IMG/VR virus record: IMGVR_UViG_3300048591_000731
Location: 1 to 48,716 of that record
Source: a virus
Length of the DNA: 48,716 nt
Reading direction: 5' to 3' (one strand)
The notes below the pieces were generated by a model, which was not told the origin of the DNA, did not search any database, and worked only from the letters and a program-made list of their open reading frames with translations. Each line of letters begins with the position of its first letter. Position 1 is the first letter of the stretch. The position numbers were made by a program, and so were the translations under genes. Positions 1-48,716 of this stretch are shown here, one piece after another.

Positions 1-42
1 TATGCGACAATTGCCACACATTTACACGGCCCGCAATTGCAA

Positions 43-59
43 TTGAGACTCAGTCTCAA
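43..59. repeat. Perfect 17-base inverted repeat
   Basis: TTGAGACT, a central C, then AGTCTCAA: two 8-base arms match exactly. CAATTG precedes and overlaps the left arm. The form fits an operator for a dimeric regulator or a DNA-end protein site. It lies near the window edge and upstream of the leftward gene that begins at 48713 if the ends are joined. No function can be assigned from sequence alone. Confidence 0.6.
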
Positions 60-186
60 CTACGGCGGGTGGGCTCGCGGTGCGCGCGAGGGGGGGGAGG
101 GGGGGTCCGGCCCCCCGGCTCGACGCACCCATTAGGCCTCAAAAGGCCCCACACCCATACTGACCCCCCGGCCCCCCCAACTAGTT

Positions 187-453
187 GTCCCCAGGGGACG
201 CACTCCGTCCCCAACTTCGTCCCCAAAAAACCCGCCCCACACCCTCCAATCCCACTTGGGGACGCTGGGGACGCTGGGGACGCTATCACCCTTTACTACT
301 CCACTGGGGGTAGATAAAGAAGAAGAATAGGAGAATACCCTATAACGTCCCCACGTCCCCCCACCCAACCCCCTCCCCACCCCCAAATCCGCCCCCACGT
401 CCTCCAATCGCCATTTCCAGTGGGGACAACCGGGGACAACCCACTCCGTCCCC
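187..453. repeat. Cluster of twelve GGGGAC/GTCCCC hexamers
   Basis: GTCCCC occurs at 187, 207, 219, 347, 355 and 448. GGGGAC occurs at 194, 258, 267, 276, 422 and 432. Three copies at 258-281 sit in exact 9-base tandem units (TGGGGACGC), and the pair at 422/432 is a 10-base tandem. Some neighbours are inverted, for example 187 and 194. Such spacing resembles iterons bound by an initiator protein. The cluster is confined to the non-coding region before the ATPase gene. Confidence 0.6.
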
Positions 454-479
454 AACCCCTCCACCCGCCTCCACCAACG

Positions 480-499
480 AAAAACCCCCTTTCGGGGGC
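480..499 (-). terminator. Rho-independent terminator after the leftward ATPase gene
   Basis: Read leftward, CCCCC (498-494), a GAAA loop (493-490), GGGGG (489-485) and then TTTTT (484-480). It lies about 35 bases past the stop codon of the ATPase gene on the same strand, the expected place for an intrinsic terminator. Confidence 0.75.
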
Positions 500-533
500 T
501 CTTCACTCACCTTCCACACCTTGGCGGACAGCT

Positions 534-2021
534 TTACCTCCGCCCCGCACCCTTCGGCCACCCCCTAATGCTCGGATTACCCTCCTCCGGCACCTTCCAC
601 TTCTCGCTCACCCACACCACTCCCCTCCCAAACCGCCTCGTCTTGGCTTCCCAGCACCTCTTCATCGCCCCCACCCCCAGAATCGCCCTCACTGTCCTAA
701 TCCCCTCCATCTTCCCGGCCTCCTTGCCCATCACCGCCTCCAACGCCTCCAGCACCGTCTCCCACGGCACCACCACCCCATACACCGGGCCCTCCACACC
801 CGCCCTCCTCAGCCGCCCCTCCACCTCCTCCGCCAGAATCCCCGCGATCTCCGCGTCCTGGTCCATCTCCTCAGCCCTCTCCCGACTCACCAGCGCCACG
901 GCCTCCGCAGCCCTCACCGTCCTGAGCACCCGGTCCTCCCACTCCCCAAACCGACCCCTCAACCCCCCGTACTCCGGCATCTGATCCGCCTCCTGCAGCA
1001 CCGCCAAACAGTCCCCGACCAGCTCCCGGCCCCTCTCCCGCACAAACCGCTCCGCCCACCCCCTATAGTCCACACCCGCCCTCTGCCGTCCCACCTTCAA
1101 CACCACCGCCCTGCTCGCCAGATCCGCACTCACCTGCGGCGTATTGCTCGTGAACATCCACGTATACCCGTTCACCACGCTGCTGTGCCCGCTATACAGC
1201 TTGTGCCCCTGCACCTCCCGGGCCGTAATCAAACTCTCCATCAACGGATCACTGAGCCCCCCCTTGATGTTGTCCACCAGAACCACCCGCTTCCCCCTCG
1301 CACTCTCGCTGAAGAACGCCCCCAGCACCCGATCATCGACCCGGTGCTTCACCTGCACACACCCACCCGCCACCAACGCGATCATCTCGGCCGTGCTCGT
1401 CTTGCCGCTCCCCTTCCCGTGCTCGCTCGTAAACACGAACGCCGGCCGCCCCCCGGGCCCCACCCCGCTAAACAGCGTCAGCAGCGCCACCACCATGCCG
1501 GCCCGATCCACTTCCGTCTCCGCATTCAAGGCCCCAGCCCACTCCCTTAGCGCCTCCCCGTCCCCGCCCCAACCCCACCCCTCATCTGTCCACCCACCCA
1601 AATACAGCACATCCTCCCGCATCGGCCAGTGCGGCAGGAACTCCACGCTCGCATATCGCTCCACGCCCTGCCCCACCTTTGCGACCCACTGATACAGATC
1701 CCCCAACCCCACCGCCTTCACCCGACCCTCCACCCCTCGCACCGACAACTGGTCCTTCCGAAAATTCAGTGGGCCCACCGCCGTCTGCAGCCACGCCGAA
1801 AACTCCCCCTCGTCCACCAGCTCCACCAGATCCTCCCACCCATCCACCGGCTCCCCGATCACCCGGGGCACCAACACCGACCCCCCCACCACCTTGGGCC
1901 AACCACCAGTCTCCTCCAGCACACCCGCCATCACCTGACCCGGATCCAACCAGCCCGGCAACTCATCACCCTTGGCATCGAACACACCGCTGTCTGCCGA
2001 CCAGTTTCTCACTACGTACAT
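534..2021 (-). CDS. P-loop ATPase, probable primase/helicase-type replication protein
   Basis: 495 residues. The middle of the protein carries a Walker A motif (EHGKGSGKTS), a Walker B-like VVLVDN and a downstream FTSNTPQVSADLASR segment. That last segment resembles the sensor/arginine part of SF3-like or primase-associated helicases. I see no separate primase catalytic motif, so the activity could be helicase or primase-helicase. An AGGAGG ribosome-binding site precedes the ATG at 2021. A hairpin terminator follows the stop. The gene diverges from the structural operon and would be first in the leftward replication block if the genome is circular. The function is inferred from motifs only. 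Confidence 0.6.
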   Translation of the reverse strand: MYVVRNWSADSGVFDAKGDELPGWLDPGQVMAGVLEETGGWPKVVGGSVLVPRVIGEPVDGWEDLVELVDEGEFSAWLQTAVGPLNFRKDQLSVRGVEGRVKAVGLGDLYQWVAKVGQGVERYASVEFLPHWPMREDVLYLGGWTDEGWGWGGDGEALREWAGALNAETEVDRAGMVVALLTLFSGVGPGGRPAFVFTSEHGKGSGKTSTAEMIALVAGGCVQVKHRVDDRVLGAFFSESARGKRVVLVDNIKGGLSDPLMESLITAREVQGHKLYSGHSSVVNGYTWMFTSNTPQVSADLASRAVVLKVGRQRAGVDYRGWAERFVRERGRELVGDCLAVLQEADQMPEYGGLRGRFGEWEDRVLRTVRAAEAVALVSRERAEEMDQDAEIAGILAEEVEGRLRRAGVEGPVYGVVVPWETVLEALEAVMGKEAGKMEGIRTVRAILGVGAMKRCWEAKTRRFGRGVVWVSEKWKVPEEGNPSIRGWPKGAGRR

Positions 2022-2032
2022 CCGGGGCCTCC

Positions 2033-2061
2033 TTGTCAGTGCTCAAACGACCCACTATACT
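2033..2061 (+). promoter_or_regulatory. Sigma70-like promoter of the rightward operon, leaderless start
   Basis: TTGTCA (2033-2038), 17-base spacer, TATACT (2056-2061). Transcription would begin within a base or two of the ATG at 2070, which has no ribosome-binding site, so the first gene is probably translated from a leaderless mRNA. The same interval is the upstream region of the divergent ATPase gene. Confidence 0.7.
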
Positions 2062-2069
2062 CCCTTTCA

Positions 2070-2543
2070 ATGCCACGTCTAGGCCTCTCCAACACGCCCT
2101 ACACCCCCGCCACCTTCGGCCTCGGCACCGGCATCACCAACTCCCCCACCCAGCCCACCACCCCTCAAATCATGGGTCCCCTCCCACCCCAAACCCCGGG
2201 TGGGGGGGTCTCAGACGCACCGATGTCGGAGGCCCGCTTGCGTGCAATCCGACGCAACATCGGACGCAGGGCCATCGCGAAGGCCCGCTCCCGCAAGAAA
2301 GATGCCGCTGATTACGGTATGGTGACCACCGATGACCTCCACCAGGCCCAAGAAGAACTCCGAGCCCGAGGACTATCCTTCGACCAGAACCTCGGATACG
2401 AGCCCTTCGAGACCGCCACGGGCACCGCAATCCCCATCCGTGACTTCACACGATCCTTCGTCCGAGGAGTCCCCATCGCCCCGCCGACGGTCTACCGCCA
2501 AACGGGCGGCACCGGCCCCTTCCGACCCACCCCCGCCTACTAA
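2070..2543 (+). CDS. Hypothetical protein, first gene of the rightward operon
   Basis: 157 residues, family not recognised. The N-terminal third is rich in Pro, Thr and Gly. It is followed by a basic segment with many Arg and Lys (around residues 50-75), and the rest looks soluble. The ATG at 2070 lies 8 bases after a TATACT -10 box and has no Shine-Dalgarno sequence, so leaderless translation fits. Position just before the terminase genes suggests a packaging-related or DNA-binding role, but nothing in the sequence proves it. One copy of the dispersed G-rich motif (2198) lies inside, encoding Pro-Gly-Gly-Gly. Confidence 0.65.
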   Translation: MPRLGLSNTPYTPATFGLGTGITNSPTQPTTPQIMGPLPPQTPGGGVSDAPMSEARLRAIRRNIGRRAIAKARSRKKDAADYGMVTTDDLHQAQEELRARGLSFDQNLGYEPFETATGTAIPIRDFTRSFVRGVPIAPPTVYRQTGGTGPFRPTPAY

Positions 2544-2592
2544 CCCGGAGTCCGGGTGGGGGGGTTCAGATGGCATCCCCGTGATCGGGTCG

Positions 2593-3033
2593 ATGACCAT
2601 CACCGAAAATCTTCCAACAGAAAAGGATGAAGTCCATGACTTCCTCGACCCCTCCGTCATCAGCGAATCCCTCAAGCGACGAGGCATTACCCCCGACTGG
2701 TTCCTCGTCGAACTCCTCAACATCTACGACCAGGCCAAAGCTGAAGCCGATTTCAAGGCCGCAGCCAACATCCTCCAACGCATACACCAGTTCATTGCGG
2801 GATCCGTCCGACTCGCCCAAGTCAAGAGGACCCTCACGGCTGAAGCTCCCTCATCCGGCCACGATCCCAATGGACTCAACCCCTCCGACCCAGCCGCTCG
2901 ACTTCTTGCACTCACCCGCAACCGCACCCCTCTCTCCCGTCTCATCAGCGATCGAGCCGTCCAGTACGAGCGACGATCCAAAGAAAACCAAGTCCCGGAA
3001 ATCTTCGTTGACAGTACCGACCCCGACGAATGA
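2593..3033 (+). CDS. Candidate terminase small subunit
   Basis: 146 residues, acidic start, then helical segments including SLKRRGITPDWFLVELLNIY and an Ala-rich helix. That pattern resembles the helix-turn-helix plus oligomerisation region of small terminase subunits. It lies four genes before the large terminase subunit, a usual distance in phages. The start is uncertain: ATG 2593 is chosen, and an in-frame GTG at 2581 is possible. The sequence upstream in this frame is the shadow of the previous gene. A copy of the G-rich motif (2554) sits in the gap between the two genes. Confidence 0.45.
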   Translation: MTITENLPTEKDEVHDFLDPSVISESLKRRGITPDWFLVELLNIYDQAKAEADFKAAANILQRIHQFIAGSVRLAQVKRTLTAEAPSSGHDPNGLNPSDPAARLLALTRNRTPLSRLISDRAVQYERRSKENQVPEIFVDSTDPDE

Positions 3034-3361
3034 GCAGGCTGCCGCCTTCGAGTGGTTCTGTGGCCTAGACGACGGCGAGATCCACTCGCATGCCATCACG
3101 GCCATCCGTGCCATGCTCACGGTGCCCGGCTCCAACGCCCTGCTCTCCATCCACGCCGATCCCCTCGACTTCACACGACTTCTCTTCTGCAACCACTGGG
3201 ACTCGGGCTCCATCTCCCACAGCCCCTCCTTCCAGGCCCTGTTCCTACACCACGCCTTCTGGAACGAACGCGCCTTCCTGGGCCTCTCCTACGAGATCCA
3301 GACCCTCATTCTGATCCGTACCCTCGCGTGCCACGCGTACATCCTCAACGATCCGAGGTAA
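3008..3361 (+). CDS. Hypothetical protein
   Basis: About 117 residues if the TTG at 3008 is used. The next in-frame ATG, at 3111, would cut the protein well into its good sequence. A weak GGAA precedes the TTG. The protein is helical, rich in His, Leu and Phe, with no recognised domain. The proposed start lies inside the end of the previous gene (26-base overlap), and the next gene follows after two bases, so all are likely cotranslated. The family is unknown and the start is weakly supported. Confidence 0.5.
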   Translation: MTVPTPTNEQAAAFEWFCGLDDGEIHSHAITAIRAMLTVPGSNALLSIHADPLDFTRLLFCNHWDSGSISHSPSFQALFLHHAFWNERAFLGLSYEIQTLILIRTLACHAYILNDPR

Positions 3362-3363
3362 CC

Positions 3364-3642
3364 ATGGACCCACATCTCGAAGAGATCAAGAAGTCCCGAC
3401 AAGCTGTCTACGGCGATCCCCTCCAGAACCACCAGGGCATCGCGGCAGCCTGGTCCGGTCTCCTCCAACCCCACTGGGAGGCCATCCGCGACGGCCGCCC
3501 CATCCCCTCGTGGACCGTCGCACATATGATGGCCGCCCTCAAGCTCAACCGCATGCGAATCACCTATCACCCCGACAACTACGACGACATCACTGTGTAT
3601 CTCCAGTTCGCGAAGGACTGGCAATCCCAAGGAACCCCATGA
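3364..3642 (+). CDS. DUF6378-like small phage protein
   Basis: 92 residues with an early ERxxxYGDP-like segment (SRQAVYGDPLQNHQGIAAAW), then IPSWTVAHMMAALKLNRMRI and a DNYDDI segment. This order matches small phage and bacterial proteins of the DUF6378 type, whose function is not known. A GAGGTAA ribosome-binding site precedes the ATG at 3364. Its stop overlaps the ATG of the next gene (ATGA), a sign of translational coupling. Family assignment is by recall of the pattern. Confidence 0.6.
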   Translation: MDPHLEEIKKSRQAVYGDPLQNHQGIAAAWSGLLQPHWEAIRDGRPIPSWTVAHMMAALKLNRMRITYHPDNYDDITVYLQFAKDWQSQGTP

Positions 3643-4001
3643 TCAAGCCCCTCGTCTACATCTCGTCGCCCTACTCCAAGGGCTCCATCTCCAAGAACGT
3701 CCGCTTCCAGCATCACATCTGGGAGCAGCTCCGCCGTCGAAACACTGTGACACCCATCGCACCGCTCTGGTCTCACTACCAGGACGTCCACTTCCCGCTC
3801 ACCCATGCCGAGTGGCTTGACTACGATCTCGAAGTCATCCGTCGCTGCGACGCCGTCCTCCGCCTCGACGCCGGCGGTCCCGGCCTCTACCACCAGCACG
3901 AGTCCTCCGGCGCCGACATGGAAGTCAAGTTCGCGACCGAACTTGGCATCCCCGTCTTCTACTCCGTCGGTGACCTGTACGAGTGGGCCGATGCCCGCTG
4001 A
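3639..4001 (+). CDS. DUF1937/DUF4406-type, nucleoside deoxyribosyltransferase-like protein
   Basis: 120 residues. It starts with VYISSPYSKG and ends with a cluster holding DAVLRLD, SSGADMEVKFA and ELGIPVFY. This is the layout of DUF1937/DUF4406 proteins related to nucleoside 2-deoxyribosyltransferases, where the Ser-Gly and Glu near the end form the nucleoside pocket. The substrate is unknown. It may act in nucleotide handling with the reductase and MazG-like genes further down. AAGGA precedes the ATG, which overlaps the previous stop. Confidence 0.65.
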   Translation: MIKPLVYISSPYSKGSISKNVRFQHHIWEQLRRRNTVTPIAPLWSHYQDVHFPLTHAEWLDYDLEVIRRCDAVLRLDAGGPGLYHQHESSGADMEVKFATELGIPVFYSVGDLYEWADAR

Positions 4002-5961
4002 ACTGACCATCATGAAGACGCCGGTTGTTCCGATCACCCGATCGAACAATCCGCTCTACCCCCTCCCACCCGACTACTACAAGCTGACGAAGGAGGGGCA
4101 GGCTCGGGCCCGCATGAACGCGTGCCGTCAGTGGCTCCTCTGTCCACGCTTTGGAGCCCCCCCCACCCTGTACCACCCCGAGGCCCTGCTCGCCTCGAAG
4201 ACCGCCTTCGACGCCTTCTATCTCCGACGCCACCACTTCGAGAACGGCGGCCTCTTCTACGATGTCGACCCCTGCCCCGACGGACCCCACCACGACGCAC
4301 TATCTGTCGCGATCCACGAGCACAACCGTGTCGTTGGCTCGATGCCCCGTGGCTTCGGCAAGTCCACCGACATCGTGAAGACCATGATGACGAGGGCCCT
4401 CTCCGCCAATGGTTGGAGCACCTCCTACTGCACGAGCACCCACAAGATCGGCAAGCGCTTCTTCATCAAGATGATGCAGGAGATCGAGACCAACCCCTTC
4501 TTGCGGGCCGACTACCAGGCAGTCCACGGATCCGTCCCCAACCCCTCTCGCTCATCCAGCCGGCCCTGGTCCTCCCAGGACATGTCCCTGTACCTCGGCA
4601 ACGGTAGTTCCTTTGACGGCATGTCCGTGGACGGTGCTATCCGAGCCGGCCGACCCCACGACCTCTTTCTCGACGACCCCGAGAAGGACGCACGCGGCGC
4701 CACCGACATGGCCCAACGTCGCGCCTACCTCGAAACTCTCGTCTTCAAGGTGATGGGCCCCATGATCCGGGACCCCCGCCGACTCATGTGCTGGACCGGC
4801 ACCCGCATCAGCCGACGCCACTACTTGTGGGCCGCCACCGCTTCCGATCCCAACACCGGCATCCGTCTCGAACCCCGCTTCGAGCACTGGCGTACCCTTG
4901 CGTTCCAGGCTGCCTACCCCTCACCGACCGACATGCAGGAAGCCTTGTGGCCCACCTACATGCCCATCTCCGAGATCGAACTCGAAATCGAGCGCCTCGG
5001 TCTCGAATTCGTGCGAGCCGAATACTTCAATGAGCCGGGCTCCGGTACCGCCCTCGTCTTCCAGCTCTCCCCGGACCACCACTCCTGGGACATCCCGACT
5101 CTGCCCAGCCTCATCGCGATCGACAACCCCCGCACCTGCCAAGACCTGATCGTCTACCGCTCCGAAACCAAGGGCACCCAGTCCTACCCCTTCAGCCGGT
5201 TCCTCGACTCCTGCCTCGTCTGCACCACCGTCGACTGGGGTGCCACCCTCGGACCCACCGCCGACCCCAGTGCCGTCACTACCGTCGCCCTCTCCCGCGA
5301 CAACGAGATCTTCGTGCTCGACTGCTGGGAAGGCCGCAAGTCCATTGCCGACGTCGCTGCCGTCGCGACCGACCAAGCCCTCCGCTTCCGATCCCGGGCC
5401 ATCCTCGTCGAAACGTCCGGAGTTCAGGCCGCCTTCCAGCCCGTCCTCATGGACGCGGTCCGCAACGCCCCCGCCGACTTCCGACCCATCGTCCACTCCA
5501 TCAACTCTCGCACCAAGAAGTCCGACCGGATCGCGGCCCTCGGCTGGCGCATCGGCACCCCCGACCACCCCCGATCTCTCCTCAAGGTTCCGTTCCGCAA
5601 CCAGAACCGGCCCAACTGGTCGACTCTCTTCTACCAGCTCTCCAACTTCAACCCCTTTGCGACCGACTGTGGCCTCGACCACGACGACATCCTCGACACC
5701 ATCTCCCTGTTCCAGGAGGGCATCCCCAACGGAACCCGCGTCGTCGACGAGAAAGAGATGGTCCACCAGCCCGACGACGCCATCTCCATGCTGCTCGACG
5801 GCAAGGACATCCACCCCCAGCTCAACGTCCCGTTGATCGGCTACGTGAATGTTGCTAAGCTGCCCCGTGAAACCCTGGACGCCATCATCGACGCCCGAGA
5901 AAAACAAAAGGACACCCCCCATGGTCCCGCCAAATTCTCCGATCCACGGACTGCCTTCTGA
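3991..5961 (+). CDS. terL: Terminase large subunit (packaging ATPase and nuclease)
   Basis: 656 residues. The N-terminal ATPase has a Walker A motif (SMPRGFGKST, residues 117-126) and a Walker B motif (DLFLDD, 224-229). The C-terminal RNase H-like nuclease begins with TTVDWG (Asp about 415), then has ILVETSG and a late DHDDILDT acidic cluster. These are the three metal-binding stations of terminase nucleases. It drives DNA into the prohead and cuts genome units. ATG 3991 overlaps the previous gene by 11 bases. An in-frame ATG at 4012 is an alternative, and neither has a strong ribosome-binding site. Portal, scaffold and capsid follow in the usual order. Confidence 0.9.
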   Translation: MPAELTIMKTPVVPITRSNNPLYPLPPDYYKLTKEGQARARMNACRQWLLCPRFGAPPTLYHPEALLASKTAFDAFYLRRHHFENGGLFYDVDPCPDGPHHDALSVAIHEHNRVVGSMPRGFGKSTDIVKTMMTRALSANGWSTSYCTSTHKIGKRFFIKMMQEIETNPFLRADYQAVHGSVPNPSRSSSRPWSSQDMSLYLGNGSSFDGMSVDGAIRAGRPHDLFLDDPEKDARGATDMAQRRAYLETLVFKVMGPMIRDPRRLMCWTGTRISRRHYLWAATASDPNTGIRLEPRFEHWRTLAFQAAYPSPTDMQEALWPTYMPISEIELEIERLGLEFVRAEYFNEPGSGTALVFQLSPDHHSWDIPTLPSLIAIDNPRTCQDLIVYRSETKGTQSYPFSRFLDSCLVCTTVDWGATLGPTADPSAVTTVALSRDNEIFVLDCWEGRKSIADVAAVATDQALRFRSRAILVETSGVQAAFQPVLMDAVRNAPADFRPIVHSINSRTKKSDRIAALGWRIGTPDHPRSLLKVPFRNQNRPNWSTLFYQLSNFNPFATDCGLDHDDILDTISLFQEGIPNGTRVVDEKEMVHQPDDAISMLLDGKDIHPQLNVPLIGYVNVAKLPRETLDAIIDAREKQKDTPHGPAKFSDPRTAF

Positions 5962-6244
5962 CGTGGACCGCAACGCCCCCGTCACCATACCGGCCTGGCT
6001 CTTCGAGAAGCTCCTGGCCCCCCAGCGTTCCGTCCCACTCCGTGATCCCGGCTTCGACCCCCCACCCGATCTTCAATACAACATCCACGGTCAGTACGGA
6101 GGAACCCCATCAGCGAAGACCCCAAACCCCGAATCGGGTGGGGGGGTTCCGAATCCGTTCCGGGCGTGGGAGCCGGTCGGCCGCAATCAGAAGCTCACGG
6201 AGGCCGCAGAACCTGATACCATGGACGACACTGGGGGTAACTGA
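5921..6244 (+). CDS. Hypothetical protein between terminase and portal
   Basis: 107 residues, Pro-rich, no recognised domain. The ATG at 5921 lies 41 bases inside the end of the terminase gene and has AAAAGGA eight bases upstream. An in-frame GTG at 5963, just after the terminase stop, is an alternative. Its stop overlaps the portal ATG by one base. One copy of the G-rich motif (6136) encodes Gly-Gly-Gly-Val. It could be a small head-assembly protein; this rests on position only. Confidence 0.6.
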   Translation: MVPPNSPIHGLPSDVDRNAPVTIPAWLFEKLLAPQRSVPLRDPGFDPPPDLQYNIHGQYGGTPSAKTPNPESGGGVPNPFRAWEPVGRNQKLTEAAEPDTMDDTGGN

Positions 6245-8322
6245 TGCCGAGTGCCGGTTCCGATTACGCGATGCTTCCCTCATCCAGCGGCAAGTCCAAG
6301 GCCGACCTCATCAAGGTCATGGACGCCCATGTTGTCCGTGAGACTATCCGGTTCACACCGGAGTGGACTCTCATGGCCATCGGCCACTACTACATGAGGG
6401 GCATCCGCAACTTTATCGGGATCGACCGGCTGTCGGGCTCGGTTCGCTGGTCCTACAATCCCCAACAGGACGGCAAGTTCATGGACTTCATCTACCACGA
6501 CATGGTGGTGAAGAAAGACCAAGTCGTCGGACAGCTCCAGCAGTTCGATGTGAGCCCCCATGTCAAGACCGACCTGGTAGGCCTCTCGATGGTCCGCCAG
6601 AAGAACGCGGCCCAGGTCCTGCTGGACTCCAGTCTCGACCCCAAGCATCTCGAAACCGTCAAGTACCAGATCAACAACATGCTGACGGACTACGGTTCCG
6701 TCGGCCTGATGTCCCACACTATTCAGGACCCCGTCATGGGTCCCCGGCTCGAACTCGAAGCCGTGGCCCCTTGGGAAATCCTGCCGTTCCCCGGCATCAC
6801 GATGGACCCCAGCAAGCAGCGGGGCTACGTGCGTCGGCGTCTCGTGGACCTCGAATTCCTGAAGAAGCGGTATCCGGGCAAGGCCGCAGCCAACGAAGCG
6901 AAGATGGACGGCTGGCGGGTCCCGTACGGTTCCGACACCTCCAGCATCGGCACCTCTTTCACGGGCGACATCGCGACCCACGGCGCCCACGTCGTTCGTC
7001 CGCCCATGATCGGCAGCCGGTCCGGTGTCGTCGCGAACAAGCCGGGCTCCGACCGGTACATGCCGGGCCAAACCCTGATCATGTTCGAGGAGTGGTTCCT
7101 GCTCGGGTCGCAGGGTAACGTGATCCGGTACATCGCGAGGTCCGGTGAGTGGATCGCCGAAGACGAGGACTACTCGCAGCGGCCGGCACCCTGTGCCCTG
7201 GAGTTCCGTCGCTACATGGACAATGGGTCCTTCTACGGCATCGGCATCCCCGGCCTCCTGATGCACATCAACCGGAACAATGAGCAGATGCTGTTCCGGG
7301 TGTTCGAGCACATCCGCAGCATGGACAAGTTCGGAACCCTCGTGATCCCGAGCGGCCAGTTCGACGCGGCCAAGCAGTTCAAGGAGACGCCGTATGGTCT
7401 GCTTGTCTGCACCTGGGAACCCGAGCAGTGGAACTCCAACCTGCGTCCCTTCAAGATGGACCCCCACACACCGGGTCGGGACGCTGCGTCTATCGTGGCT
7501 CTCGGCCAGTCCGTCGCCGACAACCTCGTAAAGGTCCCCGAAGTCCTGATGGGTGACGCTCCTGGTCGAGTCGACTCCCATGCCGCTCTCCAGTTCGCAG
7601 CGGACAAGGCGTCCAACACCTTCCACAACCCGACAACGTCGGTGGGCCAGCTCTTCGGCAATGCCTACCGCTACGGAGTCTTCGCGTTGTCGCGGGCCTA
7701 CGTCGATGCCGGCTCCGAACGACTGTCCCGGATTCCCGTCACCAAGCTCCACCACACCATGATCGGAACTGCCATCGATGCCCCGGCGCCGGATTCCGAC
7801 GGTGTCGCTACCCTCCGTCTGACCAGTGAACTGGTGCCGGACTACAACCTCCTGCAGTTCGGTGTCCGGGGCGATGGCATCCGCATGAAGCTGGCCGAGG
7901 GTCAGAAGATCATCGAGGGCCTTTCACGAGGCTACACGACTCTCGACGAGGCGATCATGCTGAACGCCATGAAGGGCCTCGACCTTCCCTTCTACCGGCC
8001 CGAATGGGAACAGACCATCCGGTCCACAACCCTCAACATCCTGCTGCTCTTCAACGACGGCATCGAACCGGGCCAGATGTTTGACAACCCGGACTTCGGC
8101 GTGACCACCTGCAAGCTCATGCTGCTCCAGGAAGTCATGGCGATGCCCGAGTTTGCACTGGCCTCCGAAGAAGTCAAGGTCGAGTTTCAGGGATGGCTGG
8201 ACGACCTTCGTAACGATACCGGTGCAGCCCAGGGTTCTGCTGTGGCCGCCGGATTCCCTCCACTTGATGAACTTGCGGCAGCTGCTAACATGCAGGCTCA
8301 GGCCGCCAAAGCCCAGAGGTAA
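6244..8322 (+). CDS. Portal protein
   Basis: 692 residues, in the range for podoviral portals. It follows the terminase and precedes the scaffold. Features that fit a portal include the long helical stem-like middle, the PWEILPFPG segment typical of portal cores, and an Ala/Gln-rich C-terminal tail. The portal forms the dodecameric ring through which DNA enters and leaves the head. The ATG overlaps the previous stop by one base. No frame break or truncation is seen. Identification is by size, order and general likeness rather than a single diagnostic motif. Confidence 0.8.
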   Translation: MPSAGSDYAMLPSSSGKSKADLIKVMDAHVVRETIRFTPEWTLMAIGHYYMRGIRNFIGIDRLSGSVRWSYNPQQDGKFMDFIYHDMVVKKDQVVGQLQQFDVSPHVKTDLVGLSMVRQKNAAQVLLDSSLDPKHLETVKYQINNMLTDYGSVGLMSHTIQDPVMGPRLELEAVAPWEILPFPGITMDPSKQRGYVRRRLVDLEFLKKRYPGKAAANEAKMDGWRVPYGSDTSSIGTSFTGDIATHGAHVVRPPMIGSRSGVVANKPGSDRYMPGQTLIMFEEWFLLGSQGNVIRYIARSGEWIAEDEDYSQRPAPCALEFRRYMDNGSFYGIGIPGLLMHINRNNEQMLFRVFEHIRSMDKFGTLVIPSGQFDAAKQFKETPYGLLVCTWEPEQWNSNLRPFKMDPHTPGRDAASIVALGQSVADNLVKVPEVLMGDAPGRVDSHAALQFAADKASNTFHNPTTSVGQLFGNAYRYGVFALSRAYVDAGSERLSRIPVTKLHHTMIGTAIDAPAPDSDGVATLRLTSELVPDYNLLQFGVRGDGIRMKLAEGQKIIEGLSRGYTTLDEAIMLNAMKGLDLPFYRPEWEQTIRSTTLNILLLFNDGIEPGQMFDNPDFGVTTCKLMLLQEVMAMPEFALASEEVKVEFQGWLDDLRNDTGAAQGSAVAAGFPPLDELAAAANMQAQAAKAQR

Positions 8323-8325
8323 ACC

Positions 8326-9255
8326 ATGACGACCCCCCCGACCGCCGAAGTCAACCAGCCCCTCATCGACTCGCTGACCCCCCCACCCGCCGATCCCGGT
8401 TTCACGCCGATCACCCTGAAGGTGGACGGCAAGGACGTGAGGGTCACGAGCCAGGCCCAGCTTCTGGAGTACGCCCAGAAGGGTGTCGACTACACGAAGA
8501 AGACCCAAACTCTGGCCGCCGAGCGAGCCGCAAACCAGGCCGCGATCGACGCGGTGGCAGCCGCCCGCAAGTACGAAGAGACCAACGATCCGGAGGATCT
8601 CCGGACCTTCTACACCCACCTTGGGAAGTCCAAGGACGAGATCGAGGAACTCATGGCCCTGTTCGCCCCCGAAGACTCGGCGCCCACCGCCTCAGCTGCC
8701 ACTCCGAACACAAACCCGAAGCCCCCGGGTGGGGGGGATGCCCGGGACCAGGAGATCCGGGAACTGAAGGAGAACGTGCATCGGCTCATGGAGCTGGTGT
8801 CCGGGCGTGAGGGTCTGACGCTTGACAGATTGCTGGAGTCTGTGTTAGAGTCCAATGACAAAGTGAAGAAGGCTCTGGTTGGTCAGGACGAGACAGTGGC
8901 GACCAATCGGAGGGAGTGGATGCTCGACCAGTCTCGGGCAGTGGTGGCCCAAATCATCGAGGAGGGGCGGCGAAAGAATAAGCCGTACTCCCCGAGTGAG
9001 GAGCGGATCATCGCTACCAAGGCTGTCGAGAAAATGGCGGTGACCATCGAGCGTCTCGGGCTCGACAAGGAACTCCCGTCCGTTGGTCCGATGCCGGCAC
9101 TGGTGCCGGGGGACTCCTCCACACCTCTGGCTGAACCGCGTCTACCGGCAAACGCTGATCTGAGCAAGCTGTCCACCAAAGAGGTGGGCTCATGGATCAC
9201 GGGCTTCGCTGCGAAGGTCATGCACGATGCCCGGCTCGCGGGGGTGCGTTCGTAG
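8326..9255 (+). CDS. Scaffolding / capsid assembly protein
   Basis: 309 residues, strongly charged and helical, with Ala/Glu/Lys-rich stretches, a flexible Pro/Gly middle (around residues 120-140) and a second helical half. It lies between portal and capsid genes, the standard scaffold position. It is expected to guide head assembly and then leave or be degraded. The start follows the portal stop by three bases. Two G-rich motif copies lie inside in opposite orientations (8378 and 8727) and encode the Pro-rich and Gly-rich linkers. Confidence 0.75.
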   Translation: MTTPPTAEVNQPLIDSLTPPPADPGFTPITLKVDGKDVRVTSQAQLLEYAQKGVDYTKKTQTLAAERAANQAAIDAVAAARKYEETNDPEDLRTFYTHLGKSKDEIEELMALFAPEDSAPTASAATPNTNPKPPGGGDARDQEIRELKENVHRLMELVSGREGLTLDRLLESVLESNDKVKKALVGQDETVATNRREWMLDQSRAVVAQIIEEGRRKNKPYSPSEERIIATKAVEKMAVTIERLGLDKELPSVGPMPALVPGDSSTPLAEPRLPANADLSKLSTKEVGSWITGFAAKVMHDARLAGVRS

Positions 9256-9270
9256 GCGTGTGCCTCAGTA

Positions 9271-9314
9271 CTCCCCGGGCGTGTATGTAGACACGGGCAT
9301 CAGCCCGAGGGGAG
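9271..9314 (+). promoter_or_regulatory. Hairpin in the capsid leader that can hide the ribosome-binding site
   Basis: CTCCCCGGGC (9271-9280) can pair with GCCC (9303-9306) plus GGGGAG (9309-9314), with a two-base bulge. An inner GTGT/ACAC hairpin lies at 9281-9294. The 3' arm contains the GAGGGGAG Shine-Dalgarno sequence of the capsid gene. Folding would limit initiation at the TTG start, or the hairpin may mark an RNA processing site. Confidence 0.5.
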
Positions 9315-9320
9315 TGTCAA

Positions 9321-10985
9321 TTGGCAAACTATTTCAACTGGACCGGCTCTGGGGGTACTGACACCTCCACGCTGGAGAACGCGATTCCTCTGCTGTTGGA
9401 GGCGATGTCTCGGCCGATGTACGGCGAGATTGACCCTCTTCACGACATGTTCGTGACCAGCGAGGGCGTCGTGCGTAACTCGCAGTCCCTGTCCCGCAAC
9501 TGGACCATCACGAAGGTCCTCGAAGGCAGCCTGCGAGGCGTGGTCGGCATGAATTCCGAGGCCATCGTGTACGGTCCCCAGCTCCAGTCGCTGGGTTCCA
9601 CGATGTACCGGCATGCTGCCGCGAACATCCCGTCTCTGATGGATCCCTGGGACGCGCCGTACGACGTGCCGTACCAGATGCAGATCACCCTGAAGGCTCA
9701 GGAGACCACGATCCCCCGTACCCTCGCGGACGAGGACATCGACTCTCTGCCGGCACTGGTGGCCGGTCGGACCTTCACGGGCCTCATCGAGGGCTGGGCT
9801 CGTCAGAACGCGCTGTACCGAATCTCGCACTTCTACTCGGCGTCTGCGGCCGGCATCCTCAACAGTATCTCTGTCACCAAGACCGGCGCCAACCTCACGG
9901 CTGCGGGCGGTCTGACGGCGGCTGTCTGGGGCAATCCGTCCACTTCCACGCTGGAGGGCTTCACCAACGCCACCGACCTGGGCGAGTTCACGTTCGGCAT
10001 TCCGGACGGCAACATCAACAACTACCACCGGGGCATGATCCTGGACTTCTACTACGGGTCCACCCGCCTCAACGACAACTCGGGCACCCGCGTGCCCCTG
10101 TACGTCAAGTCGGTGGACCACTTCAACGACCGCGTCACCGTGGTCTACTACAACGCATCCACCTCGGCCGGCATGATCTACACGAACCTGGAGGCCGCCG
10201 AGTCCGCCGACGGCACCTACACCGTGGACATCTACCTGCGAGCCTCCAAGGGTGACGCCCATCCGGGCCTCAACACCTGGAACAAGGCTCTCCACATCGT
10301 CGATACCGCTCACCCGAACTACTACGACCCGTCCTCGACGTTCTACGGCGCCGCCCTGCGGTCGTACCCCGAGCACTCCTCGGTGGTCTACGACAACAAG
10401 AACGGCCCCCTGAACGAGACGAACATCGCGGGCTGGCTCATGGAGTTCGCGACCAAGCGGCAGTCGGTCTTCCGCCAGTCTCTGGACACAGCGGTCTTCC
10501 GCTACGGCCAGATCGTGGAGTACAACCGGAGCCGGGCTTCTCGCGAGGTTCTGAACCGGGACGCTGTGGGCGGCTCAATGCGGGAGCTGGGAACCCAGGG
10601 CCTCAATACGCGGTTCTCGATGACCTTCGACGGCATCCAGATCAACGTGGTCCTGTCCAACTTCCTGCGGTCCGGCGAGGCTCACATCCTCAAGCTCCGC
10701 GAGAACAACTTCAAGCGGTACGTGCCGCCGATCGCGGGCAACCGCACCGTTGGCATCCCGACCATCGACGGTGGAACCATGGCCCTGAGCGGCATGGAGT
10801 TCGAGGGCCTGGGCCGAGCAATCGGCTTCCCGACCGAGCGAATCCCCATCGTCGACACGTCCACGGGTCGCTTCAAGCACGCCGTGCAGTACTACGCCCG
10901 GTCGCGGCAGGCCATCGTGCCCGACCAGTTCGCATCGATCAAGATCGAGAACATCAAGGAGTACAGCACCTCCAAGGTCCTGTAA
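9321..10985 (+). CDS. Major capsid protein
   Basis: 554 residues, directly after the scaffold and followed by a hairpin terminator, the usual setting for the most expressed head gene. The start is TTG 9321 with GAGGGGAG six bases upstream. The next in-frame ATG would remove conserved-looking sequence. The protein has the mixed alpha/beta character of HK97-fold capsids, and a Gly/Thr/Asn-rich region around residues 190-330 that may be an inserted surface domain. No copy of the G-rich repeat lies inside. The call rests on order, size and composition. Confidence 0.75.
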   Translation: MANYFNWTGSGGTDTSTLENAIPLLLEAMSRPMYGEIDPLHDMFVTSEGVVRNSQSLSRNWTITKVLEGSLRGVVGMNSEAIVYGPQLQSLGSTMYRHAAANIPSLMDPWDAPYDVPYQMQITLKAQETTIPRTLADEDIDSLPALVAGRTFTGLIEGWARQNALYRISHFYSASAAGILNSISVTKTGANLTAAGGLTAAVWGNPSTSTLEGFTNATDLGEFTFGIPDGNINNYHRGMILDFYYGSTRLNDNSGTRVPLYVKSVDHFNDRVTVVYYNASTSAGMIYTNLEAAESADGTYTVDIYLRASKGDAHPGLNTWNKALHIVDTAHPNYYDPSSTFYGAALRSYPEHSSVVYDNKNGPLNETNIAGWLMEFATKRQSVFRQSLDTAVFRYGQIVEYNRSRASREVLNRDAVGGSMRELGTQGLNTRFSMTFDGIQINVVLSNFLRSGEAHILKLRENNFKRYVPPIAGNRTVGIPTIDGGTMALSGMEFEGLGRAIGFPTERIPIVDTSTGRFKHAVQYYARSRQAIVPDQFASIKIENIKEYSTSKVL

Positions 10986-10990
10986 GGGAC

Positions 10991-11019
10991 TTGACACCGG
11001 GATCCACAGCCGCTACGCT
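10991..11019 (+). promoter_or_regulatory. Sigma70-like promoter after the capsid gene
   Basis: TTGACA (10991-10996), 17-base spacer, TACGCT (11014-11019): a perfect -35 and good -10. An ATG opens nine bases later (11029) and gives a nine-residue frame, MDGLIEIPI, that stops at 11058, just before a terminator hairpin (11068-11103). The short transcript could be an attenuator leader or a small RNA. Readthrough would supply the tRNA and later genes. Confidence 0.65.
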
Positions 11020-11067
11020 GTGACCACTATGGACGGCCTCATAGAGATCCCGATCTGAACGAGAGTG

Positions 11068-11103
11068 CGGGTCCCCACCGGGAAATCTGGTGGGGCCCGT
11101 TTC
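11068..11103 (+). terminator. Hairpin terminator downstream of the capsid gene
   Basis: CGGG-T-CCCCACC (11068-11079) pairs with GGTGGGG-CCCG (11089-11099): 11 pairs with one bulged T and a nine-base loop. It is followed by TTTC. The U-tract is short, so termination may be partial. It lies about 80 bases past the capsid stop and downstream of the promoter at 10991. Confidence 0.6.
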
Positions 11104-11168
11104 GGATGCCATGATGGGTTCTGAGACTGAGGGGCGGTTCGGGCCTTGGTAACGAGGCCCGAGCCGAT

Positions 11169-11241
11169 TGCGGGATAGTTCAGTTGGTAGAATGCCGCCT
11201 TCATACGGCGATGGTCGTGGGTTCGAGTCCCACTCCCGCTA
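11169..11241 (+). tRNA. tRNA with CAT anticodon (Met or Ile2)
   Basis: A full cloverleaf can be drawn. The acceptor is 11169-11175 with 11234-11240. The D arm is GTTC/GAAT with an AGTTGGTA loop. The anticodon loop is TTCATAC with CAT at 11202-11204. The T arm is GTGGG/CCCAC with loop TTCGAGT. The discriminator base is A, and CCA is not encoded. Two pairs fail: 1:72 is T:T and 27:43 is C:A. The U11:A24 pair points to an elongator rather than initiator tRNA. If the host enzyme modifies C34, the tRNA would read AUA (Ile) codons; sequence alone cannot decide. Confidence 0.85.
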
Positions 11242-11260
11242 TTCAGCCTTGTTGTCCAGA

Positions 11261-11298
11261 CGCAGCGAAGGACCCCCGTGAGGGGGTTCTTTGCGTTT
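11261..11298 (+). terminator. Terminator after the tRNA
   Basis: AAGGACCCCC (11268-11277) pairs with GGGGGTTCTT (11282-11291) around a GTGA loop (11278-11281), and an outer CGCA/TGCG pairing may extend it. TTT follows. It ends the tRNA transcript. Its 3' side overlaps the -35 region of the next promoter. Confidence 0.7.
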
Positions 11299-11318
11299 CA
11301 CTGAGAACACGATATGAT
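11291..11318 (+). promoter_or_regulatory. Promoter with leaderless downstream gene
   Basis: TTGCGT (11291-11296), 16-base spacer, TATGAT (11313-11318). The ATG at 11326 comes seven bases after the -10 box, with no ribosome-binding site between, so transcript start and start codon nearly coincide. The -35 box lies in the tail of the preceding terminator. Confidence 0.55.
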
Positions 11319-11325
11319 TGTCCGT

Positions 11326-11577
11326 ATGGACCTTTCATTCGTCTCGACTCTCGAACTGCTCCAGGAAGTCCAGAAGCGGTTCGACACCAGCGTTCTCATC
11401 CTCCAGAAGTCCAAGACCGAGGACCACGAGTCCATCACGGTGGCCGTGAAGGGCGACAGGTGGCGATCGATCGGGATCCTGGCCTACGCGACCACCCTCG
11501 TCTCCACGAACGTGGAGCAGAGTGTGTCGCCGGACCCCGATCTCGAAGACTTCCTGGGCTCTGAATCGGAGGATTGA
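11326..11577 (+). CDS. Hypothetical protein
   Basis: 83 residues, acidic C-terminus (DPDLEDFLGSESED), no recognised domain. ATG 11326 is preferred over ATG 11314 because 11314 lies inside the proposed -10 box; no clear ribosome-binding site serves either. The gene opens a new run of genes after the tRNA terminator, and its stop overlaps the start of the next gene. It could be a small head-completion protein, judging only by position after the capsid. Confidence 0.6.
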   Translation: MDLSFVSTLELLQEVQKRFDTSVLILQKSKTEDHESITVAVKGDRWRSIGILAYATTLVSTNVEQSVSPDPDLEDFLGSESED

Positions 11578-12122
11578 TGGAACCTGTCAGCTGGGATGAC
11601 AAGACCCACGAGAAGGTCGAACCCCCAGGTCTCTGGGTGTCCGGTCTCCGGGGCAAGTACAACCGGCCCAACCTCTTTCTGTACCGACACAAGATCTTCG
11701 AGACCTTTGTGCTGGCATCGTGGTGGCTGCCCCCAGGCAAGTCCACCCGCAAGCCCATGGGCGTCTTCTGCCCCATCTTCGTGTTCGAGGGTCGCCCCGA
11801 TGACCTGCCTGCCGCCCTCGCCCCCGGCCTCGACAAGGTGGCCGGCGGTCTCAAGGGCTACGGCTTCGCGGCAACCCCTCACCCTACCGACGTCGCTGAG
11901 GCCCTTCGCCACGCGGGCGATCTCCAGGAGGACAACGACCGGATGCTGAAGGAGCACGAACGGCGCCGGCTCGTGGAGAAGGACGAGGCTCGTGCAGCCC
12001 TCATCGAGATCGGCCATCGCCTCGAAAAGGAATTGCCAGGGGTAAAAGGTGACCATCCTGATGTGCAGCGGATGAAGAAAGACGGTACACTTCCCCAGTC
12101 CCAGTACCGTCCCGGCATGTAA
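11577..12122 (+). CDS. Hypothetical protein, probable virion-assembly gene
   Basis: 181 residues with two parts. The N-terminal part is aromatic-rich, with a WWLPPG segment. The C-terminal part is a charged helix (around residues 120-160, Glu/Arg/Lys-rich, coiled-coil-like). GGAGG lies four bases before ATG 11577, and a TTG three bases earlier is possible. It sits between the capsid and the connector genes, where head-completion factors are common. I do not recognise the family. Confidence 0.6.
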   Translation: MEPVSWDDKTHEKVEPPGLWVSGLRGKYNRPNLFLYRHKIFETFVLASWWLPPGKSTRKPMGVFCPIFVFEGRPDDLPAALAPGLDKVAGGLKGYGFAATPHPTDVAEALRHAGDLQEDNDRMLKEHERRRLVEKDEARAALIEIGHRLEKELPGVKGDHPDVQRMKKDGTLPQSQYRPGM

Positions 12123-12131
12123 GGGGGTCCC

Positions 12132-13067
12132 GTGGCAGACGCAGCAGAAACCACTTGGATTGGCAAGGTCACCCGGAAGATCCGGTTCCTTGTCCGTGAT
12201 CCCGACATCAACGCCGAGGTCGAGGGCGACGAGATGCTCTCGTACTTCATCGAGCCCTCCTGCGGCGAGATGCTGCAGGCCATCAGCATGTCGTCCGAGA
12301 ACGCGGTACTCTGCCGCCACTCCATCTCTCTGGTCGCCAACCAACAGTTCTATGAGCTTCCCCCCCATGTCCGTCAGGTCTTCCGCGTAGGCACCATGAA
12401 CGCGGCCGGCTACGTGATCTTTGACCTCATCCCCCGATCCCAGCACAACCCGGGCGGGCCCTGCTGGTCCGTCAACGGCAACACCCTGGAGATCCGCCCG
12501 TTCCCGGTCCGCCCCAACGACTACAGCGTGGACGGCACCATCGACATCTGGTTTTACCCCAGCGGTGACGTCCGTCTTCACTATGGGTCCGGCACCGTCG
12601 ACGCAACCGACGTCAAGACCGTGGTCCTGGACTCAACACCCGAGTTCGGCGAACTCGATGATAGGCCCCACGCGTACGCGGGTACCATCCTGCGGCTCCG
12701 CGAGTCTCCCACGACCAGCCACGTCATCGAGTCCTACGACCGAGCCACCCAGACCGCCACCCTCCGCACAGGCGTCGCTGCGTCTCTGCTGGGAACGGGC
12801 CTCGACTACGAGATCCTGCCACCCATCGGATACAACCTGTGGGACCTGGTCGCACACCATGCGGCCCTCCAGATCCTGGCCTTCAAGTCCGCGACAACCA
12901 AGTACACGCTGGTCGAGCGTGAGATGGCCAAGCGGATCAAGGGCATCCGGGACCAGTACAGCAACATTCAGGGCCGGACCCCAAAGCGGTTCGAGACCGA
13001 CACCATCCACGGAGGCGACGGCGTTCTGACTCCCTTCGGTTGGGCCATGGGCCAACAGGTCCTCTAA
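12132..13067 (+). CDS. Candidate head-tail adaptor (connector) protein
   Basis: 311 residues. It begins with a helical TRKIRFLVRDPDINAE segment and ends with a helix-rich part that has a HHAALQILAFKSATTKYTLV helix and a KRIKGIRDQYS helix. Between these lies a beta-rich middle. This layout, and its place after the capsid and before tail genes, fit adaptor proteins that dock under the portal in podoviruses. The start is GTG 12132 with GGGGG upstream. The stop overlaps the next ATG by one base. Confidence 0.55.
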   Translation: MADAAETTWIGKVTRKIRFLVRDPDINAEVEGDEMLSYFIEPSCGEMLQAISMSSENAVLCRHSISLVANQQFYELPPHVRQVFRVGTMNAAGYVIFDLIPRSQHNPGGPCWSVNGNTLEIRPFPVRPNDYSVDGTIDIWFYPSGDVRLHYGSGTVDATDVKTVVLDSTPEFGELDDRPHAYAGTILRLRESPTTSHVIESYDRATQTATLRTGVAASLLGTGLDYEILPPIGYNLWDLVAHHAALQILAFKSATTKYTLVEREMAKRIKGIRDQYSNIQGRTPKRFETDTIHGGDGVLTPFGWAMGQQVL

Positions 13068-13660
13068 TGGGCACGTTCCAGGAACAGTTCGACATCAGCC
13101 AGTCCGAGTACCTCGCGGACATTGTGCCTCGTCGGGACGTCGGTCCGGTCCGCACCGACGGCTGGAAGCCCAGCAACCCTCGTGGCGCCACCTACAACCC
13201 GACCCTGATTCGACCACCGTCTGGCCAGTCCTCCGACTACTACCGCTCCATGCGGTCCGAACCAGCCTTCACCCGCCCCTTCAACCTCCCCAACGACTTG
13301 GCCCGTTCCATCCCGAATCTGATGCCAGGACCCGGAATCTCCTTCAGCATCGAAGGCTCCGGTTCAGCAGGAGGCGTAGGTCCACAAGGACCCGCCGGCC
13401 CACCAGGAAGTTCGGGTGGGGGGGGTTCTATTACGTTGGACATTGATGAGGTTACCACCACTCCCGACGGATCCTACACCCTGGTATATTCCTATGATGT
13501 CATGACCGATCTGTACCTGGATGGGTCCAACATCAATTTCGACACCAAGACCGTAGGGTTGTACGCTAAGTTGAGTGGATCCACCCTCTATCTGCGGGGA
13601 CTCAATCCGACCGCCGACGAGAACGTCTTCGATGATTGGGCTGAGTGTGGTGGGGCATGA
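13067..13660 (+). CDS. Virion-region protein with short collagen-like linker
   Basis: 197 residues. The N-terminal half is polar and looks like an attachment domain. Near residues 100-125 comes a Gly-X-Y stretch (GPQGPAGPPG) followed by a Gly-rich run encoded by an 8-G copy of the repeat (13414). The C-terminal domain is beta-rich. Anchor, flexible linker and distal domain are typical of head fibres or tail appendages. The gene overlaps both neighbours by 1-4 bases, so it is cotranslated with the connector and the cysteine-rich gene. Function is inferred. Confidence 0.55.
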   Translation: MGTFQEQFDISQSEYLADIVPRRDVGPVRTDGWKPSNPRGATYNPTLIRPPSGQSSDYYRSMRSEPAFTRPFNLPNDLARSIPNLMPGPGISFSIEGSGSAGGVGPQGPAGPPGSSGGGGSITLDIDEVTTTPDGSYTLVYSYDVMTDLYLDGSNINFDTKTVGLYAKLSGSTLYLRGLNPTADENVFDDWAECGGA

Positions 13661-14433
13661 CTTTTCTTCGTCGTGACGGCCAGTTCCAGATGTCGGGGGG
13701 CTCGTTCATTCGTTCTGAAACCGGGGATTTCACTGACTGTACATGCTGCGGGGACTGCTGCACTACCGGACAAGAGTGTCGATGGGATCCGGCATCCCTT
13801 GACTTTCCCGGTGCCGGAATAGTCAGGTCCACCCAGGACCTATACTTCCGAATCGATCGAACACGAGTCACCAACTCAGGATTTACTCCAGATTTCGTGT
13901 TCGATTTTAGTATCAACGCAGAAGATGCCGTTTTCCTGGGGAGCTGCGGTGGCGGGACATGGATCAGTGAAATCGGAGACTATGGGACCCTAGACCTCGA
14001 CTGCATCCATTTCGGTGCGGGAACATCCAGCCACACAATCACCAGAGTCGCAGTGACTGTGGATCACGGGGAGTGTGACGACACCTCTGGTTGTGGTACA
14101 ATGAATTTGACTTTCACGTTCGATCCCACCACCGGTTGTCCGGGTACCATACCCGCCGGACCAAACAATGTGTCCTATCGATTCCGGAATCCTTGCGGAA
14201 CCCTAGGAACAGCCCGTTGTGTGGACGGAATTTCAGCGACATGGCTCCAGTGTTGCCAGGAGTGTCCAGGAACGTGTAGTAGTTCCGATTCCTGTTACTG
14301 TGTGAACAGCGTTTCCGGCGGCATCCATGACTCCGAGTACATACTGGACCCAGGTTTTGGATCTTGTGGTTGCCCGGAAGCTCTGATGGCGTCCTTCCAT
14401 TCTTGGAGAAATTCTCGTGGAGAACTCGCATGA
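13657..14433 (+). CDS. Cysteine-rich hypothetical protein
   Basis: 258 residues with 21 cysteines by my count, in clusters such as CTCCGDCC near residue 33 and CCQECPGTC near residue 205, plus a late SCGC. No signal peptide or membrane segment is evident. The middle is beta-rich with many Thr, Asp and Gly. Codon use is noticeably less GC-rich than in neighbouring genes, which suggests separate origin. It is coupled by overlaps to the collagen-linker gene before it and the membrane protein after it. It could be a metal-binding or disulphide-rich appendage. The family is not recognised; CC-rich repeats of this style occur in some planctomycete proteins, but that link is a guess. Confidence 0.6.
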   Translation: MTFLRRDGQFQMSGGSFIRSETGDFTDCTCCGDCCTTGQECRWDPASLDFPGAGIVRSTQDLYFRIDRTRVTNSGFTPDFVFDFSINAEDAVFLGSCGGGTWISEIGDYGTLDLDCIHFGAGTSSHTITRVAVTVDHGECDDTSGCGTMNLTFTFDPTTGCPGTIPAGPNNVSYRFRNPCGTLGTARCVDGISATWLQCCQECPGTCSSSDSCYCVNSVSGGIHDSEYILDPGFGSCGCPEALMASFHSWRNSRGELA

Positions 14434-14798
14434 CTGTCGTTGATCTGTTGGTGTGCGGTCTGATGACTGTGGGCCTGGCCCAGGTGTTCGTGCGGGCCGA
14501 GGGTGGGCCCGGTGAATGGATCCGGACCCACATCGTCGACCCGATTCTCACTCGCATCAAACTCAAGAAGATTTCTGACTGTACATTCTGTGCCAGTGTG
14601 TGGTTCGGGTTCTTCGTGGCGGCCCTCTTCTTCACGTATCCCGAAGCTGTCTACGTGGGCGCCGCCACTTTCGCAGGTCCGTTCCTCCTGTGGCTGACGG
14701 GAGAGGTGCCCCGCCGCAAGGGCATGGGCTGCAACAAGACTGTGAACGCTCCGACCCCCCCACCCGAGACACCCAATGCGACGACTCCAGGATCTTGA
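14430..14798 (+). CDS. DUF1360-like small membrane protein
   Basis: 122 residues. Hydrophobic segments near residues 3-22 and 50-95 flank a CTFCASVWFGFFVAALFF segment. The Cys-x2-Cys followed by Trp is the hallmark I associate with DUF1360 membrane proteins, which are found in phages and Gram-positive bacteria with unknown function. The C-terminus is polar and Pro/Thr-rich, with a reverse-orientation G-rich motif (14755). ATG overlaps the previous stop. A lysis or superinfection role is possible but unproven. Confidence 0.6.
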   Translation: MTVVDLLVCGLMTVGLAQVFVRAEGGPGEWIRTHIVDPILTRIKLKKISDCTFCASVWFGFFVAALFFTYPEAVYVGAATFAGPFLLWLTGEVPRRKGMGCNKTVNAPTPPPETPNATTPGS

Positions 14799-15561
14799 GG
14801 GACTGTACGAGGGGGCCGAGTGCTTCCTGGTGCTGAACGGACCGAGCGCCGCCGAAGCCTATCCATTGCTGGAGAAACGGGGCGTCGTCACGATGGCCGT
14901 CAACAATGGGTGGACCCAGTTCCGGCCCACGCTGTGGTGCTGCCACGACCCCGGCTCTCGCTTCTCGATGCACGGGTGGCGTGACCCGGCCATCCTCAAG
15001 TTCGTGCCCAAGACCCGACTCAGGGACGCGGTCCTCGACGATGCCGGCACACCCTGCGGTTGTGTCGGATGGCTGCCGTCCGTCGTCCCCTTCGACGTCC
15101 GCTACAACTTTGATGCCTCCAAGTTCCTGGACGACGGCGTGATGGCCGGCACCGCCGGACGTACCACCTGCCCCGATGGCCACCGCAACACAGTATCCGT
15201 GATGCTGTGTGCTCTGAAGGTCCTGGTCACACTGGGCTTCAAGACCATCTACTTGGTGGGCGCCGACATGGGAGCCCATCCCGACGGCCGTCGATACGCC
15301 TTCGCCGAGAGAGTGTCCGCGAATCACCAGGACCGGTTCCATGAGATCCTTCGATTCTGGCTCACCAAACTGGCACCCATCCTCTCGGGTGGGGGGGTCC
15401 GCATCGTCAACACGACCATGACCAGTAATCTGGAATGCTTCGAGTTTTGCCCCTTGCAATTGGCTCTCGAATCGGTACGATGGATGGAGTCCAAGCCCAA
15501 GACCGAAGGCCGCTACGCGATGGGCTTCACCCCTATCAAACGAACCCCCCGCTTCCAGTGA
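14776..15561 (+). CDS. DUF115 / MptE-like Rossmann-fold protein
   Basis: 261 residues. Near the start, CFLVLNGPSAAEA and VNNGW with a later HDPG follow the pattern of DUF115/MptE-like proteins, and IYLVGADMG comes later. Members accompany glycosyltransferases in motility-gene and phage clusters and are thought to act in sugar or sugar-nucleotide transfer; some archaeal relatives are pyrophosphokinases. The next gene is a glycosyltransferase fusion, so a shared glycan pathway is likely. It overlaps the upstream gene by 23 bases. A G-rich motif copy (15387) encodes Gly-Gly-Gly-Val. Confidence 0.6.
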   Translation: MRRLQDLEGLYEGAECFLVLNGPSAAEAYPLLEKRGVVTMAVNNGWTQFRPTLWCCHDPGSRFSMHGWRDPAILKFVPKTRLRDAVLDDAGTPCGCVGWLPSVVPFDVRYNFDASKFLDDGVMAGTAGRTTCPDGHRNTVSVMLCALKVLVTLGFKTIYLVGADMGAHPDGRRYAFAERVSANHQDRFHEILRFWLTKLAPILSGGGVRIVNTTMTSNLECFEFCPLQLALESVRWMESKPKTEGRYAMGFTPIKRTPRFQ

Positions 15562-15567
15562 GGACCC

Positions 15568-16761
15568 ATGAAGTATCTGACGTTCGCAACCCCCATGTAC
15601 ATGTCGCACCTCCGCGTCATGACCGACTCCTTCCAAGTCTTCGGTCTCCAGGACAGCCTGGAAACCGTCCTCTATGAGAACGAAACGTCGTGGGAGGTCG
15701 GCAACTACCGGAAGGTCCGGCTGATCGCGGACCGTCTTCGCAAGGGGGAAGCCCCCTTCGTCTGGATGGACTGCGACACCATGCTGATGAAGTTGCCGGA
15801 CTTCGAGTCACTCCCTGAGTGGACTCAGATCGCGTGCCGCATCTACCCGATCGGCTGCACACCGGGCACCGAGTACGCGTGTGGCGTCATGTACTTCGGG
15901 GAGAACTCGCTGCCAATCGTCGAAGAGTGGGAGCGTCGGTGCCAGATCGCCGAGGAGCAGAAGAGAGTCCTCCGATTCGCGGACCAGTCCATCTTCTGTG
16001 AGATGATCCCGGAGAAGGGTTGGCAGGATCGGGTCCTGTGCCTGCCCCGCGAGTACAACATGAGAGTCCATGAGGTCGTGAAGAACGCACCGGTTCTCGC
16101 GGACCCCGTCATCTACCACGCGAACCAGCGGACCAACACGGACCGCGAGTACGCCACGGCCATGCCCCGATACAAGGACCACACTAAGACGTGGCCCCTC
16201 GGCATCGAGATGTTGCCCCCCACCCGGTCCAGTCTGGAGCGGATGGACAAGCCGCACACCGGACCCCTCATCGAGAGCCTGCTCCCGATCGTGAGACCGG
16301 ACGGCCTGGGCATCGAGGTCGGCAGCGCATACGGCGAGAACGCTTTCCACCTGATCCACCGTCTGCCCCTCAAGCGGCTGTTCTGTGTGGATCCCTGGTC
16401 TGTCAAGGGTAATGGCCAATACCGGAATCAGTGTTTCGATGGTCTCCTTCGAGACCAGATCCTGTCCAAGGCCGTCGTGAAGGACCGCCGCACCAGCCCC
16501 GAGGCCGCGTCCCGCTACAAGGACGGCATGTTCGAGTTCGTCTACATCGACGCCAACCACTCCTACGACGCCGTCTCCAAGGATGTCCGTGCGTGGTGGC
16601 CCAAGATTCGGGTGGGGGGGGTTCTCTGTGGCCATGACTGGGCCGACCTCTGGGGCGATGGCGTCTCCGTCGAGAAGGCTGTCATGGACTGGGCCACACC
16701 CCTGGGCCTCTCTGTCACGTTGGACTCAGGCAACAACTGGTACGTCTGGAGGAAGTCTTGA
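15568..16761 (+). CDS. Glycosyltransferase-methyltransferase fusion
   Basis: 397 residues in two domains. Residues 1 to about 220 look like a GT-A glycosyltransferase: FVWMDCDTML carries the DxD metal site, and FADQSIFCE is a later acceptor-side motif. Residues about 235-397 form a class I methyltransferase of the Methyltransf_24 type: IEVGSAYGENAF binds S-adenosylmethionine, FEFVYIDANHSYDAV follows, and GGVLCGHDW ends the core. The two could add and methylate a sugar on a virion protein or other acceptor. A GAGGACCC ribosome-binding site precedes the ATG. An 8-G repeat copy (16610) encodes Val-Gly-Gly-Val within the methyltransferase. Confidence 0.75.
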   Translation: MKYLTFATPMYMSHLRVMTDSFQVFGLQDSLETVLYENETSWEVGNYRKVRLIADRLRKGEAPFVWMDCDTMLMKLPDFESLPEWTQIACRIYPIGCTPGTEYACGVMYFGENSLPIVEEWERRCQIAEEQKRVLRFADQSIFCEMIPEKGWQDRVLCLPREYNMRVHEVVKNAPVLADPVIYHANQRTNTDREYATAMPRYKDHTKTWPLGIEMLPPTRSSLERMDKPHTGPLIESLLPIVRPDGLGIEVGSAYGENAFHLIHRLPLKRLFCVDPWSVKGNGQYRNQCFDGLLRDQILSKAVVKDRRTSPEAASRYKDGMFEFVYIDANHSYDAVSKDVRAWWPKIRVGGVLCGHDWADLWGDGVSVEKAVMDWATPLGLSVTLDSGNNWYVWRKS

Positions 16762-19655
16762 GCATCGCGAATCAGATCCGATCCGAAGTCGTCGACCGCC
16801 GCACCTACCGACGCCCCACACCCCAGGGCACCGAGTCTCGCGACCAGATGATCTACCGGTCTCACCACATCCATCAGAGCCGACTGCACTCTGGGATGCA
16901 GCCAAACACCTACATCACTGAAGAACTGGGTGAGCTGTTTGCTCTGGCGAAGGCCAACAAAGTGTCCACGAGCGGGCGGGTCCGTTGGTTGGGCGGCACG
17001 GACTACGCGCTCAAGCGGTCGAGCTGCCTGTTCAATTGCAGCTTCCTGAATGTCAACTCGGTGTTCGATGTGGTTGACGCGTTCTGGCTCCTCCTCAATG
17101 GGTGTGGCGTCGGGTTCACGCCCCAGCCCGGGACCCTGCGAGGATTCAGCCGACCCAAGTACCTGGCCCACACGACCCGAGACAACAGCTCCTCGTTCCG
17201 GGGACGTGAAACAAATCTGTCACATGTCGAGAATGGTCGATGGAATCTGTCGGCCGGTGATTCGGCTGTAGCGTGGGCCAAATTCGTGGGGAAGCTGTTC
17301 TCGGATGAACGACGCGACGGGCCCGAGCAGATGCTGCATCTGGACTTCTCGGAGATCCGGGGCGCCGGCGAACGACTGGCCGGCTACGGCTGGATCTGCG
17401 CCGGGAGCAAGGGATTGGAGAACGCGTCCCTGAAGCTGGCCGAGATCCTGAACCATCGGGCCGGTTGGCTGCTGTCGGCCTCAGACATTGTGGACGTCAT
17501 GAATCTGATGGGTACCGTGCTGTCGACGCGGCGGTCCGCTGAGATTGCGCTGCTGTCGGCCCACCACCCCGAGGCCTCGATCTTCCAGAAGCTCAAGGGC
17601 CCCAACCTCACTGAGCATCCTCATCGAACCCAATCCAACAACAGCCTGGTCTTCTCGACGAAGCCGTCCCGATCCCAGCTGACAGAACTTCTGGTGTCCA
17701 ATTTGGAGGGCTACGACATCGGGTTCGTGAATGGAGAGGCGGCTCTCAAGCGAGCACCATGGTTCCAGGGCTGCAATCCGTGCGCGGAAATCCTGCTTCC
17801 GAACCACGGGTTCTGTGTTAGGGGGGATACCCCACTGATCACTCGAAAGGGAGTTCGGCAGATCAAGGACTGTGTGGACTCTCCCGTTGAGGTCTGGAAT
17901 GGGACTGAGTGGTCGCAGGTTCAGCCACAAATGACCCGGTCCGAATCGGATCTTGTCCGGGTCACACTCAGTGATGGATCTTATCTGGACTGCACCCCCG
18001 ACCATCGGTTTTCTGCAAAGACTCGATTCCAGAAGGAATGGAGACCAGTGGAAGCCAAGGATCTCTTGGGGTCGTCATACAGGTTGCAACTGGAACCAAC
18101 GACCATTGAGTGGTGTGACGGGGAATATTTGGAGTCAGCATATACACTGGGGTTCGCGGTTGGCGATGGTTGTGTTCAGAAGTCCACGGTTTTTGTAGAT
18201 CTCTATGGTGAGAAGGATCAGTGTTGTCCTGTGGAAGGTGTTCGGTACAAGCCTTACCAGCCGAAAGGTTATTCCGTAAACAGGGTGAGAGTCAAAACTG
18301 GCCTCTCAGCTACGGCGGTTCGCTTCCTGAAGACAGACTCAGCGGCCTTGGATTCGTGCTTCTACTGGGATAAACCTTCCATACTCCAGTTTATGGCGGG
18401 TTGGTTGGACGCCGACGGAACTGTCACCTCGTCCGGCTCGATCCGCCTCTACCTGTCCGACGAACAGCGGGTTCGACGGGTTCAGCTCCTTCTCACTCTG
18501 GTCGGTGTCAGATCCTCCTGCTGTCTGCTCCATCGAGCCGGAACTGTCACCAATAAGGGAACCCGAAAGAGGGATCTCTGGTACCTTCAGATCCACGATG
18601 GCAGGACAATTCCTTGTCATCGGCTGGATGTTTCCCGAGGTCATCCGCCTCGAATGAAAGGGAAGTACCAGACTGTCCGTAGTGTGACCCCTCTATCTGG
18701 CCGGGAACCAGTGTACTGTTTCACGGAGCCCCATTATCACAAGGCATTGTTCGGGAATGTGTATACACATCAGTGCAATCTGTCGGAGATCAATCTGCCG
18801 GCATTCAATGGGAATCTGGCGGCACTGGAGGACGCGGCCCATCGACTGGGTCGGGCCAACTACCGGCAGACTTGTGTGGATCTGCGGGACGGAGTGCTGC
18901 AGCCAACGTGGCATCAGACCAATGAGACGCTGCGACTGTGTGGCGTAGGCATCACTGGCATTACGATGTGTCCGTGGCTCACGCCGTACATTCTGCGGCG
19001 GATCAGGCAGGCAGCATGGGCAGGCGCCTGCAGCGTGGCCAACGAGTACGGGACCCCCCGTCCTGCTGCGGTCACCACCGTGAAGCCGTCGGGCACCCTC
19101 TCGAAGGTGTTTGGTGTGTCGAGCGGCTGCCATCAGCCCGTGTCCCGCTACGAGCTGAACACGATCCTGTTTGATAGACACGACCCACTGGTTGCGTCGC
19201 TGAGGGGGGCCGGGTTCCAGATGTTCGAGCACCCGACCCAAGAGAACGGGATGCTCATCGAGTTCCCGATCGACAACGGGTCCGAGGTCGTGGAGAACGA
19301 GCCGGCGATCGTGCAGCTGGAACGGTACCGGATGCTCATGGACAACTGGTGTGACTACAACGTCAGCATCACGGTGTCCTACGACCATCATGAGATCCCG
19401 GCCATCGTGGACTGGCTCGATCGTAACTGGGACTCCTTCGTGGCTGTCTCGTGGATGCAGCGGATCGATCCTTGGACGGACCCCGCCTCCATCAATCAGC
19501 GGTACCTGCCCCAACGGGCCCTGACTCCCGCCGAGTTCTCGGCCAAGGCCAAGGACATCCGGCCGATCAACTGGAATCAAATCACTGAAACCGATGTACA
19601 GTACGACATTGAGGATGCCGCCGAATGCGCCGGCGGTGCCTGCCCTGTGAGGTAA
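16758..19655 (+). CDS. Adenosylcobalamin-dependent ribonucleotide reductase with intein
   Basis: 965-residue precursor; 645 residues after splicing. It makes deoxynucleotides from ribonucleotides using B12. Cys90 and Cys94 lie in KRSSCLFNCSF. NPCAEI holds the likely thiyl cysteine (342), and CNLSEI the redox partner, split from it by the intein. TTVKPSGTLSKVFG is the phosphate-binding signature of class II enzymes. Length and motifs match the monomeric triphosphate-reductase type seen in other phages. The start is TTG 16758 with GGAGG five bases upstream, overlapping the previous stop. A MazG-like gene follows four bases later. Confidence 0.88.
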   Translation: MSIANQIRSEVVDRRTYRRPTPQGTESRDQMIYRSHHIHQSRLHSGMQPNTYITEELGELFALAKANKVSTSGRVRWLGGTDYALKRSSCLFNCSFLNVNSVFDVVDAFWLLLNGCGVGFTPQPGTLRGFSRPKYLAHTTRDNSSSFRGRETNLSHVENGRWNLSAGDSAVAWAKFVGKLFSDERRDGPEQMLHLDFSEIRGAGERLAGYGWICAGSKGLENASLKLAEILNHRAGWLLSASDIVDVMNLMGTVLSTRRSAEIALLSAHHPEASIFQKLKGPNLTEHPHRTQSNNSLVFSTKPSRSQLTELLVSNLEGYDIGFVNGEAALKRAPWFQGCNPCAEILLPNHGFCVRGDTPLITRKGVRQIKDCVDSPVEVWNGTEWSQVQPQMTRSESDLVRVTLSDGSYLDCTPDHRFSAKTRFQKEWRPVEAKDLLGSSYRLQLEPTTIEWCDGEYLESAYTLGFAVGDGCVQKSTVFVDLYGEKDQCCPVEGVRYKPYQPKGYSVNRVRVKTGLSATAVRFLKTDSAALDSCFYWDKPSILQFMAGWLDADGTVTSSGSIRLYLSDEQRVRRVQLLLTLVGVRSSCCLLHRAGTVTNKGTRKRDLWYLQIHDGRTIPCHRLDVSRGHPPRMKGKYQTVRSVTPLSGREPVYCFTEPHYHKALFGNVYTHQCNLSEINLPAFNGNLAALEDAAHRLGRANYRQTCVDLRDGVLQPTWHQTNETLRLCGVGITGITMCPWLTPYILRRIRQAAWAGACSVANEYGTPRPAAVTTVKPSGTLSKVFGVSSGCHQPVSRYELNTILFDRHDPLVASLRGAGFQMFEHPTQENGMLIEFPIDNGSEVVENEPAIVQLERYRMLMDNWCDYNVSITVSYDHHEIPAIVDWLDRNWDSFVAVSWMQRIDPWTDPASINQRYLPQRALTPAEFSAKAKDIRPINWNQITETDVQYDIEDAAECAGGACPVR
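17814..18773 (+). mobile_element. Intein with LAGLIDADG homing endonuclease inside the reductase
   Basis: 320 residues (353-672 of the precursor). It begins CVRGDTPLITRKG, the N-terminal splicing block. A later block has TPDHRF. Two endonuclease motifs are seen: LGFAVGDGC and MAGWLDADG. The C-terminal block ends FGNVYTHQ and is followed by extein Cys. The last intein residue is therefore Gln, not the usual Asn. The insertion point is directly before the reductase CNLSEI cysteine, so the +1 splicing nucleophile is also the catalytic residue. The intact reading frame and motifs suggest activity. Codon use is less GC-rich than in the flanking extein. Confidence 0.9.
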
Positions 19656-19658
19656 TCT

Positions 19659-20078
19659 ATGACCCCTGAACAGCAAGATGTGTGGGACTTCCATCACGAC
19701 GTGTGCGGCGACGACCTGCCGGACGAACCTACCAATGCCCCGGCCCACATCACGGCCCTCCGGGAAAATCTGATCCGAGAGGAGGCCAACGAGATCTTCG
19801 AGGAACTGAAGATGCTCAGTGCTGGCTTCTACAAGGATGATCCGGACCGGGGCCTGGCCAATCTGGCGAAGGAGCTGTGCGATCTGCAGTACGTGCTGCT
19901 GGGCACGGCTGTCCAGTTCGGCATCGACCTGGAGCCCATCTGGAACGCGGTCCACTCCAGCAACATGGAGAAGGCCGGCGGCTCCATCAATGAGCACGGC
20001 AAACGGATGAAGCCGGAAGGGTGGCAACCCCCCAACATCATCCGGCTGATCCGGCTCCAGAACCCGGAGCCCACATGA
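19659..20078 (+). CDS. MazG-like nucleotide pyrophosphohydrolase
   Basis: 139 residues, all-alpha. REEANEIFEE and KELCDLQYV give the EExxE and ExxD-type metal-binding motifs of the MazG/phosphoribosyl-ATP pyrophosphohydrolase superfamily. Such enzymes hydrolyse nucleoside triphosphates to monophosphates, and phages use them to shape nucleotide pools or lower alarmone signals. Location directly after the reductase supports a nucleotide-pool role. GAGGT precedes ATG 19659. The stop overlaps the next start. Confidence 0.75.
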   Translation: MTPEQQDVWDFHHDVCGDDLPDEPTNAPAHITALRENLIREEANEIFEELKMLSAGFYKDDPDRGLANLAKELCDLQYVLLGTAVQFGIDLEPIWNAVHSSNMEKAGGSINEHGKRMKPEGWQPPNIIRLIRLQNPEPT

Positions 20079-20707
20079 AGTGGCCGATGGTCGTGACGGC
20101 GTACACGAGGGGGACCCAGTACGCCACGATGGCCACCCGTCTGACCAGCTCCGCCATGCGGTGGGGCCTGTCGGTCACATCGATCGCGTATGATCCGCTC
20201 CCCTCGTGGCGACACAACGTCAACACCAAGCGGACCATCATCAAGGAGGCAGTCGAGAAGTATGGATCGGTCCTGTGGGTGGACGCCGACGGCGAGATCG
20301 TGGCCCCTCCCACCCCGGCTGCCGATGCCCTTGAAATGGGCGTGTCGTTCGCGGCCTACAACCAGAAGGGCCTGGTCCGGCAGGGCCTCCGCATCCACGG
20401 GGGCTCCCTGTACTTCGCAGGAGAGGGCGGCCTGAAGGTGCTCCGGGCCATGGAGCTGTACGCCCAGCAGTACCCCGAGCATGCCGAGCAACTCTGCCTC
20501 GACAAGCTGACCTCGACCATCCTGAAGGGATCTGGATTCGAGGCCGAGTCCGGGTGGGGGGGTATCCTGTGGTGGCCCCAGGGAATGTGTAAGATACGGG
20601 AGCATGAGTGGGTAGCCGGCGAGAAACCGGAGGAACTCATTCGCCAGTATCAGGGTAGTAGGACGGGGAGAACCGACGTTGCCACTGCCTCCGCACGAAA
20701 GCAATAG
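20075..20707 (+). CDS. Glycosyltransferase-like protein
   Basis: 210 residues. SVLWVDADGEIV supplies a DxD-type motif in the position expected for a GT-A fold. The N-terminal MVVTAYTRGTQY segment fits the nucleotide-sugar binding strand, and the later SLYFAGEGG and FEAESGWGG fit the acceptor side. It is the second glycosyltransferase of the cluster (see 15568). The sugar and acceptor are unknown. GGAG lies upstream of ATG 20075, which overlaps the MazG-like stop. A G-rich motif copy (20552) encodes Trp-Gly-Gly-Ile. The end overlaps the next gene by 29 bases. Confidence 0.6.
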   Translation: MKWPMVVTAYTRGTQYATMATRLTSSAMRWGLSVTSIAYDPLPSWRHNVNTKRTIIKEAVEKYGSVLWVDADGEIVAPPTPAADALEMGVSFAAYNQKGLVRQGLRIHGGSLYFAGEGGLKVLRAMELYAQQYPEHAEQLCLDKLTSTILKGSGFEAESGWGGILWWPQGMCKIREHEWVAGEKPEELIRQYQGSRTGRTDVATASARKQ

Positions 20708-23306
20708 GGCTCGTCTGTACCAGTTCGACCAGCCGTCCCAGGACAAGCAGGGGAATCGGCTGTTCGTGCGACCCCCGTCCATGTCTGAGCTGGTTGGTGT
20801 CGATCTGCGAGAGTCGGGATCGGCCCGTGTGTCTCCCGGATTCCGGAAGATTCGGGACCTGGGTCGGACGGTTTGGGACGAGTCGGACAACTCGGACGTT
20901 GCCGGTAGCCTGGGCATCGCGACGAATGCGGCCGGCAACCTGATCAGCTACGGGTCATCGGGCGCCACGGTGACGGACTTCGAGTCGGTGTCCATCACGG
21001 TGGGGGCCACGGATACGGTCCATGGTTGGGTGTATCGGCTTCAGAGTGGGAGCACCCAGCAGATCTGGCTGGAGTTCTACGACACGGTTGGCATCATTGC
21101 CGAGGCATATACGGGGACGGCTGGCACTGTCTCCACCAATGTGTACCGGCTCCAGAAGCTGGCCGAGTGGACCGACGCCACCACGAAGCCCTGGTCCGTC
21201 GTCGTGCAGGGGCGACTCCTCTACGTCTACCGTCAGGGATATGCACCAGTCTTGTGGTTCGCCGACACGTTGGGTGGGGGGGGTCCATGGGCCACTCTGG
21301 TGACGGATACGGGCCCGGGTGCTACCCCGGATGCACCGGATCTGGCACTAACGTTCAACAGCTGGACAAGGCTCTACAACGGGGGTATGGGCGCCGAGCG
21401 TCCGTTCACTGAGTTCCCATACCACACGAGCACAGACTGGACCAGCATCACGGATTGGGATCCGCTGGATCAGTTCCAGCCGGGGGCGTATTCGTTCGCG
21501 TACCAGCTGCTGGATACGAGGACTGGCCGACGGTCGCAGCTGTCGGAGATCGCGTCTATTGAGGCCACCCAGTTCTGGGAGCGGGTGCCGTACGACACGG
21601 TGTCCCGGATCTATACGCCGGCGGACACGATCTACAGCGACGGTTCGTATGAAGAGATCGTGAGGTACAGGTCGGCCGGTGTTCCTCAGCAGATCGATCT
21701 GGATGTGAATCCGATCGATACGACCAAGTGGAACTGGATCGAGATCTATCGGACGCTGCGGATCATGCCGGGTGGTGAGGCGTTCGCCGGTGTGCTGTTG
21801 CTGGACCATGATGCCGAGATCACGGATGAGTACCCCTATGGGACTGATACCTATACGACTGACACGTTTCGGTCGGACCTGTCGTTGGCGGGCCAGAAGC
21901 CGTACCGCAACGAGAAGGTGTTCATGGAGACGCCGCCGAAGGGTGGAGTGGCATTCATCTGGAATGGGGTCGTGTTCGTCAGCAAGGTGGAAGACGACAC
22001 CGATGAGGACGACAATGGCAACATCGGTGAGGTGAGGTGGAGTAGCCCGATGGAAGCGTCCATCGAGATGTTCCCTCCCGAGAACCGTTGGTACAACCGG
22101 AAGGTTCCGACGGACGAGATCATTGTGTTCGCGGGCATGCGTGAGTCGCTGCTGGCGATGTCGGAGTCCCGGGTGTATGAGGTCTTCGTGGCCGGCACCA
22201 ATGTGTCGTTCCGGGACATGCACGAGGGCTACGGCGTTGTGAGCCGGAAGGCGTACACGCGATTCGCTGACTCCGTGATCTACGTGAGCTGGCAGGGCAT
22301 CAAGGAATATCAGAGTGATGGTCGACTCGTCAACCTGAACAGCAGCAACTACAAGATCCAAGAGGAGTGGAAGAACAGCTTGGGCACTGTGGTCGGCGTG
22401 TCCGATCCAAGATCCGGGCTCGTCATGTTCCTGAACACGACGGAGCGTGAGATCCTGATGCTCTGGACGGAGAATCGGGGCGTCTCTGAGATGCACTGGT
22501 GTCCGTTCGTGGACGCAACCGAAGGTGTGTACTCGGTAACGTCGGGCCATCGGGCTCAGTTCGTGACCCGCAAGGGCCGCATCCTAGTCGTGGATGATCG
22601 GCGCGAGAAGGTGTTCGCGACCCACAGCAATAAATTGTCGGACGGGACGGCTGGTTCGTTCACAACGGCCAGCCAGATCTCGCTGTGGGATACCAACGGT
22701 GATCTGGTCTTGAAGGCTACGGGTAACGGGACGACTCTGACGGTGACGGGGCCCACAGGGTTCGCGTTGTCTGACTGTGAGGATGCCATCTGTTACATCC
22801 CTCACTTGGACCTGGTGGTCCAGATCGTGAACAAGGATGAATTGGCGGACACTCTGACGCTGGAAACCAGTCTGCCCACGAATTTCGCGACGCCCCAGAC
22901 CATCTTCATCAATCCGATTCGGTTTCTGGTGAAGGGGTTCTCGACGGCCGTGGAGTACGCCCCGGATGGGACCCCCTACCTGGATGTGTGGCGCCGACGG
23001 ACCCTGTCGACTGTGTCCCTGTTCTTCAACGGGGTGTCTGGTCCGTCCATGGCAGACCCGGCTATCCAGCCCGAATTCTGGGTGGAGAACGGACTGTCCG
23101 AGACGAGGCAGGCCGAGTCGGCGGCCCAGGAGCCGGGCCTGTTCGATGAGTCCGGGGAGTTCGGGCGTCGGATTCGCCTTAGCCAGAACGGCGTAGGCGG
23201 CGTAAATATGTTCCCGGTTGTCGAGATCGTGTCATCCGGTATAGACTACAGGCTGGTGTCCATGAAGGTCATGGGTGACGCGGAATCCACCGACAAACCG
23301 AGGTAG
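20679..23306 (+). CDS. Large tail protein, tail tubular B-like
   Basis: 875 residues, close to the size of T7-type gp12 nozzle proteins (about 800). Composition is beta-rich with many aromatic and Gly residues, in a propeller-like pattern (ASIEATQFW, VRWSSPMEAS, MLWTENRG). It follows the adaptor and appendage genes and precedes helical virion proteins, as nozzle genes do in podoviruses. The start is TTG 20679 with GGGGAG eight bases upstream, inside the end of the preceding gene. An 8-G repeat copy (21272) encodes four glycines. Identification is by size, order and composition. Confidence 0.6.
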   Translation: MPLPPHESNRARLYQFDQPSQDKQGNRLFVRPPSMSELVGVDLRESGSARVSPGFRKIRDLGRTVWDESDNSDVAGSLGIATNAAGNLISYGSSGATVTDFESVSITVGATDTVHGWVYRLQSGSTQQIWLEFYDTVGIIAEAYTGTAGTVSTNVYRLQKLAEWTDATTKPWSVVVQGRLLYVYRQGYAPVLWFADTLGGGGPWATLVTDTGPGATPDAPDLALTFNSWTRLYNGGMGAERPFTEFPYHTSTDWTSITDWDPLDQFQPGAYSFAYQLLDTRTGRRSQLSEIASIEATQFWERVPYDTVSRIYTPADTIYSDGSYEEIVRYRSAGVPQQIDLDVNPIDTTKWNWIEIYRTLRIMPGGEAFAGVLLLDHDAEITDEYPYGTDTYTTDTFRSDLSLAGQKPYRNEKVFMETPPKGGVAFIWNGVVFVSKVEDDTDEDDNGNIGEVRWSSPMEASIEMFPPENRWYNRKVPTDEIIVFAGMRESLLAMSESRVYEVFVAGTNVSFRDMHEGYGVVSRKAYTRFADSVIYVSWQGIKEYQSDGRLVNLNSSNYKIQEEWKNSLGTVVGVSDPRSGLVMFLNTTEREILMLWTENRGVSEMHWCPFVDATEGVYSVTSGHRAQFVTRKGRILVVDDRREKVFATHSNKLSDGTAGSFTTASQISLWDTNGDLVLKATGNGTTLTVTGPTGFALSDCEDAICYIPHLDLVVQIVNKDELADTLTLETSLPTNFATPQTIFINPIRFLVKGFSTAVEYAPDGTPYLDVWRRRTLSTVSLFFNGVSGPSMADPAIQPEFWVENGLSETRQAESAAQEPGLFDESGEFGRRIRLSQNGVGGVNMFPVVEIVSSGIDYRLVSMKVMGDAESTDKPR

Positions 23307-23308
23307 GG

Positions 23309-24403
23309 ATGGCTAAGAAGGGGTACCAGTTCTTTGACTCGACTCCGGTGTACGCTCCGGGGAACCCTGTAAGCCCAACCAATGTGCCCCAGCCTGCCCC
23401 CGCGTCTGCTCCTCAACCCGGCCCCGTTCAGGGGAGTCGGCTGAGTCGTTCGGTGGCCGAGACATTCTTTGGGACGGACCGACTTCGGTCTACGGATTCG
23501 GTGCCCTTCGCCTACAAGGTGGACCAAGGGACCGGGGCGGTGGTCCCCAAGGACGTGAATCTGGACCGGACTGGTCTGGACTACTTCCGGGACGCCATCA
23601 AGTACGAGGGTGAGGTCCAGCAGAGCCTGCTGGATCAGAGCCGCGAAGAGATGGTGAGGGGGGCTATCAACCCCTACGCCGCGTCCATCGATCGGCTGAG
23701 TCGGGAGGGCCCAGCCAAGTTCGATGAGGTGGCCAAGGGTATTCGGGAGCAGGGCAACGAGAATCTGGGAGAAATCCGGGCTCGCATCAATGCGACCGAG
23801 AACGAGTATGAGGACGAGACCGAACGGACTGTTACCGCCAACATGATGTCGGTCCACCAGAACATCAGCCAGGAGATCGATCGGGTCCAGGCCGATCCGA
23901 ATCTGTCGGCCGGCGAGAAGAAGTCGCTGATCGCAAGCCTGGAGAACGACCGGTTGACGGCGGCGGTCCAGACGACCCAGTCTGTTCGTGACCAGTTCAA
24001 CCAGAGCATGGCTCAGCTGCGGACCACAGGCACCCAGATGTTGCTGGAGGCAGGTGAGCGGACCACACAGTCGTTGGCGCTGGCGGGCCAGTTCGAGCAG
24101 GCCGGCATGGCGTATGGGCTGGAGGTGGCCGATCGGTATCCCCAGCTGTTTCAGATGATCGCGGCAGCTCCTCGTCAGATGGTCAGCCAAGTGTCGGGCA
24201 TGATGAGTCTTCTGAACATCGCGACGGCTCCGGGGGGCGAGCAGGCCCTGAGTCAGGTGGCCGGCATCCAGACACGGCAGGGTGACGCCAAGCAGATCGC
24301 GAAGTTCGGGCAGAACCGGCAGACGGCCCCGGCATTCTTCGGACGGCCCTCGGCGTCGGCATTCGGCGGAACAGTTGGTGATCTTCGGAGGGCCTTGAAT
24401 TGA
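23309..24403 (+). CDS. Probable internal virion protein
   Basis: 364 residues. The first 60 are Pro/Ala/Gln-rich and look disordered. The rest is helical with Glu/Arg/Gln-rich segments around residues 90-270 and an Ala-rich helix later. This fits small podoviral ejection proteins that travel with the DNA into the cell. It starts three bases after the tail gene stop with GAGGTAGGG upstream. The stop overlaps the TTG start of the next gene. No family is recognised. Confidence 0.5.
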   Translation: MAKKGYQFFDSTPVYAPGNPVSPTNVPQPAPASAPQPGPVQGSRLSRSVAETFFGTDRLRSTDSVPFAYKVDQGTGAVVPKDVNLDRTGLDYFRDAIKYEGEVQQSLLDQSREEMVRGAINPYAASIDRLSREGPAKFDEVAKGIREQGNENLGEIRARINATENEYEDETERTVTANMMSVHQNISQEIDRVQADPNLSAGEKKSLIASLENDRLTAAVQTTQSVRDQFNQSMAQLRTTGTQMLLEAGERTTQSLALAGQFEQAGMAYGLEVADRYPQLFQMIAAAPRQMVSQVSGMMSLLNIATAPGGEQALSQVAGIQTRQGDAKQIAKFGQNRQTAPAFFGRPSASAFGGTVGDLRRALN

Positions 24404-25986
24404 GCAGCATTCCGAACCAGTCAGCGGCCGCGATCTTCAGCGCCATGGGTGCCGGTGTTCGGAGTCCCGTGACTCCCGATGTCATCGAGTCCCAGCAGGC
24501 CGGCGCCAACAACCTGAACCAGGATGCGAACCGGGCTCTTCAGGCCGGCATGGCGGATCAGGAAGCCCAGATCAGTCGCGAAGGTCTCCAGATCAAGAAG
24601 CAGGAGCTGGACATTGAGCGGCAGGTGTCGGCTGCCCAGCTCAAGATCCAGGAGGCCAGCCTCAAACTCCAGGAGATGCTGGGCCTCAAGCAGCTCACCC
24701 AGGAGAAGGAGATCGCCGACCGGGCCCAGAGCCAGCGGAAGGAAGAGTTCACGGCCGAACAGGCCATGGAACAGCAGCAGATGGATCGGATTGCGGAGTT
24801 CCAGAATCGGACTCTTCGCATGGACGAGTTCCAGATGAGGCGGACTGCTGCTGTTCAGGACCTTCAGATGCAGATGGAAATCGGGGACCAGGTCGGTACG
24901 GCCGAGTCTCGCAAGCGTCTTCTGGAACTGGATCGGACGGCTGCCAAGACGGTGGTCGCCTCCAACATCGCGAGTCTTGCGGCCCGGGAAGGCAATGAGG
25001 CCGCCGCAGCCGCTCTGATCGCACTCGGTGTCACGAACCAGAAGGCCCTCGAAGCCGACGGCGTCGTTCGCAACGAGGTGGCTCAGGCCGCCAACGCCGC
25101 CTTCCGGGGCGCCGACCTCTCCATCCTGATCAACAAGATGGACAGGGGGCTGTGGGAGAAGACGGTGAGCGGGGCTACCAAGAGTTGGGATGCGGTGGGT
25201 GATTTCTTCACAGGAACCGAGTTGAAGCCCCCCAAGGACAACTACATCAAGGGGCTTCGTGGGTCCGTGAGTTCTTTGCAGGGCACGGGCCTCATCAGTC
25301 AAACGGAGTCACTCCAGCTGAATCGAATTCTGGATGAGGTCCAGGCCGGGTGGAGCGACTTCGCTAATATCGACAACGGCACACAACGGACAGACGTCAA
25401 GGCCTTGGTTTCTGAGATGGTGAACAGGAACCCACAGGTTGCGTCGGTTCTGGATGCGTGGGCCGACTCCATTTTGGTGGCCGGGGCCGATGCTTCCGAT
25501 CAGAAGGGTGTCTCAGAAAAGGCCTTGGGTCGAGAGATCGTTCGGGTGGCCGAGGCCGTCAAGGACACCGTGTCTGTGTCGTCACCGGCTGACACGCAGC
25601 GAATCGTTGATGATCTCATGAACCAGTTCGAGATGGCCCTGCCTACCGCGAATCTGAGCAGCATGTCGGACGAGGAGCAGAAGGTGGCTATCCGAACGGT
25701 GGCAGACCAGATGGCCGCGTACACGAAGCGGTTGCCGCCCGGTGTCCGTGAGGATGTGGACGAGGCCGTGACCAAGTACCTCGAAGGCAAGCTGGGCGAA
25801 CGGAAGGCCGAGGTCGACCTGCGAGGGTACCGACGCCGCATGGCCGATCTCGACAACACTCGGGTGCAGATCGAGTCAGGTGATGTGGACGCTGGAATCC
25901 AGCGGATGCTCCAGAATCAGGAGATGGTCCAGGACTTCTTGGATGCGTTCGGCGCCGACGCTCTGGAGGACGCAATCGATGGCTAA
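24400..25986 (+). CDS. Coiled-coil internal virion protein
   Basis: 528 residues. The region around residues 45-190 is a long Gln/Glu/Lys-rich coiled coil with heptad-like spacing (KKQELDIERQVSAAQLKIQE and onward). The remainder is helical and Ala/Asp-rich. It fits ejection-protein or tail-core architecture. The start is TTG 24400 with GGAGGG seven bases upstream, overlapping the previous stop. It overlaps the next gene by eight bases. Homology is not recognised; the role is inferred from neighbours. Confidence 0.5.
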   Translation: MSSIPNQSAAAIFSAMGAGVRSPVTPDVIESQQAGANNLNQDANRALQAGMADQEAQISREGLQIKKQELDIERQVSAAQLKIQEASLKLQEMLGLKQLTQEKEIADRAQSQRKEEFTAEQAMEQQQMDRIAEFQNRTLRMDEFQMRRTAAVQDLQMQMEIGDQVGTAESRKRLLELDRTAAKTVVASNIASLAAREGNEAAAAALIALGVTNQKALEADGVVRNEVAQAANAAFRGADLSILINKMDRGLWEKTVSGATKSWDAVGDFFTGTELKPPKDNYIKGLRGSVSSLQGTGLISQTESLQLNRILDEVQAGWSDFANIDNGTQRTDVKALVSEMVNRNPQVASVLDAWADSILVAGADASDQKGVSEKALGREIVRVAEAVKDTVSVSSPADTQRIVDDLMNQFEMALPTANLSSMSDEEQKVAIRTVADQMAAYTKRLPPGVREDVDEAVTKYLEGKLGERKAEVDLRGYRRRMADLDNTRVQIESGDVDAGIQRMLQNQEMVQDFLDAFGADALEDAIDG

Positions 25987-27022
25987 GAAGCGAGGCGGAC
26001 TTCCGATTCGGATCTTCGGTAACACCGACACAGCAGAGGGTGCTGCGGCTATGGATGCTGCGTACGCTGCCGAGGAGCGTCGGTATTGGCGGAAGCTGGA
26101 CAAGAACTACGCGAAGTCAGCAGCTGCCCGTGAAACTGTGGATGCGGCCCAACAGAAGGTGACTGACCGTCTACAGGGGGAATCTGCCCGAGCCCAATAT
26201 CTGGGTGAGGAAATGATGAAGGGTGCGACGGGCCCGGAACCCCGCGTTCGGGTGGGGGGGAAGTCCGGAACCAAGGCACTGCTCGGGAAGCTGAGCGGGA
26301 CTCGGTACCGGGACATTGGGTCGGTGCTGCTCAGCTTTGGGGATGAGGGTGGCACACCCGAGGAGATCACGGCCAGTCTCCAAAAGCACTGGCGGAAGTA
26401 CGCGACGGCCCAGTTGTCGAAGAACATGTCAGCAGAAGCTAAGACTGCTGCTCTAGACAAGATTGCGGCGGACGTCCAGAAGATCACGCCGGACCGTGTG
26501 TCCCGGATGCTGGAGAAGCAGCAGTTCCGGGGCGTGGTGTCCCAGCGGATGGAGAAGGGCGTCGTCAAGTACGGGGCCGGCAAGACGCTGGTGGACAACC
26601 AAAAGAACTTCCAGAAGGTGGCCCAGGCCGCCGCTCGGTACACGACCGGACGATCGGTCGGGGGCATTGCGTCGATGGGGGCCAAGAAGGCGGCCATGTC
26701 GGTGGGCATGGGTGTCGCTGGTCGATGGTTTCTACCTCTCTGGATTGGAGCCATGCTGTGGGATGCGACTGTGGGACGAAGCAATCAGGAAACGGAAAAT
26801 GCAGCGGGGGATGTGGCAAGGGGCGAAAGCCTCGGAAACCTGATCCTCTCGCAGGGGCGGGCAGCGAGGGCGGAGGGTGCAATCCGGGGCGCCGAGGGAA
26901 GGCTGTCGGTCGATCAGCTGGTCGGCGGGCGGTTCCAGGAGCTGGCAGCAGCAGCCCCCCCACCCGACAACGATCCCGACGAACTGTTCGGACTGATGAT
27001 GGGTGGGGCGTCCGGCCGATAA
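25979..27022 (+). CDS. Internal virion protein with membrane-like segment
   Basis: 347 residues. The basic N-terminus is MAKKRGGLPIRIFG. The middle is helical and Lys/Arg/Ala-rich. Around residues 235-260 is an uncharged segment (AAMSVGMGVAGRWFLPLWIG) that could cross or insert in a membrane. Podoviral ejection proteins often carry such segments to form the trans-envelope channel. It overlaps the previous gene by eight bases and the next by one. Two G-rich motif copies lie inside in opposite orientations (26250 and 26955). Confidence 0.5.
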   Translation: MAKKRGGLPIRIFGNTDTAEGAAAMDAAYAAEERRYWRKLDKNYAKSAAARETVDAAQQKVTDRLQGESARAQYLGEEMMKGATGPEPRVRVGGKSGTKALLGKLSGTRYRDIGSVLLSFGDEGGTPEEITASLQKHWRKYATAQLSKNMSAEAKTAALDKIAADVQKITPDRVSRMLEKQQFRGVVSQRMEKGVVKYGAGKTLVDNQKNFQKVAQAAARYTTGRSVGGIASMGAKKAAMSVGMGVAGRWFLPLWIGAMLWDATVGRSNQETENAAGDVARGESLGNLILSQGRAARAEGAIRGAEGRLSVDQLVGGRFQELAAAAPPPDNDPDELFGLMMGGASGR

Positions 27023-27183
27023 TGTCGCTGCGGGACGTGGGCAAACTGTTGGATCCGCCGGTGTCGGGCAGTCGGGTGCAGCAGGAGGAGACGGCCATCT
27101 TCCGGAAGATTCGGGACGGCTTGTTAGAATCCCCAGAGATCAAGGAATACCTCCAGGAGAACGGTCTGATTCCATGGCAATGA
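27022..27183 (+). CDS. Small hypothetical protein
   Basis: 53 residues, charged and probably helical, ending KEYLQENGLIPWQ. The ATG at 27022 overlaps the previous stop by one base (TAATG) and the stop overlaps the next start by ten bases, so it is translationally coupled on both sides. That tight fit and normal codon use support a real gene. No function is suggested. Confidence 0.55.
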   Translation: MSLRDVGKLLDPPVSGSRVQQEETAIFRKIRDGLLESPEIKEYLQENGLIPWQ

Positions 27184-27596
27184 TCCCCCTTCTAGCCCGA
27201 GGCGCCGGCTCAGCAGCTGCGAAGCTGGGCTCCATCGCCGGCGCGGTCGGCCTCGGAGCAGCCGGTGTCGACCTGGCCCGGATCACGGGTGGGGGGGTTA
27301 CCAGCGAGGTGACTGGGGCTGCGAGCCGGGAGCGGGTGAGGGGTCGTCTTGCGTCGGCACTACCGCTGGGCGGGCAGACGCTGCTGCAGGTGTCTCGGCT
27401 CAACGATCGGCTGAAGGAGGCTGAGGCTCGACTGGCCGCGATGCAGCCCCACATGTATACTGAGCTGCTGGTAGGCCGTTCTCTGGCTCCTGGGACCCGG
27501 GTGTACGGGCTCCGTCAGAATAGGGAGGCCTTGGAAGAGGTCTTGCTCCGGATGGTGTCCGGTCAATATGGAGGTCCCCGCAATGTCAGGTCATAG
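27174..27596 (+). CDS. Gly/Ala-rich virion-module protein
   Basis: 140 residues. The first 45 are Gly/Ala-rich and hydrophobic (GAGSAAAKLGSIAGAVGLGA), which may be a membrane-active segment. The rest is helical and charged, with a coiled-coil-like stretch (LNDRLKEAEARLAAMQ, about residues 72-87). It sits among the internal virion genes. A repeat copy (27287) encodes three glycines. The family is unknown. Confidence 0.5.
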   Translation: MAMIPLLARGAGSAAAKLGSIAGAVGLGAAGVDLARITGGGVTSEVTGAASRERVRGRLASALPLGGQTLLQVSRLNDRLKEAEARLAAMQPHMYTELLVGRSLAPGTRVYGLRQNREALEEVLLRMVSGQYGGPRNVRS

Positions 27597-28158
27597 TCCG
27601 GCTGGTTACTACGGCAATTTCACCCCTCAGTGGTTCCGGTTCACGAAGTCGTGGATGGATACCAGCGAGGTGTTCTCGGGCACGGCGGTATCGGGCACTC
27701 TGTCGGAGCCGGCTTCGGCTGGTGGTCTGGCCGGATGGGTCGATGTTCTGTTTCTGGCCGAGCAGGAGTGGGAGGTCGATGATCTTCTGATCTACTGGAA
27801 CAACGACGATGATGCGGCTGGCACCGGTCGGCTGCTCATCAAGAAGCTGGAGCCGGGCCAGAGCTTCTACGATTCGGACGCTGTCAGTCTGCTGGACTCT
27901 GGTGACTACGACTTCGCGACCCAGTACGCAACGGACGCCGGCGCCTCGGTCAGTCTGTCGAGCACGGTCGGTGGGACGCAGGGTCAGGGCACGGCGGCCT
28001 CTGGTGTGACGGTGGCAGCCAACCTGATGGTGTCGGATCGGACTAAGCTCACGCTGCGGCGTGGTGATCGGCTGGCCATCGGTTGGTCGGGGGATCTGAC
28101 TGGGCTCAGCGAGTTCGTGATCACGCCCGTGCTGCGGAACATGACCGACCTGGCCTAA
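27583..28158 (+). CDS. Beta-rich virion protein
   Basis: 191 residues, rich in Ser, Thr, Gly and aromatic residues with alternating hydrophobic strands, as in decoration or tail-appendage beta domains (WVDVLFLAEQEWEVDDLLIYW). The start is ATG 27583, chosen because GGAGGT lies seven bases upstream; an ATG at 27568 in the same frame lacks this. It overlaps the previous gene by 14 bases. In general style it resembles the leftward 183-residue protein at 40795, though I see no clear shared motif. Confidence 0.5.
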   Translation: MSGHSPAGYYGNFTPQWFRFTKSWMDTSEVFSGTAVSGTLSEPASAGGLAGWVDVLFLAEQEWEVDDLLIYWNNDDDAAGTGRLLIKKLEPGQSFYDSDAVSLLDSGDYDFATQYATDAGASVSLSSTVGGTQGQGTAASGVTVAANLMVSDRTKLTLRRGDRLAIGWSGDLTGLSEFVITPVLRNMTDLA

Positions 28159-28168
28159 GGGGATCGAC

Positions 28169-31100
28169 ATGGCGTACGAGACCGGAGGGTCCAGCCTGTT
28201 CGGGATGATCAGTGATTATCCCGGCGTGCTGCTGTCCAATGCGTTCAGGGGCCGGCTTCTTGAGGCTGGCCTCACTCCATTGGATCTCCGGAACATGCTG
28301 CCCGAAGACCGAATGTCCTTCGCGGACCGCATGAAGGAAGCGGCCGGTGGCGGCCCATTGGTGGGGGCCCTGATCGAGACGGCCCTGAATCCGTGGGTGT
28401 GGGCGGCCGCAGCCATGGCCATCCCATTCAAGATGACGCCGATCGACGAGGTCTGGAAGGTGGGCCTGGACTACATGCCCACGGTCCGGAAGCAGGCCCC
28501 CCTCATGTCCCAGCTCAAGATGCTCACGGCTCAGGAAGAGTTGATGGGCTCCGACGCTGTGGCAGTGATTCGGGCAATCGAAAAGGGTGAAGAGGAGTTC
28601 ACACATCTGGCGGACGAGGCTTTGATTGCCCGCAATGCCCTCGGATCCAAGTTGGGTCTGAAGTACATTGAAGATGATCCGACGTTGGCTCGGGTCCTGA
28701 GTGCCAAGCTGCAGGGTTTGGATCGGGCGAGGACGCAGCCCTACGTGCGGACCAGCAAGCGGGGCATCCGGGACGCCGATGGCAACATCGATCGGGTGCT
28801 TCGGGTCTCCGAGAAGCAGTACGAGCCGCTGCTCGACACTCAGAAACTGGACGACTATCTGACCTCCAAGGGCATCAAGGATGAGGCCTACGAGTATCTG
28901 CGGAAGACGGACGAGTCCTACGAGCGGATGTTCAGGGCCTTGTTCCAGAAGCAGGACGATGCCGGCGCTTGGACCATGGACACCGACAAGATCCAGCGGA
29001 TCGTGGCCGGCTTGCAGCGGGGTCCCGATGGTCGTGTGTACCGGGACGCAATCAGGGGCACACCAATTGAGCCGATGTTCGGACCAGAAATGATCCGGGC
29101 AATGGGTGAGGGTCGCATCTCGGCCAACCAGTTCGAGGATCTATTGGGCCGGATGGTGCAGCAGCGGGCGTGGTACCAGCCCTTCAACGCCAACCAGATG
29201 TTCGTGATGGAGGGCGGCAGTCTCCGAAAGATTGGGGAAAGCGAGCTGCCTCGGATCATGAAGAAGATGGGTGAGAGGCCCAAGCTGTTCCGGTCCATGA
29301 TGGAACGGGAGCGGCGTCAGGCCATCTACAACCCCGATGATCTGGAAGACCTGCGTCAGTTCAAGGTGGGGGCCGACGAGAACCGACTCGACCAGTTCGA
29401 GCTGACGGTTGAACGATCTCGAAAGTACCTGAAGGTCCGGGCCGATGATGCGGTGGAGGGTGAAGTCCTTGGAATGCCACTGCTCAACAGCGAGCGGTCC
29501 TTCGGGAAGTATGTGCGGGAGGGTGCCCGGAACTACGGCCTGCACGTCAAGACCCCAGACGATTTCCTGGTGTCACAGCAGCGGGAGGCTCGGGCTCGGA
29601 TGATGCAGGCTCACAAGGAGGGCCTGATCACCGACGAGGAGATGGAACGGCTGAAGAGCCGGTCGTATCGTCGCAATCGGGCTGGTCGCTCCCGATCAAT
29701 CATGGAGGACTCGGGCCTTGGTGAGCACATGCCCGACGGCGGCTTCAGTCTCTATGACGCACTGCAGGCCAGCACAGGCATCATTGCGGACCCCACGGCC
29801 CGGGACCACCTGATTCGGGTGATTGTGCCCCGCATCCTGGGCCACACCACGATGCAGGAGGGGGCACTCACGGCGTCCGTCAACTGGTCCAAGGGATTCA
29901 TGCGGAACTTCCTGAACCAGAACAACCCGTGGGTGAAGGCAGTTCCTGAGGGGCCGGCGAAGCGGTGGCTCGATGCCATGCGACGGGCAGCTGAGACGCC
30001 CATCAAGGATCCGATGCTAGTTGACCGAGAGGTCACCAGTTTCATGTATGGGTCGACACTAGGCGGCAACATTGGCTCTGTCATGCTGAACATGCTGCAG
30101 CCCCTCATGACCCTGCCCCGCATCATGGATATGGACTCGGTGGCCGCCGGATTCGCCGGGGCCATGGGCGACATGTACAAGTACGCGGCACTCCGAACCA
30201 GCCAGATCGTCTCGGGTGGGGGGGGTCTGCGTCAAAGGCTGTTGTTGGGTCCGGAGCTGCGGGGCGTCAAGCAGGACACGATCGAGCGGTCGTTCAAGTA
30301 TGCGAGGGCGGCGGAGATCGGGCCAGACATTCAGGATTCGCTGGAGCATGTGCGTCGTCCGTTGCAGCCGGGGTTGCGGCGGGGCGTCAACGGGTTCTAC
30401 GAGGACACTCAGGATGTGCTGCTGAAGCTGTTCGAGAAGGGCGAGATGTTCAACCGGAGTTGGACTAGCCACGCGACGGCCCACGCGGCAGCAAAAAGAG
30501 GCATCACGGGCGGGCCGGAGCTGGAGAATCTGATCCGGGTGACCGGTGAGCAGACCCAGTTTGGTGCCCGACTCCTGAACACACCCATGTTCATGCTGGA
30601 CCAGGAGGGTTTCGCCTCCATGTTCACACAGCCCTGGGTCCGCCAGTTCCTGATGTTCCCGACCCGCATGGTGACCGGCGTGGCGTACCAGGGCCGCCGG
30701 GTGGGTGGGGGGGGTATCCAGAAGGCGATGCGGACCGGCAATCCGGCCGACGCCCTGATCAGTTTCAGGGATTCGATCCGGGCGCTGGCCACATCCGCGA
30801 TCATCTACGAGGTGGGCAAGGAACTGACGGGTGCGAACCTGACAGCGGGCACCATCGTGGGGGCCACTGTAGGTGGTTTGCGGGAGTCGGGACCTGGTGC
30901 CCCCCTGCCGATTCCCCCGGCACTGGGCCTGCCCCTGATGACTATCCAGTGGCTCCAGACGGGTGACGCAGAGGTCATGAAGTACACGCTGCCCACCCTG
31001 ATCCCGGGTGGTGTCGCAATCAGCCGGGCCCTCTCGAATGCCGGGCCGGAGATCCCGCAGCTCACGAAGACTCGGTTCCAGCGGTCGTTCGTGGACTGGG

Positions 31101-31663
31101 GAAACCCGACGCCCGACGGCCTGTTCCCGCTGATGAGCCCGGACGGCCGTGTGATCAGCTTCGAGAGCCCAGTCGGCATTGCGGCTCGGGCTGCCGGCGT
31201 GGACATGGGTCGGTTCCGAGACGAGTCCGAGCTGATTGGGTACATGACCCGGATGCGGGACCAGATGGTCGACGACAAGCGGAAGTTCCTGCAGGCCATG
31301 AGCAGCGGTCGGATCCAGGACGCAGAGACCGTGAAGCGGAAGTTCCGGGAGAAGTACGGTATGGAGTTGCAGGTGACGGGCCAGCAGATCAAGGCGTTCA
31401 CACGGACCAAGAGCACGAGTCGTGTGGAGCGGACCCTGGAACTGATGCCTCGTGAGATTCGCAGCCAGTTCATCCCGATCGCCCAGCAGGTGCTGGGTCC
31501 CCGGGCTGGTGTGGATCTGACGGCCGGCGTCTCGATCACGGACCGAAACCCGGCCCGCATTCCGGGCCATCAGTTCAGCCCAGAAGTTGAGTCCACTCTG
31601 CAAGACATGGCGGCAGAGGCGAGGGCGAGGGGAGCCCGATCGTTCCCTCAAGAGCCCTATTGA
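28169..31663 (+). CDS. Very large internal virion (ejection) protein
   Basis: 1164 residues, mainly helical and charged, matching the size class of T7 gp16-type ejection proteins. I find no clear lytic transglycosylase motif. A Gly/Ala/hydrophobic part near residues 870-930 (LATSAIIYEVGKEL then TIVGATVGGL) may insert in membrane. Two 8-G repeat copies lie inside (30214 and 30703) and encode Gly-rich turns. AAGGGG precedes ATG 28169. It is the last rightward gene of the structural block, and its end overlaps a convergent leftward gene by 89 bases. Confidence 0.6.
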   Translation: MAYETGGSSLFGMISDYPGVLLSNAFRGRLLEAGLTPLDLRNMLPEDRMSFADRMKEAAGGGPLVGALIETALNPWVWAAAAMAIPFKMTPIDEVWKVGLDYMPTVRKQAPLMSQLKMLTAQEELMGSDAVAVIRAIEKGEEEFTHLADEALIARNALGSKLGLKYIEDDPTLARVLSAKLQGLDRARTQPYVRTSKRGIRDADGNIDRVLRVSEKQYEPLLDTQKLDDYLTSKGIKDEAYEYLRKTDESYERMFRALFQKQDDAGAWTMDTDKIQRIVAGLQRGPDGRVYRDAIRGTPIEPMFGPEMIRAMGEGRISANQFEDLLGRMVQQRAWYQPFNANQMFVMEGGSLRKIGESELPRIMKKMGERPKLFRSMMERERRQAIYNPDDLEDLRQFKVGADENRLDQFELTVERSRKYLKVRADDAVEGEVLGMPLLNSERSFGKYVREGARNYGLHVKTPDDFLVSQQREARARMMQAHKEGLITDEEMERLKSRSYRRNRAGRSRSIMEDSGLGEHMPDGGFSLYDALQASTGIIADPTARDHLIRVIVPRILGHTTMQEGALTASVNWSKGFMRNFLNQNNPWVKAVPEGPAKRWLDAMRRAAETPIKDPMLVDREVTSFMYGSTLGGNIGSVMLNMLQPLMTLPRIMDMDSVAAGFAGAMGDMYKYAALRTSQIVSGGGGLRQRLLLGPELRGVKQDTIERSFKYARAAEIGPDIQDSLEHVRRPLQPGLRRGVNGFYEDTQDVLLKLFEKGEMFNRSWTSHATAHAAAKRGITGGPELENLIRVTGEQTQFGARLLNTPMFMLDQEGFASMFTQPWVRQFLMFPTRMVTGVAYQGRRVGGGGIQKAMRTGNPADALISFRDSIRALATSAIIYEVGKELTGANLTAGTIVGATVGGLRESGPGAPLPIPPALGLPLMTIQWLQTGDAEVMKYTLPTLIPGGVAISRALSNAGPEIPQLTKTRFQRSFVDWGNPTPDGLFPLMSPDGRVISFESPVGIAARAAGVDMGRFRDESELIGYMTRMRDQMVDDKRKFLQAMSSGRIQDAETVKRKFREKYGMELQVTGQQIKAFTRTKSTSRVERTLELMPREIRSQFIPIAQQVLGPRAGVDLTAGVSITDRNPARIPGHQFSPEVESTLQDMAAEARARGARSFPQEPY

Positions 31664-32234
31664 GCGGGTACACGAACGGAACATCACGGGGTCCGATCGG
31701 TGGGATCCTGTCAGTCACCGTCAGCTTCAGATTCAGAACCCCCCCCACCCGCCACCACTCGATGAAGACGGGGATCAGGATCATGTTGCGCATGCGCAGG
31801 GTGGTGTGTTCGTCGTAGCAGGTGCCCCGGAAGTGGAGGCCCATCCGGCGGTTCCGTTGCTTGAAGACGAGCAGCGGGTCCTTGCGGCTGCAGACGGCAT
31901 CGCCATTGGAACGGCCCAGGTCGTGGGTCACGATGGGTTGGAAGCCCAGGACACCGGGGTCGTGGAGGTCCAGTTCGGTGGGGTTGCCGAACTCGGGCTT
32001 GCAGATGAAGTTGCGGACGACATGGAAGGACCGGAAGGGGCCCAGAGTCGGGTGGACTCCGTCGCCCCTGCCGATCCGTGTCCAGAACCCATCGACGGGC
32101 CACTCGAAGACGGGAAGTCGGATCTCCCACCAGCGGCCTTCCGGGATGCTCCGACACCACAGGCCGAACGTGAAGTAGGCGGCCTCAGAGATCGGGGTCA
32201 TCGGGGTCATCGTCGCCAAAGATGTGGTCGTCAT
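31575..32234 (-). CDS. Hypothetical protein
   Basis: 219 residues, rich in Arg, Trp and Phe. Segments such as FTFGLWCRSIPEGRWWEIRL and HFRGTCYDEHTTLRMRNM suggest a folded alpha/beta protein. The family is not recognised. The ATG at 32234 lies within the preceding zinc-ribbon gene (50-base overlap) without a good ribosome-binding site; in-frame ATGs at 32210 and 32201 are alternatives. The last 30 residues overlap the convergent structural gene, so the true end may be less conserved. An 8-C reverse copy of the repeat (31739) keeps the frame intact. Confidence 0.55.
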   Translation of the reverse strand: MTTTSLATMTPMTPISEAAYFTFGLWCRSIPEGRWWEIRLPVFEWPVDGFWTRIGRGDGVHPTLGPFRSFHVVRNFICKPEFGNPTELDLHDPGVLGFQPIVTHDLGRSNGDAVCSRKDPLLVFKQRNRRMGLHFRGTCYDEHTTLRMRNMILIPVFIEWWRVGGVLNLKLTVTDRIPPIGPRDVPFVYPLNRALEGTIGLPSPSPLPPCLAEWTQLLG

Positions 32235-32358
32235 CGTCCCAATCCTCGACCTCTCGGGCTTGGTCGGCCTCCATGCACTCGGGGCACAGGGACAAGCCGT
32301 CGTCCGTCTCTGACAGGTCTCTGGTTGGGACGCGGCACAGGTCGCATCGTTTCTTCAT
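32185..32358 (-). CDS. Small zinc-ribbon protein with acidic tail
   Basis: 57 residues. CDLCRV and CPECME give two CxxC pairs about 17 residues apart, a zinc-ribbon pattern. The tail is almost wholly Asp/Glu (EDWDDDDHIFGDDDPDDPD). Such proteins may bind nucleic acid or act as DNA mimics through the acidic tail. ATG 32358 follows the GroES stop by two bases. Function is unknown. Confidence 0.6.
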   Translation of the reverse strand: MKKRCDLCRVPTRDLSETDDGLSLCPECMEADQAREVEDWDDDDHIFGDDDPDDPDL

Positions 32359-32360
32359 GG

Positions 32361-32642
32361 TTACTCCCGGATGGTCGCCAGGATCTCGGCCTCTCCCATG
32401 ATGAGGAGGTCGGGGTCTGGCAGTTCGGTACCACTGTAGCGTCCGAACAGGACTCGCTGACCGGCCGACAGGCGACAGTCGACGAGCTGGCCGTTCACGA
32501 ATTCGCCGCTGCCGACAGACTCGATGGTCCCAGTCAGGGGCTTCTCGGTGGCCCCTTCCGGGATGATGATGCCGGCCGAGGTGGCCTTCTTCACGCTGTC
32601 TCGCCGCACGATGTACTTGATTCCAACGGGGGTCAGGTTCAT
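32361..32642 (-). CDS. groES: GroES-type co-chaperonin (Cpn10)
   Basis: 93 residues, the normal length. VKKATSAGIIIPEGATEK corresponds to the mobile loop that binds GroEL, and GTIESVGSG, VLFGRYSG and ILATIRE to the beta-barrel core. It would cap host GroEL, probably to fold the capsid or another large phage protein. No GroEL partner is seen here. TTGAGGAA precedes the ATG. A hairpin terminator lies just upstream, so expression depends on readthrough or an unseen promoter. Confidence 0.85.
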   Translation of the reverse strand: MNLTPVGIKYIVRRDSVKKATSAGIIIPEGATEKPLTGTIESVGSGEFVNGQLVDCRLSAGQRVLFGRYSGTELPDPDLLIMGEAEILATIRE

Positions 32643-32653
32643 GGTTGTTCCTC

Positions 32654-32695
32654 AAAAGAAATGGGGCCTGTTTGCCGGAGCAGGGACAGGCCCCA
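32654..32695 (-). terminator. Terminator upstream of groES
   Basis: Leftward, TGGGGCCTG (32695-32687) pairs with CAGGCCCCA (32670-32662), nine perfect pairs, then TTTCTTTT (32661-32654). It follows the ssDNA-binding candidate gene and a G-rich repeat copy (32699), and precedes groES by about 12 bases. It may act as an attenuator that lowers transcription of the chaperonin and later genes. Confidence 0.7.
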
Positions 32696-32728
32696 GTCGG
32701 GTGGGGGGGTATCAGAATGGTACCGGAA

Positions 32729-33430
32729 TCAGGCCTGCTCGTCCAGCAGCTGGCTCAGGTACTCAGCGTAGTACTTGCGTGCCTTCGGGGAGTCCTGACC
32801 CTTACGGCCCTCGCCGGTCCGGTCCTTGGGAGCCCGCTTGGCCACCGTGAACTCCACGAGAGCAGGTAGGCCCTCACCCTCGGGGAAGGCGTCGAAGATG
32901 CCTTGGATCTCGGCGATCTCCGGGCCCAGCTTGCCTGCCGGACGGCCCAGCAGAAGCTCCACGAAGCCAGCCCATCGCTCGGTCGCCATCTTGCGGGCCG
33001 TCTGGGCACCCTTGGACAGCTGCTCACCGGAGTTGTCGAGGTTGGCGATCCAGCGTTCACCGTTGACGGGACGGCCGTCCCACTCGGGGTGGTTGATGGC
33101 AGAGCCGGCGCCGTCGGCGATCTGGTACGTGAAGTAGTAGGCCGGGTTGTACTGGCCGGTGGGCTCGCGATCCTTGGAGCCGGGCTTGGCCGCCCAGATC
33201 TCCATGCCTTCCTCGTCGAGGACGAGGCCGGTGATCAGGACCTCCAGCTGGACCTTGACGGACTCGCCGACCGGGAGATCCGGATCGTCACCGGGCCAGA
33301 AGCCCCGACCGCCTCCGCTGGAATTGGAACCCTCAGTGCCCGTGTTGTCCACGGCGTTGAGACGATCGATGATGCTGACCCGGGTGTCGACGGGACGCCC
33401 GGCAGGTCGTACTGCTGCTTTGGGAGGCAT
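32729..33430 (-). CDS. Candidate single-stranded DNA-binding protein
   Basis: 233 residues. A Gly/Ser-rich linker near residues 38-46 precedes a beta-rich domain with VKVQLEVLITGLVL and YYFTYQIADG strands, and a charged C-terminal helix. AAGGAGAA precedes the ATG, nine bases after the Sak4-like gene. Phage Sak4-type annealing ATPases are commonly paired with an SSB, so this gene is the likely partner. The family match itself is not recognised from motifs, hence moderate confidence. Confidence 0.45.
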   Translation of the reverse strand: MPPKAAVRPAGRPVDTRVSIIDRLNAVDNTGTEGSNSSGGGRGFWPGDDPDLPVGESVKVQLEVLITGLVLDEEGMEIWAAKPGSKDREPTGQYNPAYYFTYQIADGAGSAINHPEWDGRPVNGERWIANLDNSGEQLSKGAQTARKMATERWAGFVELLLGRPAGKLGPEIAEIQGIFDAFPEGEGLPALVEFTVAKRAPKDRTGEGRKGQDSPKARKYYAEYLSQLLDEQA

Positions 33431-33439
33431 TCGTTCTCC

Positions 33440-34429
33440 TTACTCTGTTTCTGCGCAGAAACGTTCAAACGCGTTCTCGTAGGCCGGCTCAATCACATTG
33501 GTCCACGAGTTGAAGTCATCCATCTCGACGGTCAACAGGTCGTCGAGCGGCACCCGCCTCTTCATGTACATGTAGAGGGACTCGCTGGGTGCCTGAAGTT
33601 TGTTGGTGTGGATCCGGTACACGGTCTTCGTGTCGCCGGGCACGTCCCGCATCAGGGCGTTGCCGTCGGCATCCAGACGCGGCTTGCCCCGACGATCGAG
33701 CAGCGGAGTCTGTGTCGTGGACACGACGTTCTCGCTGTTGAGGTAGAAGCACTCGTCGATGCGACGGGACAGTCGCTTCCAGATTCCCTTGGGGACGGAG
33801 GGGGCGGCCTCGGTGACGGACTGGTTGTCACTGATGGCCCTCTCATCGAAGATGGCATGGGTCGTCAGGATCACACCGATGCGGGCTTCCTGCAACCCGA
33901 AGATCAGATCACGGATCGAATCGTAGATGACGCCCCACGCCTCCTGGCCGTGCATGTTCTGGAGCTTGTCGCCCCGGTCCCGCTCCAACTTCATGCGTCG
34001 CATGTCCACGAGTGAGTCGAGCAGGTCGAAGCCCACCATGCAGGGGTCTTCCCAGCCACTGTTCCGCTTCTCGATGAGCGTGGTGCAGATGGCCCGCACG
34101 TAGTCGTAGCCGAAACCGTCGTAGTCGATACCGAATGCGGAGCCGGGCTGGACCTTCGATGTGCGGTCCGGCAACCGAATGGCCTTCCGCTGCGGGTTGC
34201 TGGAGCCCGATGAGTCCGCGTCGATGATGACGGCGTATGGGCAAGACTCGATGAGCGTGGACTTGCCACCACCCTGCACACCGATCAGCATGATGGTTCG
34301 TTGGTGCAGCGGGGTGAGTCCGTTGCCCTCGGGCGGATTGAAGTTGCCGAGGAACGATCCGAAGGGCTCGGCGCCGGTTGTCTGGACGCCGGTAGCAGCA
34401 GATCGACGGGTTCGGGTGGGGGGGGTCAT
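33440..34429 (-). CDS. Sak4-like RecA-fold recombination ATPase
   Basis: 329 residues. The N-terminal 40 residues are polar. Walker A is GVQGGGKST (residues 50-58). Walker B is in MVGFDLLDSL. A later VILTTHAIF matches the sensor region. This is the compact RecA-core layout of phage Sak4/AAA_24 proteins, which promote single-strand annealing with an SSB partner. The start is ATG 34429, with a TTG at 34441 also possible; neither has a strong ribosome-binding site. An 8-G repeat copy (34414) lies in the first codons and encodes Thr-Pro-Pro-Thr. Confidence 0.75.
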   Translation of the reverse strand: MTPPTRTRRSAATGVQTTGAEPFGSFLGNFNPPEGNGLTPLHQRTIMLIGVQGGGKSTLIESCPYAVIIDADSSGSSNPQRKAIRLPDRTSKVQPGSAFGIDYDGFGYDYVRAICTTLIEKRNSGWEDPCMVGFDLLDSLVDMRRMKLERDRGDKLQNMHGQEAWGVIYDSIRDLIFGLQEARIGVILTTHAIFDERAISDNQSVTEAAPSVPKGIWKRLSRRIDECFYLNSENVVSTTQTPLLDRRGKPRLDADGNALMRDVPGDTKTVYRIHTNKLQAPSESLYMYMKRRVPLDDLLTVEMDDFNSWTNVIEPAYENAFERFCAETE

Positions 34430-34445
34430 GAGGAGGTCCAATCTA

Positions 34446-35654
34446 TCAGGTGTTCAGGACGACGTCAACTGAGGGTTCGGGCTCACGATCATCACGATAG
34501 GAGACCGCGAAGTTCTCGGCGACGATACGGGGCCATGCAGCGTAGTTGTCGTGGGCCTCATACAGGGGCAGCAGAGCATCGATGGATGCGCCCGGGTAGT
34601 CGGGCAAGAGGTTGCTGCCACATGGAGGGAAGCACGAAGGGGTGCCCTCGCGGATGCAGGCCTTGTCCAGCTCCTTCAACTGCAGGAAGAAGCCCTCGTC
34701 CTTCATGAGCCGGGGATTGAACGGGATGTTCGACATCTGAACGGGCCGGTTGTTGTTGGACCGCTCAACTGTCAGGTGGTGGAACTCACCCTCGCCCAGG
34801 AGCCACTCTCGGTCACGGGCAAGCAGTTCGTTGGAGGCAGCCGTGGGACCCTCGTTCTTCTCGGTGGTCTTGAGGTATCGGATGGTGGGCTTCTGGAGGA
34901 CCCAGTGGAGCATGCCCTTGAGCTGGGCGGATGCCGGGACACCGTGCTGGTGCAGGGCCCCGGACTGCACGATGTGCTGCATCACAAATGGGTAGAGACG
35001 GGACTGGAAGTCGAGGGGTGCGACCAGCATGCGGACGTGGGGGCTGTGGCTGGTGGTCTTGGCGTCGAAGATGTAGAGGTCGTTGGTGTCGGTGTCGAGC
35101 AGCAGGGCATCGACCTTGATCACGATGGGCGACTTGATCTTCGGGATACGGAGTCGGAACGGCATCTCGGTGCCGATCACCCGGTACTTCTGGAGGTTGA
35201 GTGGTTGGATGGCCCACGCGGTAACGGCCCAGTTGACGGCACGCCGGTACTTCTCCCGCTGGATATCGAAGTCCAGTTGGGTGGGGGGGTCCATGTTCAG
35301 GATACCGGCCTCAGAGATCCAGCTGTCAACCTGGGCCTTCCACTGTTCCATCAGGAATCGGGACAGGTGTTCACCGGCCAACCCGTTGAGCAGGGCTTCC
35401 GAGCCAATGTGGAAGTAAGTGCCCATCTGGAGGGCTTCGGGTCGACCCGACTTGTCGATCAAGCCGTGGCGTGCCCGATGCAGAAAGGCTCGGGGACACG
35501 ATCGCAGCAGCCCATGGAGGGACGAGCGGATCGGGATTGGTCGATCGACGACGCCGTGCCGCCGGAGGAAACGGACCACCACAATCCCGGTGGAGTTGGG
35601 TGTGAGGGGTTTCTTGGAGCTACGAGACGGCGGGAGGGGTTTCGCCTGTGTCAT
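34446..35654 (-). CDS. PD-(D/E)XK exonuclease, Cas4/RecB-like with Fe-S cysteines
   Basis: 402 residues. GTYFHIGSEALLNG (around 78-91) is the conserved helix of RecB-family nucleases. Glu163, VDALLL (Asp182) and FDAKTTS (Asp197, Lys199) form the active site. Cys53 in RSCPRAF and a late CIREGTPSCFPPC triplet could hold a 4Fe-4S cluster, as in Cas4 and AddB. It probably resects DNA ends to feed the annealing ATPase downstream. It has its own promoter with the start codon only six bases past the -10 box. Confidence 0.8.
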   Translation of the reverse strand: MTQAKPLPPSRSSKKPLTPNSTGIVVVRFLRRHGVVDRPIPIRSSLHGLLRSCPRAFLHRARHGLIDKSGRPEALQMGTYFHIGSEALLNGLAGEHLSRFLMEQWKAQVDSWISEAGILNMDPPTQLDFDIQREKYRRAVNWAVTAWAIQPLNLQKYRVIGTEMPFRLRIPKIKSPIVIKVDALLLDTDTNDLYIFDAKTTSHSPHVRMLVAPLDFQSRLYPFVMQHIVQSGALHQHGVPASAQLKGMLHWVLQKPTIRYLKTTEKNEGPTAASNELLARDREWLLGEGEFHHLTVERSNNNRPVQMSNIPFNPRLMKDEGFFLQLKELDKACIREGTPSCFPPCGSNLLPDYPGASIDALLPLYEAHDNYAAWPRIVAENFAVSYRDDREPEPSVDVVLNT

Positions 35655-35660
35655 GGATGG

Positions 35661-35689
35661 AGAGTACCGATGGGTGGGGGGGTTGTCAA
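35661..35689 (-). promoter_or_regulatory. Promoter with G-rich repeat in its spacer, leaderless start
   Basis: Read leftward: TTGACA (35689-35684), a 17-base spacer made largely of the repeat (CCCCCCCACCC), TACTCT (35666-35661), six bases, then ATG at 35654. The -35 is perfect and the spacing ideal. A protein or structure bound to the repeat would directly affect this promoter. Confidence 0.7.
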
Positions 35690-35709
35690 TGCCCTTGAAT
35701 CAGAAAATT

Positions 35710-37788
35710 TCAACCACGAGTACGGGACCGACGGCGGCCGGAGGAACTCGCGAGACTGGGCATCACGTTCTCCTCGAACAGAGCAACAACTGCTCCGAAG
35801 CCATCAGCGCCCAGGTGGACTCCGTCGTACCAGTCTTGCACCGCCGCATCACCATCAACGTAAGGGGTCACGAACGCCGGGAACGAGATGAGATCGATGC
35901 CGAGTTCCACCGCGAGTGAGGCGAGCAGATCGGCCCGGGTTCGCTGGGCAGCCTGCTTGTCGGCAGGAGAGAGATCAGCCTCCACCGGGATCCAGATACC
36001 GAAGGTGCGAACTCCACTGTTGAAGCCGGTGCCAGAGCCGGCAACGCTGGCACGAATGACGGTCTGGCAATCGTGCCACCACGAACTGATTGGTGTGCCG
36101 GGCGAATCATTGGTGATTGGAGGGCACAGGCCCAGGTAATCGATTGATGCGAGTTCAATCAGTTTGGCCCAAACGGTCTGCCGAAGCTCTCCGAGAGTCT
36201 CGCCTCCCGAGGACACACCGATGCAGCCGATGCGGGCACCGGGGTCCGGGCTCCGGCAATCGAAGGCACTGAGGCCCATGCCAACGCCGGAGCCTCCCTC
36301 GTTGTCGATGCCGACACCGATGGCAGAGGTGCTCACGGACCATGTTCGACGAGTGAGTGTGGTTCCCACTCCATTGGACATAGTCGTTCCTGTAGTTGAC
36401 CAGTTGCCCACAACGGTGAAGTCGGCTCCACTTAAACACTGAGTGAAGCTGTGAACTCCGGTTGCTGAACCTGTAGGATTGTTGTAGTACGCATTGAATT
36501 GGTCGATCCGGCGGCTTCGGATCAGATCCCATAGGTTGTCCATACCCTCGTAGTATTGGAACCCCCCCACCCACTCTCGGGCTGGGTCGAACACGAGACG
36601 CTGGATGTGTGCGATGTTTCGGGATGCAGCACCGGCGGCACGGGACACGAAGACGTTGTCTACAGAGGTATCGAACAGGCCAAGGGTGCTTTCGGAGGCG
36701 GCAGTCTTGGCTTCCCACGAGTTGTTGGCACCGGGCATATAGGAGGCCGGCAGGATGTGAACCGAAGAATTGGTGCTGCTTGAGCCCACCGGGATGTTGG
36801 TGAACCGGGAGAGTCCAATACCGGATAGTCCGACTGCACGTCCAACCGCTTGTTGGAGAATATTGGCGATGCCAGGAGTAGCAGAACTGGTCAGGTTGCC
36901 GGTACCGCCGTGGCTCTCGCCGGGTCCGATCACGATGTGGACGTTGCGGGATCGGGCCGTGGCGACAACAGCCTGGAAGTTGGTGGCGTCGAGCAGATCT
37001 GGATCACTGTGGTCGATGACACCAAGCGTGGTGTTGTACGGAACCGACGTGAATGTCGGTGCCGTTGCCATCAGGTCCACCACCTCCTGGTCCGTGAGCG
37101 ATCGAGACGCCAGCAGCACCGAATCCACGCTGATGGGCGCGAAGCTTGTGCCGTTGTCGCGGGCCCCGATGCGCAGGGTCGATGCCCCTGCGGCGGGCGT
37201 GCCGAAGCCGGTCGAGGTTCCGACACCCATCGTCGCCTGGAAATCTGCGAGGCTGATGCCCACCGTCGCTAGATTGATCTTCATCGTGCCGCCGTTGCCA
37301 CCGTCGAGCGAGTTGGGGATGTACCGCAACACCACTGCGTACAGCGTCGCGGATGCCGATGTCGGAAGAATGATGCTGCCCGACGCTGGCGTGGTCAGGC
37401 TCAGATCGGCGTTCGTTCCGTCCAGCCGAGCCGTCACGCGGCCGGTGCTCGCCACGAACACATCGTTCTGGTTCGTCCCGCCGAAGTCGAGCAGCCAGTG
37501 GTTCCCGGTCAGGGTGCCGTTCACCGCCAGCACGGCCATCACCGTAAACCCCGTCGCGGCGTAGTCGCTCAGCGTTGCCGCGCTTGCCGCGTCGATGTAG
37601 TTATTCCAGTTTGCCGGAGTCGGATCTGAGTTGAGGGGGAGGACGCCGGAGCCGAACGTCATGGAGGTTCCGGTCGCAGTCACGACCCGCTGGTTGCGGC
37701 TCCAGTCGAGCTTGAAGGTGCCACCCCCGGCTGCAATGGTGGTGTCGGGCTCCAGCCAGAGGATGATGTCTTCGCGGGTGGCAGTCAT
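35710..37788 (-). CDS. Probable receptor-binding protein with LamG-like and SGNH esterase domains
   Basis: 692 residues. The first 235 or so resemble a concanavalin/LamG jelly-roll (WLLDFGGTNQNDVFV, TLRIGARDNG, SVDSVLLASRSLTDQEV). Next comes a hydrolase: VIGPGESHGGTGN holds the block I serine, and DWYDGVHLGADGFG near the end holds the Asp-His pair of SGNH/GDSL esterases. Such proteins bind and de-esterify surface polysaccharides. The start is ATG 37788, seven bases after a TACAAT box. A repeat copy (36562) lies inside in reverse orientation. It lies apart from the rightward tail genes, on the other strand. Confidence 0.7.
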   Translation of the reverse strand: MTATREDIILWLEPDTTIAAGGGTFKLDWSRNQRVVTATGTSMTFGSGVLPLNSDPTPANWNNYIDAASAATLSDYAATGFTVMAVLAVNGTLTGNHWLLDFGGTNQNDVFVASTGRVTARLDGTNADLSLTTPASGSIILPTSASATLYAVVLRYIPNSLDGGNGGTMKINLATVGISLADFQATMGVGTSTGFGTPAAGASTLRIGARDNGTSFAPISVDSVLLASRSLTDQEVVDLMATAPTFTSVPYNTTLGVIDHSDPDLLDATNFQAVVATARSRNVHIVIGPGESHGGTGNLTSSATPGIANILQQAVGRAVGLSGIGLSRFTNIPVGSSSTNSSVHILPASYMPGANNSWEAKTAASESTLGLFDTSVDNVFVSRAAGAASRNIAHIQRLVFDPAREWVGGFQYYEGMDNLWDLIRSRRIDQFNAYYNNPTGSATGVHSFTQCLSGADFTVVGNWSTTGTTMSNGVGTTLTRRTWSVSTSAIGVGIDNEGGSGVGMGLSAFDCRSPDPGARIGCIGVSSGGETLGELRQTVWAKLIELASIDYLGLCPPITNDSPGTPISSWWHDCQTVIRASVAGSGTGFNSGVRTFGIWIPVEADLSPADKQAAQRTRADLLASLAVELGIDLISFPAFVTPYVDGDAAVQDWYDGVHLGADGFGAVVALFEENVMPSLASSSGRRRSRTRG

Positions 37789-37795
37789 GACCCGG

Positions 37796-37801
37796 ATTGT
37801 A
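37796..37801 (-). promoter_or_regulatory. -10 box for the receptor-binding protein gene
   Basis: Leftward TACAAT (37801-37796), seven bases before ATG 37788, with no ribosome-binding site between. A matching -35 is poor (TGGTGT at 17 bases), so the promoter may need an activator. It is consistent with the other leaderless starts in the window. Confidence 0.4.
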
Positions 37802-37805
37802 GCGG

Positions 37806-37835
37806 CTGACAAACCCCTACACCAGCTGATAGACT
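37806..37835 (+). promoter_or_regulatory. Promoter for the holin-like gene
   Basis: CTGACA (37806-37811), 18-base spacer, TAGACT (37830-37835), followed by an AGGAGA ribosome-binding site (37841-37846) and ATG 37853. Unlike the leaderless promoters this one has a normal leader. It is divergent from the receptor-binding gene promoter. Confidence 0.5.
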
Positions 37836-37852
37836 AGGGTAGGAGATCTGCT

Positions 37853-38227
37853 ATGTCTGAGACCACGGTGGGGGATGTGTTGGTGGCTATTGCCGAGCTG
37901 AAGGGGGAGATGCGGGCTGACATGGCCGGTATCCGGAGCGGCGTGGCCGGCCTAGATGTACGGCTCAAGCATGTCGAACACGACGTGGTGGGCAACGGCA
38001 AGGAGGGCCTCAAGACCAAGGTGGACCGGCTGGAGCAGGCCGCTATCGTCGAGAGGAACCAGTGGCTGGACCTCAAGAAGAATGGCCCCCTCATCGGGAT
38101 CATCGTGGTGGCCGTCTTTGGTGGCAACGCTGGAGTACAGGCACTCATGACGGCTATGGGTTGGGGGACCCCCGCCCCAGTCGAATCAACCGAGACGTCC
38201 AAGACCCCCCCACCCAATTCTGATTAG
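37853..38227 (+). CDS. XhlA-like holin or membrane-anchored coiled-coil protein
   Basis: 124 residues. Residues 5-70 form a coiled coil with heptad spacing (VAIAELKGEMRADMAGI and VRLKHVEHDV). Residues about 79-100 form one membrane span (LIGIIVVAVFGGNAG), followed by a short Pro/Thr tail. N-terminal coiled coil plus C-terminal span matches the XhlA/hemolysin-associated holin type. AGGAGA lies six bases before the ATG. It stands alone on the + strand among leftward genes. The repeat copy at 38205 (reverse orientation) encodes its last Pro residues. Confidence 0.6.
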   Translation: MSETTVGDVLVAIAELKGEMRADMAGIRSGVAGLDVRLKHVEHDVVGNGKEGLKTKVDRLEQAAIVERNQWLDLKKNGPLIGIIVVAVFGGNAGVQALMTAMGWGTPAPVESTETSKTPPPNSD

Positions 38228-38445
38228 TCGGGGGTGGAGGCTGGCTGGTTGAGAAGGACGGTACGTCGCATGGAGTCCATGAGGGCCGTCTTGTGCATGG
38301 GGTTCAGGGATTTCCAGATGTCCGCGTACTCCCCGTTGCAGTTGAACCCGATCAAGTAGAAGCAGTCATAGTGGTCATTGAGCCAACGGGATACCTCCGG
38401 CGGAAGGACCATGTCCTCGTCGTGTCGCTGAATCATTGGGTCCAT
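38224..38445 (-). CDS. Small hypothetical protein
   Basis: 73 residues with Trp and Cys, soluble, no recognised domain. GAGGAG precedes ATG 38445. Its stop overlaps the convergent holin-like gene stop by four bases. It lies immediately downstream of the lipoprotein gene on the same strand and is probably cotranscribed with it. Confidence 0.55.
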   Translation of the reverse strand: MDPMIQRHDEDMVLPPEVSRWLNDHYDCFYLIGFNCNGEYADIWKSLNPMHKTALMDSMRRTVLLNQPASTPD

Positions 38446-38454
38446 AGGGACTCC

Positions 38455-39033
38455 TCAGGGGACAGGGACGAAGGCCTTGATGCCCAGCTCGGCGAGGGCG
38501 ACGGCGAGTTCCTTGCCGGCAGAGACGGCTGCGGTGAGGGCCTTGGCCTGCTCTTGAGTGATGACTTGGGCGGTCAGGAGGTGCTGGATCTGCTGGAGTT
38601 CGTAGGCCTTGATGACTCCGGCCACGTCCCGGCCCAGCTCGTCGATGCCCACCGTGAAGCCGCCGGCGAAGGAGGCGGTGAAGCCACGCAGGGTGCTGTT
38701 GCTGGGGTCGCTGTTGAACAGGCGAACGTAGACGGGAGTGCCGTCTGGGGTGGTGGCTGCGACGCCGGCCTCGTTCACGACGGGCAGCAGGACGGCCATG
38801 TCATGGGTGGGGGTGTCGGTCAGCTTGTTGAAGCCGTCGGCATCGAACTCGGTGCCGCTGAAGATGCGGGACGAGGATCCGAACCAGGCGTTTTTGCCCA
38901 TGGTGAAGGCGCCATTGGTGGTGGGGCCCCGGACCTCGTCGATGTTGGCGGTGGACTGGGGGCCCACACAGGCACAGAGAGTGAAGGCGAGGAACACGAA
39001 AACGGTGAGGACGATCAGCCGGGACTTACGCAT
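38455..39033 (-). CDS. Predicted lipoprotein
   Basis: 192 residues. MRKSRLIVLTVFVFLAFTLC is a clear signal peptide with Cys22 (LCAC) as the likely lipid-modified residue. The mature part is mixed alpha/beta, with a helical C-terminus rich in Ala/Leu. AAGGAG precedes ATG 39033. Phage lipoproteins serve as superinfection-exclusion factors or outer spanins. The length is rather long for a spanin, so exclusion is the better guess. It is adjacent to the holin-like and phosphoesterase genes. Confidence 0.65.
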   Translation of the reverse strand: MRKSRLIVLTVFVFLAFTLCACVGPQSTANIDEVRGPTTNGAFTMGKNAWFGSSSRIFSGTEFDADGFNKLTDTPTHDMAVLLPVVNEAGVAATTPDGTPVYVRLFNSDPSNSTLRGFTASFAGGFTVGIDELGRDVAGVIKAYELQQIQHLLTAQVITQEQAKALTAAVSAGKELAVALAELGIKAFVPVP

Positions 39034-39082
39034 GGGGTCTCCTTTGGGTAGTATCAGGAAGGATACCCATACGGGAGGAATG

Positions 39083-39841
39083 ATGCAAGTACCCCGGGGC
39101 TGGACTCGCACCTTGTTTTTCGGGTGTTTCCACGTACCAGCCCACGATAAGAGGAAACTGGCTGGCCTGCTCCGACTGATACGGGAGTACAGGCCGGACC
39201 GCCTCGTGGCCCTGGGCGATCTCATTGATGCGGACGCAGCGAGCCGCTGGATCAGCGAGATGAAGTGGAGCCTACAGGATGAGTACAACGGATTGTCGGG
39301 GGTTCTCCGTAGGCTGGAGCAAGCGGCTCCGGATGCCGAACGAGTGTTCTTCGACGGGAACCACGAGGATAATCTGAGGGCGCCGGGTCGGATCCCTGAG
39401 AAGGTCCGGATGCTGGTGCAACCCGAAAAGCATGTGCCTGAGTTGTTGAGGTGGGGGCGGGTCCCGTACGTGAACGACCGGACGGGTGTCCGGAGGTGGG
39501 GCCAGGTGACGGCCATGCACGGGTGGGGGGCGGGAACTCACTCGGACAACCAGGAAGCCATGGTTCATGGCATTGATAATGGGGTTACGGTGCGGGCCCA
39601 TACGCACAGGGGGACGCAGGGTCCGGTGCGTGTGAAGGCAGGGACGCAGCCAGTCAACCGGTGGTACCTGAATACCGGGACAATGTGTGACATCCGGTTC
39701 TTCAAGGAGAAGCACTACGGCAGACGGTTGAACACCAAGGGATGGTGCTTTACCCCCGTCCTCGTCGATGCGGACGAGAAAGCAACTGCCAACGACTCTC
39801 GCCGGTGGCAGTGCAAACAGTTCTGGTTCGATGCTGTTTGA
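39083..39841 (+). CDS. Metallophosphoesterase
   Basis: 252 residues. FFGCFHVPAHD, LGDLIDAD, DGNHEDNL, AMHGWGAG and RAHTHRG are the five metal-binding blocks of calcineurin-like phosphoesterases. Phage members act on nucleotides, phosphoproteins or RNA ends; the substrate is not evident here. The start is ATG 39083, four bases after GGAGG; ATG 39080 is too close to it. It is divergent from the lipoprotein gene with 49 bases between. The six-G run in AMHGWGAG is needed by the motif and is not counted as a repeat copy. Confidence 0.8.
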   Translation: MQVPRGWTRTLFFGCFHVPAHDKRKLAGLLRLIREYRPDRLVALGDLIDADAASRWISEMKWSLQDEYNGLSGVLRRLEQAAPDAERVFFDGNHEDNLRAPGRIPEKVRMLVQPEKHVPELLRWGRVPYVNDRTGVRRWGQVTAMHGWGAGTHSDNQEAMVHGIDNGVTVRAHTHRGTQGPVRVKAGTQPVNRWYLNTGTMCDIRFFKEKHYGRRLNTKGWCFTPVLVDADEKATANDSRRWQCKQFWFDAV

Positions 39842-39847
39842 GTTGGC

Positions 39848-40099
39848 TCAGAATTCTGAAGGGTCAGGATCACCCGGGTCGAAATCAGGGTCCGGGAGAT
39901 CGAGTTCTTCGAGGACTTCCCGGAGCAGACGCAACGTCGAGACGTATGCGTGGAACTCCAGGTTGCCGATGAGAACGTGGCAGATGTCGTTGTTCGGGAA
40001 GTCAGAGCCGTGGATCGTGATGTCCACCTCGACTTCCTCGATGTCTTCCTGGGTTGGGCCTTCGATGTTGGTCACGTCAGTGTCTTCCGGGTCGTACAT
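39848..40099 (-). CDS. Small acidic hypothetical protein
   Basis: 83 residues, very acidic (EDIEEVEVD and a DPDFDPGDPDPSEF tail), with a VLIGNLEFHAYVSTL hydrophobic core. No family is recognised. The start is ATG 40099, chosen for GGAGGTGA upstream; an ATG at 40120 lacks one. Such acidic phage proteins sometimes mimic DNA, but no evidence beyond charge is available. Confidence 0.55.
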   Translation of the reverse strand: MYDPEDTDVTNIEGPTQEDIEEVEVDITIHGSDFPNNDICHVLIGNLEFHAYVSTLRLLREVLEELDLPDPDFDPGDPDPSEF

Positions 40100-40121
40100 G
40101 GGGTCACCTCCGGACACCATT

Positions 40122-40328
40122 CTACCCTGTTTCCGGTAGGCCGTCTTCGGGGTTTGTTCGGTGTCGTAGGTGGACTATGTCCGGGTCTCGAACCTGGAGC
40201 ATGGACGTGATGATGGCGTCGGCCAGGTCATTGGCCTCTGACAGGGACAGTCGAGCATGGTGGGTTTCTCCGTCTATGTCGACGTACCGGATGTTTATTC
40301 CGGGACGCTGGGTTTGGGGGGGGAACAT
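40122..40328 (-). CDS. Small hypothetical protein
   Basis: 68 residues with INIRYVDIDGETHHARLSLS suggesting a small beta-sheet and an ANDLADAIITSM helix. GGAGG lies just upstream of ATG 40328. It overlaps the preceding gene by 34 bases. The function is unknown. Confidence 0.55.
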   Translation of the reverse strand: MFPPQTQRPGINIRYVDIDGETHHARLSLSEANDLADAIITSMLQVRDPDIVHLRHRTNPEDGLPETG

Positions 40329-40771
40329 GGAACCTCCGTACGAGAGAGAGCGAGCTTGGTCTCGGCCTCTACTGCCCGATTCTTCCAGACCTTCAACTGG
40401 TCCTGGAGCTGGGCGAGTTCTGCTGCAAGGGCGTCCCGGTCGGCCTCCATGGCCACCAACATGCCTTTGATCCGGTCGGTCGCGAACTCCTCGGAGTGTT
40501 CGCGGTGGTTGCGGATCATCTCGCCGCCCTTGACTGCATCCTCAACGATCTCCAGAAGCCGGGCCGGTTCCGATACCCGGGGGAGATTCGCGGGATGCCA
40601 AACACCTTTCCACCAGAGCAGGTAGATCTGCTCCAGGTCGAGTTCTGTGAGGATGTCACCGGACACGAGCCTCTGCTTGAGCGTCTCGGACCGATGGATA
40701 GCGGCCTTCAGGTCGTCCTCCAGTGTCGGCAGGGGACGGGCCTGAATGCCCAGCGTGGGCTTGGGTACCAT
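40295..40771 (-). CDS. Hypothetical coiled-coil protein
   Basis: 158 residues, mostly helical. The C-terminal half (MEADRDALAAELAQLQDQL) is a coiled coil. The middle holds IYLLWWKGVWHP and an ARLLEIVEDA helix. No family is recognised. The ribosome-binding site is weak (GAAAGA). It precedes the two small genes at 40122 and 39848 and is likely cotranscribed with them. Confidence 0.55.
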   Translation of the reverse strand: MVPKPTLGIQARPLPTLEDDLKAAIHRSETLKQRLVSGDILTELDLEQIYLLWWKGVWHPANLPRVSEPARLLEIVEDAVKGGEMIRNHREHSEEFATDRIKGMLVAMEADRDALAAELAQLQDQLKVWKNRAVEAETKLALSRTEVPCSPPKPSVPE

Positions 40772-40794
40772 GGTTGGTCTTTCGGTTGGGGGTC

Positions 40795-41346
40795 TCAGAA
40801 TGAGGTGAGACGGATGCGGATGCCATTGGAGGTGGCGGTCAGGCCGGTCTGGGCCAGGGCCTCTGTGGGCAGGAACATGATCTGACGGGCGCCGGCCAGG
40901 TCGTACGCGTACTCGTCAGAGCGGTAGACACCCAGCGTGTTGTCGTGGGAGGCACGACCCGAGTCGAGTGCGAGGGTGGCCAGGGTCCGGTTGTTGTGCC
41001 GGTCCCAGAGTCGGAACCACGGAAAGCCGGGGCCGTGGCGACCCCACAGGTAGCCCTTGGGATTCACGGTGACGGTCGGAGTTCCGGTGCCAATCATGAA
41101 GGCGTGGACGTGAGCCCACCCGTTGACGTCATCCGGGATGTCCAGGATGGCTACGATCTCTGTGTCGGCCGCGTTCTCGGGGTCGTCGCTGTCGTCCGCC
41201 GTTTGCGTAAGGTCGGACCAGAGTCGGACAGAAGGGTAGGAACGAACGACAGAACGTCCAAGGGCTGCATTGGACTGGGTTCCGAAGTTGTAGTTGGCCT
41301 GGTCTTCGGCCCTGAGGAGTTCCGCGATCGACTTGGCGCTGGGCAT
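40795..41346 (-). CDS. Probable virion or decoration protein
   Basis: 183 residues, beta-rich after an N-terminal helix (SIAELLRAEDQANYNFG). Segments such as IVAILDIPDDVNGWAHVHAF and FPWFRLWDRHNNRTL look like a jelly-roll or Ig-like structural domain. CCGGAGTG precedes ATG 41346. In style it resembles the rightward beta-rich virion protein at 27583. The downstream end of an ERCC4-type reading frame overlaps its first 196 bases. Confidence 0.45.
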   Translation of the reverse strand: MPSAKSIAELLRAEDQANYNFGTQSNAALGRSVVRSYPSVRLWSDLTQTADDSDDPENAADTEIVAILDIPDDVNGWAHVHAFMIGTGTPTVTVNPKGYLWGRHGPGFPWFRLWDRHNNRTLATLALDSGRASHDNTLGVYRSDEYAYDLAGARQIMFLPTEALAQTGLTATSNGIRIRLTSF

Positions 41347-41828
41347 TGTGGCACTCCGGCATGGAGGAGGGCGACGACAAGTCCTCCGACTGCGAGACGT
41401 CTACTCCTAGTATAGTAGGGCACCGACCAGACCGCAATACCCCGGGACGCCGCCTCCGCCAACAGTACGGACAGGGCCCGACCCGGATCGGGACACAGCT
41501 TCGTGGGCCTGTCGAACGGGTGGGGGGGATCCTCAACCAGCAGATAGGCCTTCTGGAACTGGGCTGCGAGCCGGTCCAATTGGGACCTGAACATGTCCTT
41601 CGAGGAGCCACAGGCACAGGCCCAGACTTCCCGGGCCCCGTATTTCCGTTCGATGCCCACCAGATCCGGGTTCTCAGCCAGCCGGTAGTCGGCCGTAGTC
41701 AGCTTGACTTTGGCGGTCTCGATGAGGTGGACCCGACGGGCGCCCAGGACCCCGAGAGACAGAGAAGTTGGAAAAGGAATCGGGTACTTCTCTCGGGTGT
41801 CGATTTCGATCCGGATCGTGGGCGTCAC
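41151..41828 (-). CDS. ERCC4-domain nuclease
   Basis: 225 residues as read. IEIDTREKYPIPFP and LVGIERK give the GDxnERKx3D-like core of ERCC4/XPF nucleases, which cut branched or flap DNA. The start is GTG 41828, overlapping the previous stop (GTGA). The last 64 residues (after about HAGVPQ) are read over the start of the next gene and look like an out-of-frame sequence, so the functional domain probably ends near residue 160. The gene may truly overlap, or a stop may be lost by a small sequence error. A repeat copy (41518) preserves the frame as EDPPHP. Confidence 0.65.
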   Translation of the reverse strand: MTPTIRIEIDTREKYPIPFPTSLSLGVLGARRVHLIETAKVKLTTADYRLAENPDLVGIERKYGAREVWACACGSSKDMFRSQLDRLAAQFQKAYLLVEDPPHPFDRPTKLCPDPGRALSVLLAEAASRGIAVWSVPYYTRSRRLAVGGLVVALLHAGVPQCPAPSRSRNSSGPKTRPTTTSEPSPMQPLDVLSFVPTLLSDSGPTLRKRRTTATTPRTRPTQRS

Positions 41829-42229
41829 CCACTCATGGTATCAAGTTTGCATGAGGGTTCGTCGGCCCATTCACTCATGGACTTCTCTTCGCGCCGGGCC
41901 CTAACCCGGACTTCGGCCTTGTCTATGTCCAGCGTCACCATGAACTCCTGGTTTTCACAATCGCCCCAGACGTAGCCGTCGTAGATGAGGTCGCGGATGG
42001 CCTCGTAGACGGTGTCGGTGTCCTGTTCCCGGAGTTCCAGCCAGTCGTTCCAGAGCCGGAAGTCCGAGTCGGACGGGCTCTGTTGGACTTCGAGACCATC
42101 GTGTTCGTAGTAGTGGAACTCGTATTCCACGGAACCGGTGATGCCGGCTTCGCGGAGGTGGGAGAGGAACAGGGGGAGGCCCCGACGGGGAGGTATCTCG
42201 TTCCATGGGGTCGGCAGGGTATCGGACAT
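41825..42229 (-). CDS. Hypothetical protein between polymerase and ERCC4 nuclease
   Basis: 134 residues, alpha/beta, with GLPLFLSHLREAGITGSVEY and YEAIRDLIYDGYVWG segments and acidic surfaces. AGGAG lies upstream of ATG 42229. Its stop overlaps the GTG of the nuclease gene. Sequence upstream in the same frame is a shadow of the polymerase gene. The family is not recognised. The polymerase-nuclease neighbourhood suggests replication or repair. Confidence 0.55.
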   Translation of the reverse strand: MSDTLPTPWNEIPPRRGLPLFLSHLREAGITGSVEYEFHYYEHDGLEVQQSPSDSDFRLWNDWLELREQDTDTVYEAIRDLIYDGYVWGDCENQEFMVTLDIDKAEVRVRARREEKSMSEWADEPSCKLDTMSG

Positions 42230-42239
42230 GGGATCACTC

Positions 42240-44723
42240 CTATTGGGATTTGAGTTCGTAAGACATGGGGACTCTGTGACCGTGTACGCCACAGAGCCAG
42301 GACCAGAAATTTGGCCGGTCAAGATCGAACGATTCGTGGAAGCAGTCTGCGAGAATGGATCGGGCCGATTCAACGGACTGTTGTGAAGCATCGACAGTAA
42401 CCGAGTCGTAGGTGTTGGCGATCTGGATAATAGTGGTTCCAGGGTGAGTCCAGTCCGCAAGCTTTGAACGAAGTAGGAACTGGAGGTGCAGCATAGACAT
42501 GGCGGCATAGGCCTGGATCGGAAAGTTGATGATGGTCGACTTGTAGGTCTTGGCCAGAACGGAGGGTGAGCCGTGGAAGGTTCGGCTGATTCCGAAGGGG
42601 TGGAGTTCGAGGCGGTGGTGTTCGAGGACGTACTCCACCATTTGATCTTGCCAGCGACAGAGGACAGGGCGGACAGAACGACGCGCAGCCACGATTTTCT
42701 GGCAGACGTCGAGGGGGATGAGGATGGCCGAGTCTCGCAGGATGGTGAGCTGCAGGGTCTCGGCGCTGGAGTCGAAGAGGTCGGCGAAGTTTCCCTGTTT
42801 GGCGGCATGGCGTTCCGTGTCCTTGAATCCCGGGGTTTTCTTGTCGATGACAGGGCCGTACTTGGCGGCCAGGACCTCCATTGTGAAGACCTGGATGGCA
42901 CGCTCGGTGTGGAGGTCGACGCCGGCCGTGGTGTAGGCTTGGATGAGAGAGGGTTCGCCAGTTACGACAGCGGCAGTGCGTAGTTCGGCCTGGTCCAGAT
43001 CCTTGGAAAGCAGGATGCCGCCTGGGAACCGGCTGCAGTAGCAGTTCTGGATCTCCTCGGGGTCCGTTTGGCGGGCGGGGTTGCGGGCTGTGATGCGGGC
43101 CTGTTCGGTGCCGCCCTCATCGCCGCCTTCCTGCCTACTGGGGAACGGGAACCACGTCGGGAACGCCATCAGGACTTGCTGACATATCGATGATGGGCAG
43201 TCCCTGGAAGGCGCCCGCCCACTTCGCAAGATGCCACGGCGTGAGGATAGCGAGGCGGCCCGGTGTGAGATGGACGGGGTGGGCTGCTCGACCGAGGTAG
43301 GCGGAGGGCTCGGGGTGTCCGGTGAGTCCGAAGGCAGCGGCGGCGGAACCCAGTTGGGTGGGGGGTTCCTCGGGATACAGAGGCTGGAGCGACGCCTCTT
43401 CTTGACGCCGGACTTCCGGGCTACAAGCAGAGGCGACACATACGTCGACCGGATCTTGATCGCGAACGTGTGCCGATCGATCAGCTTGAGGGCCCGTTGG
43501 ATCGGGTGGGTGGGGGGGAGTTCCAGTCGGAACAGTTCCCGGTTCGTGTCGCATAGGCTGATCTCTTTCCGTTTGTCGGTGCGGGTCAGGCGGGGGTCGT
43601 CGAGGATGGAAGGGGCCTCAGGGTCCTGGGATTGGCGGTGTTCGTCGATGGCAGCCAGGACACGGAGCAGGAAGTTGTCCCGGGACTTCTTGGGTTTGGG
43701 CCCGGCGTTCTTCGAGAGTACCAAATCGTACTTGGAGCGGGCTACGGCCTCGCAGCGATTGATGGTAGTGAGGCAGCGGGCATCGAGGGTGTGGAGTGAG
43801 GAGGAGTCGAAGGAGTAGCCGGCCTCGGACATGCTGATGCACAACCACAGAGACTCGTGGTAGAAGCGGAGGCAGGCATCCGAGAGCTTGGAGGTGTCGG
43901 GACCGTAGCGATGACGGATGGCCCGAGCCAGGACACCCAGAATGAGGGCAGTGCAGTGGGTGTCCTCGGCGTTGTAGACGGCAAGCTTTGGGTCACGCCA
44001 GGATTGGAAGCGTTCTCCGGCGTCGAAGTCGAGGGCATGGGCTGGGGTGTACGACGCGAACATGGGCCCCAGATCTTTGAGGCTGGACGAGGGGAGCAGT
44101 TCGCTGTAGAGGTAGGCGACGCCCAGTGTGTCGATGCAGAGGTGGGAGTCGGGGTTGATGAGGGGCCCGAAGCCGATGTAGCGGAGGTATAGGAAGTCGA
44201 AGGCCAGGTTGTGGCCAACGAGGACGGAGGCGTGTTGGAGCCATTTGCGGAAACAGAGACGATCGAGGGGCCGGTGCAGGAAGAAGACGCGGGTCTTGCC
44301 GGGCTTGGCGTTCGTGAAGTCGAGGGTGTGGGCCGGGCTCGACTCAATTGGACCATCGGGCAGGTCGACGCCCTCGATCTCGGTGATGGAGACGGACTGG
44401 ACCAATTCGTTGAGGGGATGACCATCGATCCACCTGGACTTGTGTGGATGGAACTGGGTCTGTGGAGCCAACTGTGAACCCCCCCACCCGAAGTGGGTTG
44501 AGCCGGCCGTCTCGATATCGATGGATAGGAGGCGGCTGGAGGTCCGGGTGGGGGGGCCGACTGGGACGAGGTCGGGGTCGGATGGTTCGGGAACCCGGCC
44601 GTTCAGGTGGTCGAGGAGGAGTTGGAAGGACAGCTCGATCGACTCGGCCGAGTTGGGGTCCCTGCGCACCTGCAGGATTGCGGGGTTGAAGCAGGTCAGG
44701 ATGGTCCAGTCTGGGATCGGCAT
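42240..44723 (-). CDS. polA: DNA polymerase A family, with an internal frame disruption
   Basis: 827 residues as read. The exonuclease domain has LSIDIET (Asp69, Glu71), GHNLAFDF (172-176) and YNAEDT (Asp254). The polymerase domain has TEQARITARNPARQ, motif A SKDLDQAELR (Asp575), DLHTERA, motif B RHAAKQGNF and motif C TYDSV (Asp773). Residues about 450-518 are Ser/Pro/Arg-rich and look out of frame. The alternative frame from about 43375 to the TAG at 43135 reads well (LGSAAAAFGLTGHPEPSAYL). The break coincides with the only coding repeat copy that has six Gs (43356). A second shift near 43170-43200 must restore the frame, unless the polymerase is split, with ATG 43169 starting the second part. 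Confidence 0.85.
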   Translation of the reverse strand: MPIPDWTILTCFNPAILQVRRDPNSAESIELSFQLLLDHLNGRVPEPSDPDLVPVGPPTRTSSRLLSIDIETAGSTHFGWGGSQLAPQTQFHPHKSRWIDGHPLNELVQSVSITEIEGVDLPDGPIESSPAHTLDFTNAKPGKTRVFFLHRPLDRLCFRKWLQHASVLVGHNLAFDFLYLRYIGFGPLINPDSHLCIDTLGVAYLYSELLPSSSLKDLGPMFASYTPAHALDFDAGERFQSWRDPKLAVYNAEDTHCTALILGVLARAIRHRYGPDTSKLSDACLRFYHESLWLCISMSEAGYSFDSSSLHTLDARCLTTINRCEAVARSKYDLVLSKNAGPKPKKSRDNFLLRVLAAIDEHRQSQDPEAPSILDDPRLTRTDKRKEISLCDTNRELFRLELPPTHPIQRALKLIDRHTFAIKIRSTYVSPLLVARKSGVKKRRRSSLCIPRNPPPNWVPPPLPSDSPDTPSPPPTSVEQPTPSISHRAASLSSRRGILRSGRAPSRDCPSSICQQVLMAFPTWFPFPSRQEGGDEGGTEQARITARNPARQTDPEEIQNCYCSRFPGGILLSKDLDQAELRTAAVVTGEPSLIQAYTTAGVDLHTERAIQVFTMEVLAAKYGPVIDKKTPGFKDTERHAAKQGNFADLFDSSAETLQLTILRDSAILIPLDVCQKIVAARRSVRPVLCRWQDQMVEYVLEHHRLELHPFGISRTFHGSPSVLAKTYKSTIINFPIQAYAAMSMLHLQFLLRSKLADWTHPGTTIIQIANTYDSVTVDASQQSVESARSILADCFHESFDLDRPNFWSWLCGVHGHRVPMSYELKSQ

Positions 44724-44726
44724 GGA

Positions 44727-45119
44727 TTATCGGCGGGTCGTGTAGATGTAGTGGGGGCGGCCGACGGCCCGGTTGCCCCGACGCTCCTCGCGGATCTTGC
44801 GGATCTGCCGATCGTAGACGCCCTTGCTGACCTGCTGGCGGAAGGTGCGATAGGTGGGCAGGGCGAGTTTCGGCGTGGTCAGGAGGTGGGAGTGGAGTTC
44901 GGAGACGGTGAACTCCCCGAGGACGGCGCCGATCTCGACGATGGCCTTCGCGACCGGGTCACGGGGGACGGGCCGGAGCTGGGCCTTGGCGGCGGAGGTG
45001 CGGCGAGGCTCGGTTCGGGTGGGGGGGTTGGCTCCTCGCAGAATGTTGAGGGTTTCGATGAGGGTGTCGAGTTCCTTCTTCTTGGTGGCGATGATGCTTT
45101 CGATGGTTTCGGTGAGCAT
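44727..45119 (-). CDS. Probable winged-helix DNA-binding protein
   Basis: 130 residues. The N-terminal 35 form a coiled-coil helix (SIIATKKKELDTLIETL). A basic linker contains the repeat copy at 45017. From about residue 60 onward a winged-helix-like pattern appears (FTVSELHSHLL, then TYRTFRQQVSKG), ending in a basic RKIREERRGNRAVGRPHYIY wing. It lies directly before the polymerase and may regulate the leftward operon. AAAGGA is upstream of ATG 45119. It overlaps the reading frame of the glycosylase-like gene by 241 bases. Confidence 0.5.
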   Translation of the reverse strand: MLTETIESIIATKKKELDTLIETLNILRGANPPTRTEPRRTSAAKAQLRPVPRDPVAKAIVEIGAVLGEFTVSELHSHLLTTPKLALPTYRTFRQQVSKGVYDRQIRKIREERRGNRAVGRPHYIYTTRR

Positions 45120-45637
45120 GAGTCTGATCCTTTCAGGATGCGGAGACCCTCCACACGATGGAGTGGCCTCAGGTTGAGGGGTTGGCTGGATTCCAGGGAG
45201 CGACCGAGCACGAGCTTGGTGGCACCTGATCCCAACAGAATGAGGTATCGGGGTGATGGGGCGTGGGCCGCGTCGATGGCGTCGAGGTCCTGCTGGAGGT
45301 AGGGGAGGCAGGCTTTGAAGTGGGCAACTGTGGGGTCTGGGTCGCTGAGGCCGGTGCGGCATCGCAGAATGTTGCCGTAGTAGACGGAGCCCAGGGTCAG
45401 GAGATTGGCGCCGGGGACGATGGCCTTGCGGAGTAGGGAGCCGGCGGAACCGATCCAGGGCCGGCCGAATCGGTCGTCGTCGTAGGAGGGGGAGGCTCCG
45501 AGAAGAACGAAGGCGGGAACGGAGGGGCCGGGTTCGAGGGAGCGAGGGTCCCACTCCCAGGGGACGCCGACGGACACGTTGCCCTCGACGGAGGACAGGT
45601 CACAGGATCGGCACTGGTAGAGGAGGGGCAGCAGCAT
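44879..45637 (-). CDS. Uracil-DNA glycosylase family 4-like protein, apparently truncated
   Basis: 252 residues as read. CRSC and RCRTG plus a Cys 16 residues later supply four Fe-S cysteines. VLLGASPSYDD followed by RPWIGSAGSLL matches motif A, and YYGNILRCR the central Asn motif. This enzyme removes uracil from DNA. The late HPS-type motif is missing: after about residue 175 the sequence becomes Ser/Pro/Arg-rich as it runs over the next gene out of frame. It may be a minimal enzyme, a degenerate copy or a frame error. It starts four bases after the Fic gene stop. Confidence 0.6.
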   Translation of the reverse strand: MLLPLLYQCRSCDLSSVEGNVSVGVPWEWDPRSLEPGPSVPAFVLLGASPSYDDDRFGRPWIGSAGSLLRKAIVPGANLLTLGSVYYGNILRCRTGLSDPDPTVAHFKACLPYLQQDLDAIDAAHAPSPRYLILLGSGATKLVLGRSLESSQPLNLRPLHRVEGLRILKGSDSCSPKPSKASSPPRRRNSTPSSKPSTFCEEPTPPPEPSLAAPPPPRPSSGPSPVTRSRRPSSRSAPSSGSSPSPNSTPTS

Positions 45638-45640
45638 GGG

Positions 45641-46105
45641 TTAGCCGAGCGTCTCATAGTACCACTGATGGAAGAAGCCGAGACGTTTGTAGGTGCCGGC
45701 GCGGAGATGCTGCCAGAGCCAGAGGGCCCGGCCGGTGCGTCCGTTGCCGTCCATCAGTGGGTGGAGCTTCTCGTAGTCGAGGTGAGTGGAGTAGGGGTCG
45801 GTGAGCGGGGTCTCCATGTCACCGAGGATTTCGGCAAGCTGGACCCGGATGTCGGGGCCCCCGGGTGGGGGGGTGTAGTTGCCGACTCGGACATCCATGT
45901 TGGCCTGGTAGCGGAGATGGGGCCTGGTATTGGTGCGAAGGGCGAAAGCCAGGTGTTCAATATCGAGGTCGGTGATGGAGTCGAGGGAGAGGAAGTGGAC
46001 GTGGGCGTCGGTCTCTCGACGATCAGGAAGGCCCAGGCCCTCGATCCGGTTGGACTCCATCAGGAAAAGGGAAAGGTCTGCCGGGGTGTAGGTTTGCATG
46101 TTCAT
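45641..46105 (-). CDS. Compact Fic-domain protein with inhibitory motif
   Basis: 154 residues. The catalytic loop HPLMDGNGRTGR (residues 115-126) matches HPFx(D/E)GNGRxxR fully except Leu for Phe. The flap VGNYTPPPGG precedes it. The N-terminal SNRIEG (18-23) fits the (S/T)xxxE(G/N) inhibitory helix, so autoinhibition is intramolecular. Fic enzymes transfer AMP or other phosphate groups to hydroxyl side chains of target proteins. At this length it is close to a minimal Fic core. GAAAGGAA precedes the ATG, as for the small gene upstream. Target and role (host takeover or defence) are unknown. Confidence 0.85.
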   Translation of the reverse strand: MNMQTYTPADLSLFLMESNRIEGLGLPDRRETDAHVHFLSLDSITDLDIEHLAFALRTNTRPHLRYQANMDVRVGNYTPPPGGPDIRVQLAEILGDMETPLTDPYSTHLDYEKLHPLMDGNGRTGRALWLWQHLRAGTYKRLGFFHQWYYETLG

Positions 46106-46302
46106 GGGGTTCCTTTCGCCCGGGGCTTCAGGCGCTCGTGCTTCATGCAGTCCTCCACCGAGTCGTACATCCGCTCTCGGGCCTTGATACGGCGTGCTCG
46201 CTCAAGGTTCTCAATCACGTTGAGCAGCCACCGCGACACGTCGTTGCGGTGCTTGCATCGGTATGAGCCTCGCTTTCGCCGTCGCCATTCGCGGACTGCC
46301 AT
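46102..46302 (-). CDS. Small basic hypothetical protein
   Basis: 66 residues, rich in Arg and Lys (REWRRRKRGSYRCKHRND), helical, with two Cys. The start is ATG 46302, chosen for ACGAAAGGAA just upstream. Its stop overlaps the Fic ATG, so the two are coupled. It could bind nucleic acid or be a partner of the Fic protein; neither is shown by sequence. Confidence 0.5.
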   Translation of the reverse strand: MAVREWRRRKRGSYRCKHRNDVSRWLLNVIENLERARRIKARERMYDSVEDCMKHERLKPRAKGTP

Positions 46303-46786
46303 CGCGTTCCTTTCGTTGAATCCCCCGCCGCCCGCTTTCGCGTGCGAGGGGGAGCCCGTGCCGCTTGTGGGTCGCGGCTGACCATACCGGCGGCGCGTCG
46401 GGCACACGCTCGCCATGTCTGCCGGTCCCTGACGTGCCCGGCGCGAGTGGCACTTCTTGACGGGCTTCGGCCACTACGCTGCCCCTCAACGCGAGTCCGA
46501 GCAGGACGCCTCGCTCAACGGGGGCAAGTGTTGAAACCGGACGCCGGGATTGCTCCCGACGCCCGATGGAACTGGGGGGTGGCGAGTCCCCGATCGGTTT
46601 GGTCGCCATCTCGGTCCAGGTGCCGGTTCGACTCGCGGGCAGACGACCAGCGACAAGCCGAGTGATCGCAGTTCCGAATGGGCAGGGCGGTCCGTTACAC
46701 CACCCGCCCGATGCCCGGCTCACTCCCTCGGCACGCCGCCGGGGAGCGTGTGACGTGAACCGTTGCATTCCGTGCAACACTTGCCA
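46303..46786. other. Non-coding interval with several hairpins
   Basis: About 480 bases without a convincing gene. Frames are Arg/Gly/Pro-rich and lack start signals. Hairpins include CGGGA-GCAA-TCCCG read leftward (about 46543-46556), and an AGTGGC/GCCACT pairing near 46446-46475. Sequences resembling tRNA D- and T-arms occur near 46621-46705 but do not close into cloverleaves. It may hold a structured RNA, a degenerate tRNA patch or regulatory DNA ahead of the Fic operon. Confidence 0.45.
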
Positions 46787-47134
46787 TCACCCACCCCCCT
46801 TCCCCGCCGCGAGGGCGGCCTCGGATGCCTCACGGGTTGAATAGCACACGGCCTGTTGACATGTGATGTCCATGTCGTACTGGATCGCGTGAGTATCTGA
46901 CGCATCGGCGACGCGGAGAGCGGTGATTGGCGTAGGAGGGTCATCGTCGTCGATGGCCCATGATGGAACCCACCACAAAGCCATGCCCGGATACACCCGA
47001 GCCCCATCGGCGGTAAGTGGCAGCCGCTCCACGATCGTCCGCAGCCGCTCGATCTCGGCAGCGGCTTCAGACAGCAGCCTCGGCGCGATATCGGTTGGGT
47101 TTGCCAGCAACAGCCGCTCCACAATGTCACTCAC
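46787..47134 (-). CDS. Hypothetical protein
   Basis: 115 residues. The N-terminal helix LLSEAAAEIERLRTIVERL resembles an oligomerisation helix, followed by a beta region with GMALWWVPSWAIDDDD. No family is recognised. The ATG at 47134 overlaps the previous stop by eight bases. It belongs to a four-gene leftward group at the right edge that lacks the G-rich repeat. Confidence 0.5.
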   Translation of the reverse strand: MSDIVERLLLANPTDIAPRLLSEAAAEIERLRTIVERLPLTADGARVYPGMALWWVPSWAIDDDDPPTPITALRVADASDTHAIQYDMDITCQQAVCYSTREASEAALAAGKGGG

Positions 47135-47516
47135 GGTTTGCCTCCTTCGCGTCGTGCAGCCCGGCGAGGGCGTGGATCAGGGCGGTGAGTTCGTCACACT
47201 CTCCGCAGTAGTTGTGTTTGGTTTGGTCGTCCCAGTTGTGGCGTACCCCTAGCTGGGTATCGAGTCCGCCGGTTTCGAGTTCGACCCGAGAGAACGTTTT
47301 GCTTGCAGGGGAGACGTTGAACCAAATCCCCTGATCCCTGCACCGCCCCAGCAGCGAAGCGAGGTCGGTGGGGATGAGTTCTGTTGTCGGCCTTGGTGGG
47401 GCCATGTATTCGGGTTGCTCAAAGTCGAGTTCCCACCATGCCCCCTCAAAGAAGTCAACCCGTCCATACCCCAGCACCGCCAGGGCCTTGCGCATCGTGT
47501 CGTGGTTAATTGCCAT
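47127..47516 (-). CDS. Hypothetical protein
   Basis: 129 residues. The pattern starts with a helix (MRKALAVLGYGRVDFFEGAW), passes through aromatic and acidic segments and has a CGEC pair near residue 106. No domain is recognised. ATG 47516 overlaps the preceding gene by 11 bases and the stop overlaps the next gene, so the group is translationally coupled. Confidence 0.5.
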   Translation of the reverse strand: MAINHDTMRKALAVLGYGRVDFFEGAWWELDFEQPEYMAPPRPTTELIPTDLASLLGRCRDQGIWFNVSPASKTFSRVELETGGLDTQLGVRHNWDDQTKHNYCGECDELTALIHALAGLHDAKEANRE

Positions 47517-48612
47517 CGCTCGCCTCCACCTTCTCGATTGTGTTGCGAAGTGCGGTCAGTGCCGCCTCGTCATTCTCGGGGTGACGGGTGCGGCCCATGC
47601 GAGGATTGAACGCCGATGGCATCGGGATCACGGCGGAATACTGGTACCGCGGGATCGAACCGTTCTGGTCGGCGTCAAAGCTGGTGCCGAGGTCGGACTG
47701 CTCGGTGTAGATCGTTTCTGGCGAGCCCTTCCAGCCGGCGCCGGCAGGACGGTACTGATCCTTAAACTCGGTCCACCACACCCACACCGCGTCAGGGCAA
47801 TCTCCCCGCATGTTGATGGCCGCGCCCATGATCCGCTTCGCCCGATCCAGCCACTCCGCGTCACCCGTCACGGCGTAGGCGTACAGCGGAATCCAACCAG
47901 CGTCGATCGTCGATCGGATCGACAGCGACGGCGGCTCGTGCTCGCGGCCGGGCAGGACCAGGCCCGTGCGGCTGTCCCAGAACTGCACGCCCCCGCCGGT
48001 GCGGAGGTAGAGGTACCACACCGACGTTGCGGCCTCGATGATGCGGGCGCGGCACCACTTGGCGTCGGCGGTGTTGCCGACCTTCTCCGAGAACAGCATC
48101 GACCACGCCCAGCCGTCAACGCACGCGAGAAGGGCGTTGTCGTCGGTGGTGCAGGCGGGGGGCAGATAGGCCCACTCGTAGGTACGGGCGACCGGGGGCG
48201 TGTTGATGTTGTTGTGCGGGAACAGCGACACGCCGGGGAAGCGGCCGGGCACCCAGAGCAGCTGCGAAGTGCGGAGCAGTGTTCCGTGGTTCGAGTAGGC
48301 CGAGAAGCCGATACCATTCACGTTGCCGTAGTCGAGCGCGATTCGGGCTGCCATGCCGATGCACCAGCCCCAGCACTCGTCGCTGGTGATGGCCTTGCCG
48401 TGCTTGCCGCCGATGGCGGAGTCGATCTGGCGATGGGTGGCGGCAACCAGGTCCTTCGGGTTGGCGGCCATGTACGCGACCCACTCACCGAACTCGGCGG
48501 AACCGGCGGCGTTGAGCAGGCCGTGAAACAGCCCGGTGCCGCACGCCTTCAAGTGTGACTCGAACGTGGGCCAGCGGGCGACGGATTGCAGGCGGGAGAG
48601 GGTGGTGGTCAT
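47506..48612 (-). CDS. Hypothetical protein, possibly alpha-toroid hydrolase-like
   Basis: 368 residues, rich in Trp, Gly and Ala, with helical repeats such as WAWSMLFSEKVGNTADAKWC and AGWIPLYAYAVTGDAEWLDR. That helix-aromatic rhythm is reminiscent of (alpha/alpha)-barrel carbohydrate enzymes, but no catalytic motif can be named. ATG 48612 overlaps the previous stop as ATGA, which decides the start. It could be an enzyme on the virion or a host-derived gene; the call is weak. Confidence 0.45.
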   Translation of the reverse strand: MTTTLSRLQSVARWPTFESHLKACGTGLFHGLLNAAGSAEFGEWVAYMAANPKDLVAATHRQIDSAIGGKHGKAITSDECWGWCIGMAARIALDYGNVNGIGFSAYSNHGTLLRTSQLLWVPGRFPGVSLFPHNNINTPPVARTYEWAYLPPACTTDDNALLACVDGWAWSMLFSEKVGNTADAKWCRARIIEAATSVWYLYLRTGGGVQFWDSRTGLVLPGREHEPPSLSIRSTIDAGWIPLYAYAVTGDAEWLDRAKRIMGAAINMRGDCPDAVWVWWTEFKDQYRPAGAGWKGSPETIYTEQSDLGTSFDADQNGSIPRYQYSAVIPMPSAFNPRMGRTRHPENDEAALTALRNTIEKVEASDGN

Positions 48613-48713
48613 GGGGCGGGCTTTTCCTTCCACTTGTCGTCCAGTGCCATTGGGCGATTCGCAGTCTCGGCCTTGAAGGCATCGCCAAACGTCACCGCCT
48701 TCAACTTCTCCAT
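48609..48713 (-). CDS. Small protein at the right edge, possibly incomplete
   Basis: 34 residues from ATG 48713 (MEKLKAVTFGDAFKAETANR and onward), ending in a Lys/Pro-rich tail. An in-frame GTG at 48716 is the last codon of the window, so an upstream continuation cannot be excluded. If the ends join, sequence at 1-60 lies just upstream and has no ribosome-binding site. It overlaps the next gene through ATGA. Confidence 0.4.
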   Translation of the reverse strand: MEKLKAVTFGDAFKAETANRPMALDDKWKEKPAP

Positions 48714-48716
48714 CAC

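Follow-up and report, generated by a model that had tools for sequence, protein, structure and literature searches.

The polymerase locus

The window, by which we mean the whole analysed stretch of 48,716 nucleotides, is an IMG/VR virus record. Its minus strand carries a stop-free open reading frame (ORF) of 827 codons (44723–42240), assigned by PF00476, phrog_17 and the predicted structure to a family A DNA polymerase with a 3′–5′ exonuclease domain. PF00476 matches residues 549–796 (E 3.4e-11, above the cut-off), and phrog_17 spans residues 11–792 (E 4.6e-43). The exonuclease domain occupies residues 65–260 (43944–44531, minus strand) and conserves the segments DIET (69–72), NLAFD (172–176) and YNAED (250–254). 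All three exonuclease motifs (I–III) are present, and D69, E71, D176 and D254 are invariant in a comparison with relatives. Further along, the thumb helix and first hairpin strand span residues 407–451 (43371–43505, minus strand), with frame-0 conservation reaching SSLCIP. The palm and fingers (residues 519–827; 42240–43169, minus strand) are in frame 0 throughout and contain motifs A (DLDQAELR), B and C, in which D575/Q578/E580, R638/K642/NF645-646 and YD772-773 are shared with the relatives.

An AlphaFold model of the window polymerase adopts a Pol I-like fold (pTM 0.81), with most of the core at pLDDT 85–97. Of the solved structures, the Bst Pol I fragment matches it best (E 1.2e-20, TM (target) 0.79). 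The ORF is a family A DNA polymerase with its exonuclease and polymerase motifs intact, and the 827 open codons carry both motif sets, as an earlier note on this DNA had read in the frame from 44723.

The codon signal leaves frame 0 and returns

A codon model trained on the genome prefers frame 0 nearly gene-wide, except for about residues 441–517, where the −1 frame wins; when the entire window is decoded with seven states, the switch to −1 falls at 43396–43181. Over residues 452–517 the −1 frame is ahead of frame 0 by 23.9 nats, and among equal-sized windows from the other genes of this genome an alternative frame leads in 0 of 1,435. When the Pro/Ser-rich frame-0 peptide was simulated with the genome's synonymous codon usage, none of the 3,000 trials reached the observed lead; the −1-frame peptide, simulated likewise, reproduces it readily. 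A score based on synonymous choice only is weaker and noisy: it gives frame 0 a z of −3.56, which for true frames is above the 1st but below the 5th percentile, and the loops of two relatives (L178 and L129) also favour −1 by this measure. At the level of the sequence, the frame switch is genuine.

Composition defines the two edges unequally. The first could fall anywhere from about residue 437 to 460, across which the gain is nearly flat (23–30 nats), and the second falls at residues 514–517. The earlier note had described a composition that turns poor near residue 450 and good again at about 520, in a −1 then +1 sense, and both observations hold: the signal goes to −1 at about residues 441–455, leaving frame 0, and comes back at 514–517. 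The landmarks it had pointed out are also present. The −1 frame stops at a TAG (43135–43137, minus strand) about 14 codons beyond the second junction, codon 519 is an ATG (43167–43169, minus strand) that forms a candidate restart and has no Shine–Dalgarno sequence, and the heptamer C_CCC_CCA lies in the phase ascribed to it.

Frame 0 itself has no stops through this region, an outcome with a chance, if untranslated, of 6% (peptide-conditioned simulation) to 28% (empirical, from minus-strand genes). No comparable break was found at the other 37 copies of the repeat described below, nor across about 7,600 codons of long ORFs, and on these grounds we discarded the view that errors pervade the contig.

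The break lies in a length-variable turn

Relatives of the polymerase came from an alignment-based scan of viral contigs (L030–L034) and a second such scan, which supplied more than fifty others; single-protein scans of viral contigs with the full polymerase, the motif region or the terminase returned none. These relatives read ...PLLYHRRNKPDDMSSIIIP, then a variable turn, then AYPTWYVTPS.... In frame 0, the window polymerase follows the same pattern, with SSLCIP up to residue 451 (43371) and AFPTWFPFPS from residue 520, and the break is therefore confined to residues 452–519. The G-run repeat is compatible with the first junction, and it is this homology, with SSLCIP in frame 0 to 43371, and not composition that puts the junction there. 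The second junction, where codon signal and homology are back in frame 0, lies at 43166–43184 (minus strand). Since the conserved AFPTW, beginning at residue 520 (43166), reads in frame 0, a second and opposite event near 43184–43166 is required if the product is one protein, much as the earlier note had argued for 43170–43200.

The segment between the junctions is the length-variable turn (residues 452–518; 43170–43370, minus strand) of a β-hairpin between thumb and palm, Pro/Ser-rich in frame 0 and of normal codon usage in frame −1. It is predicted to be disordered, and residues 464–514 of the AlphaFold model, between the hairpin strands, have pLDDT below 50. In relatives the turn ranges from 6 to about 98 residues, mostly 6–19, with largely unrelated sequences. 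Loop lengths of 182–197 for L137, L152 and L157 in the loop-length and tree analysis are parsing artefacts, and the window polymerase sits in that tree on a very long branch, its placement there being unsure. In all 54 viral relatives examined, a single unbroken ORF covers exonuclease and polymerase across the matched region, as it does in more distant relatives with complete loci, and the frame transition is shared by 0 of the 54.

The loop peptide has no homologue among the relatives' loops in either frame, its alignments to them being no better than shuffles, and a translated search of phages and viral contigs with the −1 peptide found none. Neither a DNA-level relative (by blastn) nor a conspecific contig among the viral contigs was found. 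A lineage-specific insert, considered with reference to T5-like phage polymerases such as that of RcZahn, was dropped because the turn of closer relatives is variable family-wide.

From the family alignment and the predicted structure, the break is a tolerated one, lying in a length-variable, putatively disordered turn between thumb and palm. Because the whole break falls inside this variable turn, a net-zero pair of indels would leave the enzyme intact and the 827-codon ORF in no need of correction or recoding. As sequenced, the ORF is expected to encode one normal polymerase with an unusual turn. The frame break proposed in the earlier note thus stands in its existence, rough edges, sense and second event; what that reading overlooked is the variable turn, predicted to be disordered, that holds the whole break.

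A dispersed G-run repeat near the probable first junction

The repeat GGGTGGGGG occurs in 38 copies in the window against 2.2 expected. It belongs to a dispersed repeat GGGTG(5–8), with a consensus of about TCGGGTGGGGGGGTT, found in both orientations and mostly within genes. Seven Gs is the commonest run length (22 copies), with eight in 8, six in 5 and five in 3. A copy of the GGGTGGGGGGG repeat (43356–43365, plus strand), which has a six-G run, covers codons 453–456, where the shifted segment has its 5′ edge. It had been taken for the sole coding copy with six Gs, all other coding copies supposedly having seven or eight. Neither statement survives, since two other copies with six Gs, at 16216–16225 (in a methyltransferase ORF) and 6058–6067, are in frame within ORFs, and five-G copies lie within coding segments at 2143–2151 and 38805–38813.

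Seven-G copies in minus-strand genes mostly encode x-Pro-Pro-Thr, as in DPPTQLD at 35279, NPPTHRY at 35672 and NPPTRTE at 45017. At 43356–43365, both flanks keep this x-Pro-Pro-Thr phase, the one upstream with Asn in frame 0 and the one downstream with Thr-Gln-Leu in frame −1, which makes a one-base change in run length at the six-G repeat plausible as the first event. That the first shift is exactly one missing G, as had been proposed, is compatible with six Gs where seven is commonest, but composition is nearly flat over residues 437–460 and does not support the exactness. Contigs sharing a 15-mer of the repeat carry neither this repeat family nor this polymerase.

A compensated frameshift as the favoured explanation

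On balance, we think that a net-zero pair of indels has probably left one functional polymerase with a scrambled Pro/Ser-rich loop, that is, a frameshift scar. Ordinary translation of the 827-codon ORF would then yield a single polymerase. The first indel would have occurred at or beside the G-run repeat, at about 43371–43360, and the second, of opposite sense, near 43184–43166. Between them, about 62 codons of a tolerant, 65-residue loop would have changed frame, with no shift in the exonuclease, thumb, palm or fingers. The −1 frame would represent the ancestral reading of the turn, and contraction of the G run may have been one of the two indels. This explanation supposes a correct contig here, and a real scar rather than an assembly error.

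In the comparison with relatives, composition and homology give the order 0, −1, 0 between flanks that are both conserved in frame 0, as two opposite indels may have left it. As in a scar, the ORF is open end to end. Frameshift scars are documented, and slippage in runs of 3–8 bases, G and C included, has been shown experimentally (PMC3812077). Against a scar, the second junction has no homopolymer to account for an indel, and the shifted span is about 190 nt, whereas documented scars mostly span less than 10 nt (PMC8339072).

Should a scar be the correct explanation, a net-zero frameshift can be borne even by an essential replication enzyme, provided that both indels hit a disordered, length-variable turn, and G-run repeats scattered through the genes of a genome could give rise to such indels. 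The case also advises caution in annotation: a stretch of poor composition in an ORF that is intact need not mean a sequencing error or recoding, and relatives can reveal such an ORF as sound unchanged.

Alternative explanations

It is unlikely, though less so than the other alternatives, that coding DNA of about 3n bases from elsewhere was inserted out of frame into a polymerase with a short turn, with no indel pair at all. The shifted segment starts and stops where the variable turn does, most relatives manage with the short turns noted above, and the neighbouring uracil-DNA glycosylase (UDG) gene is also broken by extra DNA. However, blastn finds no source in the window besides the repeat itself, the translated search with the −1 peptide finds none in phages or viral contigs, and under such an insertion the lack of stops in frame 0 would have to be accidental.

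We regard it as rather unlikely that the contig contains two indel errors and that the gene in fact encodes one protein in the order 0, −1, 0. One junction does fall at a G run, a classic site of error, and unclustered frame transitions are frequently errors (PMC3711429). The second junction has no homopolymer, though, and the absence of breaks at the other 37 G-run copies and over some 7,600 long-ORF codons also speaks against errors, as does an open frame 0 that chance alone would have to supply (0.06–0.28).

Somewhat further down, and a distinctly doubtful proposition, is a gene split into an exonuclease–thumb protein ending at the TAG at 43135 and a palm–fingers protein starting at the ATG at 43169, which one change in run length, real or erroneous, has fused through the six-G run. 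A single event suffices here, the ATG lies few codons from the point at which codon usage favours frame 0 again, and PHROGs holds separate families for exonuclease and polymerase subunits. The single ORF in 54 of 54 relatives and a Shine–Dalgarno energy at 43169 of −0.2 kcal/mol weakly disfavour the two proteins with internal restart that the earlier note had entertained, although the ORF's own start at 44723 has no better a signal; the 35-base overlap is also long for coupling. More speculative still is a G run that works as a reversible switch, in which six Gs give the fused enzyme and seven, the more frequent length, give two overlapping ORFs (exonuclease–thumb, and palm–fingers from ATG 43169). 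We consider this very improbable; if true, a phage population would switch between a fused and a two-part polymerase through run-length slippage.

The weakest candidate, programmed −1 slippage on C_CCC_CCA to make a product with the exonuclease alone, or the full enzyme if a second, +1 shift follows, had been raised earlier on a heptamer of correct phase and has in its favour a −1 frame that looks translated, but we hold it to be highly improbable and find it unsupported: there is no downstream RNA structure (fold z −0.02 and +1.14), no relative among the 54 has the transition, and frame 0 already encodes a full-length enzyme that would otherwise require a second programmed shift.

Comparison with known systems

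Compensating frameshifts were reportedly tolerated in the laboratory plus/minus double mutants of T4 rIIB described by Crick et al. in 1961, the segment between them being dispensable. These pairs are the classic laboratory analogue of the favoured compensated frameshift, which in the window is natural, deduced, and in a polymerase. Closer in kind are the frameshift scars, each made of a wounding and a fixing indel, of Gupta and Alland 2021 (PMC8339072): the indels are disruptive singly and not together, one lies at a low-complexity run, and the product is restored with the residues between them altered. Those scars were recognized from observed ancestors and descendants, whereas ours is derived from codon statistics and family anatomy; it also spans far more than most, and lies in a phage polymerase rather than a bacterial gene.

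Also comparable are phage family A polymerases with a UDG-like gene upstream (L030–L034, L110–L163, L178), which align over the full length, most at 30–38% identity. They share the motifs, the same neighbours (UDG and an ERCC4-like nuclease) and a variable turn at the same place, and they differ in turn length and sequence, in having no frame break, and in a UDG that is separate and intact. Homopolymer phase variation resembles the window in placing a coding G run at a frame transition; in contrast, the sequenced state here keeps the ORF open, and a polymerase is an atypical contingency gene.

Neighbouring genes

The gene order UDG, polymerase, ERCC4-like nuclease is common to the window and its relatives; the nuclease was named by sequence inspection and has no Pfam match. 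Relatives have a single intact UDG ORF upstream of the polymerase. In the window, the UDG gene (44547–45637, minus strand) is in two pieces, of which the C-terminal one is joined to the polymerase N terminus. The ORF at 45637–44879 matches positions 23–162 of the relatives' UDG model (E 1e-31), and polymerase residues 6–59 (44547–44708, minus strand) match positions 185–236 (E 1.2e-8). An ORF of 130 aa (45119–44727) sits between the two UDG parts. The nuclease ORF (41151–41828) and the UDG ORF (44879–45637), both on the minus strand, each overrun their homologous or coding signal by about 200 bases, entering the following gene in a different frame. A Fic/DOC family protein (45641–46105, minus strand; PF02661, E 1.5e-6) is encoded immediately upstream of the UDG gene.

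Elsewhere in the window, the ribonucleotide reductase ORF (16758–19655, plus strand) has a LAGLIDADG domain at residues 543–589 and deviant composition at 17749–18708, and it probably contains an intein with a homing endonuclease. The ORF at 14776–15561 (plus strand) weakly matches the alpha-2,3-sialyltransferase phage family phrog_4603 (E 4e-5).
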